Assembly (NCBI RefSeq): GCF_037975245.1
Contig: NC_092564.1
Span: 22,345,984-22,409,983, forward strand
Direction of reading: 5' to 3'
Length of the DNA stretch: 64,000 nucleotides
DNA from: Apostichopus japonicus
Taxonomy: Eukaryota; Echinodermata; Holothuroidea; Aspidochirotida; Stichopodidae
In this document: positions 1-64,000 of the stretch, piece by piece
Layout: the number at the start of each line of letters is the position of its first letter
Position numbering within the stretch: the stretch's first letter is position 1
The notes under the pieces: model-generated
What the model saw: only the letters and a program-made list of their open reading frames with translations
The model's database searches: none
Told to the model about the DNA's origin: nothing
Made by a program: the position numbers and the translations under genes

Positions 1-900
1 TGACCTTTGGTGACCTCGGATCACATGACCGTTAGGTTTGAAAATATTCCCCTATACCATTTGCAACTTGTCCGAAAATATCAACCACGTCACACCTTGG
101 AACTGGGAGTTATTGCATTAAATGTCTGAAAATTAACTTTGACCTCTTATAACTTCGCACACGAAGGTCACACGGGTGTCAACCTATTGACATTTTTTAT
201 CAGAAGGTACCTTTGGTATCCAAATCTAGCATCAAAACCAAACATTTTCTTTTTTGCTCGTTTCCTCCCAAAATAAGCACATTTTTTCTAATGTGACCTT
301 TGACCTTTTGACCTTGGTTTCAGATGTAGTTTAATCTCCTGATTCCAAAAAACAAAACGACAAGTCTGTGCAACCATCCTAACTCCGACCGAAAAACTTT
401 GACCCCATATAACTTCGCACATAAAGGTCACACAGGGTCAACCTATTGACATTTATGTTCAGAAGGTACCTTTGACATCTGAAAATAGCATCAAAACTGT
501 AAAAATCCCCAAAAACATGTAAAGGTCACCAAAGGTCAAATTGAGGTCAAGGGTCACCCAGGTGCGGATCGACGATTGGATTACATTGAAGCAACTCCCA
601 ACCCTAACGGACATTTCGTTCTCAAGTTATCGCAAAAATACTAGTTTTTTATCATTAATTGACCTTTGTTGACCTCAGATCACATTACCGTTATGTTTGG
701 AAACGATGCCTTACCCCATTCACAACTACTCCCAAAATATCAACCATGTCGGACCCTGTCAACGGGAGTTATTGCTGTTTTTAATATATTGGTTTTTGGC
801 ATCTAACTGACCTTTGGTGACCTTTGCGGGCACCAAAAACAATAGGGATCTTCCTCTCACTATGGGCTATCCACCCAACAAGTTTCATCATGATACATCA
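1..900. repeat. Diverged TGACCTTTG-type tandem repeat
   Basis: The first ~130 bases (TGACCTTTGGTGACCTCGGA onward) recur in diverged form from about 661, giving a period near 660 bp. Inside it, a block around 133-240 (TTGACCTCTTATAACTTCGC) recurs around 396-500, a nested period of about 263 bp. No open reading frame or gene signal is visible. This is satellite-like filler at the left edge of the window. Confidence 0.75.
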
Positions 901-937
901 TTTCCTTATTGAGATATCGTGTACACAAGCCAAGCGT

Positions 938-940
<3 letters not shown>

Positions 941-975
<35 letters not shown>
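941..975. repeat. (AC)n microsatellite
   Basis: A run of alternating A and C, followed by GCATACATG. A similar CA-rich tract sits at 11849-11881, on the other side of the putative 10.9-kb element. This suggests the element landed in one microsatellite. Confidence 0.9.
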
Positions 976-1178
976 TACATGTATAGGCTCCCAAATGGGG
1001 ACAACTGCTCAACACAGGAGAATTGGGGACATGATGATATAACTTTGTACTTCCTACTGCTTGCGTAAAATAGCTCTTAAATAATATTAAAGGTACCAGC
1101 TTAATACTAAAATCTGTTTCTTGTCCATTTTCTATGAATTATTGAACTTGGTTCTACACATACCATGTGGGGACACAC

Positions 1179-1346
1179 TGTGTCACCTAACTGGGGACTT
1201 GGTGTGTCACCTAACTGGGGACTTGGTGTGTCACCTAACTGGGGACTTGGTGTGTCACCTAACTGGGGACTTGGTGTGTCACCTAACTGGGGACTTGGTG
1301 TGTCACCTAACTGGGGACTTGGTGTGTTAACGAATTGGGGACTTTC
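1179..1346. repeat. 24-bp minisatellite built on GGGGAC
   Basis: Six exact 24-bp copies (TGTGTCACCTAACTGGGGAC plus TTGG) and one degenerate seventh. Further single TTGGGGAC motifs follow to about 1430. It lies in the left subterminal zone of the putative 10.9-kb element. Because 24 is a multiple of three, it creates repeat-encoded open frames on the plus strand that I do not regard as genes. Confidence 0.95.
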
Positions 1347-1439
1347 ATTAACTGGAGAAACCCAGTGTCAACTAATTGGGAACACACTGTATCGACCAAC
1401 TGGGGGCTCAACTGCAGTGGGGACAAACTTTCCTTGTGT

Positions 1440-2100
1440 CATGCAAAAGAAACAACTTGAAACAAACTGTGTAACATGTCAAAGCATCACCACACCAAAA
1501 TCAAAGGTGACTCAAAAATGGGGCAAATTCTTTGATTCTATGATAAAATTCTATTATTGCTATGAAGTAATTTGTTACACCAAAACATCCAATGTCTTTG
1601 CCCATTTAACACCTTCTCAACTTTAATATTTACATGGGTGGATTAAGGCAAGACGGTCCAAGGGTTTATAGTGCATTCATTGAACACATTGAATAGTAAG
1701 AAGTAGCAGTATACACACAGTGCATGATGCACAATAAAACTTTATTAACTGAAACTTTCAACAAAAAAGGTGCATTCTACAGTTTTCAGGAATTCCTAAA
1801 ACAAAATGTTTTGACTGATTGCTTTTATGTCTGTTGCCTGGTAAAATACAGTTTGCAGACATTTCCCTATAAGAATAGCATAGTTAAACTGATGCTGTAC
1901 ACTACCAGTATTTGTACTATATATATGCAAATGGAAGTGTGAGTACAGTACTTCAATTTCAGTCTAGAAGTGAAACAATTTGATATGAAACATACAGAAG
2001 CATTAAAACTGCTTCTCAACAAATAATGCTCAAAAATAATTAAGCTGTGTACCCCTACATTAAAGATCCCAACCAAACTGTTTTCTAAAACAGTTCCCAT
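1440..2100. other. Stretch without recognised gene
   Basis: Nothing gene-like is seen. It lies 3' of the minus-strand SET-recombinase gene and could hold its 3' untranslated end, but I see no decisive polyadenylation site. Confidence 0.4.
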
Positions 2101-2103
2101 GAC

Positions 2104-3185
2104 AGACTAGAAAGACTGTGGCATTTGTTCCTGAGCTCCTTTGTGCATGAATGACAACAATTAAATCTGTCTAACAATCAACAAACATGAATTTAACAAA
2201 CTAGTAATAAAACATTAACCAAGAGCACTAAAACATATTCACTTTTATGCCAACATCAGGCTAGAACTCAAAAGGCAGTCAACATAGCTACTTAGCAGAT
2301 TAGAAAAGTCTGTGGCATTTGTTTCTGAGCTCCTTTCTGCAATGCTCGACAACAATTAAATCTGTCTAACAATCAACAAACATGAATTTAACAAACTAGT
2401 AATAAAACATTAACCAAGAGCACTAAAACATATTCACTTTTATGCCAACATCAGGCTAGAACTCAAAAGGCAGTCAACATAGCTACTTAGCAGATTAGAA
2501 AGTCTGTGGCATTTGTTCCTGAGCTCCTTTCTGCAATGCTCGACAACAATTAAATCTGTCTAACAATCAACAAACATGAATTTAACAAACTAGTAATAAA
2601 ACATTAACCAAGAGCACTAAAACATATTCACTTTTATGCCAACATCAGGCTAGAGCTGAAAAGACAGTCAACATGGCTACTTAGCAGATTAGAAAATCTG
2701 TGGCATTTGTTCCTGAGCTCCTTTCTGCATGAACGACAACAATGAAATCTGTCTAACAATCAACAAACATGAATTTAACAAACTAGTAATAAAACATTAA
2801 CCAAGAGCACTAAAACATATTCACTTTTATGCCAACATCAGGCTAGAGCTGAAAAGACAGTCAACATAGCTACTTAGCAGATTAGAAAATCTGTGGCATT
2901 TGTTCCTGAGCTCCTTTCTGCATGAACGACAACAATGAAATCTGTCTAACAATCAACAAACATGAATTTAACAAACAAGTAATAAAACATTAACCAAGAG
3001 CACTAAAATATTCACACTTTTATGCCAACATCAGGCTAGAGCTGAAAAGACAGTCAACATAGCTACTTAGCAGATTAGAAAATCTGTGGCATTTGTTCCT
3101 GAGCTCTTTATTCCATAAACAACAACAATGAAATCTGCCTAACAAGTCAATAAACATGAATTTAACAAACTAGTAATATATGAAC
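2104..3185. repeat. 193-bp minisatellite, about 5.6 copies
   Basis: Units start near 2104, 2297, 2490, 2683, 2877 and 3070 (e.g. GCAGATTAGAAAATCTGTGG), with a last partial copy. Copies are very similar, with small indels and substitutions. The array starts about 20 bp beyond the stop codon of the minus-strand gene, so it would lie in its 3' UTR or immediate 3' flank. Confidence 0.92.
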
Positions 3186-3205
3186 ACAGTAAAGTTTGAC
3201 CAATT

Positions 3206-3829
3206 CTAATACCACTTTTTGTTAGCCCTTCCAGAGTGATTTCTTATGAAGTCTTTAATATTGGTCCACTTCCGTCCATCAAAACAACTGTACTTTTCCA
3301 TCACCCTATCAATAGCTGTCTTTCCAGGCAATTGGTTTAATGCTATTTCTCGTCTGAATTCCTTTAAAACTACTCTTTTCTCATCTTCTGTCCATACCCT
3401 CCTTTGGTATTTTCTCCCTGAAAGGACAACAAATATATACATTACTATGTGGTGCTTTTGAAAAATACACCTCAATGTTGCCATGTGATAGTTTACAATA
3501 TAAAGAAACAAATCACATCAAAATGTTTTGAGGTTGGTCTCCAGCATAAATTGCAATCTGTCTAGTATACTCCTCATATTTTGTTGTTTAAATAAAACTA
3601 GAAAATATTTATTTAAATGGTTTGTTTTATTTATGAACAATATTACCTTTCTTCATACTGGGTGGTTCTTCTCCTTCTGAATTAGTGCTTTCAAAAGTGG
3701 TGCCATTAGCTTGATGCAGAGACCCTACACTTTCCATGCTGCCCTCATCCCTACTTGTGTCCTCCTTCTCCTCTTCCTCCTCCTCATCACTATCATCTGT
3801 ATCATCAGATGATTCTATGTTGTCAATTT
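3206..3829 (-). CDS. Acidic linker and SANT/Myb-like terminal exons
   Basis: Exon 3829-3647 (183 nt) encodes residues 990-1050, an acidic, serine-rich linker with a run of eight Asp/Glu. Exon 3417-3206 encodes 1051-1120 and the stop. It contains RRVWTEDEK (W1059) and DGRKWTNIKDFIRNH (W1101), a three-helix SANT/Myb-like pattern with tryptophans about 42 residues apart. Similar C-terminal domains follow tyrosine-recombinase-like domains in other animal predicted proteins as far as I recall. A role in DNA or histone binding is inferred. The phase-1 junctions on both sides fit the rest of the model. Confidence 0.75.
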
Positions 3830-6800
3830 CTGAGGAAATAAAATCAATGACTGCTTAGATTTGTAGTACAGACAGCACCACATAAACGTAGCGTAGCAAA
3901 CACAGGTTAGATAACGACAAGTACCATTCCTTGCATCAAAGACACACCTTAGCCCACAGAATTACAACTTGATAAACACTTTTTAAAGTATCACCTTAGA
4001 TGATTACTAATTATTTAAAAAGGCAATTAAATTATTGATATATCAAGTTTTACAGTTCTTTAGCAGGTATACATTCTCCTCACTTCAGTATTTCTAATGT
4101 AAACTTTACAAATCAGCTTCAAAAGTCCTATTTGAACTTTAGCTACTAATTTAACTTATTGTACACTCATTTAAATATTGAACTTCATTGCAAAAACATG
4201 AAATAAATTCCTGCTTTTTACCATCATCTTTGTCAACTTCAATTTGGTCCAAAGACTTTCCTGCCAAGCTTGCTGTTGACCCTTTCTCCAAAGAGAGAAG
4301 TAGCTTAGATATTTTTGCCACCTGCAGCGTTGCATCTGGTAAACGGTAGAACTCTCTGTGAACTCGTACATCATGTCCCATAAACTTAGCCAGCATGTCA
4401 AGCTCGTTATCTTTAAGATTAAGGACTTGGCTGATTGTGGCAACATGCTTCCTCAAGCTTGTGGAACGAAGTTGGGTTGGATTCTTCGCTCCGCAAAGAG
4501 TTGCAAACTTTCGAATGCAATCAGCACCCCTAATGTGTGCATCTGAGTTGGATGTAGCACAAGGAAACAAAAACTTATTGTCAGGGTTGACACCTACTTT
4601 CTGCCTGAGGCTAATGAGTAAATCCACAGTGTCTTCCATCTGTTTTGTTAGCAGCACTGGTACAGTGTTCCCTTTCTTTCCGATGATTTCAATCCTTGTG
4701 AAAGTTTTGCAAAGTTCCCTTTCAAACTTACTGAGGCACGCAGAGATGTAATCAGCTTTCTCTGATGAGGCTTTCATGTTGTAATCATCAATAGATACTT
4801 TGGAAATTTCTCCTTGCCTTCTTCGGTTGAATAACATAATTTGTGTCAGAGTTACCTCATTAAGTACCTTCCAAGAAGCTGCTGGGTCAGACTTTCCATC
4901 CTCCAACTTTCTTTTCTCATCATGCCCAATTTTTTTCAGGAAGTTTGAGAGAGTGCAAATGTCTTCCGTGAGTGGTAGTCTCTTAGGGGCATTCCTCTTG
5001 TTTTCAGTCATAGTGCGATGAGCATGACGGGAGACTTCCTCAGTCCACTTCATTTGGCATAACTCAAAGAAATTGGTTGACTGGTTGACAATCTCCTCAT
5101 CACCTTGTTTCAACCCTTGTGCCTTGACAAGGAGTGCACACTTCTTAATACTATGTCCAAGCTTCAGTGCTAAACTTGGAACTTTGTACAGATGTGTTTG
5201 TGTGTCAAAACCAGCCACATTCCTCGCAGCTGTCACAACATGGTCAAACTTAGCTGGATGTATGAAGTCAGCAAGTTCATTATCTGGCTCATTACTGATA
5301 AGTCGTATCTCAATCAGTAGTCTGGCCATCTCTCTTAACTTGGTTCGTATGTAATTTTGTTGTTCTTTGTCATGACCAAGCTTTAAGAATTCTTTCTTTG
5401 CCAGCTGACAAATCAGACTATCACTCTTCAAACATCGTGACACGTCATCACCTTTTAACTTGCTAAAGAGTTCATCAAGCTGCAGGTCTGAATTGTTGAG
5501 GCTTGGAAGGAGAAGTTTTCCATTTCTGACTAGTTCTCCCCTCCTTCTCTTCAGTTTGTTTGAGGAAGCCGGCTCCAAATGACATGTGTGTTTGTAAAGG
5601 AACCTCTTCGCATAGTATCCATAACAGGTTGGACAGGGAATGAAGTTTGATGGCTCAGTGATTTCATTTGGCCTATACCTGACAATTAACTCTCCTGATC
5701 CCTGTTCCAGCACCTTGCAATTTTGTAGGTGATTTCCAAGATTCCTGATTTTGGTGAGCTTTGCTGCCTTCAGTGTGTGATGATCCTCCTGCATCCAGTC
5801 AGCCACTGCAGATTCATTGCAATGGGCTGATCGAAGATGTCTTGGTAGCTTAGCTTGAGGTATTTCGCAGTAAAAACAAAACTGTCTTTTGTCATATACT
5901 CTACAATCCTCATTGCTTGTAGACTTCACGGTAATCTGTGATGTTCTTTCATGATCGGTCTGCTGCTCATCCACTACCTTAGAGTCATTCTCCTCTGGCA
6001 AAGTCAGATTTGGATACAAAACATATGAAATATTTGAATCATCAGATGGTGGCACAACATCATCATCTTCATCTTCATCATCACTGTCGTCATTGTCGCT
6101 GTCAAGCTCGGAGGCAGAATGATAAGACTGTGTATCTGCAAATGTAAATCAAGTAAACAGGAGAGTAAAGCTGTCACTTAGTCATGGTGGCAGCAGCAAT
6201 AAAAGAACTTACTTTGAATGCAGAGTTCTCTGAAAAGATGTTAAGGATATAAACAGACACTAATGCATCTACAACTTATATGAGCTGCAACTATTCAACA
6301 ACGACATAGCCATGCCTACCATATCAAAACATGCTAAAATGAGTTAGTGTTTTTACCTTCAGGAACAGAATGTTGCTCAACGAATCGTTGTTGTGGGTCT
6401 GTTAACGTCACATCTGGATGCCCGACGCAATTATGCTTTGATCCAATAACATTGTTAGTTTTGTCTAGCTCTGTTAATATGGAACTGATAGTATCCAGAA
6501 GATGCTCTGGTTCAGGGAGGGAGTTACATGGAACAGCCTCTACACAAAGAAAAACAGCGAGAAAAATGAAGCAAAGTAATTTACTTTCAATACAGAATAA
6601 TGATGACCTGTAACTAGAGCAAAAACAAGAAATGAAGTATTTAGAACAGCTTCTAGAAAAGCAAAAACAATGATTGGATATTGCTGATATCCAAGCTTAT
6701 TTAAATAGATGTCTTACAACATGAATCTACATACTACTAGCTGCAATTTTATACGGGAAACACAGGTAATTTTCTTCACCAATAATGGCATGAGTATATC

Positions 6801-9800
6801 ATTGGACAACAACTATGGTCTCCAGTTATCTAAACATTGTCAAAATGAGAGACTGACAGCAATGATTTTCACTTGCAAACCATTCCATTGTCTAACTGCA
6901 ATTTAATCCTTACTTGATGATCATTGTAACATTTCAGCTTTTTTGCAAAATACAAGTTTTTGCATTAAGTTGATAGAGACTTCATTTGTTAAACAAACCT
7001 CACCAGGTTGTCATGTGCACTTATTTAAGAAGCATACTTATAGTCAATGCTACATTAGATAAACTCTGCACAACTTTTAAGTTTGTACCTTCTGAAATTG
7101 ACTTTCCTTCAACAAAGGCTGGTTGTTCCTGTGTTAACACGAGATTTGGATGCCCATTACAATCCTCTGATGATCTCATAACATCATAAGTTTTTTCTAG
7201 TTCTGCAGATGTCGAGCTACAAGTAGGCATGGGATGTTCTGAGTCAGTGAGGAAGCTACGTGGAATTACTCCTGCAAGAAGAAATGAGAGGAAAAAGGAG
7301 GCAAAATAAGTTTGCTCAATGCAGAATAATATGTGAACAAACCGCAAACATAGAAGGAAGTCTACCCTCTTACACTTATTTCATTCATCTTGAATCTACA
7401 TGCAACCATTGACAATTTGACACAAAAATTCAAACTATCAGCAGTTGAGCAGACATATCGATATGACAACCATGTTCTATAATCATCAAATTATCCATCC
7501 ACCTTCCCTACTTAATGTGATATATTTAGCTCATTGCACTTTTGAAGGTCTCGTCACCAGACTAAATCAGTGGAACAACCTCACTACATTCCAAAAACTT
7601 TGCTACTGCATCTCTGAACGTGGTGACTTCTCTACGTTAATTACTACAATTTATCAAACACATGAAGTTCATAAGTTTGTACCTTCAGAAACCGAATCTG
7701 GCTCACAAACTGCCAGTTGTTCGTCTGTTGACATCAGATCTGAATGTCTAACCCAATCTTCCACTGTTTTCATAACATCAATTCTTTTGTCTGGCTCCTT
7801 GGATGCTGGACTGCAAGTAGCCATCTGTTCTTCTGTAGCAGTGTAAGAGTAACATGAAACAGCTTTCACAAAAGCAAAAATATTGTTTACTGCAGTGTAT
7901 TAAAATGCATTCACTCCTACAATAAATTGTAAAACCATTCCTGAGATGGTAAACAGATCTTGAAAATGTTTCACATTCTAAATTCCACTCAATTTCAAAC
8001 TGAAACAATGTCTCAGTCTTTCTCATATTTTAAGTTTGAATTTCCCTCATTGTTCGTCACCATAGAAATAATTGTTGCAACACACTTATTATGTGAACAT
8101 GGCAAGAAAAATAATAAGCCAACATTTTGCTCTTTCCTTCCTTCTTAGATCCTGACCGTTATATATCCTGCAAATTAGTGCACCTCACTGTAATGTGAGG
8201 TCTTACATGAAGTACAATGTGTAGAATTTAATACATCAAACATATCACATAGGCCTACAGATAATTATGCCTCCGCAAAAAAAATATAAAGTCAAAAATA
8301 TAAAGGATCACTATCTGTCAAACATATAAAAAAAATACATGATAAGACACTGCTGAAAATACAATGTAATTCTAGTACCTTCAGATGGAGCATTTTCTCC
8401 TTCTCGGACACGGCTCTCAAAAGAAACCTGTTGAAGAAGCAGAACACGTTCTTATTACAAAATATTAGCATTGTAAACTTCAGTAAATAGAAATAGATCA
8501 ATTATATGGGTGGATTCAAACTTAATCTCCTTTCTCAAGACATCTATAAGGCATTACAGTGCCACAGAGCACGCTCAATACAGTTACCCATTCAAGCAGA
8601 CCCTCTCATAGTATACTCATAGTGAACACAAAATGAATGCATGAAAATTTTTGTAATGAAATTATATGGGTCAAATGACTGGGAAATGTTTAATAACAAC
8701 TGTGCAAAGAAATTGAGGCTAGAGAGAGTTCCACATAGCAACCTCAGGGACATAAGTCCTGCACTTAAACACCTGACCTATCTAGCTGAATGAAGGTAGA
8801 AAGATTCCTTACTAACCACTCTCTGAAGATTTCAGTGAGAGCCACAGTACAGTGCCTTCTCTAAAGGCATATAGCCTAGGGATCACAACTTATTTACATT
8901 TCATAAATCAACCAAACAGGGTCCCTGAACCCTGTTCTGGCCTCAGTTCATTTGAAATTGCAACATTTTAAAATTTTATGGAGGAGCTTGATGGTGTTTA
9001 AATTCCATATTTTCTAAAAAATGGCACTATCTGATAAGGTAACTCTGCAATGTTCTTTCCTACAAACAGCCTTACAAGTGAAATGATGATTTTAATAGTT
9101 ATGCTGGCTGACACATTGGAATGTTGGAAGTTTCTGAATGTAAGCTCCTCTCTTGGTAATGGAGGGAGGGAGTTTGGGGGGGGGGGGTAAATTTAAATTG
9201 CACACTAACCTCTTTCACCCATGGAAGATTGATGATTCCATAGTCATACAGAATTTCAGTGTCTTGCTTTATATCCTTGGTTGCAAAAAGACACAGTACT
9301 GGACTGTTGTTGTAAGTCTTAACGAAGATTTTGGAATTTATTTCCCCACCTATGCCATGATTAACAAGTCTTCCAAATTTTGGACCTGTTTGCGGTTCAG
9401 TGTTTGCATCAACACTAGAAATAAAATGAGAATGGATAAGAATTGGTAAATCACCTGTTTGTATATCACATTGTAACTAACCAAAGTTGATAGCTACTTT
9501 TTTTTTAGTTTGTCATTGCAATCACGTACCTGATGCAAGGAGGGTATTGAAAAATATCGGTGAATGTAAAAATATACATTAATTCTCTGACACTTCAAAC
9601 TGGACATCCAACATATTGTAATTATTTCTCCACTTTGGCATTTTTAGCTTTGTTTCATCTTGAGGAATTGCCTTTACTTAGAGCAAATCAAAAAGCTTAC
9701 CACCATTTCTTCTCTCTGTACTTAAAAAAGTAACGAAATACGCTTGGTTCTTCTATTTCCCTTTGTTCCCCTTCCTTGGCTGTGATCAGTTCCCCCGAGT

Positions 9801-10181
9801 AAGTTACCAGAAACCATCCCATTTTGAATGACTGGGAAGTAAACAGACTCCTTCCTGAAAGAGGCAATGCGTTTTTTTGAAAAGTAATGAAATCCATCAC
9901 TATTCACTATCACTAATTGATATCACTAATCTCCTGTAGTAATAACTGCTGCCGAATACTTACCTTAACCACATCTAATAAATTTAACTTGACTGCATCA
10001 TACCTCAAAACCCAACAATAGTTAAATAAAGAAGGACATTTACACTTGTAATTCAAATTGAAAATTTAAGTGAAAAAGTACCTTTTGTTGGTGATATCTT
10101 GACCAAAAACCCAGGTGGATCTTCCTGCATATATTTATCAAAACTAGGCCCTGGGCCGTGCCTTGTGCTACGTCTTGACAT
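3206..10181 (-). CDS. SET domain - zinc finger - tyrosine recombinase-like - SANT-like fusion protein (10 coding exons)
   Basis: Minus-strand exon model: 10181-10082, 9854-9701, 9414-9210, 8427-8379, 7862-7683, 7271-7089, 6539-6357, 6135-4222, 3829-3647, 3417-3206. Every intron is GT-AG and phases agree throughout. The total is 3363 nt, i.e. 1120 residues plus stop, with no internal stop. Order of parts: SET domain (about 20-153), short linker, three duplicated ~61-residue exons (170-351), two C2H2-like fingers (438-456, 519-537), tyrosine-recombinase fold (about 740-970), acidic linker (990-1045) and a SANT/Myb-like C terminus (1051-1120). The start is the first ATG of exon 1, eight bases after a splice acceptor, so an upstream noncoding exon is expected. 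By family knowledge, SET domains methylate lysines with S-adenosylmethionine and tyrosine recombinases cut DNA through a tyrosine. Activity of either here is inference. I cannot assign a gene name. Confidence 0.85.
4222..6135 (-). CDS. Tyrosine-recombinase-like exon with two C2H2-like zinc fingers
   Basis: One 1914-nt exon encodes residues 352-989. It opens with an Asp/Glu-rich stretch. Zinc-ligand sets CFYC...H....H (C438, C441, H451, H456) and CPTC...H..H (C519, C522, H534, H537) follow. The recombinase fold shows NRRRQGE (R791), a beta-hairpin lysine in GKKGN (838/839), SLRKH (R913), MGHD (H939) and REFYR (Y948), with typical helix spacing of the integrase C-terminal fold. The first His of the usual H-x-x-R box is not His here. 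The open frame runs past the donor to a stop at 4151, but splicing at 4222 gives in-frame continuation into the acidic exon. Splicing from 6135 is also required, because there is no ATG at the start of the open frame (GTG at 6055). Confidence 0.85.
6357..7862 (-). CDS. Three duplicated 60/61-codon exons of the fusion gene
   Basis: Exons 7862-7683 (180 nt), 7271-7089 (183 nt) and 6539-6357 (183 nt) are all phase 1-1 and encode related peptides. Shared positions include a hydrophobic start (AV/VI), S/T-rich centre, D/E-K, DV or NV, a G/R-H-P/S core, T-x-x-Q and an end in S-[VI]-[SP]-E-G. A small exon at 8427-8379 also ends in APSEG, which may be a fourth, shortened relative. Symmetric phase explains why duplication kept the frame. 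No known domain is recognised; the segment may be a flexible spacer between the SET and recombinase parts. Confidence 0.8.
9210..10181 (-). CDS. SET-domain exons of the fusion gene
   Basis: Three exons (10181-10082, 9854-9701, 9414-9210) encode residues 1-153. The N terminus MSRRSTRHGPGP is followed by PPGFLVKISPTKGRSLF, corresponding to the KGRGVF entry of SET domains. YSGELI lies at 52-57, WCVDAN at 84-89, GRLVNH at 99-104 (the N-H cofactor-binding motif) and EILYDYG at 138-144 (the catalytic-tyrosine motif). The order and spacing are those of a complete, roughly 120-residue SET domain and are closest, from memory, to the KMT5A/SETD8 type. GRGVF is GRSLF here; other key residues look intact, so an active methyltransferase is possible. 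Junction phases are 1, 2 and 0. Confidence 0.85.
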
Positions 10182-11235
10182 AATTTTGTCTGGAATCAAG
10201 AAGAAGGTTGATAGTGTCCATTACATATTACCCAGGGAGCCCAAAAAAGCAGACAGCACAACTTTTTCCAAACTACGTAATTCAGAATGTTTATATAATA
10301 TATATCAACATTAAAATTTAACGACTAAATTCTAAGGAGACTTAATTATCATCTTTACAATTATTAAGTAAGGTGACTGAATCCAACAATGAGCTCATAG
10401 CATAACTTGGCCAAGCTACTAAATTTGAAAAGATTATACTAATTTCATGACTATAACATGATGCATCTAATCTTATGATAACATGTCACACCACAATATT
10501 CCCCTTGAAAAGAAAGGAAGGTTCAATTACCTCAGAAGTGCAATACATTTGCTCCATTCATTTCACATAGCTTCAATTCTAGTATCTGTAACACATATAC
10601 ATGCAGCTATAACTCTTTAAGATTAACTTTTCTATACATGGGCATCCTCAATATTCAGGTTACATAAAATTGAATAAAAAACAATAGAATGAAAAGTCTG
10701 GTCATCGAATACGAAAAAGCACCATGCAGACAGAAAGTCACAAAAGCGGTATACATATCTTGCAATGCCAAAATTATGACAAAATGTCAGTACTGCTTCC
10801 AACGTTTCAGTGTTTGATATGATGAAGTGCCCAACAACTGCCTCATGATTTATCCAAGGGGCAGACATGATTTAGATCCTACTAACAATAACATCCTACT
10901 GAGATCTAAATTAACTAGCTAAAAAAGTAACTAAACTTTCCTTATGTGTATAATGCTGCAGCTATCATCTGAAGCCTGACTTAAAACTAGTGATGTTACA
11001 CACAAACTGGCCTAACCCATGTGGTATAATGTATTAGATCATATAGACCTACTGTTAATTTCCTACTATGCACACACTATGCTAGTAAGTAGTATGTATG
11101 CACAACTGGATCCTAACCTATATGACATTAAGTACAATGGTAGCACATGTGGCTTCCACAATGTACAGTAGGCTAGTCTATTAGAGGCCTATAATAGAAG
11201 TTCATAAACGAACGAACTGGAAATATACAAAAATA

Positions 11236-11848
11236 ATTGGGGACACTGCACAGGATTATGATAAGTAAAGAGTAACTTACTCACTGGATTTATTTTCCTT
11301 CAGAAGATTCTGTCTCCGTCTCATGAAAGCTGGATGTTATTAGCTAGCTGCATATTGTAGTTATCTCAGGTACAGTAGGTACTACAGTTATCTTTGTGGC
11401 AGTACATGAAATTCGAACACAGTAAGCATGCTGCAGTACAGTGTGTATGTTTGCTGATCTCACAGCAATGTAAATTGGGGACATGGTCCACTGTTAGTAT
11501 TGTCAAAGTAGACACACCCCATATGATTGGAGCTCATCAATTGGGGACATTTGGTCACTAATTTAACCAGCTTCAAGCAGTCACATGACATGAAATTCTT
11601 GCACATAAATGGGGACAACACCTTGACACACGCCCCACCAGTTAATGACACAAAGTGACACAGCTAGGCTGTAATGAATGCACCCAATGGGGACTGTCAC
11701 AGATATTGCTCAAACTTTAAAAAATACTTTCATTTGGCGGGAACTTCCAAAATCTGCACTTAACCCAAACGGGGACGTCCCCAATTGGTAGTATGTCCAC
11801 ACTTGGAAGGTGTGTCATCATGTAAATGTCCCCAGTTGCCAGCGGGTA
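11236..11848. repeat. Right subterminal GGGGAC cluster
   Basis: AATTGGGGACACTG (~11236), AAATTGGGGACATGG (~11473), CAATTGGGGACATTT (~11540), AAATGGGGACAAC (~11609), CAATGGGGACTG (~11687), an inverted pair GGGGACGTCCCC (~11771) and inverted GTCCCC (~11829). This mirrors the cluster at the other end of the 10.9-kb block. Such clustered subterminal motifs are known transposase-binding arrays in several DNA-transposon groups; their function here is inferred. Confidence 0.75.
11275..11281 (-). other. Candidate splice donor of a 5' noncoding exon
   Basis: On the minus strand ATCCAGTGA|GTAAGTTAC offers a consensus donor upstream of the acceptor at 10190. It could end a noncoding first exon of the SET-recombinase gene, which would place the promoter within the right GGGGAC-rich end. 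Only the donor consensus supports this. The region 10200-11270 otherwise shows no coding signal. Confidence 0.35.
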
Positions 11849-11926
11849 CATACGCACACGCACACACACGCACACACACGCCAAGTTGAACGCATAGGTT
11901 CCTTGCTTTGCAAAAAGCAAGGAACC
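11849..11926. repeat. CA-rich microsatellite followed by a 12-bp-arm hairpin
   Basis: CA/CG-rich alternating tract, then GGTTCCTTGCTT, a 6-base loop and AAGCAAGGAACC at 11897-11926. It is outside the right end of the putative element and may be the terminus of another repeat that the element disrupted. Confidence 0.7.
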
Positions 11927-12530
11927 AAAAATGACAAAAGTGCTGCAAGACTCGTGCAACATCCTACGTCTATTGTGACATAGAACAACTGTATCTGTTT
12001 CTTTATTTTAGTACAAGCTGTTTCAAATACTTTGTTTTATAAAAATCATCCAATTTCCCTTCTACTTTTAATACTAATGCTTGACAACCATTGACAATAA
12101 CAGATAGCCTCACATCTAGTAACTTTTGAAATCTTGGGGATCTCAAGACAAAATGACATTCACATGGGAAAAAAAGGTTACATAAATCAAAGTAAACCAT
12201 GCTTTGGCATCCACAGTTGTAGCCTAGCAGTATTTGTTGGTCAGGCAATCAATTAAAGGTAGACTATTGTTAATCCAATTATCGACAGGCTGTGAATGTT
12301 AACTATGGTGAAAATACTTGGGAATTCCTTTTCATGTGATATATTTTAAGATTGGGCAATGCCTAGCTGGTTGGAAATGGTACTTGGGAAGCAATATAAA
12401 ATCATATGGTATAGGAGCAGAGGGTTTGTGTAGGGTGTTTTCGTGTGTTCATGACATGTCAACCATCGAATCATGATATATTGCCTGCACAGTCAGGCAG
12501 TGCAATATTCATTAGAAGGTATTTCCAAAC
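11927..12530. other. Stretch without recognised gene
   Basis: An 81-codon minus-strand open frame (12248-12003) has no recognisable motif. Nothing else is supported. Confidence 0.3.
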
Positions 12531-14994
12531 GAATATCTCACCATGCACAACTGGTATTGATAAACACCAAAAACGTTTGTTGCTACGATGTATTGTTAAT
12601 GGGCATAAAGGCCTCTAAGCTATATCAATTATTTTCAACAAAAATCAGCTGAAAGTTATGTTGCATTGGCTTCAAATATGCCAGATACTAAAATATGGTC
12701 ACCTATGGTCAAAATTATTAAATTGTTTTTGTACCACCTGTAGGAAATTTACCTCACTGGGACATTCTGTCCTTTTGCATGTTCTTTTAAAATGTCTGAG
12801 AAAAATTTGGAGATTATAAAGACCTCAAGGAAAGTACTTCTTGATGTCACAATACAACTTTGTGGCCTATACAGACTACCTTCAAATGACATGCTGCTGG
12901 TCACACTAAGTATCAGGCTTAACATAAATACTGGGAAAGGAGGCTGTGTGAGAACCAGTTCTACTACACTCAGATTGTTTAGTGCTAGTCAAAGTATCTC
13001 AATGACTATTGTTCAAATGTTGGAAAAGAAAAAAAATCAATTAGGGCTAATTGGGAAATGCAAGCTGAAGCCAGTAAAATCATATTTGTACACAATTCAC
13101 ACAACTTGGTATCAGTTAACATTTCTCTTGCTTTTGTCTACATATTTGGCCCACCTTTTCCTTTGACATTAAATAAATATTCTTTGCACTAAAAGTTTGG
13201 TCTTGACACAGTCAACACTATAATCACCTGAATCCTTTACTGGGGAGCATCCAAGGCCAGTCAACACTGAAAATAAAAATACACATACATACACATACAT
13301 ACATATACATGTATACACACATATACACACACACACGCATACATATACACACATATATATATATACAAAACGTACAAGTGCAGCTGTCTACAATAAATTA
13401 TCCAGATTACCATTTTGTAAATAAAATAGCAGCAAGATAAATAAAACTATAAAACTATCTATACACATTAATTCTGAATTTTGGTGTTATTGCTTTGTTT
13501 CTCAGATTATACCTAGTAGTTTCTCAAAGTAGAGAGTTAAGTTCGGTATGCAAAGAATGTCTGTCATTTCTCTGTATGCAATTTACACTTCTAATGAACT
13601 AATTTTTAGTAGCATTGTTTACAGTACTCATAAGAAAGTTAAAATCTATATTAAAAATTCTAGAAAAATACTTTAAAAAAAAAAAAAATTCTCTTATTAT
13701 CTTTAATTAGTAAAAAGTGATACCAAGCAGAAACAGCATATATTAGGTGTGGTATGATATTGGAATATCTCACCATGCACAACTGGTATTGATAAACACC
13801 AAAAACGTTTGTTGCTACGATGTATTGTTAATGGGCATAAAGGCCTCTAAGCTATATCAATTATTTTCAACAAAAATCAGCTGAAAGTTATGTTGCATTG
13901 GCTTCAAATATGCCAGATACTAAAATATGGTCACCTATGGTCAAAATTATTAAATTGTTTTTGTACCACCTGTAGGAAATTTACCTCACTGGGACATTCT
14001 GTCCTTTTGCATGTTCTTTTAAAATGTCTGAGAAAAATTTGGAGATTATAAAGACCTCAAGGAAAGTACTTCTTGATGTCACAATACAACTTTGTGGCCT
14101 ATACAGACTACCTTCAAATGACATGCTGCTGGTCACACTAAGTATCAGGCTTAACATAAATACTGGGAAAGGAGGCTGTGTGAGAACCAGTTCTACTACA
14201 CTCAGATTGTTTAGTGCTAGTCAAAGTATCTCAATGACTATTGTTCAAATGTTGGAAAAGAAAAAAAATCAATTAGGGCTAATTGGGAAATGCAAGCTGA
14301 AGCCAGTAAAATCATATTTGTACACAATTCACACAACTTGGTATCAGTTAACATTTCTCTTGCTTTTGTCTACATATTTGGCCCACCTTTTCCTTTGACA
14401 TTAAATAAATATTCTTTGCACTAAAAGTTTGGTCTTGACACAGTCAACACTATAATCACCTGAATCCTTTACTGGGGAGCATCCAAGGCCAGTCAACACT
14501 GAAAATAAAAATACACATACATACACATACATACATATACATGTATACACACATATACACACACACACGCATACATATACACACATATATATATATACAA
14601 AACGTACAAGTGCAGCTGTCTACAATAAATTATCCAGATTACCATTTTGTAAATAAAATAGCAGCAAGATAAATAAAACTATAAAACTATCTATACACAT
14701 TAATTCTGAATTTTGGTGTTATTGCTTTGTTTCTCAGATTATACCTAGTAGTTTCTCAAAGTAGAGAGTTAAGTTCGGTATGCAAAGAATGTCTGTCATT
14801 TCTCTGTATGCAATTTACACTTCTAATGAACTAATTTTTAGTAGCATTGTTTACAGTACTCATAAGAAAGTTAAAATCTATATTAAAAATTCTAGAAAAA
14901 TACTTTAAAAAAAAAAAAAATTCTCTTATTATCTTTAATTAGTAAAAAGTGATACCAAGCAGAAACAGCATATATTAGGTGTGGTATGATATTG
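12531..14994. repeat. 1232-bp head-to-tail tandem duplication
   Basis: 12531-13762 and 13763-14994 appear identical, including a 14-A run, the CA/TA microsatellite and both spurious open frames. The junction is seamless (TATTGG|AATATC). Each copy contains part of a decayed reverse transcriptase (minus strand) at its right end, so the duplication happened after that element inserted. Identity is so complete that it must be very recent, or else an assembly duplication. Confidence 0.95.
13275..13368. repeat. CA/TA-rich microsatellite (first copy)
   Basis: Alternating ACATAC and ACACAC runs ending in (TA)n, inside the 1232-bp duplicated unit. It is repeated 1232 bp downstream. Confidence 0.9.
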
Positions 14995-15215
14995 GCAGTA
15001 AAAACTCTTTTGCTTACATCAACATGAAAATATGGAACTATATACGGTAGAGTTGAGACTATGAAGTACACCCGTTTAAGTATTCTGCTTATATGACCAG
15101 TGAAACTTAGTTTGTCATCAATACAAACACCTAGGTATACTGTATGATGAGTGCGTTCTACTTCTGCATCTTTAATTGAGATTTAAGTTAACTTACATGA
15201 TACAAGACCTTTTCT
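14560..15215 (-). pseudogene. Decayed non-LTR retrotransposon reverse-transcriptase C-terminal part
   Basis: Minus-strand translation from about 15185 gives YLGVCIDDKLSFTGHISRIL, the conserved post-catalytic (thumb) segment of LINE reverse transcriptases, continuing into a PHLIYAVSAW segment matching the usual P-[YH]-[LI]-x-Y-x-[IV]-x-x-W. Farther on, after frameshifts and stops, a C-terminal RYNLRNK-like segment is seen near 14760. The catalytic YADD region and the endonuclease are absent. The segment below 14994 is also present in the upstream duplicate (13762 to about 13330). Inactive fragment. Confidence 0.75.
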
Positions 15216-15489
15216 ACGAAAACGCTTATTCAGTTGCAACAACTACATAATGCATCACAGATAAATAAACTATATCCCAGTTGTTACTTGCCTTGATATA
15301 CTTGAATGGCATATGAGGACAGCTGTCAAGTAGCATGTATGCATAAACCAGACTGTGGTTTCTATGATCCAACATGAGTATCCTCTCATATGAATGGGAC
15401 ATACTGACACACTTGATCTTTAGTAATACAGCAAGAAGTGACAAACAGTATATTCACAATGACCGATGCTGACACAAATGACCACTGAT

Positions 15490-15860
15490 AGCCTGCTTGT
15501 ACTCACTCAATGTGATACATACTACAGTAAATATGAGATTTCTTCCAGCTTCCTCATCTTGAGATATCAAGTTTTAAAGGTTTACAAAATTTGACCACTG
15601 TTAATATCCACAATAACAAAGGCCTCTTTTAGCCATGTGGTATACTTACAGACTAAATATGATATCTGTTCAGCTTCCTTTCTTGAACTTATAATTTTTT
15701 ACAAGGTTTTCACAACTTGAACCCTGTTTACCCTTTGACATCCACCCCAAAAATATAGGATATAATCAATATGATTCACATACATGCCAAATCTTACATT
15801 TTCCAAGCTTCCCTTCTAGAGATAGCGTGTTTGAAGCCAGGTGTCATACCGCACACACAA
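15490..15860. repeat. Diverged ~125-bp minisatellite (GAGATATC / TTTACAAGGTTTTCACAA type)
   Basis: About three diverged units with recurring pieces: CTCAATGTGATACAT, AAATATGAGAT, AGCTTCC, TTGAGATATCA, ACAAGGTTT, TTTGACC. The same family recurs at about 22070-22460 and 35340-35480. Confidence 0.65.
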
Positions 15861-16085
15861 GTATTAATGCATAAGGTTTATTAAATCAGCAAACAAATTA
15901 AGCATTGATATTGAGATGACGCAATATGACAAATCATTTTTTTCTAACCCATACCGTCACGACTCTAAGTTTATGCTTAGAACTAACAATGAATGTATGC
16001 TATATCAAGCGAGCTGGCTTCCCTCATCTTGGAAAGATAATTGTTCTGCTTGTTTTAGCCAGTTTTCTGTTAATTAGTACCTATT

Positions 16086-18649
16086 CAGGGGCGGATCCAG
16101 GGGGGGGCCGACCCGGCCCCGGCCCCCCCTTTTTGGAAATCTGTTGCGTTTTTTTTATGTGGGAGTACTTTAAATTCCTAATAGGCATAACTTGGTGAAA
16201 GAAAAGCCTAATATATATCCAGCTGTTCTTCCCTGAAACGCGATCGTTTTTATTCCAAATTTGAAACTAAGGCAATTACCAGGCCTACGCGACATCACGT
16301 ATTAATTAGATACGGCTCAGTACTATAGTGCTGACTATTACTGTCAGGGAAAATCAATGCACAGTTAGCAGGTATATCATAATTATCTGAATGAAACGGG
16401 GTGTAGGCGGTTTTACACTATCTAACGCAACGTAGTCGCCAAGAACCTGAAGTATTTTTAAGGGAGGGCCCAAGGAACATGAACTTATAGCATGCTCCTC
16501 GTGGTGAAGCATAATTGCACCTATTAGGTGAATTGAGTGTACTGTTAATAGTAGGAGAGACTAGTGTAGGTTCTTATGACCAACTAGACCGGTTTCTGCT
16601 CTCAAACTTTATAGGAGCTTCATCAGTAGTAGTCTTTGAATATTTTATATTCGGCCTGGGCGTCTCGTTCTCAAAATGCATCAATTTTCTGTGCACGAGT
16701 TTTTATGGGCTCATAATGCAGCTATAAGAGCATCTAAAAGAGCTTCGTGTGAACCTTGAGAGTCAGCTGATTCTTCGTTAGTATGAAACCTTGAGTTAAC
16801 AAGTAAACCTTTGAGATTTTGGTTTTATTTTTTTATTTATTATATTATATATAATAATTTGGTCGCTGTCGGCAAATTTTGGGTCTGTCGGCAAAAGGAG
16901 AAAAGGTGAAGAGAGCGGAAGGGGAAGAAAGAAGGAAAGCTGAATAGAGAAAAGGAGAACGGGAGCTTCTTTATCGGTTTTTTCGATTTTCCAGTTCTTC
17001 ATCTGATAAACTCATTCACCAATCCAATCACCCGACGCCTGCAAGTTAAAAACCTCTCGGCAAATAACTGATAATGTCACGGCCGTCAGTATAGCTACTG
17101 TAGCCAGGCTCAGCTAGACGAGTGCCAGAATCGCCGGCAACTCAGTGAAAGAAATGGAATTAAAGGCTTCCGTATAGGCCGTAGCCCATGAGTCGTGCTA
17201 TCGTGTGACAACGTGTTGTTATTAGCCTCTGTTCAGAATGACGTCATCGCAGATGTCATTCTTCGTTCTCCGTGGAAAACTTAAGGACACGGCTCACGAA
17301 TTGTACACAATTTTTAACGTTTCTCGCTTGTATATCAATGAATGTTGTTATTTCTCATTACCGGAAAGTTTTCTGAACATTTTCATCACGAAGTTTCACT
17401 ATTTCAACGATCAGTGAAAGAGAAAACACAGTTCGATAATTGGTCCCAATTAATTCTTCTTCTGCCGACTGCCATAAAAATAATATCGAAATGGAAATTC
17501 TACGGTGCCAAATTTGACTTAAAATATGCACTAGATTGCATCTAAGGACGTTTCAAAACTAAAAATTTTCCAAAGGGGAGGGGGACACCCCCTCCCCTTA
17601 GACCCCTCCCCCATTTCAGTCACCACTTCCAGATCCGTCGGCAAATCAAATTTGACTTAAAATATATACCAGATTGCATCTAAGGACGTTTCAAAACTAA
17701 AAATTTTCCAAAGGGGAGGGGACACCCCCTCCCCTAAAAAACCCCTCCCCCATTTCAGTCACCACTTCCAGATCTGTCGGCAAATCAAATTTGATTTAAA
17801 ATATGCACCAGATTGCATCAAAGGACGTTTCAAAACTAAAAATTTTCCAAAGGGGAGGGGGACACCCCCTCCCCTTAGACCCCTCCCCATTTCAGTCACC
17901 ACTTCCAGATCCGTCGGCAAATCAAATTTGACTTAAAATATGCACCAGATTGCATCTAAGGATGTTTCAAAACTAAAAATTTTCCAAAAGGGAAGGGGGA
18001 CACCCCCTCCCCTTAGACCCCTCCCCCATTTCAGTCACCACTTCCAGATCCGTCGGCAAATCAAATCACCCCCCCCCCCCCCAACAAAAGAACCTTCGCT
18101 ACGCCCCTGAATAGGAAGCAAGAAATAATCCACAAATTCCGATATATTTTCGGTCGGTGATCCGTTTCCGCTTATTATCAGGCCCTCCCTTAAAAATACT
18201 TCAGGTTCTTGGCGACTACGTTGCGTTAGATAGTGTAAAACCGCCTACACCCCCATTTCATTAATAAGTATATCATAATTATCTCATTGAACATATCTTG
18301 TTTTATGTTTTTTCTTGGGGTGAATCTGGCGTCATAATTTTCGCGCAAAAGAAAAAACGAATCGACGCAATAATAGTGTATCCATTGTACATGCACTGTC
18401 GAGCGTTCTTAAATATGTGTCTATCGAGCAAAAATATGTGCACAAAAAAGCGTGTCTGCAACGTTTCTGGTTTTTCTAGTTTTTGGCGAAATGTTTCACC
18501 ATTTTGCATCTAAGCACTCACAATTAACCAAAAATTTTCAAGGGGGAGGGGGCCCCTCCCCCTAGACCCCTCCCCCAGGACGCAGATCACTAAAGTGCTA
18601 CCATCGGGATGTCGGCCCCCCCTTTCTCAAAATCCTGGATCCGCCCCTG
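16086..18649. mobile_element. 2.56-kb TIR element (CAGGGGCGGATCCAGG ends)
   Basis: Terminal inverted repeats CAGGGGCGGATCCAGG (16086) and CCTGGATCCGCCCCTG (ending 18649), flanked by a direct CTATT on both sides. A second inverted pair of about 82 bp lies inside (16390-16471 and 18181-18262). No transposase reading frame is present. The TIR sequence resembles hAT-type nonautonomous elements, but only 5 flanking bases match, not 8, so the superfamily is uncertain. Confidence 0.8.
17538..18070. repeat. 138-bp tandem repeat, four copies, inside the TIR element
   Basis: Units beginning GCATCTAAGGACGTTTCAAA at 17538, 17676, 17815 and 17952. Each contains a GGGGAGGGGGACACCCCCTC hairpin-like block and ends in GTCGGCAAATCAAATTTGA. 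The hairpin block also occurs in the unrelated MITE family at 39345, 44399 and 47408. Confidence 0.92.
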
Positions 18650-19410
18650 CTATTCGTGTGACCAAAGCAAAGCATAGCAGAACAGAATTTAAAAAATTAG
18701 ATGGTGAATGTAAAAATTCCATTTACCTGAAGAAAGACGAACTAACTGCCATTTACTGTCCTGGATGTGACACATGAGTTTATAGATTACAACTACCAAT
18801 AGAACAACTTAATTTCTACGTGTGGTAAAATATATGCTTGTTATGTGAGAGTTTTGTTAGAATTTTGTCACCTTAGAGTCCTTTGAACTTCACAATCAAC
18901 AAAAACAATCCCAGGATTTACTTATACCATCATTCTGACTGGAGTTCTCTGGGAACATTGCTCTCAAGTTGATTCAACCTTACAATGCCATTACTAAATG
19001 CATTATAAGATAATAGAAATACTAATTCTATTCAGTATACTAATTGTGTGCACATTTTCCTCCTTGCCAGGGGGAGAAAAACAGACCCTTTGATATATAT
19101 GGAGGGGGAGGAAGTGTGTGTGTGAGAGGGGGGGGGGGTTATGAATTAAAACCAATCTAGTGTGGTTTGAACAGAGGGAATGTGTGAATTAAATATTGCT
19201 TAATATAAGGACACTTATTGCCGGTTCCAAAAAGTGCTATCTGACGGCATTTATGCTTTGTTTTTCTTGTTGCTTGCTGTTTTTAATCTATCTTGCACAT
19301 ATAAACATACTTAAACTTTAAGCGGGATTTTTTTTCTGGAATTTTCTATCAGTGGGGGTGGGGGGGGGGACAAACAATAACGATATGATTGAAAGAAAGA
19401 AACCTTTTTA

Positions 19411-21087
19411 TCATAAATTATCAAGTTCTTGTCTTAACCACTGGTTGTTATACTCAAACACCTGATCATCTCCAACCTCATCATATTCAGCTTGGATAGC
19501 CTCCCTTCAGATCCTGGTGAAATGCTCTGACCCTTGGCACCAACCTATACCTATACATAAAAGTTTAAAATTATTGACTGAATAGAGAATTTAATAAGTA
19601 ACCACATTCAAGCTAAAAAAATGCATGTTTACACCACATATCATATTGAAAAGATAATTGTGCATCAGGATCATTACTTTGGTAAGCTTTTGCGCAGTTG
19701 ACTGCAGGCTGCTTCAGCTTCTGTTTCGGTGCAACCTGTGACAAGGTGGTAGAGATGGTCCACAGCATGAGAGACAAGAACGTCATTGAGGTAATTCAGC
19801 CTGCAGAAAAGGACGCATGAATAGTAAGCATTGCTTCAAAGTTACAGAAATTAAATAGAAAGTAAATATTACTGTGAAAACATGATTTCAGCAATCATTA
19901 CGAATGGGTACTTCAAATTAATGTATGTTGCAGCATTCGGTAAGAACAAGGTGAAGCATTCAGACTAGCAATATTGTTTATTGCCACAAATGCAGATCTG
20001 ATCCTCCATAAGCATGCGAGCATTCAGACAGTAGCAAATTGATCCCCCAATTGTGGGTCTGATCCACCGTGAGCATGTATGGAGTATATTCAGACTAGCA
20101 TGTTGTTCGCCCTTGTGGGTCTGATCCTCCTTAACCATGCAATAATTTATACTATAGGACGTTGATCACCCAAATTGTAGGGTCTGATCATCCTTGAGCA
20201 TGCGAGAATGCAAACTATAGCAAGTTGATCGCCCTTGTACGTCTCGTCCTACTAGAGCATGTGAGATTCAGACTAGCAAGCTAGCATTGCAAGTTGATCA
20301 CCTCATTTGTGGGGTCTGCTTGATCCTCCTTAAGCATGCGATTATTCAGAGTATAGCAACTTGAATCCCCAAGTGTGGGATCTGATCCTCCTTGAGCATG
20401 CGAGCATTCAGATATACAGTATGGCAAGTTGATAGCCTATTGAAGTCTGTACGCATTCCTGTGTATTGTATCAAGGCCAAGCTTAGAGTGAGATCTGATC
20501 AAGTGTGACCTATGTGCAGCACTAAGGTCACGTCTCGACGTAAGTCAGTGTTAGATTCAAATTTTCTGGCAGGACGGGCCAACAGTTCAAGCACTCAATC
20601 ACAGAAAGTAAAATTCATGACAAGGCAAGGCTTAGGGCGATAAACTTACAAACAATGATATGACCAGAAGGACTGGATCCCATTTTTCAATAAAAAGTTC
20701 CTTTAAATGCAGTGCTTAACCATTGAAAGTATACATATCATTACTATATAGCACAATAAAAGTTTGCAACACGTAGCGAAACATCTAAAAGCGTTTGGCC
20801 GAGCGATGATGATGATAGGTAACAGGTAGAGCACCTTTATCATTAATATTAATCAATATTTGTTTCTGCTTGAATTTTGAGAGTTGCTTAAACACTACAA
20901 AATTTTGCTTGTAACTGCCAATGTATACCACTTAGGTTGGTATCAGTAACTGCATGATTATGGAGTGCATATAATCCCACTTTAATGAAATATTTAACAC
21001 TTACTGTACTTCAAACTTTTTGAGTTTCTTCAATTGGTCATACAACTGCTTCGTGGAACTTGAAGAAAAACTGTTGCAAACAGATCT
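19411..21087 (-). pseudogene. Exon remnants of an unidentified spliced gene
   Basis: Three minus-strand exons can be seen. 21087-21005 reads ...STKQLYDQLKKLKKFEV. 19800-19678 reads LNYLNDVLVSHAVDHLYHLV then GCTETEAEAACSQLRKSLP. 19544-19411 reads LVPRVRAFHQDLKGG and, after a one-base shift, EAIQAEYDEVGDDQVFEYNN...RQELDNL with a stop. Donor GTAAGT at 21004, GTAATG at 19677 and AG acceptors give consistent phase 2 between them. The shift in the last exon, unless bypassed by an acceptor at AAG|GGAGGC, breaks the frame. No family is recognised. It lies 3' of the integrase remnant on the same strand and could be its downstream part. Confidence 0.45.
19960..20430. repeat. Degenerate ~65-bp tandem repeat
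   Basis: About seven diverged units around the core GTGGGTCTGATCCTCCTTGA / GCATGCGAGCATTCAGACTA / GCAAGTTGAT. It falls in the intron between the exon remnants above. Confidence 0.75.
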
Positions 21088-21243
21088 CTGTTGAATCAAA
21101 GCAAAGAACACAATCATAGCACACTGGAAACTTACTTAACCATGAATTGTAAAAATAGGCCTGGGGGGGGAGTCTTAAAAAACAAATTTCCAGAGGACAA
21201 GAAATTCGGGCAAAAGTCCTGAAAAATTCGGGCAGCCTAAGAG

Positions 21244-21297
21244 GAGAAACTATATATATGTATATATATATGTATATATATATATATATATATATAA
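21244..21297. repeat. (TA)n microsatellite
   Basis: TATATATGTATATATATATG-type run. It generates isoleucine/tyrosine repeat open frames that are not genes. Confidence 0.9.
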
Positions 21298-21871
21298 ATA
21301 TGCAGTAGCTTGCCCAAATCTTTTTCAAATTTTTGCCCGACAATTCATTGATTTTCTTTATTTAGCATCATGATGCCCGAATATTTCCGTGTAACACCAC
21401 CGTAAGCACAGCTCACCTGGGCTACCACGCTTTTTGCGCGATCAATTTTTTTTCTAACTAGTCAACTGTATACCTGGACATCTCCGACATGAGTGTATAT
21501 AAGAAACATTTTCTTTTTGATGGAATGGATGGTGGGGGGGGGGGGGAGTGCCTACAAGCCTAGAAGTACAGGTTTATCATATTCTTTGTTACATTTTATA
21601 CTGTTTTGTGAGACAAATTGCAGTCTCACCCGACACAGCGACATTATCCCGCCTACGTGTCGTTGAACAATGTATGTTTTTCTGGAGGTAGCTGAGTACT
21701 GTGTTAAAATAATAAATACGGTAACTAAATATGAGCTTAAAAAATATACTGTCCTATTTTTCCTCTTCAAAGTGATGTAACCATTTTTTCTTCTTCTAAT
21801 TTGCCAAATTTTTGGGGAAGTGTAAATTTCTAAAATGTGAGATTATAAAATAAAGAATGTTTATATGCAAC

Positions 21872-21984
21872 TTGCAAGGCCTCAGATGTGCCGTTTCCGG
21901 CAATCTGAGAGGCTTTTTTTGCCAACAATTTTCTTGTACGCTACGCGCCAACCGATGGTGGCGCTCCGCTTAGATAGTGTCACG
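21872..21984. repeat. Dispersed ~100-bp module with GCGCCAACCGATGGTGGCGC core (copy 1)
   Basis: TGTGCCGTTTCCGGCAATCT, then TTTTCTTGTACGCTACGCGCC, ACCGATGGTGGCGCTCCGCT and TAGATAGTGTC. The same module recurs at 37857, 38197, 50968, 51587 and 51750, mostly inside hAT-like elements. Confidence 0.85.
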
Positions 21985-22069
21985 GGAACTTTCGGGCACA
22001 AAACTTTCTGCCCCCCCCAAACCGAAATGGTCCCGTACACCTATGACCTCGGCCCACAACATTAGGCTT

Positions 22070-22460
22070 CTGTACTCAATGTGGTACAATTACATATCAT
22101 ATATGCGATCGTTCCAAGCTTCTGAAATATTATGTTTAGGAAGGTGCGTTAGTGTAGGGACAGGTTAGAGGGGAGTGAGGTAACTGTTTGGCATTTTTTG
22201 ACTTCAAATGACCTTTATGACCTCCGACAAAATCAAACAGTTTCTTTTACTCAATGTTATGCACTATCTTACCAAGTACGAGATCTGCCCAAGCTTCCAA
22301 TATTGAGATACCATGTTTACAAGGTTTCACAATTTGACCCGAATGACCTTTGACCTCAAACAATACAATACGCTTCTTGTACTCAACAATGTACTCTTTT
22401 GCACAAACTATGGGATCAATCTAAGCTTCGATTCTTAAGATATCGCCAGCATGAATAAAT
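22070..22460. repeat. TGACCTTTGACCTC-type minisatellite
   Basis: Three to four diverged units with ACTCAATGT, GAGATCTGCCCAAGCTTCCA, TTGAGATACCATGTTTACAA and TTTCACAATTTGACC. Same family as 15490-15860. Confidence 0.7.
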
Positions 22461-22839
22461 AGGTTACGATTATTATCAAAGCCAGGAAAGCTGCTCTTCA
22501 GAAGTTGAACATTAAATTGCAGAGTTTCAAACTGACATCACATAAAATTATCTTCTCAAAACTAAAACAAATGAAATTTAATTTCTGAAAACAATTGTCA
22601 GGAAACTGAAGTTTTCTTCTAATTAACTTATTCCCGTCTTTATTATTGTTGGCAATAATGGTTAATTTGTTAGGCCATTAAGTCGAAACTGATTTATTGT
22701 GTGAAGACAGCTACAGCACTTTACCCTCACATAAGCCAGCAAATACTCAGAACTGATTAAGTTGCTGATTATTTTTAAGGAAATTCTGGAGGAATCATGC
22801 CAATCCTCCTCCTCCCCCACCCCCCCCCCCCCCAAAAAA

Positions 22840-24716
22840 AATACTGCAAAGAAATCTTACTTGTGCAAAATTCTTTAAGTAAAATTGAATTGAATTTCTT
22901 CTTCTGAGGAAGGCCTGTGGTACTGTTAATAAGTGTGTACAGTACTTTCTCATTCACAGCCTTCACTTCATACGGCCCAATTAGCCAAAAGTTTTCGAGC
23001 TTCCCTCCTCTTCGGGCATCCTTTCTAGCATTCCGTACGAGAACACTGGAACCAACTTCGAAGCTCTGAATAAAATAAAATCCAGCAGATATACGTAAAC
23101 ATCACAATATAATGCATATGTTGCCATTCATTTAATTACAACTTCAATGTACAACATAGCATTATATAATTACCTTTTTTGGTGCCTATTATCCAAATTC
23201 TTTTTTTGCCGTTCTTGGGCTTTGCCAATATTTTCTTTCACAACACCTTTGATTATGTCCCGCGACTGTGACATGAGTTGAAAAACCCTCTCCCGCTGTG
23301 CATCGCTGCAGTCTGTAGTAGGAGCTTCTGGTTGGACAATGGAGTCTTCAATGTCGACTGGTCGCAATGGCTCTCTGGATATATGAAGATAAATTAACAT
23401 TCAATTATTCACAACACTTTGTTGACTGAAGAATAAATAAATTTTTATATATTTTATTTTCACTATTAAGACCATGGAACCAGAAATTTGAGTCACATCA
23501 CATACTCAAACCAGCACAAATATAAAACCCTTATATATATTCTGTGCTGTTATAGGTCCAACTTGCATACCAGTCAATTATGATTAATATATAGTATATG
23601 AAAAACAAAACCAATTTCAGTGGCATTAATTGCATGTATCTTTAAGTTAATGGGCATGCATTTACAGTTTAATGAATGTTCATATTTTGTACTTGCTGCA
23701 GAGTGTACCATATACAGGGTTAATATTTATTTGTTTAGATATTATAACTTAAATTGGGTTATTGATGGTCCTCTATTTAGCGTTTTTTCCCAGGACCTGG
23801 GATGTGTCAAATTAGATTTTATCGTACAGAGGACTGGTGTAGCTATGCAAGATTTGTCCAAACTCTCTTCTCCCTGATTGCTTTTTCTCTGTATATGGCC
23901 TTAGCAAATGTAAATCTCTTTTCAGCAATGGCAGGTTTAAATTATTACAAACCTTCCAAACATCACAGCAAAAGGTGAAAGACCTATTGAACCATGTTTG
24001 GCTGTATAGTACCCCATGAGAATTGAAGACAGCATTTCATCTCAGTCATGTTGGTTTTCATTGACAACCTTGATGAGTGACCTTTGCAGAGTTTGGTTGA
24101 ATCTTTCATCAAGCCCATTGGTCTGTGGGTGGTAGCTAGAGGATTCTCTGTGGTCTACCCCTATCATGTCAAACAGGGACTTGTTCAGAGCATTAACAAA
24201 TTCTCCTCTCTGGTCTGAGATGACAATTTTCATGCACCCAAATCTAAATAAATGGAAACATTTAAATAACTATTGTTAAAGTATTGATTACGAATAATGT
24301 AATGAACTACTGGCATCTGCAGAATGGCTACATGGTTTAATCAGGAAATCATTTCAGCACTGATTTAAAAAAAAAGTAAGTTAAAAGCACTGACCATATC
24401 CCACTAACATTTCATTGACATTAACTTAAGAAACAACTTCTATAAATTCCTGTAACCATTTGGCCGCTTTCTGGGTCACAGTTAAAACAGTGCAAATGCA
24501 GGTCTGCATAACTAATTCCATGTAAAGTAGAAACAAAAGTAGATGGATATTTACCTGGCCATGGTTTCAAACAGAAAGTTTGCAACAGTTTTTGCTGTTT
24601 TGTTTCTGTACAGCAACAGCCTCTGGCCATTTTGAAAAATAGTCACATAGGGTTTATATGATGTACTTATTTCCATTGATGGTCTCTGGAAGGGGTCCAA
24701 TCATATCCACACCCAT
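22840..24716 (-). pseudogene. Decayed, intron-containing Gypsy-type integrase gene
   Basis: Minus-strand exons with consistent phase-2 junctions: 24716-24555 (integrase core start, VDMIGPLPETINGNKY with the first catalytic Asp, then DYFSKWPEA), 24243-23953 (ISDQRGEF second Asp, then YHPQTNGLDERFNQ with the catalytic Glu), 23374-23174 (REPLRPVDIED, basic C-terminal helix), 23063 to about 22840 (VGSSVLVRNARKDARRGGKL, the SH3-like tail). An in-frame TAA and a frameshift break the first exon, and a TGA replaces the expected Trp after NENQHD in the second. No reverse transcriptase, protease or LTR is seen nearby. The introns suggest a domesticated integrase-derived gene, or its copy, that has since decayed. 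Confidence 0.7.
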
Positions 24717-24719
24717 CTA

Positions 24720-27700
24720 AAAAAAGAAGTAAAATGGCATTCAGAACCATACACAATCTAATCATACGAACTGATGTTCAAGTGATTTATATCTGAGTTT
24801 TGTAAAATGCTAAACATTCAATTGTTTTTTTTATTTTTTATTGTAACTCACACTGGAAGACTCTTTTACCATTTTTTTCTTCATTACCAAACCTATTACT
24901 TACTGACTTGTCAAACCCAGCTGTTATATGGAAGTCCAATGGGAAATCTCTGAAGTGAGATGCAAGTCACATGCAGTGATCTAGCTGACAACCTAGATGG
25001 TAATTGTCACTAGGGACTATCATAGGCCTGGTAACCATTTTCATCACCTTTGAATGTGGGGTGGGGGGGGGGGGGACAGATGTATAAGTACCTGGATGAG
25101 TGATTGATAGTTAGTCAGAAAATTGCCTTGGAATCTTTCAGTGAGATGACAGGGTTACACCTAACTAATGTAGGAAGCATACATTGGTACAACCTTTACC
25201 TTGGTATCAATATATTGTAAGCATTTAGAAATGTTACAAATTAATCTTTGAAGGGAATTTGCAGAATTTTTTATATTAATGACAGAAATTTACAAATATA
25301 GACTTACAGTATGGAAGGAAAGACTTCTTGGTTATTAACCAAGTAGCAAATTTTACTTAAATAGATGTTGAAATAAGCATATGGGTTCATTGGGGATGAA
25401 TTTTGGACAAAAGGCTATGGCTCTGTTGGTACTTTAGTTATGAACTGCATATGAATGTACGTACCTAGGACATTTTCTCGGATACTTCTTTATGACAACA
25501 ATTCAAGTACTGAACTCTGTTATGTTCATGTGTCATTCTTGCTTCATATCACAATTCAGTTTTCTTTCATTTTGAAATTCATATCAGATAATTATGAAGT
25601 CCTATGTAAAGGTTTTCCTGTTGCTTTAATTATACGCAGCTAAAAAAAAATACCAAAATGTGTTCTTAGCGAAATTTGTGTTTATGGCTGCTGTACATGA
25701 AAATTCCCGACAGTACTGCGAGTCATTAAGTCTACTGAATGTACCACCATCATGATCATCTTTAATATATGCTTAGTAAATTATAACTTTAAGAACAAAT
25801 GAATGAGCTAGATCTTTCATTCTCTGGGCAATCTCCACACATACTCCTTATACTCTTGCACTGGCAAACAAAGGGATGCAAACTTTAAGCATCGGTTGAT
25901 ATAACTTGATATGCATATGGTGAATGACTTTGCAGTTACAATCATGCAAACAAATATTGCTTTTAGATGACAAAAAACAAAGTGATTTAGTGATAACTGT
26001 GCTGCTTGTGAACAGTATTTTCGACCCAGGCCTAGCATTAATAAGCTGAACGCATAAGGTGGTCCATATGTATTCCATTAACATGTAAGGCCTATGAGCT
26101 AGGATAGGTATTTGAAAAAAAAAAACATGTTACACAACTTCCATTGCAGATTCCATCAAAATCAGGTGTACATGTGCCTCCTGCTGAAATGCAGATGAAA
26201 ATAATACTTAGGTGGTGAAATTGTCACCACTCGTGTCCTACAAGGACTCTTACAGAAATTGAAATGAACCTGATATTTCTATTGATTTAGCCACCTTCTC
26301 AGATCCCTTTCTTTCAAATTAGGGTCTTATACCAAAATACTCCTATCATTTGGTCAAATAAGTTCATGATAACATGTGGGATAAAACAAAAGCAAATTGT
26401 TGTGCATTTTTATTTGCTCTTTTTTCAATTGTTTCTCTCAACAACCAGCTATCCCCCTGAATAGAAATTTATTCACCCACCCTCAAATTTGTCAAAGAGA
26501 TTACACTAGGCCTATATTAGTTTTTTAGGTCCATTCTGGTCACTATTCTAGCAATACTACAGTATATCACCAAGCAGTGTCTACATGTGATAATACATTG
26601 CAAATTTAATATAAATGATATAAACTTGGTCCATGGAGCTATAATCCCAGGTTTATAGCTCCATGGTTTAACCTGCACTAATTTAATTGCAACATTGTTT
26701 TGTGCATATATATTAACAACCTTAATTACTGTGGAAGAATGTTTAATGAATATTCATACCATAACCATGTACATGTTTGCACAATTAAAATATCACCAGC
26801 AAAGAGGCCCATTAAACTTATTAAAAATTATTAGCCAACACGTACAGCTAACCTTCTGACAATGAAGTGATGGGCAGGTGGCCAACTGATTACCTATAGC
26901 ATATATTCAACCTGCTGCAGTGTCTGTGCACATCCCGGCACCAATATATTAAAAAAATATGGGAAAACCTCTAAAAAGAATGAGATAATAAAGTAACACT
27001 CATTAATTTAATTGATCCTCCAAATGGACAAGGCAGGGACCCCCCCCCCCCACTCCCTTGCTGCCTTGTGTTTTAACTAGTAAGGGGACTAATCCCAGGA
27101 CATATCTTTCAGAAAATCTGAAAAGTCCTATCCTGAAGATTTCTTTTTTTTTTAACCTTGCAATTTCAAACACATAATCATTATTGAAATTAAAAGCTTG
27201 TATACTCATGGTAGCATGGGTACACACTACACAGCTGATATGTAACTGACAGCTGATCTGGGAGTTTTGGCAGCTACCAGACAGTAACAAAAATTATACC
27301 AAGTAGGCTTTATTTCAGAGATTGCCAATCGGAGTGGCTTGAATTTGAATAAAGCAAATTATTTGCAAATAGGGTTAACTCTCGAAGTCCTACTCCTAGG
27401 CTACAGTAGGCTAGCCTATAGTAGCCTAATACTATTCGTGTCTTGCCGACTAATTATGCATCACGATATTCTCTAACACTAATAAAGTTTAGACTTTTCA
27501 GTTCTACTCTTAGGTGATTACAAATAATAAAATATACCTATAATCTGCAAGGCCCAAATGGCCAATGCACTTAGTTCAAGTTATATGCATATCTATGGAA
27601 TCATTTTCTTCAGTGGAAATAATTCCTAAAAGTTTTATACAAATAAACAAATAATACACTTACCGCCAAACCCTTCTTGTAAGCTTTAATTTTGTGGGCT

Positions 27701-27990
27701 TTGGCCAAGGGCCTATCTTCGTTGCCATGTGGGCCGACGTAAACTAGATCGGCATCTCCCGTCAGTCTAAAACTCTTCGATCTTCCCCTTATCGATCTTT
27801 CTAGATTTATCGTAGACTTTTCACTGGGTACAGTCCTGACGAAAGATATTTTCCAATGATAATGTAGGCCTACTCGTCATCGGTATCCAGGTCAGGAGAA
27901 GTCATCTTGTAATATCAGATCGGGCTAAGTAAGTTAACGGTCTCAACTCTTAATTAATGCAATTACTGTGCGTGCATATATGCAGCTACT
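24720..27990. other. Stretch without supported gene
   Basis: No gene-like open frame. Contents: a G-run near 25060, a perfect-arm hairpin at 26634-26668 and a C-run near 27040. A short minus-strand open segment with a good GTAAGTG donor near 27660 might be an upstream exon of something, but there is not enough to call it. Confidence 0.4.
26634..26668. repeat. Hairpin with 13-bp arms
   Basis: CATGGAGCTATAA, a short loop, TTTATAGCTCCATG. The arms pair almost completely. Function unknown. Confidence 0.6.
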
Positions 27991-28019
27991 AAGAAATTTT
28001 GGGCCTGCGACATGTAACG

Positions 28020-29375
28020 TAGACTTGCCCCAAGTCTCTCACGTGATTCTCTCTTCCACCTCTCATCTAATGCCTGTTCCGATCCTTCTCAGTCTCAGTG
28101 ACTCCATAACATTGTACCGCTATAATCAGCCTACTTCTACTGTTCCTTGCAACACGCCCTCAGCTCACACGTACTTGTTTCAAATGGTTCGTGTGCTTTC
28201 TACATACACACGCACGTAAGTTGACGTAACGTACTGTTACTGAAGCGGTACTGTTCGATCGAGCTGCCTGTCGTGAGAGACTTGTCGCTTTTGGTTCTGT
28301 TGACGTCATCATTTTAAACTTATTTATTGTTTTCGTCCCTCAAATTTCGGTGAAACCAATCAGCTTCGGTATTGTATGACAGTTGCTGCATATTCATTAA
28401 TTAAGATAAATATTCACATCTTGCTGTGAACGTCCACCCCACCGCGTCGCGACGCACGATCTCGGAATACTGGACATAAATGTACATAGGCCTATACAAA
28501 CGTACACAGACCAAGTGTTGTAAACTAATAATTATGTCTAATCCAATGCAATGGACGAGGCACTCATCTTAAACTCCATACAATTTGCCTCTTCGAAGTT
28601 GGGAATACCAAAAGAAAACGTTCACGACGAGCAAAGGGATGCGTTGATTGGTTTCTTAAAGAAAAGGGACATTTTCGTCGGATTACCAACAGGGTACGGC
28701 AAATCACTAATTTTTCAAGCTGCGCCGATCGCATTAGATTTCATTTACGATGTGAAAAATAACGTTAGTAGTGGTAACACGAGAGCTGCTAACAGTAATA
28801 ATAATAGTAATACTAGCAACAGCAGTGCAAGTGGGAATAATTCGGCCAGTTGTAGTACTACTTGTAGTAGTAAAGTTACTACTCTGAGGTCCATTATTAT
28901 AATAATTTCACCTCTTGTATCACTGATGAAAGATCAGGTTACATACCTATGTGATAAAGGACTGAACGCTTTTCATTTGGCCGGCCCTTCTTCGGCAGAA
29001 CAGAAACAAAAACTTGAACTCGAACTGTCTGTTTACATATTGGAAACTTTTCATTGGCTACAGAAAATAGTTGAATATTCATATTGGAATACCACCGGCT
29101 CAAAATGTGACGTCACCAAGACCAAACGTTACAAGTCTCTCGGGGGCGTATAGTATGAGTGTAGAATAAAAGCCCGCTCGTATCATATACGCTCGCTGTG
29201 CGTGTTGGTCGATATGGAACGTGAGAAATTGTCGTGCTTGGTGGCGGTGCAGTCGGAGAAGCCTTGAGAGGGTGTCATTATAAAGAGAGTGGACAGTGGA
29301 AGAGGAGGGGAGAATCATATAAATCCTATTAGCTGCAGTGGGAGAGAAAATCGCGAGAGACTTGGGGCAAGTCTA
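28020..29375. mobile_element. 1.36-kb TIR element with 9-bp target duplication and captured helicase fragment
   Basis: The left end TAGACTTGCCCCAAGTCTCT and right end AGAGACTTGGGGCAAGTCTA are perfect inverted repeats. CATGTAACG directly repeats outside both (28011-28019, 29376-29384). The element has no transposase. Almost half of it is the 5' part of a RecQ-like helicase reading frame. A 9-bp duplication is typical of Mutator-like elements, and capture of gene pieces is typical of their Pack-MULE forms. The assignment to that group is inference. Confidence 0.8.
28551..29153 (+). pseudogene. RecQ-like DNA helicase, truncated N-terminal part
   Basis: A 200-codon frame. Residues 1-60 contain DEQRDALIGFLKKRDIFVGL followed by the Walker A box PTGYGKS (46-52). 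An Asn/Ser-rich low-complexity insert spans about 70-105. Motif Ia-like IIISPLVSLMKDQV spans about 117-130, and the RecQ-type FHLAGPSS follows. After about residue 157 the similarity stops and the frame runs into unrelated element sequence. The DExH box, motifs III-VI and the RecQ C-terminal domains are missing, so it cannot be an active helicase. It lies wholly inside a TIR element, which points to capture of a gene fragment. Confidence 0.75.
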
Positions 29376-29384
29376 CATGTAACG

Positions 29385-32300
29385 ACGTAGACGGCACATT
29401 CGGCTTACTTCACTGAGTAAACAGCAGTATACATTTTACAGTAGAATGCAAATACGCATGTCACACCTAGAACGTAGAGCGGGAGATTTCCACATTTCCC
29501 GCGTACTGAATAAAATATATTGACTCTGACCAGGGAGTTTTTCCATAACAACTCCCTGCTCTGACCCCGGATTTGACCTCCATGCTCCGGATGGCGGGGA
29601 ACTATCACCGCCGCGTATCGGTTAAAATACATTTACCTTCGACCTACATGGTTGATCTTTCTCCAACGTTTAGAAATTCCGACCTTCCAAACAACTACCC
29701 TAATGGTAGTAACGATTGATAAGCAGCAGAGTCAGACAGACATGACTAATTAGTTCGGAAGATAAGTTTAACATTCATTATGCAGCCTTCTGACAGTCGA
29801 CGATCGAAATAGAGCGGACAGCGTCCCTCTGGAGTGTAGTCTCCATGATAATAATAACATTTTGCCGCCTCTTCCCACAACAGTCGACACTCGAAGTATT
29901 AGTTATACTTTAACCGAGTTTTGAGGGTGCATGCTGACCGATATATAACATTGTCAACCTGGTCTTCGCTAGTAAATTACCTCCTTTTAAGTAATAAGGG
30001 AACGTAGATAGGGCCAGAAATGTTTGTCACTCAACAGAACCACGTTAAAGCTCTTTGAAGAGAACCCGGACACTTTCCACGGTGGCGTAGAAAGCAAGGG
30101 AAAGTGTCCCTGAGACACTATTCACGCAAATGAGACACTATTTCCTAGTAATAAGTGTCCTACGGACGCCCGGACACTCATTACTGCCACATACGCACGG
30201 AATGTGAGTGGCTCTGCACTAACCATTAAACAAGTTACGGGAGGGTGTAAGGTAATTGCTCAATACATTGACACCCAAATCAGCAACTGCGAATTTCCAT
30301 TATTATCGCTTGGTTTTGAACGTGTATCGGTACTGTGCGTCCCGTCTGTTGTATTTTCAAAAACTGGATAAAGTAGGGTTCAACTTAATCTGATATTTCA
30401 ACTTGAATTACGACGAGGACTCAATACTCTATCGACTAAAAGCAAATAGCACAAGGTTAGTAACAACTTCTGTTCCGCGGTATGTCTCTGTGTTCAATGT
30501 TTGAAGCAACTTGTGCACGGCCATTTTAACCCGGAAGTATTGAATGGTGCATGGTTAGTGGTTGGTTATAAAACCGATGTACAGCAGTTAAGTCCGGTGT
30601 TAAACAGCGAGCTTTGAATCGAGTACAGTAATAACGTTCTATGGTACAGTAGGTATTGAACGAATAGTTTAAAAGTACAGGTGACACTACTTCCATGATA
30701 ATAAACACCATAATACAATAGGGAATTATACTATAATATTTTACTGTGTGTATCGCTCCTGTCATTGATAACAGTAGTTCTAATGCATAAGACCTTAATG
30801 AGAGCGAGATCAAATGACATATGATACCATAATGTTTAAGAGCTGCCACATGAAGGAAGTAATGGAATGACTATAACTATCTGCCCTGTTTTAGGTAGGG
30901 GCATCAAGCTTCTTGGAATAGCTACAGGTGAGTTTAAAGATCTTGTAAAAGAGTGAATATATCCCCGAGGTCATTGTAGCTGACTCCCGTGTAGGGGGTC
31001 TGTGAGTTTTCCCCAGAAAATTAGCCTTTTGGACGTCACATGGTGAGTTCTTAAATATTTACAATAGAAAATCTGCGACCGAACCATTTCCATTTCTCAT
31101 AAAGGTTCAGCCTTGTACCTTCAACAGTGCAGGGAAATGTTGAATTGTTAGCACAACCTTCCGTCTAGAGGTACTTATATCTAAACATGTCTGAGAATAC
31201 ACCATATGACTTCTTCATTTTTCTATAGGACCGCAAGCCCACCACCTCCTATATAGCTACAGTATCTTCATTGACCCAACGACAACACGCCCTCTTTTAT
31301 ATAGTACTTCATTCGCATCTGGCCCTCCCAAAAAGATTCACTACCCAAATCAGTTGGGGTAATTTTGGAGTTATGTTATTAGCACAATATTGTGTTCAGA
31401 GCTCCTTTACACAGGGGCATTAATCACAATTGAATAGTGGGATGGGGGTGGGGTTTGGGTGGGGAGGACATAAATGACTGAACATGGATGAAACTGAATG
31501 AATGAGCGTCTTTGCGCAAAGACTGTATCAGGGGTCCAGGGGCCCACCTTAGAGCCCCTGATGGGTCTATGGGCGAAGCTCCGGTGGGGTCAAGGGGGTG
31601 GAGTCACACCTAGAAATCTTCAAGTGTGCTTCTGTTTGGTCCCTGAATTGATATGCCAGTCATAAGTATATTTTAAAAAACGCCCTATCTGACAAGTGAT
31701 AAGAAATAAATAATAAGATATAAAATAAGAAAGACTTCTAATCTATTTAACATCTAGGTGTAACTGAAGGCCTTTATCGTGATTAATACACTTGTGATAA
31801 ACCAATACGGAAACATTATTAAACTTTGCAAGCAAGAATAAAATCACCTTGCTATTTAAAAGTTTACAACATGCATACATATGGTATCATTAGTACATGC
31901 TTTATTCTTTACGTGTGAATACTTGTTCAATTATTACGAATTACTTTTCACTTATAAGTTCCCCTATTGGAATCGATTGGATAGTCCTGTAGAAACTCAA
32001 AGTTTGCGTTCTCTCATAAATTAATATATATAAATATATATATAAATATATATAAAAGAAGTTTGCGCAATGTTTATTTTTGATATAACATACCAACAAT
32101 ATCAGTTTAGCGTGGGTGTTCTCGTGATATCAAAGTCCAAACTCAGTTGTATAAGTTCCGTGCGTTACATCCATTGTACATATACATACGATGTACTGCA
32201 TACAGTATATTCTCATGTATTCCATCTTGGTCCGATTCGTAGCAACGAAAGCAAAATAACCTTCGGCTAGGTTGATACAAGACTAAGGTAAAAGGTAAAC

Positions 32301-32780
32301 ATTATATTAAGGTAAGTCTTGAAATTTAAAACGGTGATAATTTCAAACATGTTTTCTTAGTTCATTGTATTTTGGTAAACCATTAAGTGGGAAGTAAATA
32401 ACAGGTGATTAGTATTATCGTTAATTTTGTATATCTTTTGCCATCGATAGTACTAGGGCTTAAAAAAATCCCAAACATAACAGATATCGAGATCATTGCC
32501 ATGATACCAAATTCACTAAACCTTGAAGTAACTGACTGTTTGAGTGAACTTCAAATCATCATGTATTGTCATTACAAGTCAACTAGTTCTTGTATCAAGA
32601 TAAAGTGCACTAAAGGCATGGTGCGCTGTTGTTGGTATCGTTCCAGCACCATAAACGTCTATGAGGTCGTATTTGTCATCAGCTATGCCCGAACAGTAAC
32701 ATCATGCCAGTGAAGAGTTGCACCAGTATCTCTACTTCTGTGTTTATATGGGGCAAGAAATACCCGTCATACCGTAGTTT
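29385..32780. other. Stretch without supported gene
   Basis: No convincing coding region. Seen: an inverted pair CAGGGAGTT/AACTCCCTG at about 29531-29558, GGACACT-rich text at about 30068-30180, a fragment of a G/C-rich repeat (CAGGGGTCCAGGGGCCCACC) at about 31529, and (TATA)n at about 32025-32056. Confidence 0.4.
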
Positions 32781-32863
32781 ACATGCATTCAGTTCATGAA
32801 AGGTCTTTCTACTTTATTTTCTTACTCTCAATTTGTTACTCCAGCTTAAATTTCGAGACAAAA

Positions 32864-33889
32864 ATGGCCTGCCCTTCGCCTTGGAAAGACATCGCAGATA
32901 CATTCTTCGAATGTTCAATTTGTTTGGATCTCCTTAAAGAACCGAAACTATTACCGTGTAGGCATAGATTGTGTAAACAATGTCTGGAACCTATACTAGA
33001 AGAACAGGCTGGGACATTTGAATGTCCCATTTGTAAAGATGTCTGTAAAATACCAAACAATAGAATCGATGGATTCAAGACTGACTTCCATATGAAAGGT
33101 ATGCTGCAGTTTATTCAGCTACAGAAAGCATTTGAAAACAAAGAAGAGAGAGAATGTTTTAACTGTGAAAAGAAGTTAAAGGTTACATCGTACTGTTTTA
33201 TATGTAAAGAATTTCTTTGTGTTCAGTGTTATCAACTTCATTTGACCAAGAAGATATTTGCCAAACATCAGAAACACTTATTAGCTCTGAATGATCTTGC
33301 GGGGAAAAATCTCACACAAGAAACTCTTGCATCATTATTGGAAGCTCCTAGGTGCAATACTCACCCAGAACACATGGCTCAGTTGTGTTGTTGTACTTGC
33401 GGAAACCTCCCAGTTTGTTTGACATGTACGTATGATGAACACAAAGGTCATAAACTTCGTGACGTCAGGAAAGTGGCGAACGACGAAAGGGAACACTTGA
33501 AGGAGATATTGGAAGAACTTGTAAAACGTAAAGATACTGTAATCAACATTGCTGATAACATCAACAGAGTGAATAATGACGTTCTGTCCATTGTCGCTGA
33601 AACTAAAGCAAAATGGAAATCACAGTACGAAGATCAGACTAGGGAGTTACAGAATAGGAAGGAGAAAGAAAAGGGAGAATTCAACAGATTCAAAACAGAT
33701 CTTGAAGAAAGTACTCGAAACAAAATGAAAGAATTAGAAACAGAAATGGAAGAGAAAATTAGAAAAATAAGAGATGATTACGACAGAAAGATTAAAATCA
33801 AAATTAGAGAATCAAAAGAGAAAGAGGACGCCAAACGCAAGGAAATAGAAAACAGAGAATTAGAGATTGACGAAACAATGTGTCCTTGA
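32864..33889 (+). CDS. TRIM-family protein (RING, two B-boxes, coiled coil), C-terminally frameshifted
   Basis: 341 codons in one exon from ATG at 32864 (MACPSPWKDIAD), which I prefer to the upstream in-frame ATG at 32783 because the RING finger then sits near the N terminus as is usual. RING C3HC4: C17, C20, C32, H34, C37, C40, C54, C57. B-box 1 spans about 98-138 and B-box 2 about 164-205. A long charged coiled coil runs from about 215 to 335. By family knowledge, a RING/B-box protein acts as an E3 ubiquitin ligase. The frame ends at TGA 33889. The following frame, offset by one base, continues without a gap for 124 codons, so a single-base indel near 33876 probably truncates the protein. 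Could be a pseudogene, a sequencing error or a real short TRIM. Confidence 0.85.
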   Translation: MACPSPWKDIADTFFECSICLDLLKEPKLLPCRHRLCKQCLEPILEEQAGTFECPICKDVCKIPNNRIDGFKTDFHMKGMLQFIQLQKAFENKEERECFNCEKKLKVTSYCFICKEFLCVQCYQLHLTKKIFAKHQKHLLALNDLAGKNLTQETLASLLEAPRCNTHPEHMAQLCCCTCGNLPVCLTCTYDEHKGHKLRDVRKVANDEREHLKEILEELVKRKDTVINIADNINRVNNDVLSIVAETKAKWKSQYEDQTRELQNRKEKEKGEFNRFKTDLEESTRNKMKELETEMEEKIRKIRDDYDRKIKIKIRESKEKEDAKRKEIENRELEIDETMCP

Positions 33890-34251
33890 ATGATATAGCC
33901 ACTGGACAGTATATTCCTGATGTAAGAGCAGCGAGTAAACCTCTGGTTGAGGATATAATAAAAGATTTTCCAGAAATTGATTCTTTAACTGATATAACAA
34001 TGTATGATTTACCAATATTGTCTATTGATATATCAGATAATGTAGAATCTGTTGTTGATGTTGATGCGATCAAAGCTAAGCATTTCTTTTTAGCTAGTAT
34101 AAAAAGTTCCGGCTCTGGTTACATCATTGTCTCTGGGATGTTATCAGATGACCATTCATTTATCGCAGTCATAAATAGACAAGGACGTCACATTCGTCAT
34201 AACAAGATAAAGTCAAAAGGAGTTCTCTTTATCCCAATTGTCACTGATTAG
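33871..34251 (+). pseudogene. Frameshifted C-terminal part of the TRIM gene
   Basis: Open frame directly following the coiled coil in another frame. It has no ATG of its own at the start (GTG at 33880) and reads SLNDIATGQYIPDV... then YIIVSGMLSDDHSFIAVINR, resembling one blade of the beta-propeller-type C-terminal region of some invertebrate TRIM proteins. It ends at TAG 34251, and AATAAA lies at about 34295. Best read as the rest of the TRIM gene beyond a one-base deletion. Confidence 0.6.
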
Positions 34252-34795
34252 ATTAAATCAGCTTTATTAAACCACGAGGGTAATTGCATGCTCGAATAAA
34301 ACAGGATATGACATACAAACATTAATATATGAAAACATAAAACGTACAGTATCTGTGCTGCTTTATCACATGATAAGATAGGTTCGGTTTGTGAATCCAA
34401 TCAGGTTGGTGTTTATAATATTAATGAGGGGTCCTTTACTCAAAATAACATCACGACCCTCTTTGATGACATCAAAACAGTGGATAAGAAGTATTTGAGT
34501 TCTATAACTGCTGATACTATAAGTGGCCACATATAAAATAATAATATATAATAAATACCAAATATTAAAGTGCTGTTATCATGAAATAAAACATGCTCAA
34601 GAGCACTGTACAAAAGAACCAATACCTGGAATATAAAATTACCAAACTTTAGAAAACCTTAAAGTAATAACAACAGCAAACAAAGAAAAAATATGATATA
34701 AGACAGGGTTTTAAACCACAATAAAGAACATAAATATATAAATAACCATAAAACTGGGCACAGTAACGTGCCACATCATTGTAGGTACAGGAAAT

Positions 34796-34816
34796 ATATA
34801 TATATATATATATATA
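34796..34816. repeat. (TA)n microsatellite
   Basis: Short alternating TA run immediately before the palindromic element. Confidence 0.85.
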
Positions 34817-34983
34817 TGTTGATACTAGTTGGGAGTAGTGGAACACTAGTAGTTGTGACTCGGAGTTTCACACGTTATAGCGATCATCGGACAACTCTCG
34901 GTTGTCTGACGATCGCTATTACGCGTGAAACTCCGAGTTACAACTACTAGTGTTCCACTAGTCCCAACTAGTATCAACATATA
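34814..34983. mobile_element. 170-bp near-perfect palindrome (foldback element)
   Basis: The left arm (ATATGTTGATACTAGTTGGG onward) and the right arm (ending CCCAACTAGTATCAACATAT) are reverse complements over about 77 bp each, with few mismatches, around a short GACAACTCTCGGTTGTC centre. TA repeats lie close by on both sides. Transcription would give a long hairpin RNA. It could be a foldback MITE inserted in a TA tract. Confidence 0.9.
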
Positions 34984-35044
34984 TTCCGCTCTGTCTACTG
35001 GACATAGAGCACTCTGCGCCAAGATAGACGCCAACCAACCAACT

Positions 35045-35045
35045 C

Positions 35046-35098
<53 letters not shown>

Positions 35099-35160
35099 GT
35101 GTGTATATATATGTATATGTGTATATATTTTTATGTATAATATATGTATGTGTATAAACA
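35045..35160. repeat. (TA)n and TATG microsatellite
   Basis: Long TATATA run grading into TATGTATATG. Confidence 0.9.
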
Positions 35161-37223
35161 TGTGTACATTGATCTCTCATGTATGTATATTGTTGATGAA
35201 TTGGTGATTTTACCTTTTCAACTTTCTATTTTTATCTGTATTCGGATTGTAACCTTAAATTTTTGATATTTTATGTGCATGGCGACAAATTTCCATACTC
35301 TAATGAAGGGGAGCTTACACCAGTGTCATACAGTATTGAGTTTGTAGTTGTGACACACTGAGTTGTAGATCCCTATTGTTTTTTGTGTAGGCAAATTTCA
35401 TTTGGTGTCACTAGCAGTCAAATTGTGAAAACCTTGTAAACACGGTATCTCAAGAAGGGAAGCTTGGAACAGTCTCATATTCAGCAAGACAAGGTCGCTG
35501 TTGAATTATTCCAAGGGTAGCAGAAACTTTGATAACTATATTTCTGCATTATTCCATGATATTGAAATGTGTTTAATTAGCTAGCTAAACGTCACAATAA
35601 TGATTTTTTTTTTCAATTTGTTATTGCAATGCTACAGCTGAATTCTGAGAGTGACCATTATATATTATTCTATCATATTTGGGAGTAATGCTGAATATCG
35701 TTAATTTCCAGTTCCCCAATATTTGAAGACAATTATATATTGGGCAGTTAATTTTCAACTTGCAATTACCGTATAAGAGTTGAAGGCAAATAGAAATACA
35801 AACGTTTCCCTGTGCAGTGTTTATTGGTGACATCATAAGGAGCAGTCCTCTCTATAACCGGATCGATGCTGCTGACCGATTGAACTCTGATCTTGACTGT
35901 CGTCACCTGAATAAAATCTTGGATAGTCGGGATCCAAACGTTGGAGGACAGAGTGAGGTCGCTTGCTATTTTCAACAAAAAAATATAGCAACATGAATGA
36001 ATGGGTTGGTACCATTTTCACCATATTTTGTTGGGAACAATGCAGGGTCGAATCATTAGGGATAAATAGACACCAAGAAAGGTTTTGAATATTTCAATAT
36101 AAATATTAAGGGGACATAAGAGGACATAATTCCAGTATTGTTTATTTTATTTGAGTGAAACTGTTTAAGGTGAACCATAACGTAAAATCTCATGTAAAAA
36201 GGTTTAATATATACAGAATAAATACTGATAGGGAAATGATGTTTAGCATTACTATTTTTTAGTTTTACATGTTTCACAATTTCTCGTTTACTCGCTCGTC
36301 AGTTCGTGAAATATTTGGTGCATTTTTAATATTGATATAGCTTTACGCTATATTGATATCCGCTCTGAAGTTGCCAACATTCCATCAAAGCTCATACGTG
36401 CTGTACAAAAAACCCCTCCTCCACACAGGGTGCGCTTGTAAAAACGAGGAAATTTGTCACCTTAATGGAATTGAGTGTCATCTCCATACGTATATGATGG
36501 TGCCATATATAATATAATCATAATGGCAGATCATTCTTAAAGAATGTAAAACGTATACGTAAGCCTTCAATTTATGAACAGAAATATGATAGATAAGTTG
36601 CAAAAAGCAATGTAGCCTACAAATTGGTCAGAGCCCACGATTCGAGGCTGTAATTATGCAGGGATATAATTGTCGGAAAGCTTCCAACATACAGGCCAAC
36701 ATGTAGTCCAGATCTATTTCATCGCCAGGAAAGTGTTACTGAAAAGTAGGAGTAAGCTACTGACACCCCACCACCCTCGCATTTCTAACTAGGGATGGAT
36801 TCCATAACATTGCTTGCTTATTCAGCTGGATCTTTGAATTCGCAAACTGATTGTCAGTCAAAAGAAAATATCAACTTAAGTTTCATATACCTCATTTCGA
36901 GACAAAAACGTCGAAATTTCGGGCTTTTCTAGTTTGATAAAAAATAAATGATGTTTGAAGAAAAAACTCATCTCGAGGTTCCGACCTACAACATCGCACT
37001 TTCGGTATAAACAGTGGAAGACTTTAGAGCAAAATAATCCAAGCCGAAGTATTGATAGATAGTTGAAGCCAAATTTCATGACAAAAATGGAGAAAAAAGA
37101 GGAACTTTGGGGAAAATAACCGAATATTACCTTTAACGTAAACACGTTCGAGAATATATTTGAAATTTCGATCAAGAAAATATCCTTTACAACACTCAGA
37201 TATTTCCGTAAAAAATCCTCAAA
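35160..37223. other. Stretch without supported gene
   Basis: No gene recognised. A single copy of the TTGTAAACACGGTATCTCAA type minisatellite unit lies at about 35340-35480. Confidence 0.4.
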
Positions 37224-37231
37224 TCTCTGCC

Positions 37232-38335
37232 CAGTGGCGGCGGAACCGGGGGGGCTTGGGGGGGGGGGGGGGGGGCTCAGCCCCCCAATAAAAAGTTGAG
37301 GGGGCAAATGCATGATAAGCCCCCCCCCCCCCCCCCCCCCCCCCAATATTTACCAAGGCTCCGAAACGTGCATCTGCCCATTTTTCAATGCAGTATACTT
37401 GTCGATCTGTCCGATGCACACGTATACTATACAGGTGTAATAATTTTAGTAAATGCTGGGGGACCCTCGGCCCGTCCCCTGGCTATAGACCACATTGTCA
37501 CCCCAATCGCTTCTTCACGCCCCGTGAAAAGTGGAAGCAGTGAGTGTGAGTACCGGTAAGCTCAACACAACTTCGTCTTAGGCCAATGACTTTCCTCATT
37601 TCAGCCAGTTCTCCAACATCCCCTTACTCAGTGGCGAAGCGTCCATACAGTCAGGGCGGATGCCACCCCCCTGACGGAATCAAATAGACTGCTGGCGCCC
37701 TTTTCAGCTTTTCACAACTTTTTACTTATTCGCGATTATTGACTATTTTATTGCGCTGTCATCTATCTATTGACATTTGTCATATTCTTTTGGTGTAATT
37801 TTCCGACAAAATGGCGACGACACCTATTTATTCTCCGTTTATCTGCAAATTAGCAAGGCCCGGAGAGGGTCATTTCCTGCAATCTAGGGAGTATCTTGAC
37901 TCAAAAAATTCCTGTACGCTCCGCGCCAACCTGTGGTGGCGCTCCGCTTAGATAGTGTCGAAAGTGCCCCTACAGACCATTTTCGCCCCCCGACCAATAC
38001 CCCTAGCTCCGCCACTGCCCTTACTACAATCAAAAAACGTCTTTGCGAGTACACTACGAGTAATAGCTACTCTCTTAAACCACCATCGGATATACAAATA
38101 ACAATGTTTTTACAGACTTTTACGTGCAATCAGAGAAATTGCAGGCTTGAGACCCATATTTTAGGGCTAGGTATTCGAAGCATAAAACACTCGGGAAGTG
38201 CCGTTTCCGGCCATCTGGGGGTTTGAAAAAACCCAAAATTTTCTTGTACGCTCCGCGCCAACCGATGGTGGCGCTCCGCTTGGATAGTCTCCACGCATTA
38301 GCCCCCCCAATAATTTTTCCGTTCCGCCGCGCCTG
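37232..38335. mobile_element. hAT-like nonautonomous element with 8-bp TSD TCTCTGCC (outer)
   Basis: TIRs CAGTGGCGGCGGAACCGG (left) and CAGGCGCGGCGGAACGG (right end on the minus strand). TCTCTGCC is directly repeated at 37224-37231 and 38336-38343, a perfect 8-bp target duplication. CAGTGGCG-type ends with 8-bp duplications are the hAT pattern. There is no transposase. The interior holds G and C homopolymer runs, a second nested element and a ~100-bp module copy at 38197. Confidence 0.9.
37629..38017. mobile_element. Nested hAT-like MITE with 8-bp TSD CCCTTACT
   Basis: 389 bp. Left end CAGTGGCGAAGCG, right end AGCTCCGCCACTG, flanked by perfect CCCTTACT repeats (37621-37628, 38018-38025). It is inserted inside the 37232-38335 element, so it is the younger of the two. 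It contains a copy of the GCGCCAACC...GGTGGCGC module. Confidence 0.9.
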
Positions 38336-39344
38336 TCTCTGCCCTGTGTTGCCCAAGGAAATGGTAATGTATTGCCACGTTGGATAACACCCTAAAGTTA
38401 CCGACCCCTACCTCATGAAAGAAACTGTACAAAATATACGTTGGGTTAAATCGTTCCTCAGTACTTTTGTAAATTATCCATAACTGTTCTTCTGGTAAAC
38501 AATGGGATGGCTTCCTTTTGTTAATTCCAAATTCAATACTATATAGATGTCGAGAAAATACATCTCCAAACGCCCTTATGATAAACCACATGTAACAACC
38601 ATTCTAAAAATCATCCTGAGTGATAGGTCACCTACGGAGAGCCAAACGTTCCATAAATGTCGAAAAAGAAAGTGAAGTGTCCAAGTTAATATATATATGT
38701 CCAAATCGATATCAACATGTTACAATTCGATATCAGCATGTTACAATTCCATATGAACATGTCGAAATAAAATACAATATGCCATTGCGTCTATCAACAT
38801 GTCAAATTCAACATTAGCATGTCGAAAACTTGTAACAGCATACCATTACTACATTGGTCATGTCAACATGCTATATTTACGTCGTGCTATAATTTTGGCA
38901 CTTCGGCGCGCGCCAACGTTTCGTATATGTCGAGATTTATTTCAGTATGTCCAAAACTTGTGTCAGCATGGTGAGCGAAGAGTGGTGAAGTATTGCCATG
39001 ACAACGTTGCACATGGTTCGTGTCGTTCACACGGTACTATGGTTGAATATACTGTAGCGGAAAGCTACGACTTTTCCTTAGTGAGATACGTTTCGTTCCC
39101 TCAGGGGTTACATCTGTTGCGCTCCGTGGAGGTAACGAGAGATGTTTATCCGGAACAGGAACAGGAACTGATTACGTAATTTTGCTATATCGATGTATTC
39201 CCGTGACTGGCATAGGCAGGCACGGCGGTGGGTGTGTGAGTCGATCCCATTGGTCGCAACTCACCGTAGTTATATACAGGTAGTCCATGATTGGTCTAAG
39301 CCTTTTTTTTACAGTTTATGTACGGACGTGTATATACGGGGGTT

Positions 39345-39701
39345 CAAGGGCGTAGGAACCGGGGGCTGGGGGGCGCCAGTGAAAAATATGGGGCGGGCGG
39401 AAGTATCGTTCCGCCCCCCCCCCCGCTCCGCAAGTCAGAAAACCCCTTTTTCATTTCCAAATGAGAAAAAAATCTCATTTGAAGCACCAAATTGCATCTA
39501 AGGCCAGGTGAAAATGCAAAATTCTTTACAAAATGGAGTGGGTGTTGAAGTGTGCTATATTGCACCAAATTGCATCTGAGGCCACCTGGAAATGCAAAAA
39601 AATTCCAAAGGGGAGGGGGACACCCCCTCCCCTTAGACCCCTCTCCCAGGCCGGCCATCAGTCTTCAGCCCCCCACTCAAAAGTACCTTCCTACGCCACT
39701 G
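39345..39701. mobile_element. GGGCGTAGGAACC MITE, copy 1
   Basis: 357 bp, ends CAAGGGCGTAGGAACC and (minus strand) CAGTGGCGTAGGAAGG. Near-perfect 8-bp duplication CGGGGGTT / CGGGGGGT. It contains the GGGGAGGGGGACACCCCCTC hairpin. Inserted in the 411-bp-TIR element. Confidence 0.88.
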
Positions 39702-39861
39702 CGGGGGGTATTTTAATGAAGGGTTCTTTCGTAAATGAGTGAGTCAGAGAGTCGGAGAGTCGGTCGAGTGCAAGACGAGGAACTTTCCTTCCGGCGGCTC
39801 GTGGTAAAGCCTTTGATATTTGCCTAAGTCCAAACAAATGTGTTTAGGCATTTTGGAGTGC

Positions 39862-40110
39862 CCGACATCTGCGCTGCCCGAGTCCAGCGGATTGCCCGAC
39901 ACCTGCGCTGCCCGAGTCCAGCGGATTGCCCGACACCTGCCCTGCCCGAGTCCAGCGGATTGCCCGACACCTGCCCTGCCCGAGTCAAGCGGAATGCCCG
40001 AAGCCTGTGCTGCCCGACACCGGTGGATTGCCGACGTTTAGATTGCCCGACCCTTGCGCAGCCCCAGTGTTATGCCTGCGTATCCTTGGGTTGTGCCCGA
40101 CCCCAGTACG
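39862..40110. repeat. 33-bp GC-rich minisatellite
   Basis: TGCCCGAGTCCAGCGGATTG / CCCGACACCTGC units, about four good copies and several degenerate ones. Continuous frames across it are a by-product of the 33-bp period. Confidence 0.9.
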
Positions 40111-40524
40111 TTATATTGGGCAAATGTTAATATTGTGTATTATACGCTGTAGATGTAGAACGAGATGAGAAATTATACTTTTATTAAACATACAACTCTG
40201 GTGTCTGCCTCCTGATTTAGAGTTAATCTGTACCCGTCCCCCATCTACCTCCCCTACCCTCCTCCAGTTGGTTTCGAGACAGGTTTTTCACTACCAGACG
40301 TTGGCGGCGTTACAATACGTTTTAAACTGCTGCAGTAGGTGGAAAATATACCATTGAGAATATCTTCAAGCCCTTATTCGTATTAGTCGCGTCAAAGCTT
40401 TGTCCAAACAAAGCAGTTCATTTAATGTAATCATTCATAATGAATGTTTTGCAAGAAACTTTTTCTTCCATACAGCGTTTGGTTGGAGAAATAAACCAAT
40501 GCGTCAGAGAAAACCAGCTTTCGA

Positions 40525-40806
40525 TAGCACCACGCCTCCGAACTCGTCTAGAGGCAACGTTTGACAGTAACAGTAACATGGTAATAAATTGAAAGTTTGT
40601 AAGAATATTCTTGGGGAAATTTCACTAGGCCCCTTTCTCCCTTTGATCCAGTCCGTGCTCTGTCTTTGGGATTTACTTCAACTAAGTTCTACTTGTATTT
40701 AGCCTATGCTAAGTTAGGCAATGCCTAGACTAAGGCTAAAGTTAGGGTATACATACTCTTATTTCTAACGTTGCCTCTAGACGAGTTCGGAGGCGTGGTG
40801 CTATCC
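40525..40806. repeat. Inner inverted repeat of ~40 bp
   Basis: CGATAGCACCACGCCTCCGA and onward at about 40524-40563 is the reverse complement of AACGTTGCCTCTAGACGAGT and onward at about 40767-40806, immediately before the right 411-bp arm. Confidence 0.85.
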
Positions 40807-41449
40807 CCATAGTACCGTGTGAACGACACGAACCATGTGCAACGTTGTCATGGCAATACTTCACTACTCTTCGCTCACCATGCTGACACAAGTTTTGGAC
40901 ATACTGAAATAAATCTCGACATATACGAAACGTTGGCGCGCGCCGAAGTGCCAAAATTATAGCACGACGTAAATATAGCATGTTGACATGACCAATGTAG
41001 TAATGGCATGCTGTTACAAGTTTTCGACATGCTGATGTTGAATTTGACATGTTGATAGACGCAATGGCATATTGTATTTTGTTTCGAGATGTTCATATGG
41101 AATTGTAACATGCTGATATCGAATTGTAACATGTTGATATCGATTTGGACATATATATATTAACTTGGACACTTCACTTTCTTTTTCGACATTTATGGAA
41201 CGTTTGGCTCTCCGTAGTCACCAACGAGTAGCCTACATATATCTAACACCGAAGAAAAGCATCACGTCTTCGTGACGAAGAGCAGAAATATAATTATTTC
41301 TGTACGTGCTTTCATGTCAGGAATACGAATCCCTTTCCCACCAGAGTGTTACATTTCTTTAATCGAATTGAACAGAATAAAACCACAAGGCTATGGCCTA
41401 AACGGCTTTGCAAGCTATTCCTTTCCAGTTTACTGTCATTCCCAGTTAA

Positions 41450-42110
41450 AATATATTTGTTACAATATACAGTGTTTATTCAGTTCAGTGGAAACAAAAC
41501 TATTGTTTATCGATACTGCGCAATAACATACACTCACGTCACTGTAACATGATATTAACTTGAAGAAAGACTTTCCAACCACGAGAGATACACAAAATAT
41601 TACTTTATATCAGTTTTGAGAATTAAAACTAATGAAAGGTACGTAAACTTGCATCATTTAAGCAATATGCACCCTTCATTGTTTGGGAAAGAAAATCATA
41701 TTACCAATCAGGAAGAATTTCATTTCTTTGTAAGGGAAGTAGAAGAGATGACGTTAGTAAGAAATAGTTTCGTATATATTTGTTACAATAAACAGTGTTT
41801 ATACAGTTCAGTGGAAACATAACCAAATGGAATTATTGTTTATCGATACTGCGCAATAACACACACATACGTCACTGTAACATGATTTTAACCCAAAGAG
41901 AGACTTTCAAATCACTAAAAATACACAAAAGAGTACTATTGATCAGTTTTGCGAATTATAACTTACGAAAGGTACGTAAAATTTCGTCATACTACCAATA
42001 TGCCCCTTCACTGTTTGAGAAAGTAAACAATATTACCGAACAGAATTTAATAGAATTTCCGTTCTTTGTGCGGGAAGTAAAAGAGATGGCCCTAGTTAAG
42101 TAATAGTTTT
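41450..42110. repeat. Diverged ~325-bp tandem duplication
   Basis: TATATTTGTTACAATATACA...TTTATCGATACTGCGCAATA (from about 41450) recurs from about 41775, with the following CACGTCACTGTAACATGAT, GAAAGGTACGTAAA and TTTCTTTGTAAGGGAAGTA segments in the same order. Several indels separate the copies. No coding function is seen. Confidence 0.8.
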
Positions 42111-42404
42111 GTCAATATATTAAATATGAAGATGGCACTTGTAAGCTTCCGTAGGTACAATTTTAGGAGGATAGCACCTCATTGGGCCACGTATTCAGTG
42201 GACATGAGCTGCACACATGCCAGTCACAGAGAGTGTCTCGCCCTCTGGAAAATGCAAGGATTCACGGGCCACCTGGAACGCTTCTGGTCGACATCTGACC
42301 AATCGACCCTCCTCGCATCCTCCCGGTTTTTCTTACGAAAACAAGGGAGACATGACACGGGATCCTTGGCCACAAAAAGCACCATACCTACAGCCGGAGG
42401 TATT

Positions 42405-42497
42405 ATCGCCTCCAGCCTGTCTCGAACCCTAGCCATGGTTTACTCGATTAGCAGTACAAGGGTCTTTGGAACGCTTACACCGTCGCGCTAACCAACA
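42405..42497 (-). repeat. tRNA-like sequence, probable SINE head
   Basis: On the minus strand GGTTAGCGCGACGGTG (A-box-like) and AGGGTTCGAGACAGG (B-box-like) are about 50 bp apart, with a GCGTTCCAAAGAC middle. The arms do not fold into a clean cloverleaf, so a tRNA-derived SINE is more likely than a working tRNA. A similar TTAGCTCAATGGATTGAGC motif lies at about 42639-42658. Confidence 0.45.
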
Positions 42498-42519
42498 AAT
42501 CAGATAGAAAACTAACTTC

Positions 42520-44390
42520 AGAACTAATACTTAAAGGTGAGACTGAAAAAGGAGGGAAAATCAAAATAGAATTTAGTCATATTCGTCGATCTTCGGTGGG
42601 TTTCTAACTTACTCGAGATATCAGCTTCTTAGTCATCGGCTCAATCCATTGAGCTAACGTACGATACTGTTGAAACAGTATCCAATTATATTGAGCAATG
42701 GACAAATGGGGTAAAAATCTCACTCGTTGCAATGAAAGCGGAAAGCAATGTGTCTCTTTTAAGTTCGTTCTCAATGATCATGTAATGTGAGATTCTTTAA
42801 GATCAGATTAACAATAGTCTGACCCTATAGTAGCCTGTTCCCACGAACGCGGGCTTGCTTCACTCTTGATCGACCTATCGAAGCTAGGGCAAGTTGATGC
42901 ACTCTTTTACTCCGTGGGAAGGGGCAAGCCCGAGCTTGATCAAGCCCCTCATGAGAGGTGGGGTTAAGACAGATAAGCCCGGGTAAACGTTGACCAATGT
43001 AAATAAACTATTGCCTTGGGGTGTAAATGATACGAGGGATTTTATCAGTTGTGGTTTCCGCCGCTGTGTTAAAGGATTAGTTCAGGTGTCACAGATGCTT
43101 ATCTTATATGAACGAGAACAATAAAAGAAACCCAAAAGTGAAGAAATTATTCAAATATCTTTTTCCGTTTAGGAGATATATATGCAAGTTTAAAGTTCTA
43201 TCTGATTGTGTAGAAACTGCTGAAATCAGACTAGCTGTGACGTCATATCCTCACATTCCTGAAAAGTCTTTGTTATTTTATTAAAATATTTTGTAAGATT
43301 ATATGACTTACAACCAAAAGATATGTCAGGAGATCTCATATGTGTCAGGAAGTATAAAGTGTGTAAAGGAAGTATTGAGATTTAACATCTGAAGAATGTT
43401 TGAATATATTTTTTTAGATTTGTGAAAAAAATATGTAATTATTTTTTAATGAAATATTGACACATGTTAAGTGAGTGAGAATGTGACATCACACCCTCAC
43501 AGTTAGTCTTTCTACACTAGTCATTTGCAAAGAAATTTTGAAATTTTCAAAGTGTGATATCTCCTTAACAGAGAATGCTATATAATGGTAGTTTCTTCAC
43601 CATTCTGTTTGTCTTTTTAAGCTCTTTCATACAAGCTAGACATGTCAGACACCTGAACCAATCCTGAAGAACAATCGCTGCTGTTGAAATGTTCAAGACT
43701 TTCCGTAAAGAAAATAAATGCAATTTACAAAAAAAAATCTTCCAATCTGTACCAAAATAAAAAAATTCATTGAAAGTAAGGAAGTCAAAATTTTCTTATG
43801 AAATGACAAAATGATTCTTTATCAATTGTAATCAATTGAGCCATTTGTCAGGCTGCAAAGTGACGAATTGATCCCTTACTATATTTCATCAATTCCACAA
43901 TTTGCAACCGAGTTGATGACTTACGCTGGCATCAGAATTTCATCATTTCAACATTTTTGCAAGGAACTGATGAATTGGAGCAAATTTGCATCAAATTATC
44001 TAAACATTTTAACGGCACCTTAATGTTTCCATAGCAACTGAATAATTACGTTCTCATCAGAATGTCGTCAATTCCACATTTCGCAGCAACATGCAGAAAA
44101 TGATATTCATAAGATGCATCGAGTGTATATTTTGTTTTCTGTTGACCGTTAAGCAGAACAGTACATGAATAGTAAACTTCATGTAACATATTCACAGTGA
44201 TAGAGGGATGATAGAGACAAACATGAACGCATTAACACTTTTGACCACAATCACTCTATGTGCATAACTAGTGAAGGTGTTTGCTGTACAACGGGTGTAA
44301 ACTTGGTGCTACAAAGGTGTAGCTTTGGGAGGTATCAAGTGGGGTGGGAGTTGGGAGGCCAGTCCAATATCATAAAGAAAGGGTACTATT
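42520..44390. other. Stretch without supported gene
   Basis: AT-rich sequence without coding signal. GGGCTTGCTTCACTCTTGAT and its inverted partner GAGCTTGATCAAGCCC near 42850-42945 form short inverted repeats. Confidence 0.4.
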
Positions 44391-44398
44391 GGATGCAC

Positions 44399-44772
44399 CA
44401 AGGGCGTAGGAACCGGGGGGGGGGGGGGCTGGGGGCGCCAGCCCCCCCCAGTGAAAAATGTGGAGGGGCGGAAGTATCATTCCGCCCCCCCCCCCCCCCC
44501 CCGGTTCGCAAGTCAGAAAACCCCTTTTTCATTTCCAAATGAGATTTTTTTCTCATTTGGAACACCAAATTGCATCTTAGGCCAGGTGAAAATACAAAAT
44601 TAAGTTTACAAAATGGAGTGGGTGTTGAAGTGTGCTATATTGCATCTGAGGCCACCTGGAAATGCAAAAAATTCCAAAGGGGAGGGGGACACCCCCTCCC
44701 CTTAGACCCCTCCCCCAGGCCGGCCATCAGTCTTCAGCCCCCCTCACTCAAAAGTACCTTCCTACGACACTG
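44399..44772. mobile_element. GGGCGTAGGAACC MITE, copy 2
   Basis: 374 bp with the same ends as the copies at 39345 and 47408. Perfect 8-bp duplication GGATGCAC (44391-44398, 44773-44780). hAT-like, nonautonomous. Confidence 0.92.
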
Positions 44773-44867
44773 GGATGCACTGAATAATTACACATGTGTA
44801 ACACCACACCTTTCCTCCCCAACCCTACCCCATTTCCCGCTAACTGACCATGGGGTTGACTAATATC

Positions 44868-46110
44868 AACGAGTAGAGAGTACGCAATGCAGATCCTACC
44901 CTAGGAGTTGACTGAGGGTACGCAATGCACACCCTACCCTGGGATATAGACTGAGGGTACGCAAATGCAGATCCTACCCTGTGAGTAGAGGGTACGCAAT
45001 GCAGAACCTACCCTGGGAGTAGAGGGTACGCAATACAGATCCTACACTAGTGTAGGATCTGTTAGGGTCTGCATTGCGTACCCTCCCAGCTGGGAGAGAC
45101 GGGTACGCAATGCCGAACCTACCCTGTGAGTAGAGCGTACGCATTGCAGATCCTACCCTAGGAGTAGACTGAGGGTACGCAATGCAGAACCTACCCTGGG
45201 AGTAGAGGGTCACCATTGCAGATCCAACCCTGGGAGTAGACTGAGGGTACGCAATGCCGAACCTACCCTGTGAGTAGAGGGTACGCATTGCAGATCCTAC
45301 CCTGGGAGTAGGCTGAGGGTACGCAATGCAGAACCTACCCTGTGAGTAGAGGGTCACCATTGCATATCCTACCCTGGGAGTAGACTGAGGGTACGTAATG
45401 CAGAACCTACCCTGTGAGAAGACTGAGGGTACGCAATGCAGAACCTACCCTGGGAGTAGAGGGTCACCATTGCAGATCCTACCCTAGGAGTAGACTGAGG
45501 GTACGCAATGCCCAACCTACCCTGGGAGTAGAGGGTACGCAATACAGATCCTACACTGGGAGAAACGGGTACGCAATGCCGAACCTACCCTGTGAGTAGA
45601 GGGTCACCATTGCAGATTCTACCCTAGGAGTAGACTGAGGGTACGCAATGCAGAACCTACCCTGTGAGTAGAGGGTACGCATTGCAGATCCTACCCTAGG
45701 AGTAGACTGACTCGGGTACGCAATGCAGAACCTACCCTGTGAGTAGAGGGTACGCATTGCAGATCCTACCCTAGGAGTAGACTGAGGGTACGCAATGCAG
45801 AACCTACCCTGTGAGTAGAGGGTCACCATTGCAGATCCTACCCTAGGAGTAGACTGAGGGTACGCAATGCAGAACCTACCCTGGGAGTAGAGGGTCACCA
45901 TTGCAGATCCTACCCTGGGAGTAGACTGAGGGTACGCAATGCAGAACCTACCCTGTGAGTAGAGGGTCACCATTGCATATCCTACCCTGGGAGTAGACTG
46001 AGGGTACGTAATGCAGAACCTACCCTGTGAGAAGACTGAGGGTACGCAATGCAGATCCTACCCTGGGAGTAGAGGGTACGCAATGCAGATCCTATCCTGT
46101 GGTTGATTAA
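44868..46110. repeat. 72-bp (2 x 36) minisatellite
   Basis: Alternating half-units GAGGGTACGCAATGCAGAAC / CTACCCTGTGAGTAGA and GGGTCACCATTGCAGATCCT / ACCCTAGGAGTAGACT. The 72-bp higher-order unit gives 24-residue repeat frames on both strands. There is no start context or domain, so I do not call a gene. Confidence 0.95.
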
Positions 46111-47400
46111 CGTGACATGTAGAAGGTATGCAAAGTGGATCCTGGCCGGGGTGGTTGATTACACTACAGGCTGGGCTACCTACTATACACTCATACGACA
46201 AAGACGAGAATATTTGTTAAGCATTCGATGAACAAGACGATACTGGATATAACGAATCTTGCTTTCTCTGCAAGAAGTAAATTAAGGGAATGCGACAAAT
46301 TGTGTGCCATGGTGACTGACTTAATCTACTTTCGTCACATTGTAACAACAGCTGGATATAGCAACTGACTGTATTAATTGTTTATATACATGACGGGATA
46401 TAGGCCTATATAGCATATCTTGCAGATTATCTAGTACCGTACTGCATTATTACCTATACGGTATATGTTTTCTGTCAATCCTACACTCGAAATAGCGGAA
46501 AAGATACCATAAAAATCTGTAAAGGGGAAACATCAAGGAATGCTGAGCGGCCTATATATTGTTATTATCATAAAAATTATTTTACTCTCAAAACACCATT
46601 TTCATAAACATATAGTATAAAAGACAATTCAATTACTTATCTTTAAAAGGGAATTATTACATATTATTTCATTTTCAAATCAGTCTACTAGTATCCTGAA
46701 CGAGCATGTTGAGCAGACTGAACAAATGTCTTTTATGAAAGATTTCAATTTTAATATCATTTGCCTGGAAGTTGCCTTGAAATAAAAACTGCTTTCATAC
46801 TTTTTTATGTAAAGTCGAAGCACAGTTCCAGGTTGCAAAAGTGTTGTCCGTTTTCATCCAAGTACACTTTAAACTTCTGATTAAGGTCTAAATATGAGCT
46901 CCCAGGCCACCTTGATTCTGGAAGCTAGTTAAAGTATTCCGTCTTATTTTATCCGATTTGCCCGCTCCAATAAAAGCGAAACAGATAATTTAGGTCTCTA
47001 TTCCTTTAAAAGGATTGTCTGGTAGCCCTTAGGGCTACCAGGCTAAATTCTTAGGCTAAGAATTTTAAGAATTTACCTTAAAAAACGATAAATAATTAAT
47101 GAAGTATAAGAACGCTAATGCTGCGTTTGACAGAGAAACGATTTTTTAATCGTTAAGGATGGACATTTCAAATATAACTTGAACAGTAAAGAACGTGACG
47201 TCATCTACGCTAATGCAGATTGCGACATAACCCACGCTCCGTACAGTCCCTGCAGTAATCACAACAAAACCGTGTTTGTATACAGATTAATTTCTTCCTT
47301 AAGTTTCGGTGAAATTTGTTAGAAATTGTTTATGTTTTAAATATTCCTTAAGCCGCCATATATGTAGTAGATCGGTGGTTTCGTGGTATTTGTGTAACAC
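46110..47400. other. Stretch without supported gene
   Basis: No gene. It contains two adjacent perfect palindromes at 47020-47063. Confidence 0.4.
47020..47063. repeat. Two adjacent perfect hairpins
   Basis: CTGGTAGCCCT|T|AGGGCTACCAG style palindrome (11-bp arms) followed directly by AAATTCTTAG|G|CTAAGAATTT (10-bp arms). Function unknown. Confidence 0.85.
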
Positions 47401-47407
47401 AAGATAA

Positions 47408-47774
47408 CAAGGGCGTAGGAACCGGGGCTGGGGCGCCAGCCCCCCAGTGAAAAATATGGGGGCGGAAGTATCATTCCGCCCCCCCCCCCCTTCGCAAGTC
47501 AGGGAAACCCCTTTTTCAATTCCAAATGAGAAAAAAATCTCATTTGGAGCACCAAATTGCATCTAAGGCCAGGTGAAAATGCAAAATTATTTACAAAATG
47601 GAGTGGGTGTTGAAGTGTGCTATATTGCACCAAATTCCATCTGAGGCCACCTGGAAATACAAAAAAAAATCCAAAGGGGAGGGGGACACCTCCTCCCCTT
47701 AGACCCCTCGCTCAGGTCGGCCATCAGTTTTCAGCCCCCCCCCCCCCACTCAAAAGTACTTTCCTACGCCACTG
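47408..47774. mobile_element. GGGCGTAGGAACC MITE, copy 3
   Basis: 367 bp, same family. Perfect 8-bp duplication CAAGATAA (47400-47407, 47775-47782). Confidence 0.92.
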
Positions 47775-47782
47775 CAAGATAA

Positions 47783-48907
47783 GTTTGAACAGCAGACTCT
47801 TCGTTGTTTACGTTACGTTGTATAGGCTACTACAACGTTTACAATCGGACAGTTCTGCCCTAAGCTTCTCCGTACTACATTCTGCCGTGACATCGATTCC
47901 GCCAAGTTTTATCTTTCGGTGTTCCGAACACTTTTGAGGTTTACTTTTACTGTAAAGTTGATCCGTGAATTTTATTTTAGCGATTTCGAAGAAGAGTTAT
48001 GAACTGTGGTTTGAGAGTGAGAGTGTATGATGTGCAACGCTATGTACGTATACCAACTGTGGGCATGGTATATTAGGCTGTATACGTTCGCGATATGTGC
48101 GTAGTATATAATAGGCAATCAACTGTTCGTGTACACACGAGAGTGTATTTGCTGCGGAAATAGGAGTGCTAACTTCAAGTCGCTAGTTTTGCCTATTTGC
48201 CTGCACTACGTCAATCACCAAATTGATGCGTTCGAAGAAACGGTGCTTTTGGTGAGAAACTGGTGAATTTAATAACCAGATTTCTACAAGAAGAAACCGT
48301 CGAATGGGGAAAATTTTCACATGGTTAGAAAGAGAAAAATAATAACTTTATAGGACAATGTATCAAAATCTTCCACCAGACTTTAAAGATGTAATCTTTA
48401 ATCTTTAATAGTAATCCTTATAAGTAATCTTTTGTTACTTTAAAGATGGGGTAAAGGAGGTAAACCTCCATGCTGTAAGTAACAAAAATCTAGAAGCTTC
48501 GCTACGTCGTTAAGTAGCAGGATCATCGACATTCGAGATATTTTAAATCCTATGATGTTATTGATAACGGTGGTTTTGTATTATGCTCAACCGACCAGCT
48601 CCGGTTCAGGGTAGTCCAACCGTTCTGCTCGGGGACTTCGATCGACAGCGGCGCGTATCGGCCATCGGGATCGTTTTACAATTCTTCTGCAAGGGGCTCA
48701 ATTGATATGGAAAAACTCCGATATTATCTTCATCACCCTCAAAACTATTTCCTCCTCTTCTTCCTCAAGAAAATAATTTTCGCCAAAGCTTATACGAATG
48801 TCCTGAGAGGTGACGAGAAGAGTGTTATGGTTACATGTAGTAAACTGTATCACGCCGTATCGGTAACAAGTGGGGATTCGGCTTCGGCTGAAATGGTTCC
48901 TTTGATG
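47783..48907. other. Stretch without supported gene
   Basis: No coding region recognised. Short ACTTTAAAGATG / AATCTTTAA repeats lie near 48380-48450. Confidence 0.35.
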
Positions 48908-48915
48908 ACGTCAGA

Positions 48916-51900
48916 CAGTGGCGGAGAAACAGGGGGGTTGGGGGGTTTTAACCCCCCACTTTTTGAAGAGGGGGGTTGGCCCACACAATCAACAACCCTA
49001 GTTTTTGCCAGTAATGTTCTGTTATAGCCATGTTATGTGCTCCAAATGGCATAATAAATCAAATTATTAATTTGAAATTGTTAAAGTCATTTCAACCTTT
49101 TACCTGGTAGGCTACATCAAGAATTAACGACCGAAAACCGAGTTAGAATTGACCCACACAATATTTCTAGCCCCTTTCCCCCGTGCACCTTGCGCATTGG
49201 AACTTGTAGCTCATATAGCGCTAACTTCACCCAGCAACAGACATACACAAAATAACGTTTTGTTGCTGTTGAATAGCTTTGGAACTGTATACACTTGCCA
49301 ACTTCAACGAGGTGAAGGAAGGAAAAGAAAATGAAGAAAGAGAGAAAAGGAGAAAAGGATGGAGTAGAAAATACGGCAAGAAAACGGGAAGAGAAAGAGG
49401 AACAGTGACAAAATTTTTCGAATTTGTAAAGCAAACAACAGATATCACATCATATCAGTGAGCATGAAAATGGCGTTCCACGATAAACAGCCTCCAAACC
49501 ATGGGCGCAGATCCTGGTGAGGACAGCGGGACGCGAATTTCTTTTTCCTGAACCTTTCGGGCAGTGTACGTGGAGTTTAGCCAATCAGAGCGAGGCTGAG
49601 TTGATGACGTACTACTCAGTAAAGATGGTCAGTCGGGTAAATGCGTCCCCTCAATAACATAAGGTGGAAACGAAAGAGCGCGAGTTCGAGCCCCCGTGTG
49701 GATTTTCCCCCCACTTTTTCTCATGTTCAAGTAGTTATGTCCAAGTATTATATCATGAATTGAAAATCGATATTATAAGTTATGTCATGGTTTTCGTGCA
49801 TGGTCATCTTATATATGAAACTCCGTAGATAGTGTGGCGAAAATATATATAGTTTCTTTTGTTTATTTTCCTTCTAGATCTTATTAGAGGGAAATCGGTC
49901 TCAGCCCCAAAATGTGGTACATCCGTTTTAGGAAAGTTTATCTTAATTTAAAGGCAGATGACTTGCTAGAATAAAAGACAAGGGAAACAGATATTCATTC
50001 TGGAACAATTAAAGAGAGAGGATTTATTGCATAATAAAACAAGGGCAGTACTTGCACTCTTATTTACCTAATTCGCTCATCAGTTTACAACAAACATTTG
50101 GCAGTTTCCACAATAAACCGTTAATTACTGGACCTCGTCTCTCACAAGGAGGTGCTATAGGACTGTACCACTGTGTACAAATATTGCTGTGTAGATGTGG
50201 GTAAACTGTAAGTACGTAACATACTACTGTACCAGTACTACAGTACTGAGTACAGTGTCATGTCAATCTGAAGACATTGTAAATTTGTACAACAGACAGC
50301 GATCATACATCGCCGTTTTTCAACAAAAACCGATGCAAACGTCACGTAAGTTGTGCACAATGATTCAGTATAATGTTATTAGTGCAAGGCCTATATACCT
50401 CAATACTTTCTGCTGTAGTACAACAATTATGTTGACTTATCGAATGTGATTTCCCCATGCACTTCAACATTTGGTAAGCACGCCGCTATCTTTACTGTAG
50501 TACGTCATCAACACAGCCTCTCTGATTGGCTAAACTCCACGTACACTGCCCGAAAGGTTCAGGAAAAAGAAATTCGCCAGCGGGACGCGTCCCAACCAAC
50601 TTTTTCAGTAGTGGGGACATGATATACCGTGGCCCCACCAATTTGTCTTGACCAATAGCTGCATTTCAAGTTCCCATGTATTGAACTTTGGCGCAGCATT
50701 TGACCCAGCATTGTGCAAATGACATGCAGCAGTTCTCATTTTATTGTATTTTATCCACAGTTGTTAAATATAGGACGAAAATCGCATTTGCGGCAGTCTA
50801 TATTTGTTTTCTGGGAGAGGACCCCAGACCCATCGTATATACATAAGTCTATTTGGATTATTTGTCCCTGATTTTCTTTCTGCAGACGCCCATGTATTTC
50901 TCCAAACTAAATTTCTAAGCCATGAGATCTAAAACTTAAGGAGGTTTAGTAGCATCATTAGGTCTGGGAAGTGTTATTTCCGGCTATCTGGGAGGTATAT
51001 TTGCCCAAAAAAATCCAACGCTATGCGCGAACCCATGGTCGCGCTCCGCTTAGATAGTGTCATAGAACAGACACGCGTCCCCACCATTATCCAAGACTGA
51101 TCTGCGCCCATGCTCAAAACTGTCGATATGTGTAGTGTTCGGTTTCGGAAATATCTGGTATATTTGTATTTCCTTCAACGAAATTTTTAAGTAGCCGTCT
51201 GAATTTTCGAAAATTCGCTAACCAACATTCTTCATCATACTTCATCATACTCGTGCAATTTTGACCCGTCTGTTAGGGTTTGAAGGAGGTTTTTCTATAT
51301 CGGTTGTCCATAGATGATATTTTGTGCAACATTATGGGTATGTTTTGAAGTGAATTTATTCACGAGAATTGTGAATTTTCAAATTCTGAACAGTGGGGCG
51401 GACGAATATTGTGGGCCGCGATGAAAAATCACCTACAAAAGCAATGATCCACAGGATATGTGATGAAGTCGAACGTGATGTGTGACTGGTGACAATCTTC
51501 AAAAAGGTTAGATGAGAAAAAAGTATTTGGAAAAAACTTGGTTCTCAGGCAAAAGTGTACATATGGTTGGTCAGTTTCAAGCCCGAGAAGTTCCATTTTT
51601 GGTGATCTGGGGGTACCAAAACCAGAAATTTGCTTGTACGCTGCGCGCCAACCAATGGTGGCGCTCCGCTTAGATAGTAATACGCGCCCCCCCCCCGGGT
51701 TAGAAAATCCTGCATACCCCCCTGGTTAAATGCAGCTTTTCAAGGCCTGGGCAGTGCCATTTACTGCAATCTGGGAGGCAATATTGCCAAAAAATTCTTG
51801 TGCACTTCGCGCCAACTTATGGTGGCGCTCCACTTAGATAGTGAGCCAGCAGTTATGACTTTTTATTTCGTCAATGGCCTGCAACAACCCCCCCCCCCCC

Positions 51901-51929
51901 CCACTTCTGACAAGAAATCTCCGCCACTG
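48916..51929. mobile_element. hAT-like element with 8-bp TSD ACGTCAGA (outer of nested pair)
   Basis: 3014 bp. Ends CAGTGGCGGAGAAACAGG and (minus strand) CAGTGGCGGAGATTTCTTG, with perfect ACGTCAGA duplications at 48908-48915 and 51930-51937. No transposase. About half of its length is a second, younger element. Two copies of the GCGCCAAC...GGTGGCGC module lie in its right part (51587, 51750). Confidence 0.92.
49500..51112. mobile_element. Nested hAT-like element with 8-bp TSD CTCCAAAC/CTCAAAAC
   Basis: 1613 bp. Ends CATGGGCGCAGATC on both sides (inverted). The flanking 8-mers match at 7 of 8 positions. An inner inverted pair joins CCTGAACCTTTCGGGCAGTG (about 49548) and CACTGCCCGAAAGGTTCAGG (about 50544). 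Inserted into the 48916-51929 element. Confidence 0.87.
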
Positions 51930-52419
51930 ACGTCAGATGAACTGCGGTGAGCAGCTTTGAATTTTTTTTTTATGAGTGGCAGCTCGAGAGGTCTCTAGGG
52001 AAGACTTTGACAGCGAAATTCTGTGCGTTTGAAGTCGCATTTAGGGAAAGTTGTGCATCGGTGGTGCTGAAGTAATGTAGATAAACCATTCCAAGATATG
52101 AAACTTCCCATCACTTCATAACCTCTTTAAGAATGTGTCGGGAGGATCAGGTAGTACTTGACATTAAAAATACTAATTGTGAAAGGGCAAATGTCTCAAC
52201 AACTACCGATGGGTGTTAGGTGCCTTGTAGACCACAGACTTAACATGTTTCGTAGACATTGTGAACGTCCATTTGAGACAGTAAGCAGTTACTCGCAACA
52301 AAATGAGCAACATATCAGAATAAAAATATAAACAAAAATAACAAGAGCATTCTCGAACTATTGGCGTTCCATAGTAAATAAACACATTCAATTGGTCAAT
52401 TGTGTTCACGTGCTGTAAC

Positions 52420-52434
52420 GTTCTCGAAAATTCT
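52420..52434 (+). promoter_or_regulatory. Heat-shock element, three perfect units
   Basis: GTTCTCGAAAATTCT reads nTTCnnGAAnnTTCn, the canonical binding site of a heat-shock-factor trimer. A partial unit (ATTCTCGAAC) lies about 75 bp upstream, and inverted CCAAT boxes lie at about 52359 and 52390. Located 3.9 kb before the HSC70 initiator codon, which fits a promoter before a long first intron. Confidence 0.65.
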
Positions 52435-52884
52435 AGCGATTACGTCATTTATACGGTAGCTTGCAAAGTTATTATTCTTGACATTGTGAATTTGTAATGC
52501 GGTATTTTGCATAGAAATGAGATAACATTACTAGTTTCCAATATGTGTAAAAGTAAGTTGGCCTGACGATTCCAATATAAAGAAACGTTTCCAATATGAC
52601 AGAACGTCTCTTACTGCTCTTTTGATGATCAGAAGTCAATAACATGGCAATTTAATGAAAGAATAGTTAACTTTGATATATATCTGTGTTTGTCCGTGTA
52701 ATTGTTCCCAAGAGTTTTCACGGAAAATTTGTAATTAAAATATTTAATTTCAGCAAAAAAACTAATACAGTAAGATGTTGAATTTTTAAGTTAAATAACA
52801 TTCGTTCTTTGACGCGATGATGCCTCATGTCTCGTCTATAATTTCACGATTTCTGTTTGCTTGTCTGAAAGCCGTACATTTAAT

Positions 52885-53020
52885 GTCTATTATAAGCCTC
52901 TGTACACAGGAAATCCGGTAAGCTTGTCCGATTGTGATGTTCACATGTTACTCGCATACTTCCCGTCCTTTCTCTCTGAACACGTGCCGTTCGCAGTTCG
53001 CATCACCCTTTAATAGTCCG
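52885..53020 (+). promoter_or_regulatory. Candidate TATA box and noncoding exon 1 of the HSC70 gene
   Basis: CTATTATAAGCC at about 52889, then about 125 bp farther a possible donor TAGTCCG|GTAAATATG at 53020. The coding exon begins with a clear acceptor at 56337/56338, only nine bases before the ATG, so a noncoding first exon must exist. This is one candidate; another TATA-like ATATAAAG lies at about 52574. Confidence 0.35.
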
Positions 53021-53806
53021 GTAAATATGTATTTTCTTTCGCTGTTTGTGCTCTTTGCTGCTACTTTGTTAACTTTTTGAACTAAATCGTTAATTTATAT
53101 GTTATCCTTTAAGATATTGTAGTTTTTTGCTTTGTATGAAAGTTAAATGAACTGTCGGCTCCATGCCTTCCCTACTGTAGTACTATTTAGACTTACGTAT
53201 TCGTAAGTTACTTCCACTGTTTTAGCATAGGACTACCACGACAAGCTTAGCATACTATACTACTGAAAATAACAGGCCTTAACTACGGCCTAACGCAAGT
53301 TCGGCAACTCCCCCAAGCTTCCAAAGAACAAGTGGCATTTATCTAGTGTAGACTTATCCGCTCCACAGTTTTTCTGATCCTTGGTCATGGAAACAGTTAT
53401 TCAGTCATGCCTAATAACCGGCGACATTCCATGGTTTTGTAGGCTTAGCTTAACTGAAACCATAGCATATTTCCTAAGCATATGACAATGTGTAAGGCTT
53501 TGTTATAGGCTACTTACTAACTGATTAAGTACTTGTTGTGGAAGAGATATTTCAGTTACAATTTCAAATAATTTCATTTTGTTTTCTTGTGCCTGAAATA
53601 GTTATTCCTATGAAGCTTCTGTATGTGTATTCAGTCATGCCTGATAACTGGCAACATTCCTTTGTTTTGTATGGTGATCACCAGTGTTTTCACAGATTAT
53701 CCGGGTATCCACCTGACGCCATACTACTTAGTTCCTAATTCATTACTTAAATCCTAAGCAATGTTATTTTTTATATTTTTTCAAGCCCATCTTTATGCAA
53801 GATTTT

Positions 53807-54215
53807 CCCATTGACATAGTGTGGTGTTAGCCTACCATGTGGTCAAAAATAACAGCAAGAAAGTATTCAATGGATATCTTATAACTGCATCACGTTTCAA
53901 CTAATAAACAGATGGTTAGGCTATATTTCCCCATTGACTCAGTGTGGTGTAAGGCTACCATGTGGTCGAAGGTAACAGCAATAATGAAAGTTTTCCATGG
54001 ATATCTTATAACTGTCTCATTTTCAGTGAATTAACAGATGGATTAGCTAGATTCGCCATTGACTTAGTGTGGTGTTAGGCTACCATGTGGTCAATAATAA
54101 AACCAATAATGAAAGTATGCCATGGATATCTTATAACTGCGTCACAAATAACCAGATGGTTAGGCTAGATTTTCCCAATGATTCTGCATGGTGTTAGGCT
54201 ACCATGTGGAAGAAA
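53807..54215. repeat. ~125-bp tandem repeat, about 3.3 copies
   Basis: Units with CCCATTGACTCAGTGTGGTG, AGGCTACCATGTGGTC and GGATATCTTATAACTG recurring in order. Lies in the presumed first intron of HSC70. Confidence 0.85.
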
Positions 54216-54885
54216 TTGAAAGAATTCTCACAAGTATTATTTTTTCAGTCGTTTATTTAATAGAAGGAAAGACTGACTAAGAATTTACAAGATGTTACTA
54301 ATGGATTATAGACAGGATATCTAAAACATAATAATCACAAGTGGCTTTTTTTACTACACTATTATTCCAAATGCGATCAAATTGCGGGAATTGTGCAATC
54401 CTGCGGCTTATGCGCCTTGGGCCTGCTTCACAGATAGTAGTAGTAAAAACTGTTTAAGGGCTTAATAGGATATTTATATGGTCCGATCCAATAGAGGTGG
54501 AGAGCAAACAAAAGCAGCGGCGGCATTGCGATGTTAGTAGTGATGTTAATTATATGAAGTTATTAAAAAGTTAATGAAAAAAGCAAACATATTATTGAGG
54601 AAGGTTTTATACCTTATCTTACACCTACGTATTATGTGAACATGGAAACATTGTCAGTGGAGAATATAATTAATTTATTATAGCATCCAATATGTAATTT
54701 CTTGACATTAATCTTCCACCAAGGTAAACAATTTTTATCCGAGTACCCGGATACCAGATGGATAACGACTCTCGTTTACCCGGTTCCCGATTTTTGGACC
54801 TGAGTAAACACTAGAAAGTCATAATAAAATGGCAAATACATTTATGGGCTAGTGTCCATAGGTTTATATTAGTGATTGATAGTAC
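54216..54885. other. Stretch without supported gene
   Basis: AT-rich, presumed HSC70 first intron. A short TACCCGGATA / TTTACCCGGTTCC pattern is visible near 54744-54785. Confidence 0.35.
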
Positions 54886-54887
54886 AG

Positions 54888-56011
54888 GGCAATTCCATGA
54901 GAAAGTGGACATGATACCCAAAAAATTAAAAGTGTGACAATAGTAAATTTGGTGTCAAATGAAAGCTAAGAGTCCATATTTTCCAGAATCAGGTTCAGAA
55001 ATGCAATTTATATGCATTTTGGAATGAAAATATATGGGTGATAAAAATTCAGGAGTTGATACAGAAAATTGGATGATTGGTAATAAAAACTATTCGTCAC
55101 TGCTAATTGATAGCGAGTATATAAATGATATCAGCCACTACCATGTGAGAGTATAAATCATGGAAAACTGAATGGATAATATTTTCGTCCCTTTTACTCA
55201 TTGGTTCCGCTTCAATGGCCTTCGGTATTTTTGCCACTTGAAATGTCCTTCCGTTACCAAATGTACAACTTTTTTTAGTTTTTCAGGAAAAGTTGCAGCA
55301 TGATTAAAATGAAAGTTCATCTTCAAAGCAAGTTTAGATTGGCCAACAAAATGAAATAATTATTTTCACCCTGCTCCTCTTCGTTTGTTCATTATGATTG
55401 ATTAAAACAGTCTGTCTTTCCGTTACCATTTTGGTAACGGAAGGACAGTAATGGAAGGACAATTTTGTTTTTCCAGTCAGATAATTGAGTCATTTGCCTA
55501 TGATTAAAAGTAAATATCATTGCATGCATACATATATATTGTATACAGCATCCTGTGGGAGTTGTTGATTCTGAGAGCGATGTTTATATCTACTAAGGGG
55601 AATTCCATGGTAAAGAATGGATATTGGGACTAATTTTCTGACATTTGAACAAGTATATCATGAATATCCCCATTAATTACAACAAATAATTGTCATCATT
55701 GACTAACTACAACTAGGTACTTCAATTTCCACAAATTTTTTTTTACACAAACCCTTCCCATTTTTGAAATATGAACATTAATGAGGTCGGTAACGGAAGG
55801 ACAGCAAACGGACAAGGGTTTTCACAACCTAAGTTTATTGTAAAACTGTGAATTCTATGGAGTAATCTTATTTTAGTGGTGAGAAATGTTATCCCAATAT
55901 TGTTTCCTATACTGAACCACTTTCCATTCTGAAAATTATTGCTTTGGTTTTCTAGAAATATTGTGCTAATTAAAGTCAAATTTGGTAATGGAAGGACTAA
56001 CGGAAGGACAA
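54888..56011. repeat. Repeat block with recurrent GGTAACGGAAGGAC motif
   Basis: GTCCTTCCGTTACC or its complement occurs at 55245, 55414, 55433, 55789, 55984 (AATGG variant) and partly at 55449 and 55998. The copies at 55414 and 55433 form a hairpin. GGGCAATTCCATG (about 54887) and GGGGAATTCCATGG (about 55599) look like related element starts. Probably a diverged DNA-transposon cluster in the HSC70 first intron. Confidence 0.7.
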
Positions 56012-56346
56012 AAGGTCCACTCAGTTACATGTCACAGTAAATGAATGCAGTTGACCAAAACTTCACAAGGCAGTAGTCACAAATTTTACACTTGAACAAC
56101 ACAAGAGAGAAAAAATTATCACCAAGTGATGAATTTACTGAAGAATACTCATGAATTTTTACCTTGTTTTCATTACTTTGTAACTGAAAAGGAGAACAGT
56201 GTTCATTAGTTAGGGACAGGGTTAGGGTTGAATTATCTGACTGGGTAGTAATTTTTTCAGTATTTCCCATTTGTGCCCAGGCAACTGTCCCATCACTAGT
56301 TGATATGAATTGTATTAAATATGCCTTTATCTTACAGGTTCTAAAA

Positions 56347-62258
<5,912 letters not shown>

Positions 62259-62421
62259 GTAAGATATAATTGTTGGATTTGGATAATGGCAAGGTTAATT
62301 GAAGCTAGTACTATTGTACATGTTGTGTTACAAAATGAAGGACATCTGTAAAACTGGAATAGTCGTTACTAGAACAACCTTGTCACAACAACTCTGTCAA
62401 TACCCATGAGTTCCCCAACCT

Positions 62422-64000
62422 CAGGGACGTAGCCAGGGGGGGAGCAGGGGAGCGATCGCTCCCCCCCTTTCAGTGTCGATTTTTTTTTTTAAACTGTCGT
62501 TTTTTTAGCATGGTATTTTGTCAGTGCTCTTTTGATCTTGAATACTCGTCAGCTCCGTTAACTCGATTGTAATCGTAGTAATATTCACGCCTACTGATTC
62601 AACTACTTACTTAGTTTGGCAGATGCAATTAGCTAAATTTAGCTTATAGCCAATTACAAGCCTACAGTTGGCCACTGCGTAATAAAATACATATTGCCTA
62701 CCAACCGCACTCTATGGAATGTCACGAACTGTATGCACAACAACGTCGACAATGTTCGTTTGAGTCGTTCTAAGTTGTTGCATGAACAGCATGTTATGAA
62801 GCTAAGCTAGCAATCGTACGTGATACGCACTTCCTATAAATAATTATTACACTGCTAATACACTGCGATAACGATATTTGTTTTTAGGCCACTGCATATC
62901 TGGCTGTATTACAAAATATGAAAGTTTATATTGTCCATCACTTAAGTTCGTCAAATGTATTAAAGTCCAGACATTGGACAATAAACAAGAATCATCCTAC
63001 TGGAAAACTTGTAAAAGAGCACTATGTTTGTCTTTCTGATATATTATGTAAAAGAACATGTAAAAGAATTTAAACAGGAAACAAAATCTGCTGATACTGA
63101 TATCATATGATCAGGGCATAGCCAGTATGTAGCACGATAGTTTCATTCAACACTATACCCGCCGAAATCCGATCTTGTCAGTTTTTTAACATGTAGTTAA
63201 GAACCCGTTTACGCAGATAATATTTCAGTTGAGAAAACGCTTGAGAAATTTGCATCAGATGGCAATCGTCGGATAGCTCTCGCCTTCTCTTAGTAGGCTA
63301 ACTTAAACATGTACTAGCTACAGTTGTATCAAAGACATTTCTGGACTATCTTTGTATCTACAAGTATCAGAAGTTGAAAAGTAAGACTACTTTGTACATG
63401 TACCTTCAAGGGCGGCGGAACCGGGGGCACAGGGGGCAAGTGCCCCCCCCACTTTTCCTCAGGTTAAAAATGTGCCCTTTTTCTACATAAAACTTGTACT
63501 CTTGATCACCTTATTAGGTCAGCGATATTTCAGTAAGAGATCTAATCCTAATTTAGAACTATCAGGGGTGTAGCCAGTATGTAGCACTGTAGGCCTGGGC
63601 CTACACTTTTTTTGGCCAAGTTATCTTTTTATTAAAACACCCATAATTCAAATCCATAAGCTTGCTGGACGAGTTTAAGAGTCTAGACAGGAAAAACTAT
63701 TGAAATGAACGTAGCAAGATTATGGCTAAATTATGTGACCTATTCTTCTGTCATCTAGGCTGTCATTCATATCGCGTGCCATTTCATTCAATACTCTACC
63801 CGCCAAAAAAAAAAGACTAGGATACGATCTTGTCAGTTTTGTAATATACTTAAGAACCCGTTTACGCAGATAAAATTTCAGTTGAGAACATTCCACAGTC
63901 AAATAAGCCTATCGTTGATTAACAGACTTTGTATGTATAGAGCTGCAGCACTTTCTTGCCTGTTGTTGTCACGATCGGCGTTCCAAGTTCCAAAACAGCC
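62422..64000. mobile_element. Cluster of transposon fragments interrupting HSC70 at the right edge
   Basis: Element-like starts CAGGGACGTAGCCAGGGGGG (62422), CAGGGCATAGCCAGTATGTA (63112), CAAGGGCGGCGGAACCGGGG (63407) and CAGGGGTGTAGCCAGTATGT (63563). The text after 63112 (TTTCATTCAACACTATACCC, AAGAACCCGTTTACGCAGAT) recurs at about 63775-63880. Right ends were not found, so boundaries are open. The next HSC70 exon is not in this stretch. Confidence 0.55.

Follow-up and report, generated by a model that had tools for sequence, protein, structure and literature searches.

The SET-recombinase gene that lies in the 64,000-nucleotide stretch of the Apostichopus japonicus genome analysed here (hereafter the window; contig NC_092564.1) forms the coding part of a mobile element, and it probably encodes the transposase of a large, Crypton-like tyrosine-recombinase (YR) DNA transposon, an enzyme with a methyltransferase domain of its own. 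The ten-exon, phase-consistent model of 1120 residues proposed in the initial annotation could be rebuilt on the minus strand with GT..AG at all nine of its junctions, and the splice phases agree across each of them (Table 1). Since its introns are retained, we consider the element to be a DNA element and not a retro-copy. By eye, a unit of some 60 residues appears to be triplicated over exons 5-7.

Table 1. Features of the element and its gene, in window coordinates.
Feature	Position	Strand	Basis
Mobile element, part in the window; left terminus beyond the window	1..11931		comparison with copies
24-bp tandem array within the element	1179..1344		
193-bp tandem array, 5.6 units, within the element, immediately beyond the stop codon	2103..3178		
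Exon 10, Myb/SANT-like tail; stop codon 3206-3208	3206..3417	-	gene model, tail comparison
Exon 9, acidic linker	3647..3829	-	gene model
Exon 8: acidic stretch, two zinc-finger motifs, putative tyrosine-recombinase domain	4222..6135	-	gene model, alignment, hhalign
YR catalytic segment R791..Y948	4346..4819	-	alignment, hhalign
Zinc-finger motif 2: C519, C522, H534, C536	5582..5635	-	alignment
Zinc-finger motif 1: C438, C441, H451, H456	5822..5878	-	alignment
Exon 7, linker	6357..6539	-	gene model
Exon 6, linker	7089..7271	-	gene model
Exon 5, linker	7683..7862	-	gene model
Exon 4	8379..8427	-	gene model
Exon 3, SET second half with LVNHG and LYDYG	9210..9414	-	gene model, Pfam, PDB match
Exon 2, SET first half (KMT5A-type)	9701..9854	-	gene model, Pfam, PDB match
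Exon 1, ATG at 10181, residues 1-33	10082..10181	-	gene model
Right terminus, inverted repeat GGTTCCTTGC..GCAAGGAACC	11897..11926		
A5 tract at the insertion border	11927..11931		border meaning taken from other insertions

The SET fold with its NH and YDYG core motifs, as initially annotated, is borne out by a Pfam match of residues 34-144 to PF00856 (E 1.9e-14) and by the presence of both LVNHG and LYDYG; the two motifs are also found in the C8 and C19 copies. The top PDB match of this region is KMT5A/SETD8 (E 2.5e-17), and the window protein has a serine at the position of the KMT5A KGRG glycine. On sequence grounds, the N-terminal domain is of the KMT5A/SETD8 type.

The recombinase residues R, K, R, H and Y that had been recognised earlier also withstand scrutiny. 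All 24 sequences compared from this genome have R791, K838, R913, H939 and Y948, and these residues fall in register with R148, K172, R247, H270 and Y279 of XerD. An hhalign comparison with five E. coli YRs, in which the five residues are again in register, scored 20.3 against no more than 10.3 for 100 column-shuffled controls, with a low match probability of 10.7-12.6%. The histidine of the HxxR motif is replaced, by threonine at position 910 in 23 of the 24 sequences and by serine in the remaining one; because of the other catalytic residues and the profile we nevertheless keep the YR name, and exon 8 is judged to encode a tyrosine recombinase with this one departure. Only four of the 24 members matched PF00589 (best E 8.6e-05, 22.8 bits versus a gathering score of 27.1). 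A prediction of the YR domain by itself, made without an alignment, gave a pLDDT of 50.9 and a pTM of 0.41, and a PDB profile search with the recombinase exon found no recombinase. Each residue of zinc-finger motif 1 is present in 23 of the 24 sequences, the exception being a truncated row, and those of motif 2 are present in all 24. In the domain model search that had been suggested, SET is matched; the window's recombinase exon has no match to PF00589, and the Myb/SANT-like tail alone has none in Pfam up to E 10. Other subfamilies nevertheless keep the tail downstream of their YR, at 57% and 40% identity, so that exon 10 is real and only its name is unproven, “SANT” denoting a resemblance and no more. 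NCBIfam searches of five members gave nothing relevant, Rfam had no match in the window, and no relatives were confirmed in the viral contigs and prokaryote genomes searched.

When the match places of two genome searches are merged, they give at least 72 YR loci, many of which are nearly identical to one another and sit on different chromosomes. No fewer than 41 of the 72 have SET exons upstream on the YR strand, and no other layout occurs; 31 have no SET nearby among the matches listed. For SET-YR neighbours within 25 kb, all 64 pairs show this same arrangement and the three other layouts score 0. The coding sequences of the window and C15 copies differ by three substitutions, all nonsynonymous (synonymous 0), and one 3-base indel over 3,363 nt. 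Between the window and C7 copies there are six synonymous and 20 nonsynonymous changes (dN/dS 0.90 overall, 0.61 in the YR exon); with so few changes, no clear purifying selection is seen among recent copies, and some copies are interrupted or frameshifted. In the 33% subfamily (C13/C9) the ends were not reached, because the C13 and C9 copies are 99.6% identical throughout the 15 kb read; in the 47% subfamily (C8/C19) the upstream end lay beyond what was read and repeats obscure the downstream end.

The borders of the element are sharp. Unrelated flank starts at 11932 in the window, and it begins at the same base in every terminus read. Copies read end to end measure 13,698 bp (the C15 twin) and 12,662 bp (C7), and an element of the 63%-identical subfamily, read at its ends, about 23 kb. 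The exact right-end 31-mer occurs 198 times in the genome and the left-end 34-mer 254 times, the reversed controls giving 0 in both cases. Pairing was counted on C1-C6, where the lists of left and right ends are both complete. Of the 36 left ends there, 26 have an exact right end no more than 30 kb away, and 24 of these 26 pairs span 1.6-3.0 kb. These short units with the same ends are non-autonomous elements. For both the C7 copy and one 2.6-kb element, a paralogous empty site consists of left flank, A-tract and right flank, with all 100 flank bases identical; at the two insertions read, the target is thus an A-tract with neither duplication nor loss. Both termini carry AACCA and the empty sites AAAAA, leaving AA alone in common, and a candidate empty site for C5a, at 79% identity, has diverged too far to settle the core. 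A search for a right-end/left-end junction with two bases between found none. When compared by eye, the 63% subfamily and the window element have in common the last ~50 bp on the right and, with one difference, ~86 bp on the left; as these ends are far more alike than the proteins, ends and genes may have been exchanged between subfamilies. An ORF scan of window positions 1-11931 gave none longer than 162 aa besides the exons of the gene itself, and hence, in this part of the element, neither an RT-sized frame (the criterion for DIRS or Ngaro) nor one of Rep/Helicase size.

Could the SET and YR be two adjacent genes of one element that are joined only in our model? The linker between them is weakly conserved and at most loci their matches fall in different frames. 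However, one uninterrupted open frame takes in both the YR and the second SET exon at seven related loci (C3 951 aa, C16 1429, C15 1498 and 1484, C4 1169, C17 1096, C19 909), the frame having the same length for both matches; the C3 frame, when read through, matches Pfam SET, and the phases agree at all nine splice junctions of the window gene. This alternative is accordingly very improbable, and the claim that SET and recombinase belong to one protein, as these reading frames indicate, is sustained. A single host gene was rejected in view of 70 match rows in the genome. The uncharacterised chromatin system of a single host gene that was originally implied must in fact give way to a mobile element, in view of the number of YR loci, the defined ends and the empty sites. 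A host gene family that has grown by ordinary duplication, or been domesticated, would account for the long ORFs retained across many diverged subfamilies, but it is hardly credible given the near-identical dispersed copies with defined ends, the empty sites in repeats, the small partners that have the same ends and the interrupted or frameshifted copies.

A more substantial competitor to the Crypton-like transposon, albeit an unlikely one, is a carrier of the Helentron/HINE rolling-circle type that has captured the SET-YR gene and is moved by a Rep/Helicase encoded elsewhere, the YR protein being either a passenger or the enzyme of an older element. The empty sites fit both models. The terminal anatomy is Helentron-like, to judge from the available part of PMC4067079: a palindrome directly adjoins the A/T-tract at one end and the same 10-mer lies inverted 22 nt from the other, the borders have A/T-runs, a microsatellite adjoins one end, there is no target-site duplication (TSD), and the small non-autonomous partners are much like those of Helentrons. 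(A left ATGAAA/TTTCAT stem was seen by eye; the computed fold paired the left end otherwise.) Moreover, the genome has open Helitron-type frames of up to 2,489 aa and a SET ORF has been reported in a Phytophthora proto-Helentron. Against the Crypton-like reading itself stand the HxxR substitution and termini that differ from the classical YR core, in which two inverted arms flank 6-8 bp. What favours it is the company that the ends keep. A YR exon lies within 20 kb of seven of 143 placed right ends, always in the layout expected inside the element, in a set that includes the three copies from which the ends had been defined, as well as a list ranked by similarity. In a stricter set of 123 ends, pattern-listed only and with the C7 copy excluded, three have a YR exon nearby in the right layout (63, 46 and 42% subfamilies), against a random mean of 0.13, a count reached in one of 5,000 random sets. 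Helitron_like_N matches lie within 20 kb of two of the 123, both on the repeat-rich C17; as 369 of 5,000 random sets (mean 0.41) reach that count, this is not beyond chance. Furthermore, in the four pieces searched from the flanks of two out of 50 Helitron_like_N matches, whose own ends could not be located, a single GGTTCCTT octamer turned up and none of the other end motifs tested; the part of the element in the window offers no Rep/Helicase frame. With counts of only 3/123 versus 2/123, the link between ends and YR, and its contrast with Helitrons, rest on few independent cases; the stricter count led us to lower our confidence in the Crypton-like reading and to raise it for the Helentron type.

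If the Crypton-like reading is correct, the YR would excise the element as a circle, with a predicted junction GGAACC-AA-CCAG, and would recombine this circle into an A-tract with AA as a short overlap; binding of the element ends would presumably fall to the zinc fingers and the Myb-like tail. More speculatively, the KMT5A-like SET, whose closest known relative places the H4K20me1 mark, might methylate nucleosomes in the vicinity, and this could open donor or target chromatin or couple movement to replication.

Such a fusion of transposase and histone methyltransferase in a multicopy element would, if true, be a direct case of a transposon with a possible influence on its own chromatin, and because the window gene belongs to a multicopy element, similar extra histone methyltransferase genes reported from other animals are perhaps transposons as well. 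The accessible text of PMC10368294 describes as many as 65 “KMT5A-like” genes in Hydractinia, 24 in Hydra and 61 in Strongylocentrotus, and a single KMT5A gene in Nematostella. The expansions are interpreted there as H4K20 methyltransferases, 22 of them switched on early in Hydractinia. By description, these are long, dispersed proteins, mostly with an N-terminal KMT5A-type SET, and Hydractinia and sea urchin have conserved C-termini in common (E < 3e-43 according to the paper); neither “recombinase” nor “integrase” occurs in the main text as available. The Hydractinia and sea urchin expansions, being of the same layout, may belong to elements of the kind described here. These expanded genes reportedly switch on at genome activation in Hydractinia and are expressed in sea urchin embryos. 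We would tentatively go further, to a possible ancient, animal-wide class of YR transposons with an H4K20-type methyltransferase of their own, of which the KMT5A-like genes of Hydractinia and sea urchin would be members that exploit embryonic chromatin resetting for their movement and perhaps leave methylation visible to the host. This offers a concrete re-reading of the H4K20 methyltransferase expansions of cnidarian and echinoderm embryos as mobile elements.

Compared with known systems, the window element resembles the Cryptons, which Kojima and Jurka (2011, PMC3212892) reported from animals including sea urchin, in being a YR-encoding DNA element with no reverse transcriptase, terminal inverted repeat (TIR) or TSD. 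Unlike them, to go by the portion of that paper available, it adds a KMT5A-type SET, a Myb-like tail and a terminal palindrome, and its empty site is an A-tract instead of the AACCA of both termini. “Methyltransferase” occurs 0 times in the same portion, and both uses of “set” are the ordinary word. The animal Cryptons described there have a DUF3504-type YR; as DUF3504 is absent from the Pfam families matched by the 24 members at E 1, we call the element Crypton-like without placing it within the animal Crypton group. CryptonV, from cnidarians, is microsatellite-targeted according to the available part of PMC8869645. With Helentrons and HINEs, as far as PMC4067079 was available, the element shares palindromes, inverted subterminal repeats, T-runs, T-rich insertion without TSD and small non-autonomous partners, but no Rep/Helicase ORF accompanies its ends (in the window part), and its inner repeat lies 22 nt from the opposite end, as against the 38-60 bp reported for Helentrons. 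Its SET is of the same type as that of KMT5A/SETD8 (PR-Set7), its best PDB match, yet is N-terminal and fused to a recombinase, whereas KMT5A's own SET is C-terminal (PMC10368294, available text). The SET structure of SETMAR is also among the PDB matches. SETMAR, in which a SET is fused to a mariner-type transposase, is likewise a SET joined to a DNA transposase; it is, however, a single primate gene, whereas the fusion described here is borne by a multicopy element.

Considering how many copies of it the genome contains, the window gene can hardly be the single host gene that the initial annotation implied. Searching the 671.6-Mb genome with its tyrosine recombinase (YR) exon gave 248 candidates, 69 of them scored, and at least 70 match rows; a second search, started from a diverged member of the family (203 candidates, of which 69 were scored), added three further loci, and the two combined, with broken copies merged, yield at least 72 YR loci. 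Many are near-identical on different chromosomes: the copies on C4 (the chromosome carrying the window), C15 and C7 agree at 99-100%, and five YR copies with identical scores are spread over C9, C13 and C16. Copy-to-copy similarity breaks off sharply, and the gene almost certainly belongs to a mobile element. Its coding sequence differs from the C15 copy by 3 substitutions (0 synonymous, 3 nonsynonymous) and one 3-base indel in 3,363 coding bases, and from the C7 copy by 26 substitutions (6 and 20; dN/dS 0.90, or 0.61 in the YR exon) and a 4-base deletion in exon 5; these changes, few in number, give no clear sign of purifying selection. A subfamily with 33% YR identity to the window gene (loci L067-L070, on C13 and C9) is 99.6% identical between two chromosomes along all 15 kb read, a stretch that falls short of the element ends; direct repeats of about 770 bp (82%) flank its gene on both sides.

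Coordinates of the window gene, the element copies and nearby or related repeats
Feature	Location	Strand	Length or basis
Window gene, exons 1-5	10082-10181, 9701-9854, 9210-9414, 8379-8427, 7683-7862	minus	splice sites
Window gene, exons 6-10	7089-7271, 6357-6539, 4222-6135, 3647-3829, 3206-3417	minus	splice sites
Element, window copy	right end 11931; left end beyond window
Element, C15 copy	C15:17377309-17391006		13.7 kb
Element, C7 copy	C7:5062558-5075219		12.7 kb
Interval between both element ends	C12:20650549-20664340		13.8 kb
Array of left ends	C7:178173-184661
Direct repeat	window 12531-12830 and 13763-14062		300 bp
Tandem array	window 44871-46101		72-bp unit, 17 copies

Rebuilt from splice sites, the model was reproduced as ten exons in phase, with GT..AG at all junctions and 1,120 residues. 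The SET domain matches Pfam PF00856 (E 1.9e-14) and has KMT5A/SETD8 as its nearest PDB match (E 2.5e-17). No recombinase Pfam model matched the whole protein in a search up to E 10, and no Pfam model of any kind matched its Myb/SANT-like tail. What survives of the proposed SANT domain is a tail conserved C-terminal to the YR in other subfamilies (57% and 40% identity). N-terminal to the YR are two zinc-finger motifs, a C2H2 with each ligand present in 23 of 24 sequences (the remaining row is truncated) and a C2HC present in 24/24. An in-frame minisatellite (repeated SSCERPDKSLSSVPDMDGGVN) has enlarged the open frame 5' of the fingers at loci L016 and L018, other subfamilies have different repeats there, and this linker is fast-evolving.

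The fusion of SET and recombinase in one protein rests on more than splice prediction, since at seven loci the second-SET-exon match and the YR match report equal open-frame lengths (C3, 951 aa; C16, 1429; C15, 1498 and 1484; C4, 1169; C17, 1096; C19, 909); the C3 frame was read and has a Pfam SET match too. A genome search for SET (231 candidates, 150 scored, at least 109 match rows) gave 64 pairings with the 72 YR loci at distances of up to 25 kb, SET being upstream on the same strand in 64/64 and never downstream or on the opposite strand. Among the matches listed, 41 of the 72 YR loci have a SET partner and 31 none, and 45 of the 109 SET rows lack a YR partner; the latter are possibly either a second SET-bearing mobile family or neighbors of unscored YR copies. 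One SET group, found in many places (C4, C14, C19, C20), matches residues 98-154 only, at about 45% identity, often paired about 3 kb apart.

We regard the recombinase assignment, made from the residues and the profile, as sound. When 23 diverged relatives found in this genome, sharing 29-63% identity, were aligned with the window exon, the five catalytic residues (R791, K838, R913, H939 and Y948) proved invariant in 24/24, and the His of HxxR is replaced by Thr in 23/24. Pfam PF00589 matches 4/24 members, at best E 8.6e-05 and under its gathering score; a PDB profile search returned no recombinase, and single-sequence structure prediction of the domain was of poor quality. A comparison by hhalign with five YRs of E. 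coli (XerC, XerD, FimB, FimE, IntS) gave a probability of only 12.6% (E 0.0023). Restricted to the catalytic part, it scored 20.3 and placed the catalytic residues in register; 100 column shuffles reached at most 10.3, and the reversed alignment 2.5.

The left terminus reads AACCAGAATGAAAACA(C/T)TTCATGGTTCCTTGC and the usual right terminus GGTTCCTTTGCTTT(C/T)AGCAAGGAACC, then AAAAA, with a variant inside the right-hand palindrome in the window copy. Termini were read in two sets, 20 left and 23 right in the first and 10 of each in the second; one insertion per side is in both, which leaves 29 and 32 distinct. They were picked by similarity to the ends, so that they share a motif follows from how they were chosen; what is informative is the single base at which unrelated flank starts in all of them. 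Among 48 right ends that have a G six bases outward, AAAAA follows in 43, AACCA in 2, AACAA in 1 and ATAAA in 2. Exact copies of the right 31-mer number 198 in the genome and those of the left 34-mer 254 (reversed controls, 0 and 0). Of 100 left ends listed, 60 belong to a single tandem array on C7, in which 34-mers arranged head to tail, at least 60 of them and often spaced about 70 bp, make up a satellite built from the transposon end. For C1-C6 the lists of left and right ends are both complete: of 36 exact left ends there, 26 have an exact right-end partner at most 30 kb away. These pairs span 1.6-3.0 kb in 24 cases, and the two others span 4.8 kb and 26 kb; nineteen elements of 2.2-3.0 kb, read at both ends, are too short to hold the gene. 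The terminal 50-86 bp of the 63% subfamily are almost the same as those of the C15 copy, so ends may have been exchanged among elements. Elsewhere, an interval on C12 bounded by both ends has no YR among the matches listed. Immediately outside the window copy lies an exact direct repeat (spacing 1,232 bp), which identical ORFs at equal spacing suggest is part of a longer duplication; a tandem array sits in the window's most GC-rich 2-kb stretch.

Joined flanks of 21 insertions (6 + 15) were searched for empty sites, with join-spanning matches listed for 1/6 and 3/15, two of the latter three being read. For the 12.7-kb C7 element a paralogue consists of left flank, AAAAA and right flank and agrees at every one of the 100 flank bases; for one 2.6-kb element two paralogues have this form and one more has four A. 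Another candidate, C5a (AACAA), was set aside as too diverged. At the two sites read, then, the target was an A-tract, with neither duplication nor loss. Two A leave the exact border ambiguous at both, and they fit YR recombination via an AA overlap and Helentron insertion at TT equally well. The termini themselves count against a Crypton-like YR transposon, as in reverse orientation they resemble those of Helentrons as described in PMC4067079: at one end the palindrome adjoins a T-run, this 10-mer recurs inverted 22 nt from the other end, and there are T-runs, a microsatellite and a small stem seen by eye; the computed fold paired that end differently.

What argues against a Helentron-type carrier is the company the ends keep. 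A YR exon lies within 20 kb of 7/143 placed right ends, always in the layout expected inside the element (random mean 0.15, with no more than 3 in any of 1,000 sets). Of these seven, three are copies from which the ends had been defined, and one of the source lists ranked its entries by their similarity to the C15 element. In a stricter set of pattern-listed ends with the C7 copy dropped, YR is near 3/123 (random mean 0.13, a count attained in 1 of 5,000 sets). In the same set Helitron_like_N is near 2/123 (random mean 0.41, attained in 369 of 5,000). Those three YR loci belong to the 63, 46 and 42% subfamilies; at the one on C17 the right end is followed by AACCA, not AAAAA. Of the 50 Helitron_like_N rows, 32 fall on C17, as do several interrupted YR copies, and this contig is either unusually rich in repeats or composite. 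Within the window part of the element there is no further ORF above 162 aa. On balance the YR is probably the mobilizer of a Crypton-like transposon. Most likely, the protein would bind the element ends via its zinc fingers and tail, YR catalysis would excise the element as a circle to be reinserted at A-tracts, and SET would methylate nucleosomes at donor or target, plausibly at H4K20. That SET acts on chromatin on behalf of the element is a more tentative suggestion, to which we give slightly less than even credence.

Among the titles and abstracts listed in literature searches there was no published SET-YR transposon; an entry under CryptonV or a similar name may exist, most subscription papers and Repbase Reports lying outside the scope of those searches. 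Animal YR Cryptons were described by Kojima and Jurka, with no SET domain or methyltransferase in the text (PMC3212892), and a SET ORF has been reported in a Phytophthora proto-Helentron (PMC4067079). KMT5A-like genes, as reported in PMC10368294, number up to 65 in Hydractinia and 61 in sea urchin, with 24 in Hydra and a single one in Nematostella, and were interpreted as expanded H4K20 methyltransferases; the main text mentions neither recombinase nor integrase. In Hydractinia and sea urchin their SET is mostly N-terminal and their C-termini are conserved between both, the same layout as in the sea cucumber SET-YR gene, and because of this likeness we propose that the published expansions may be the same transposon family.
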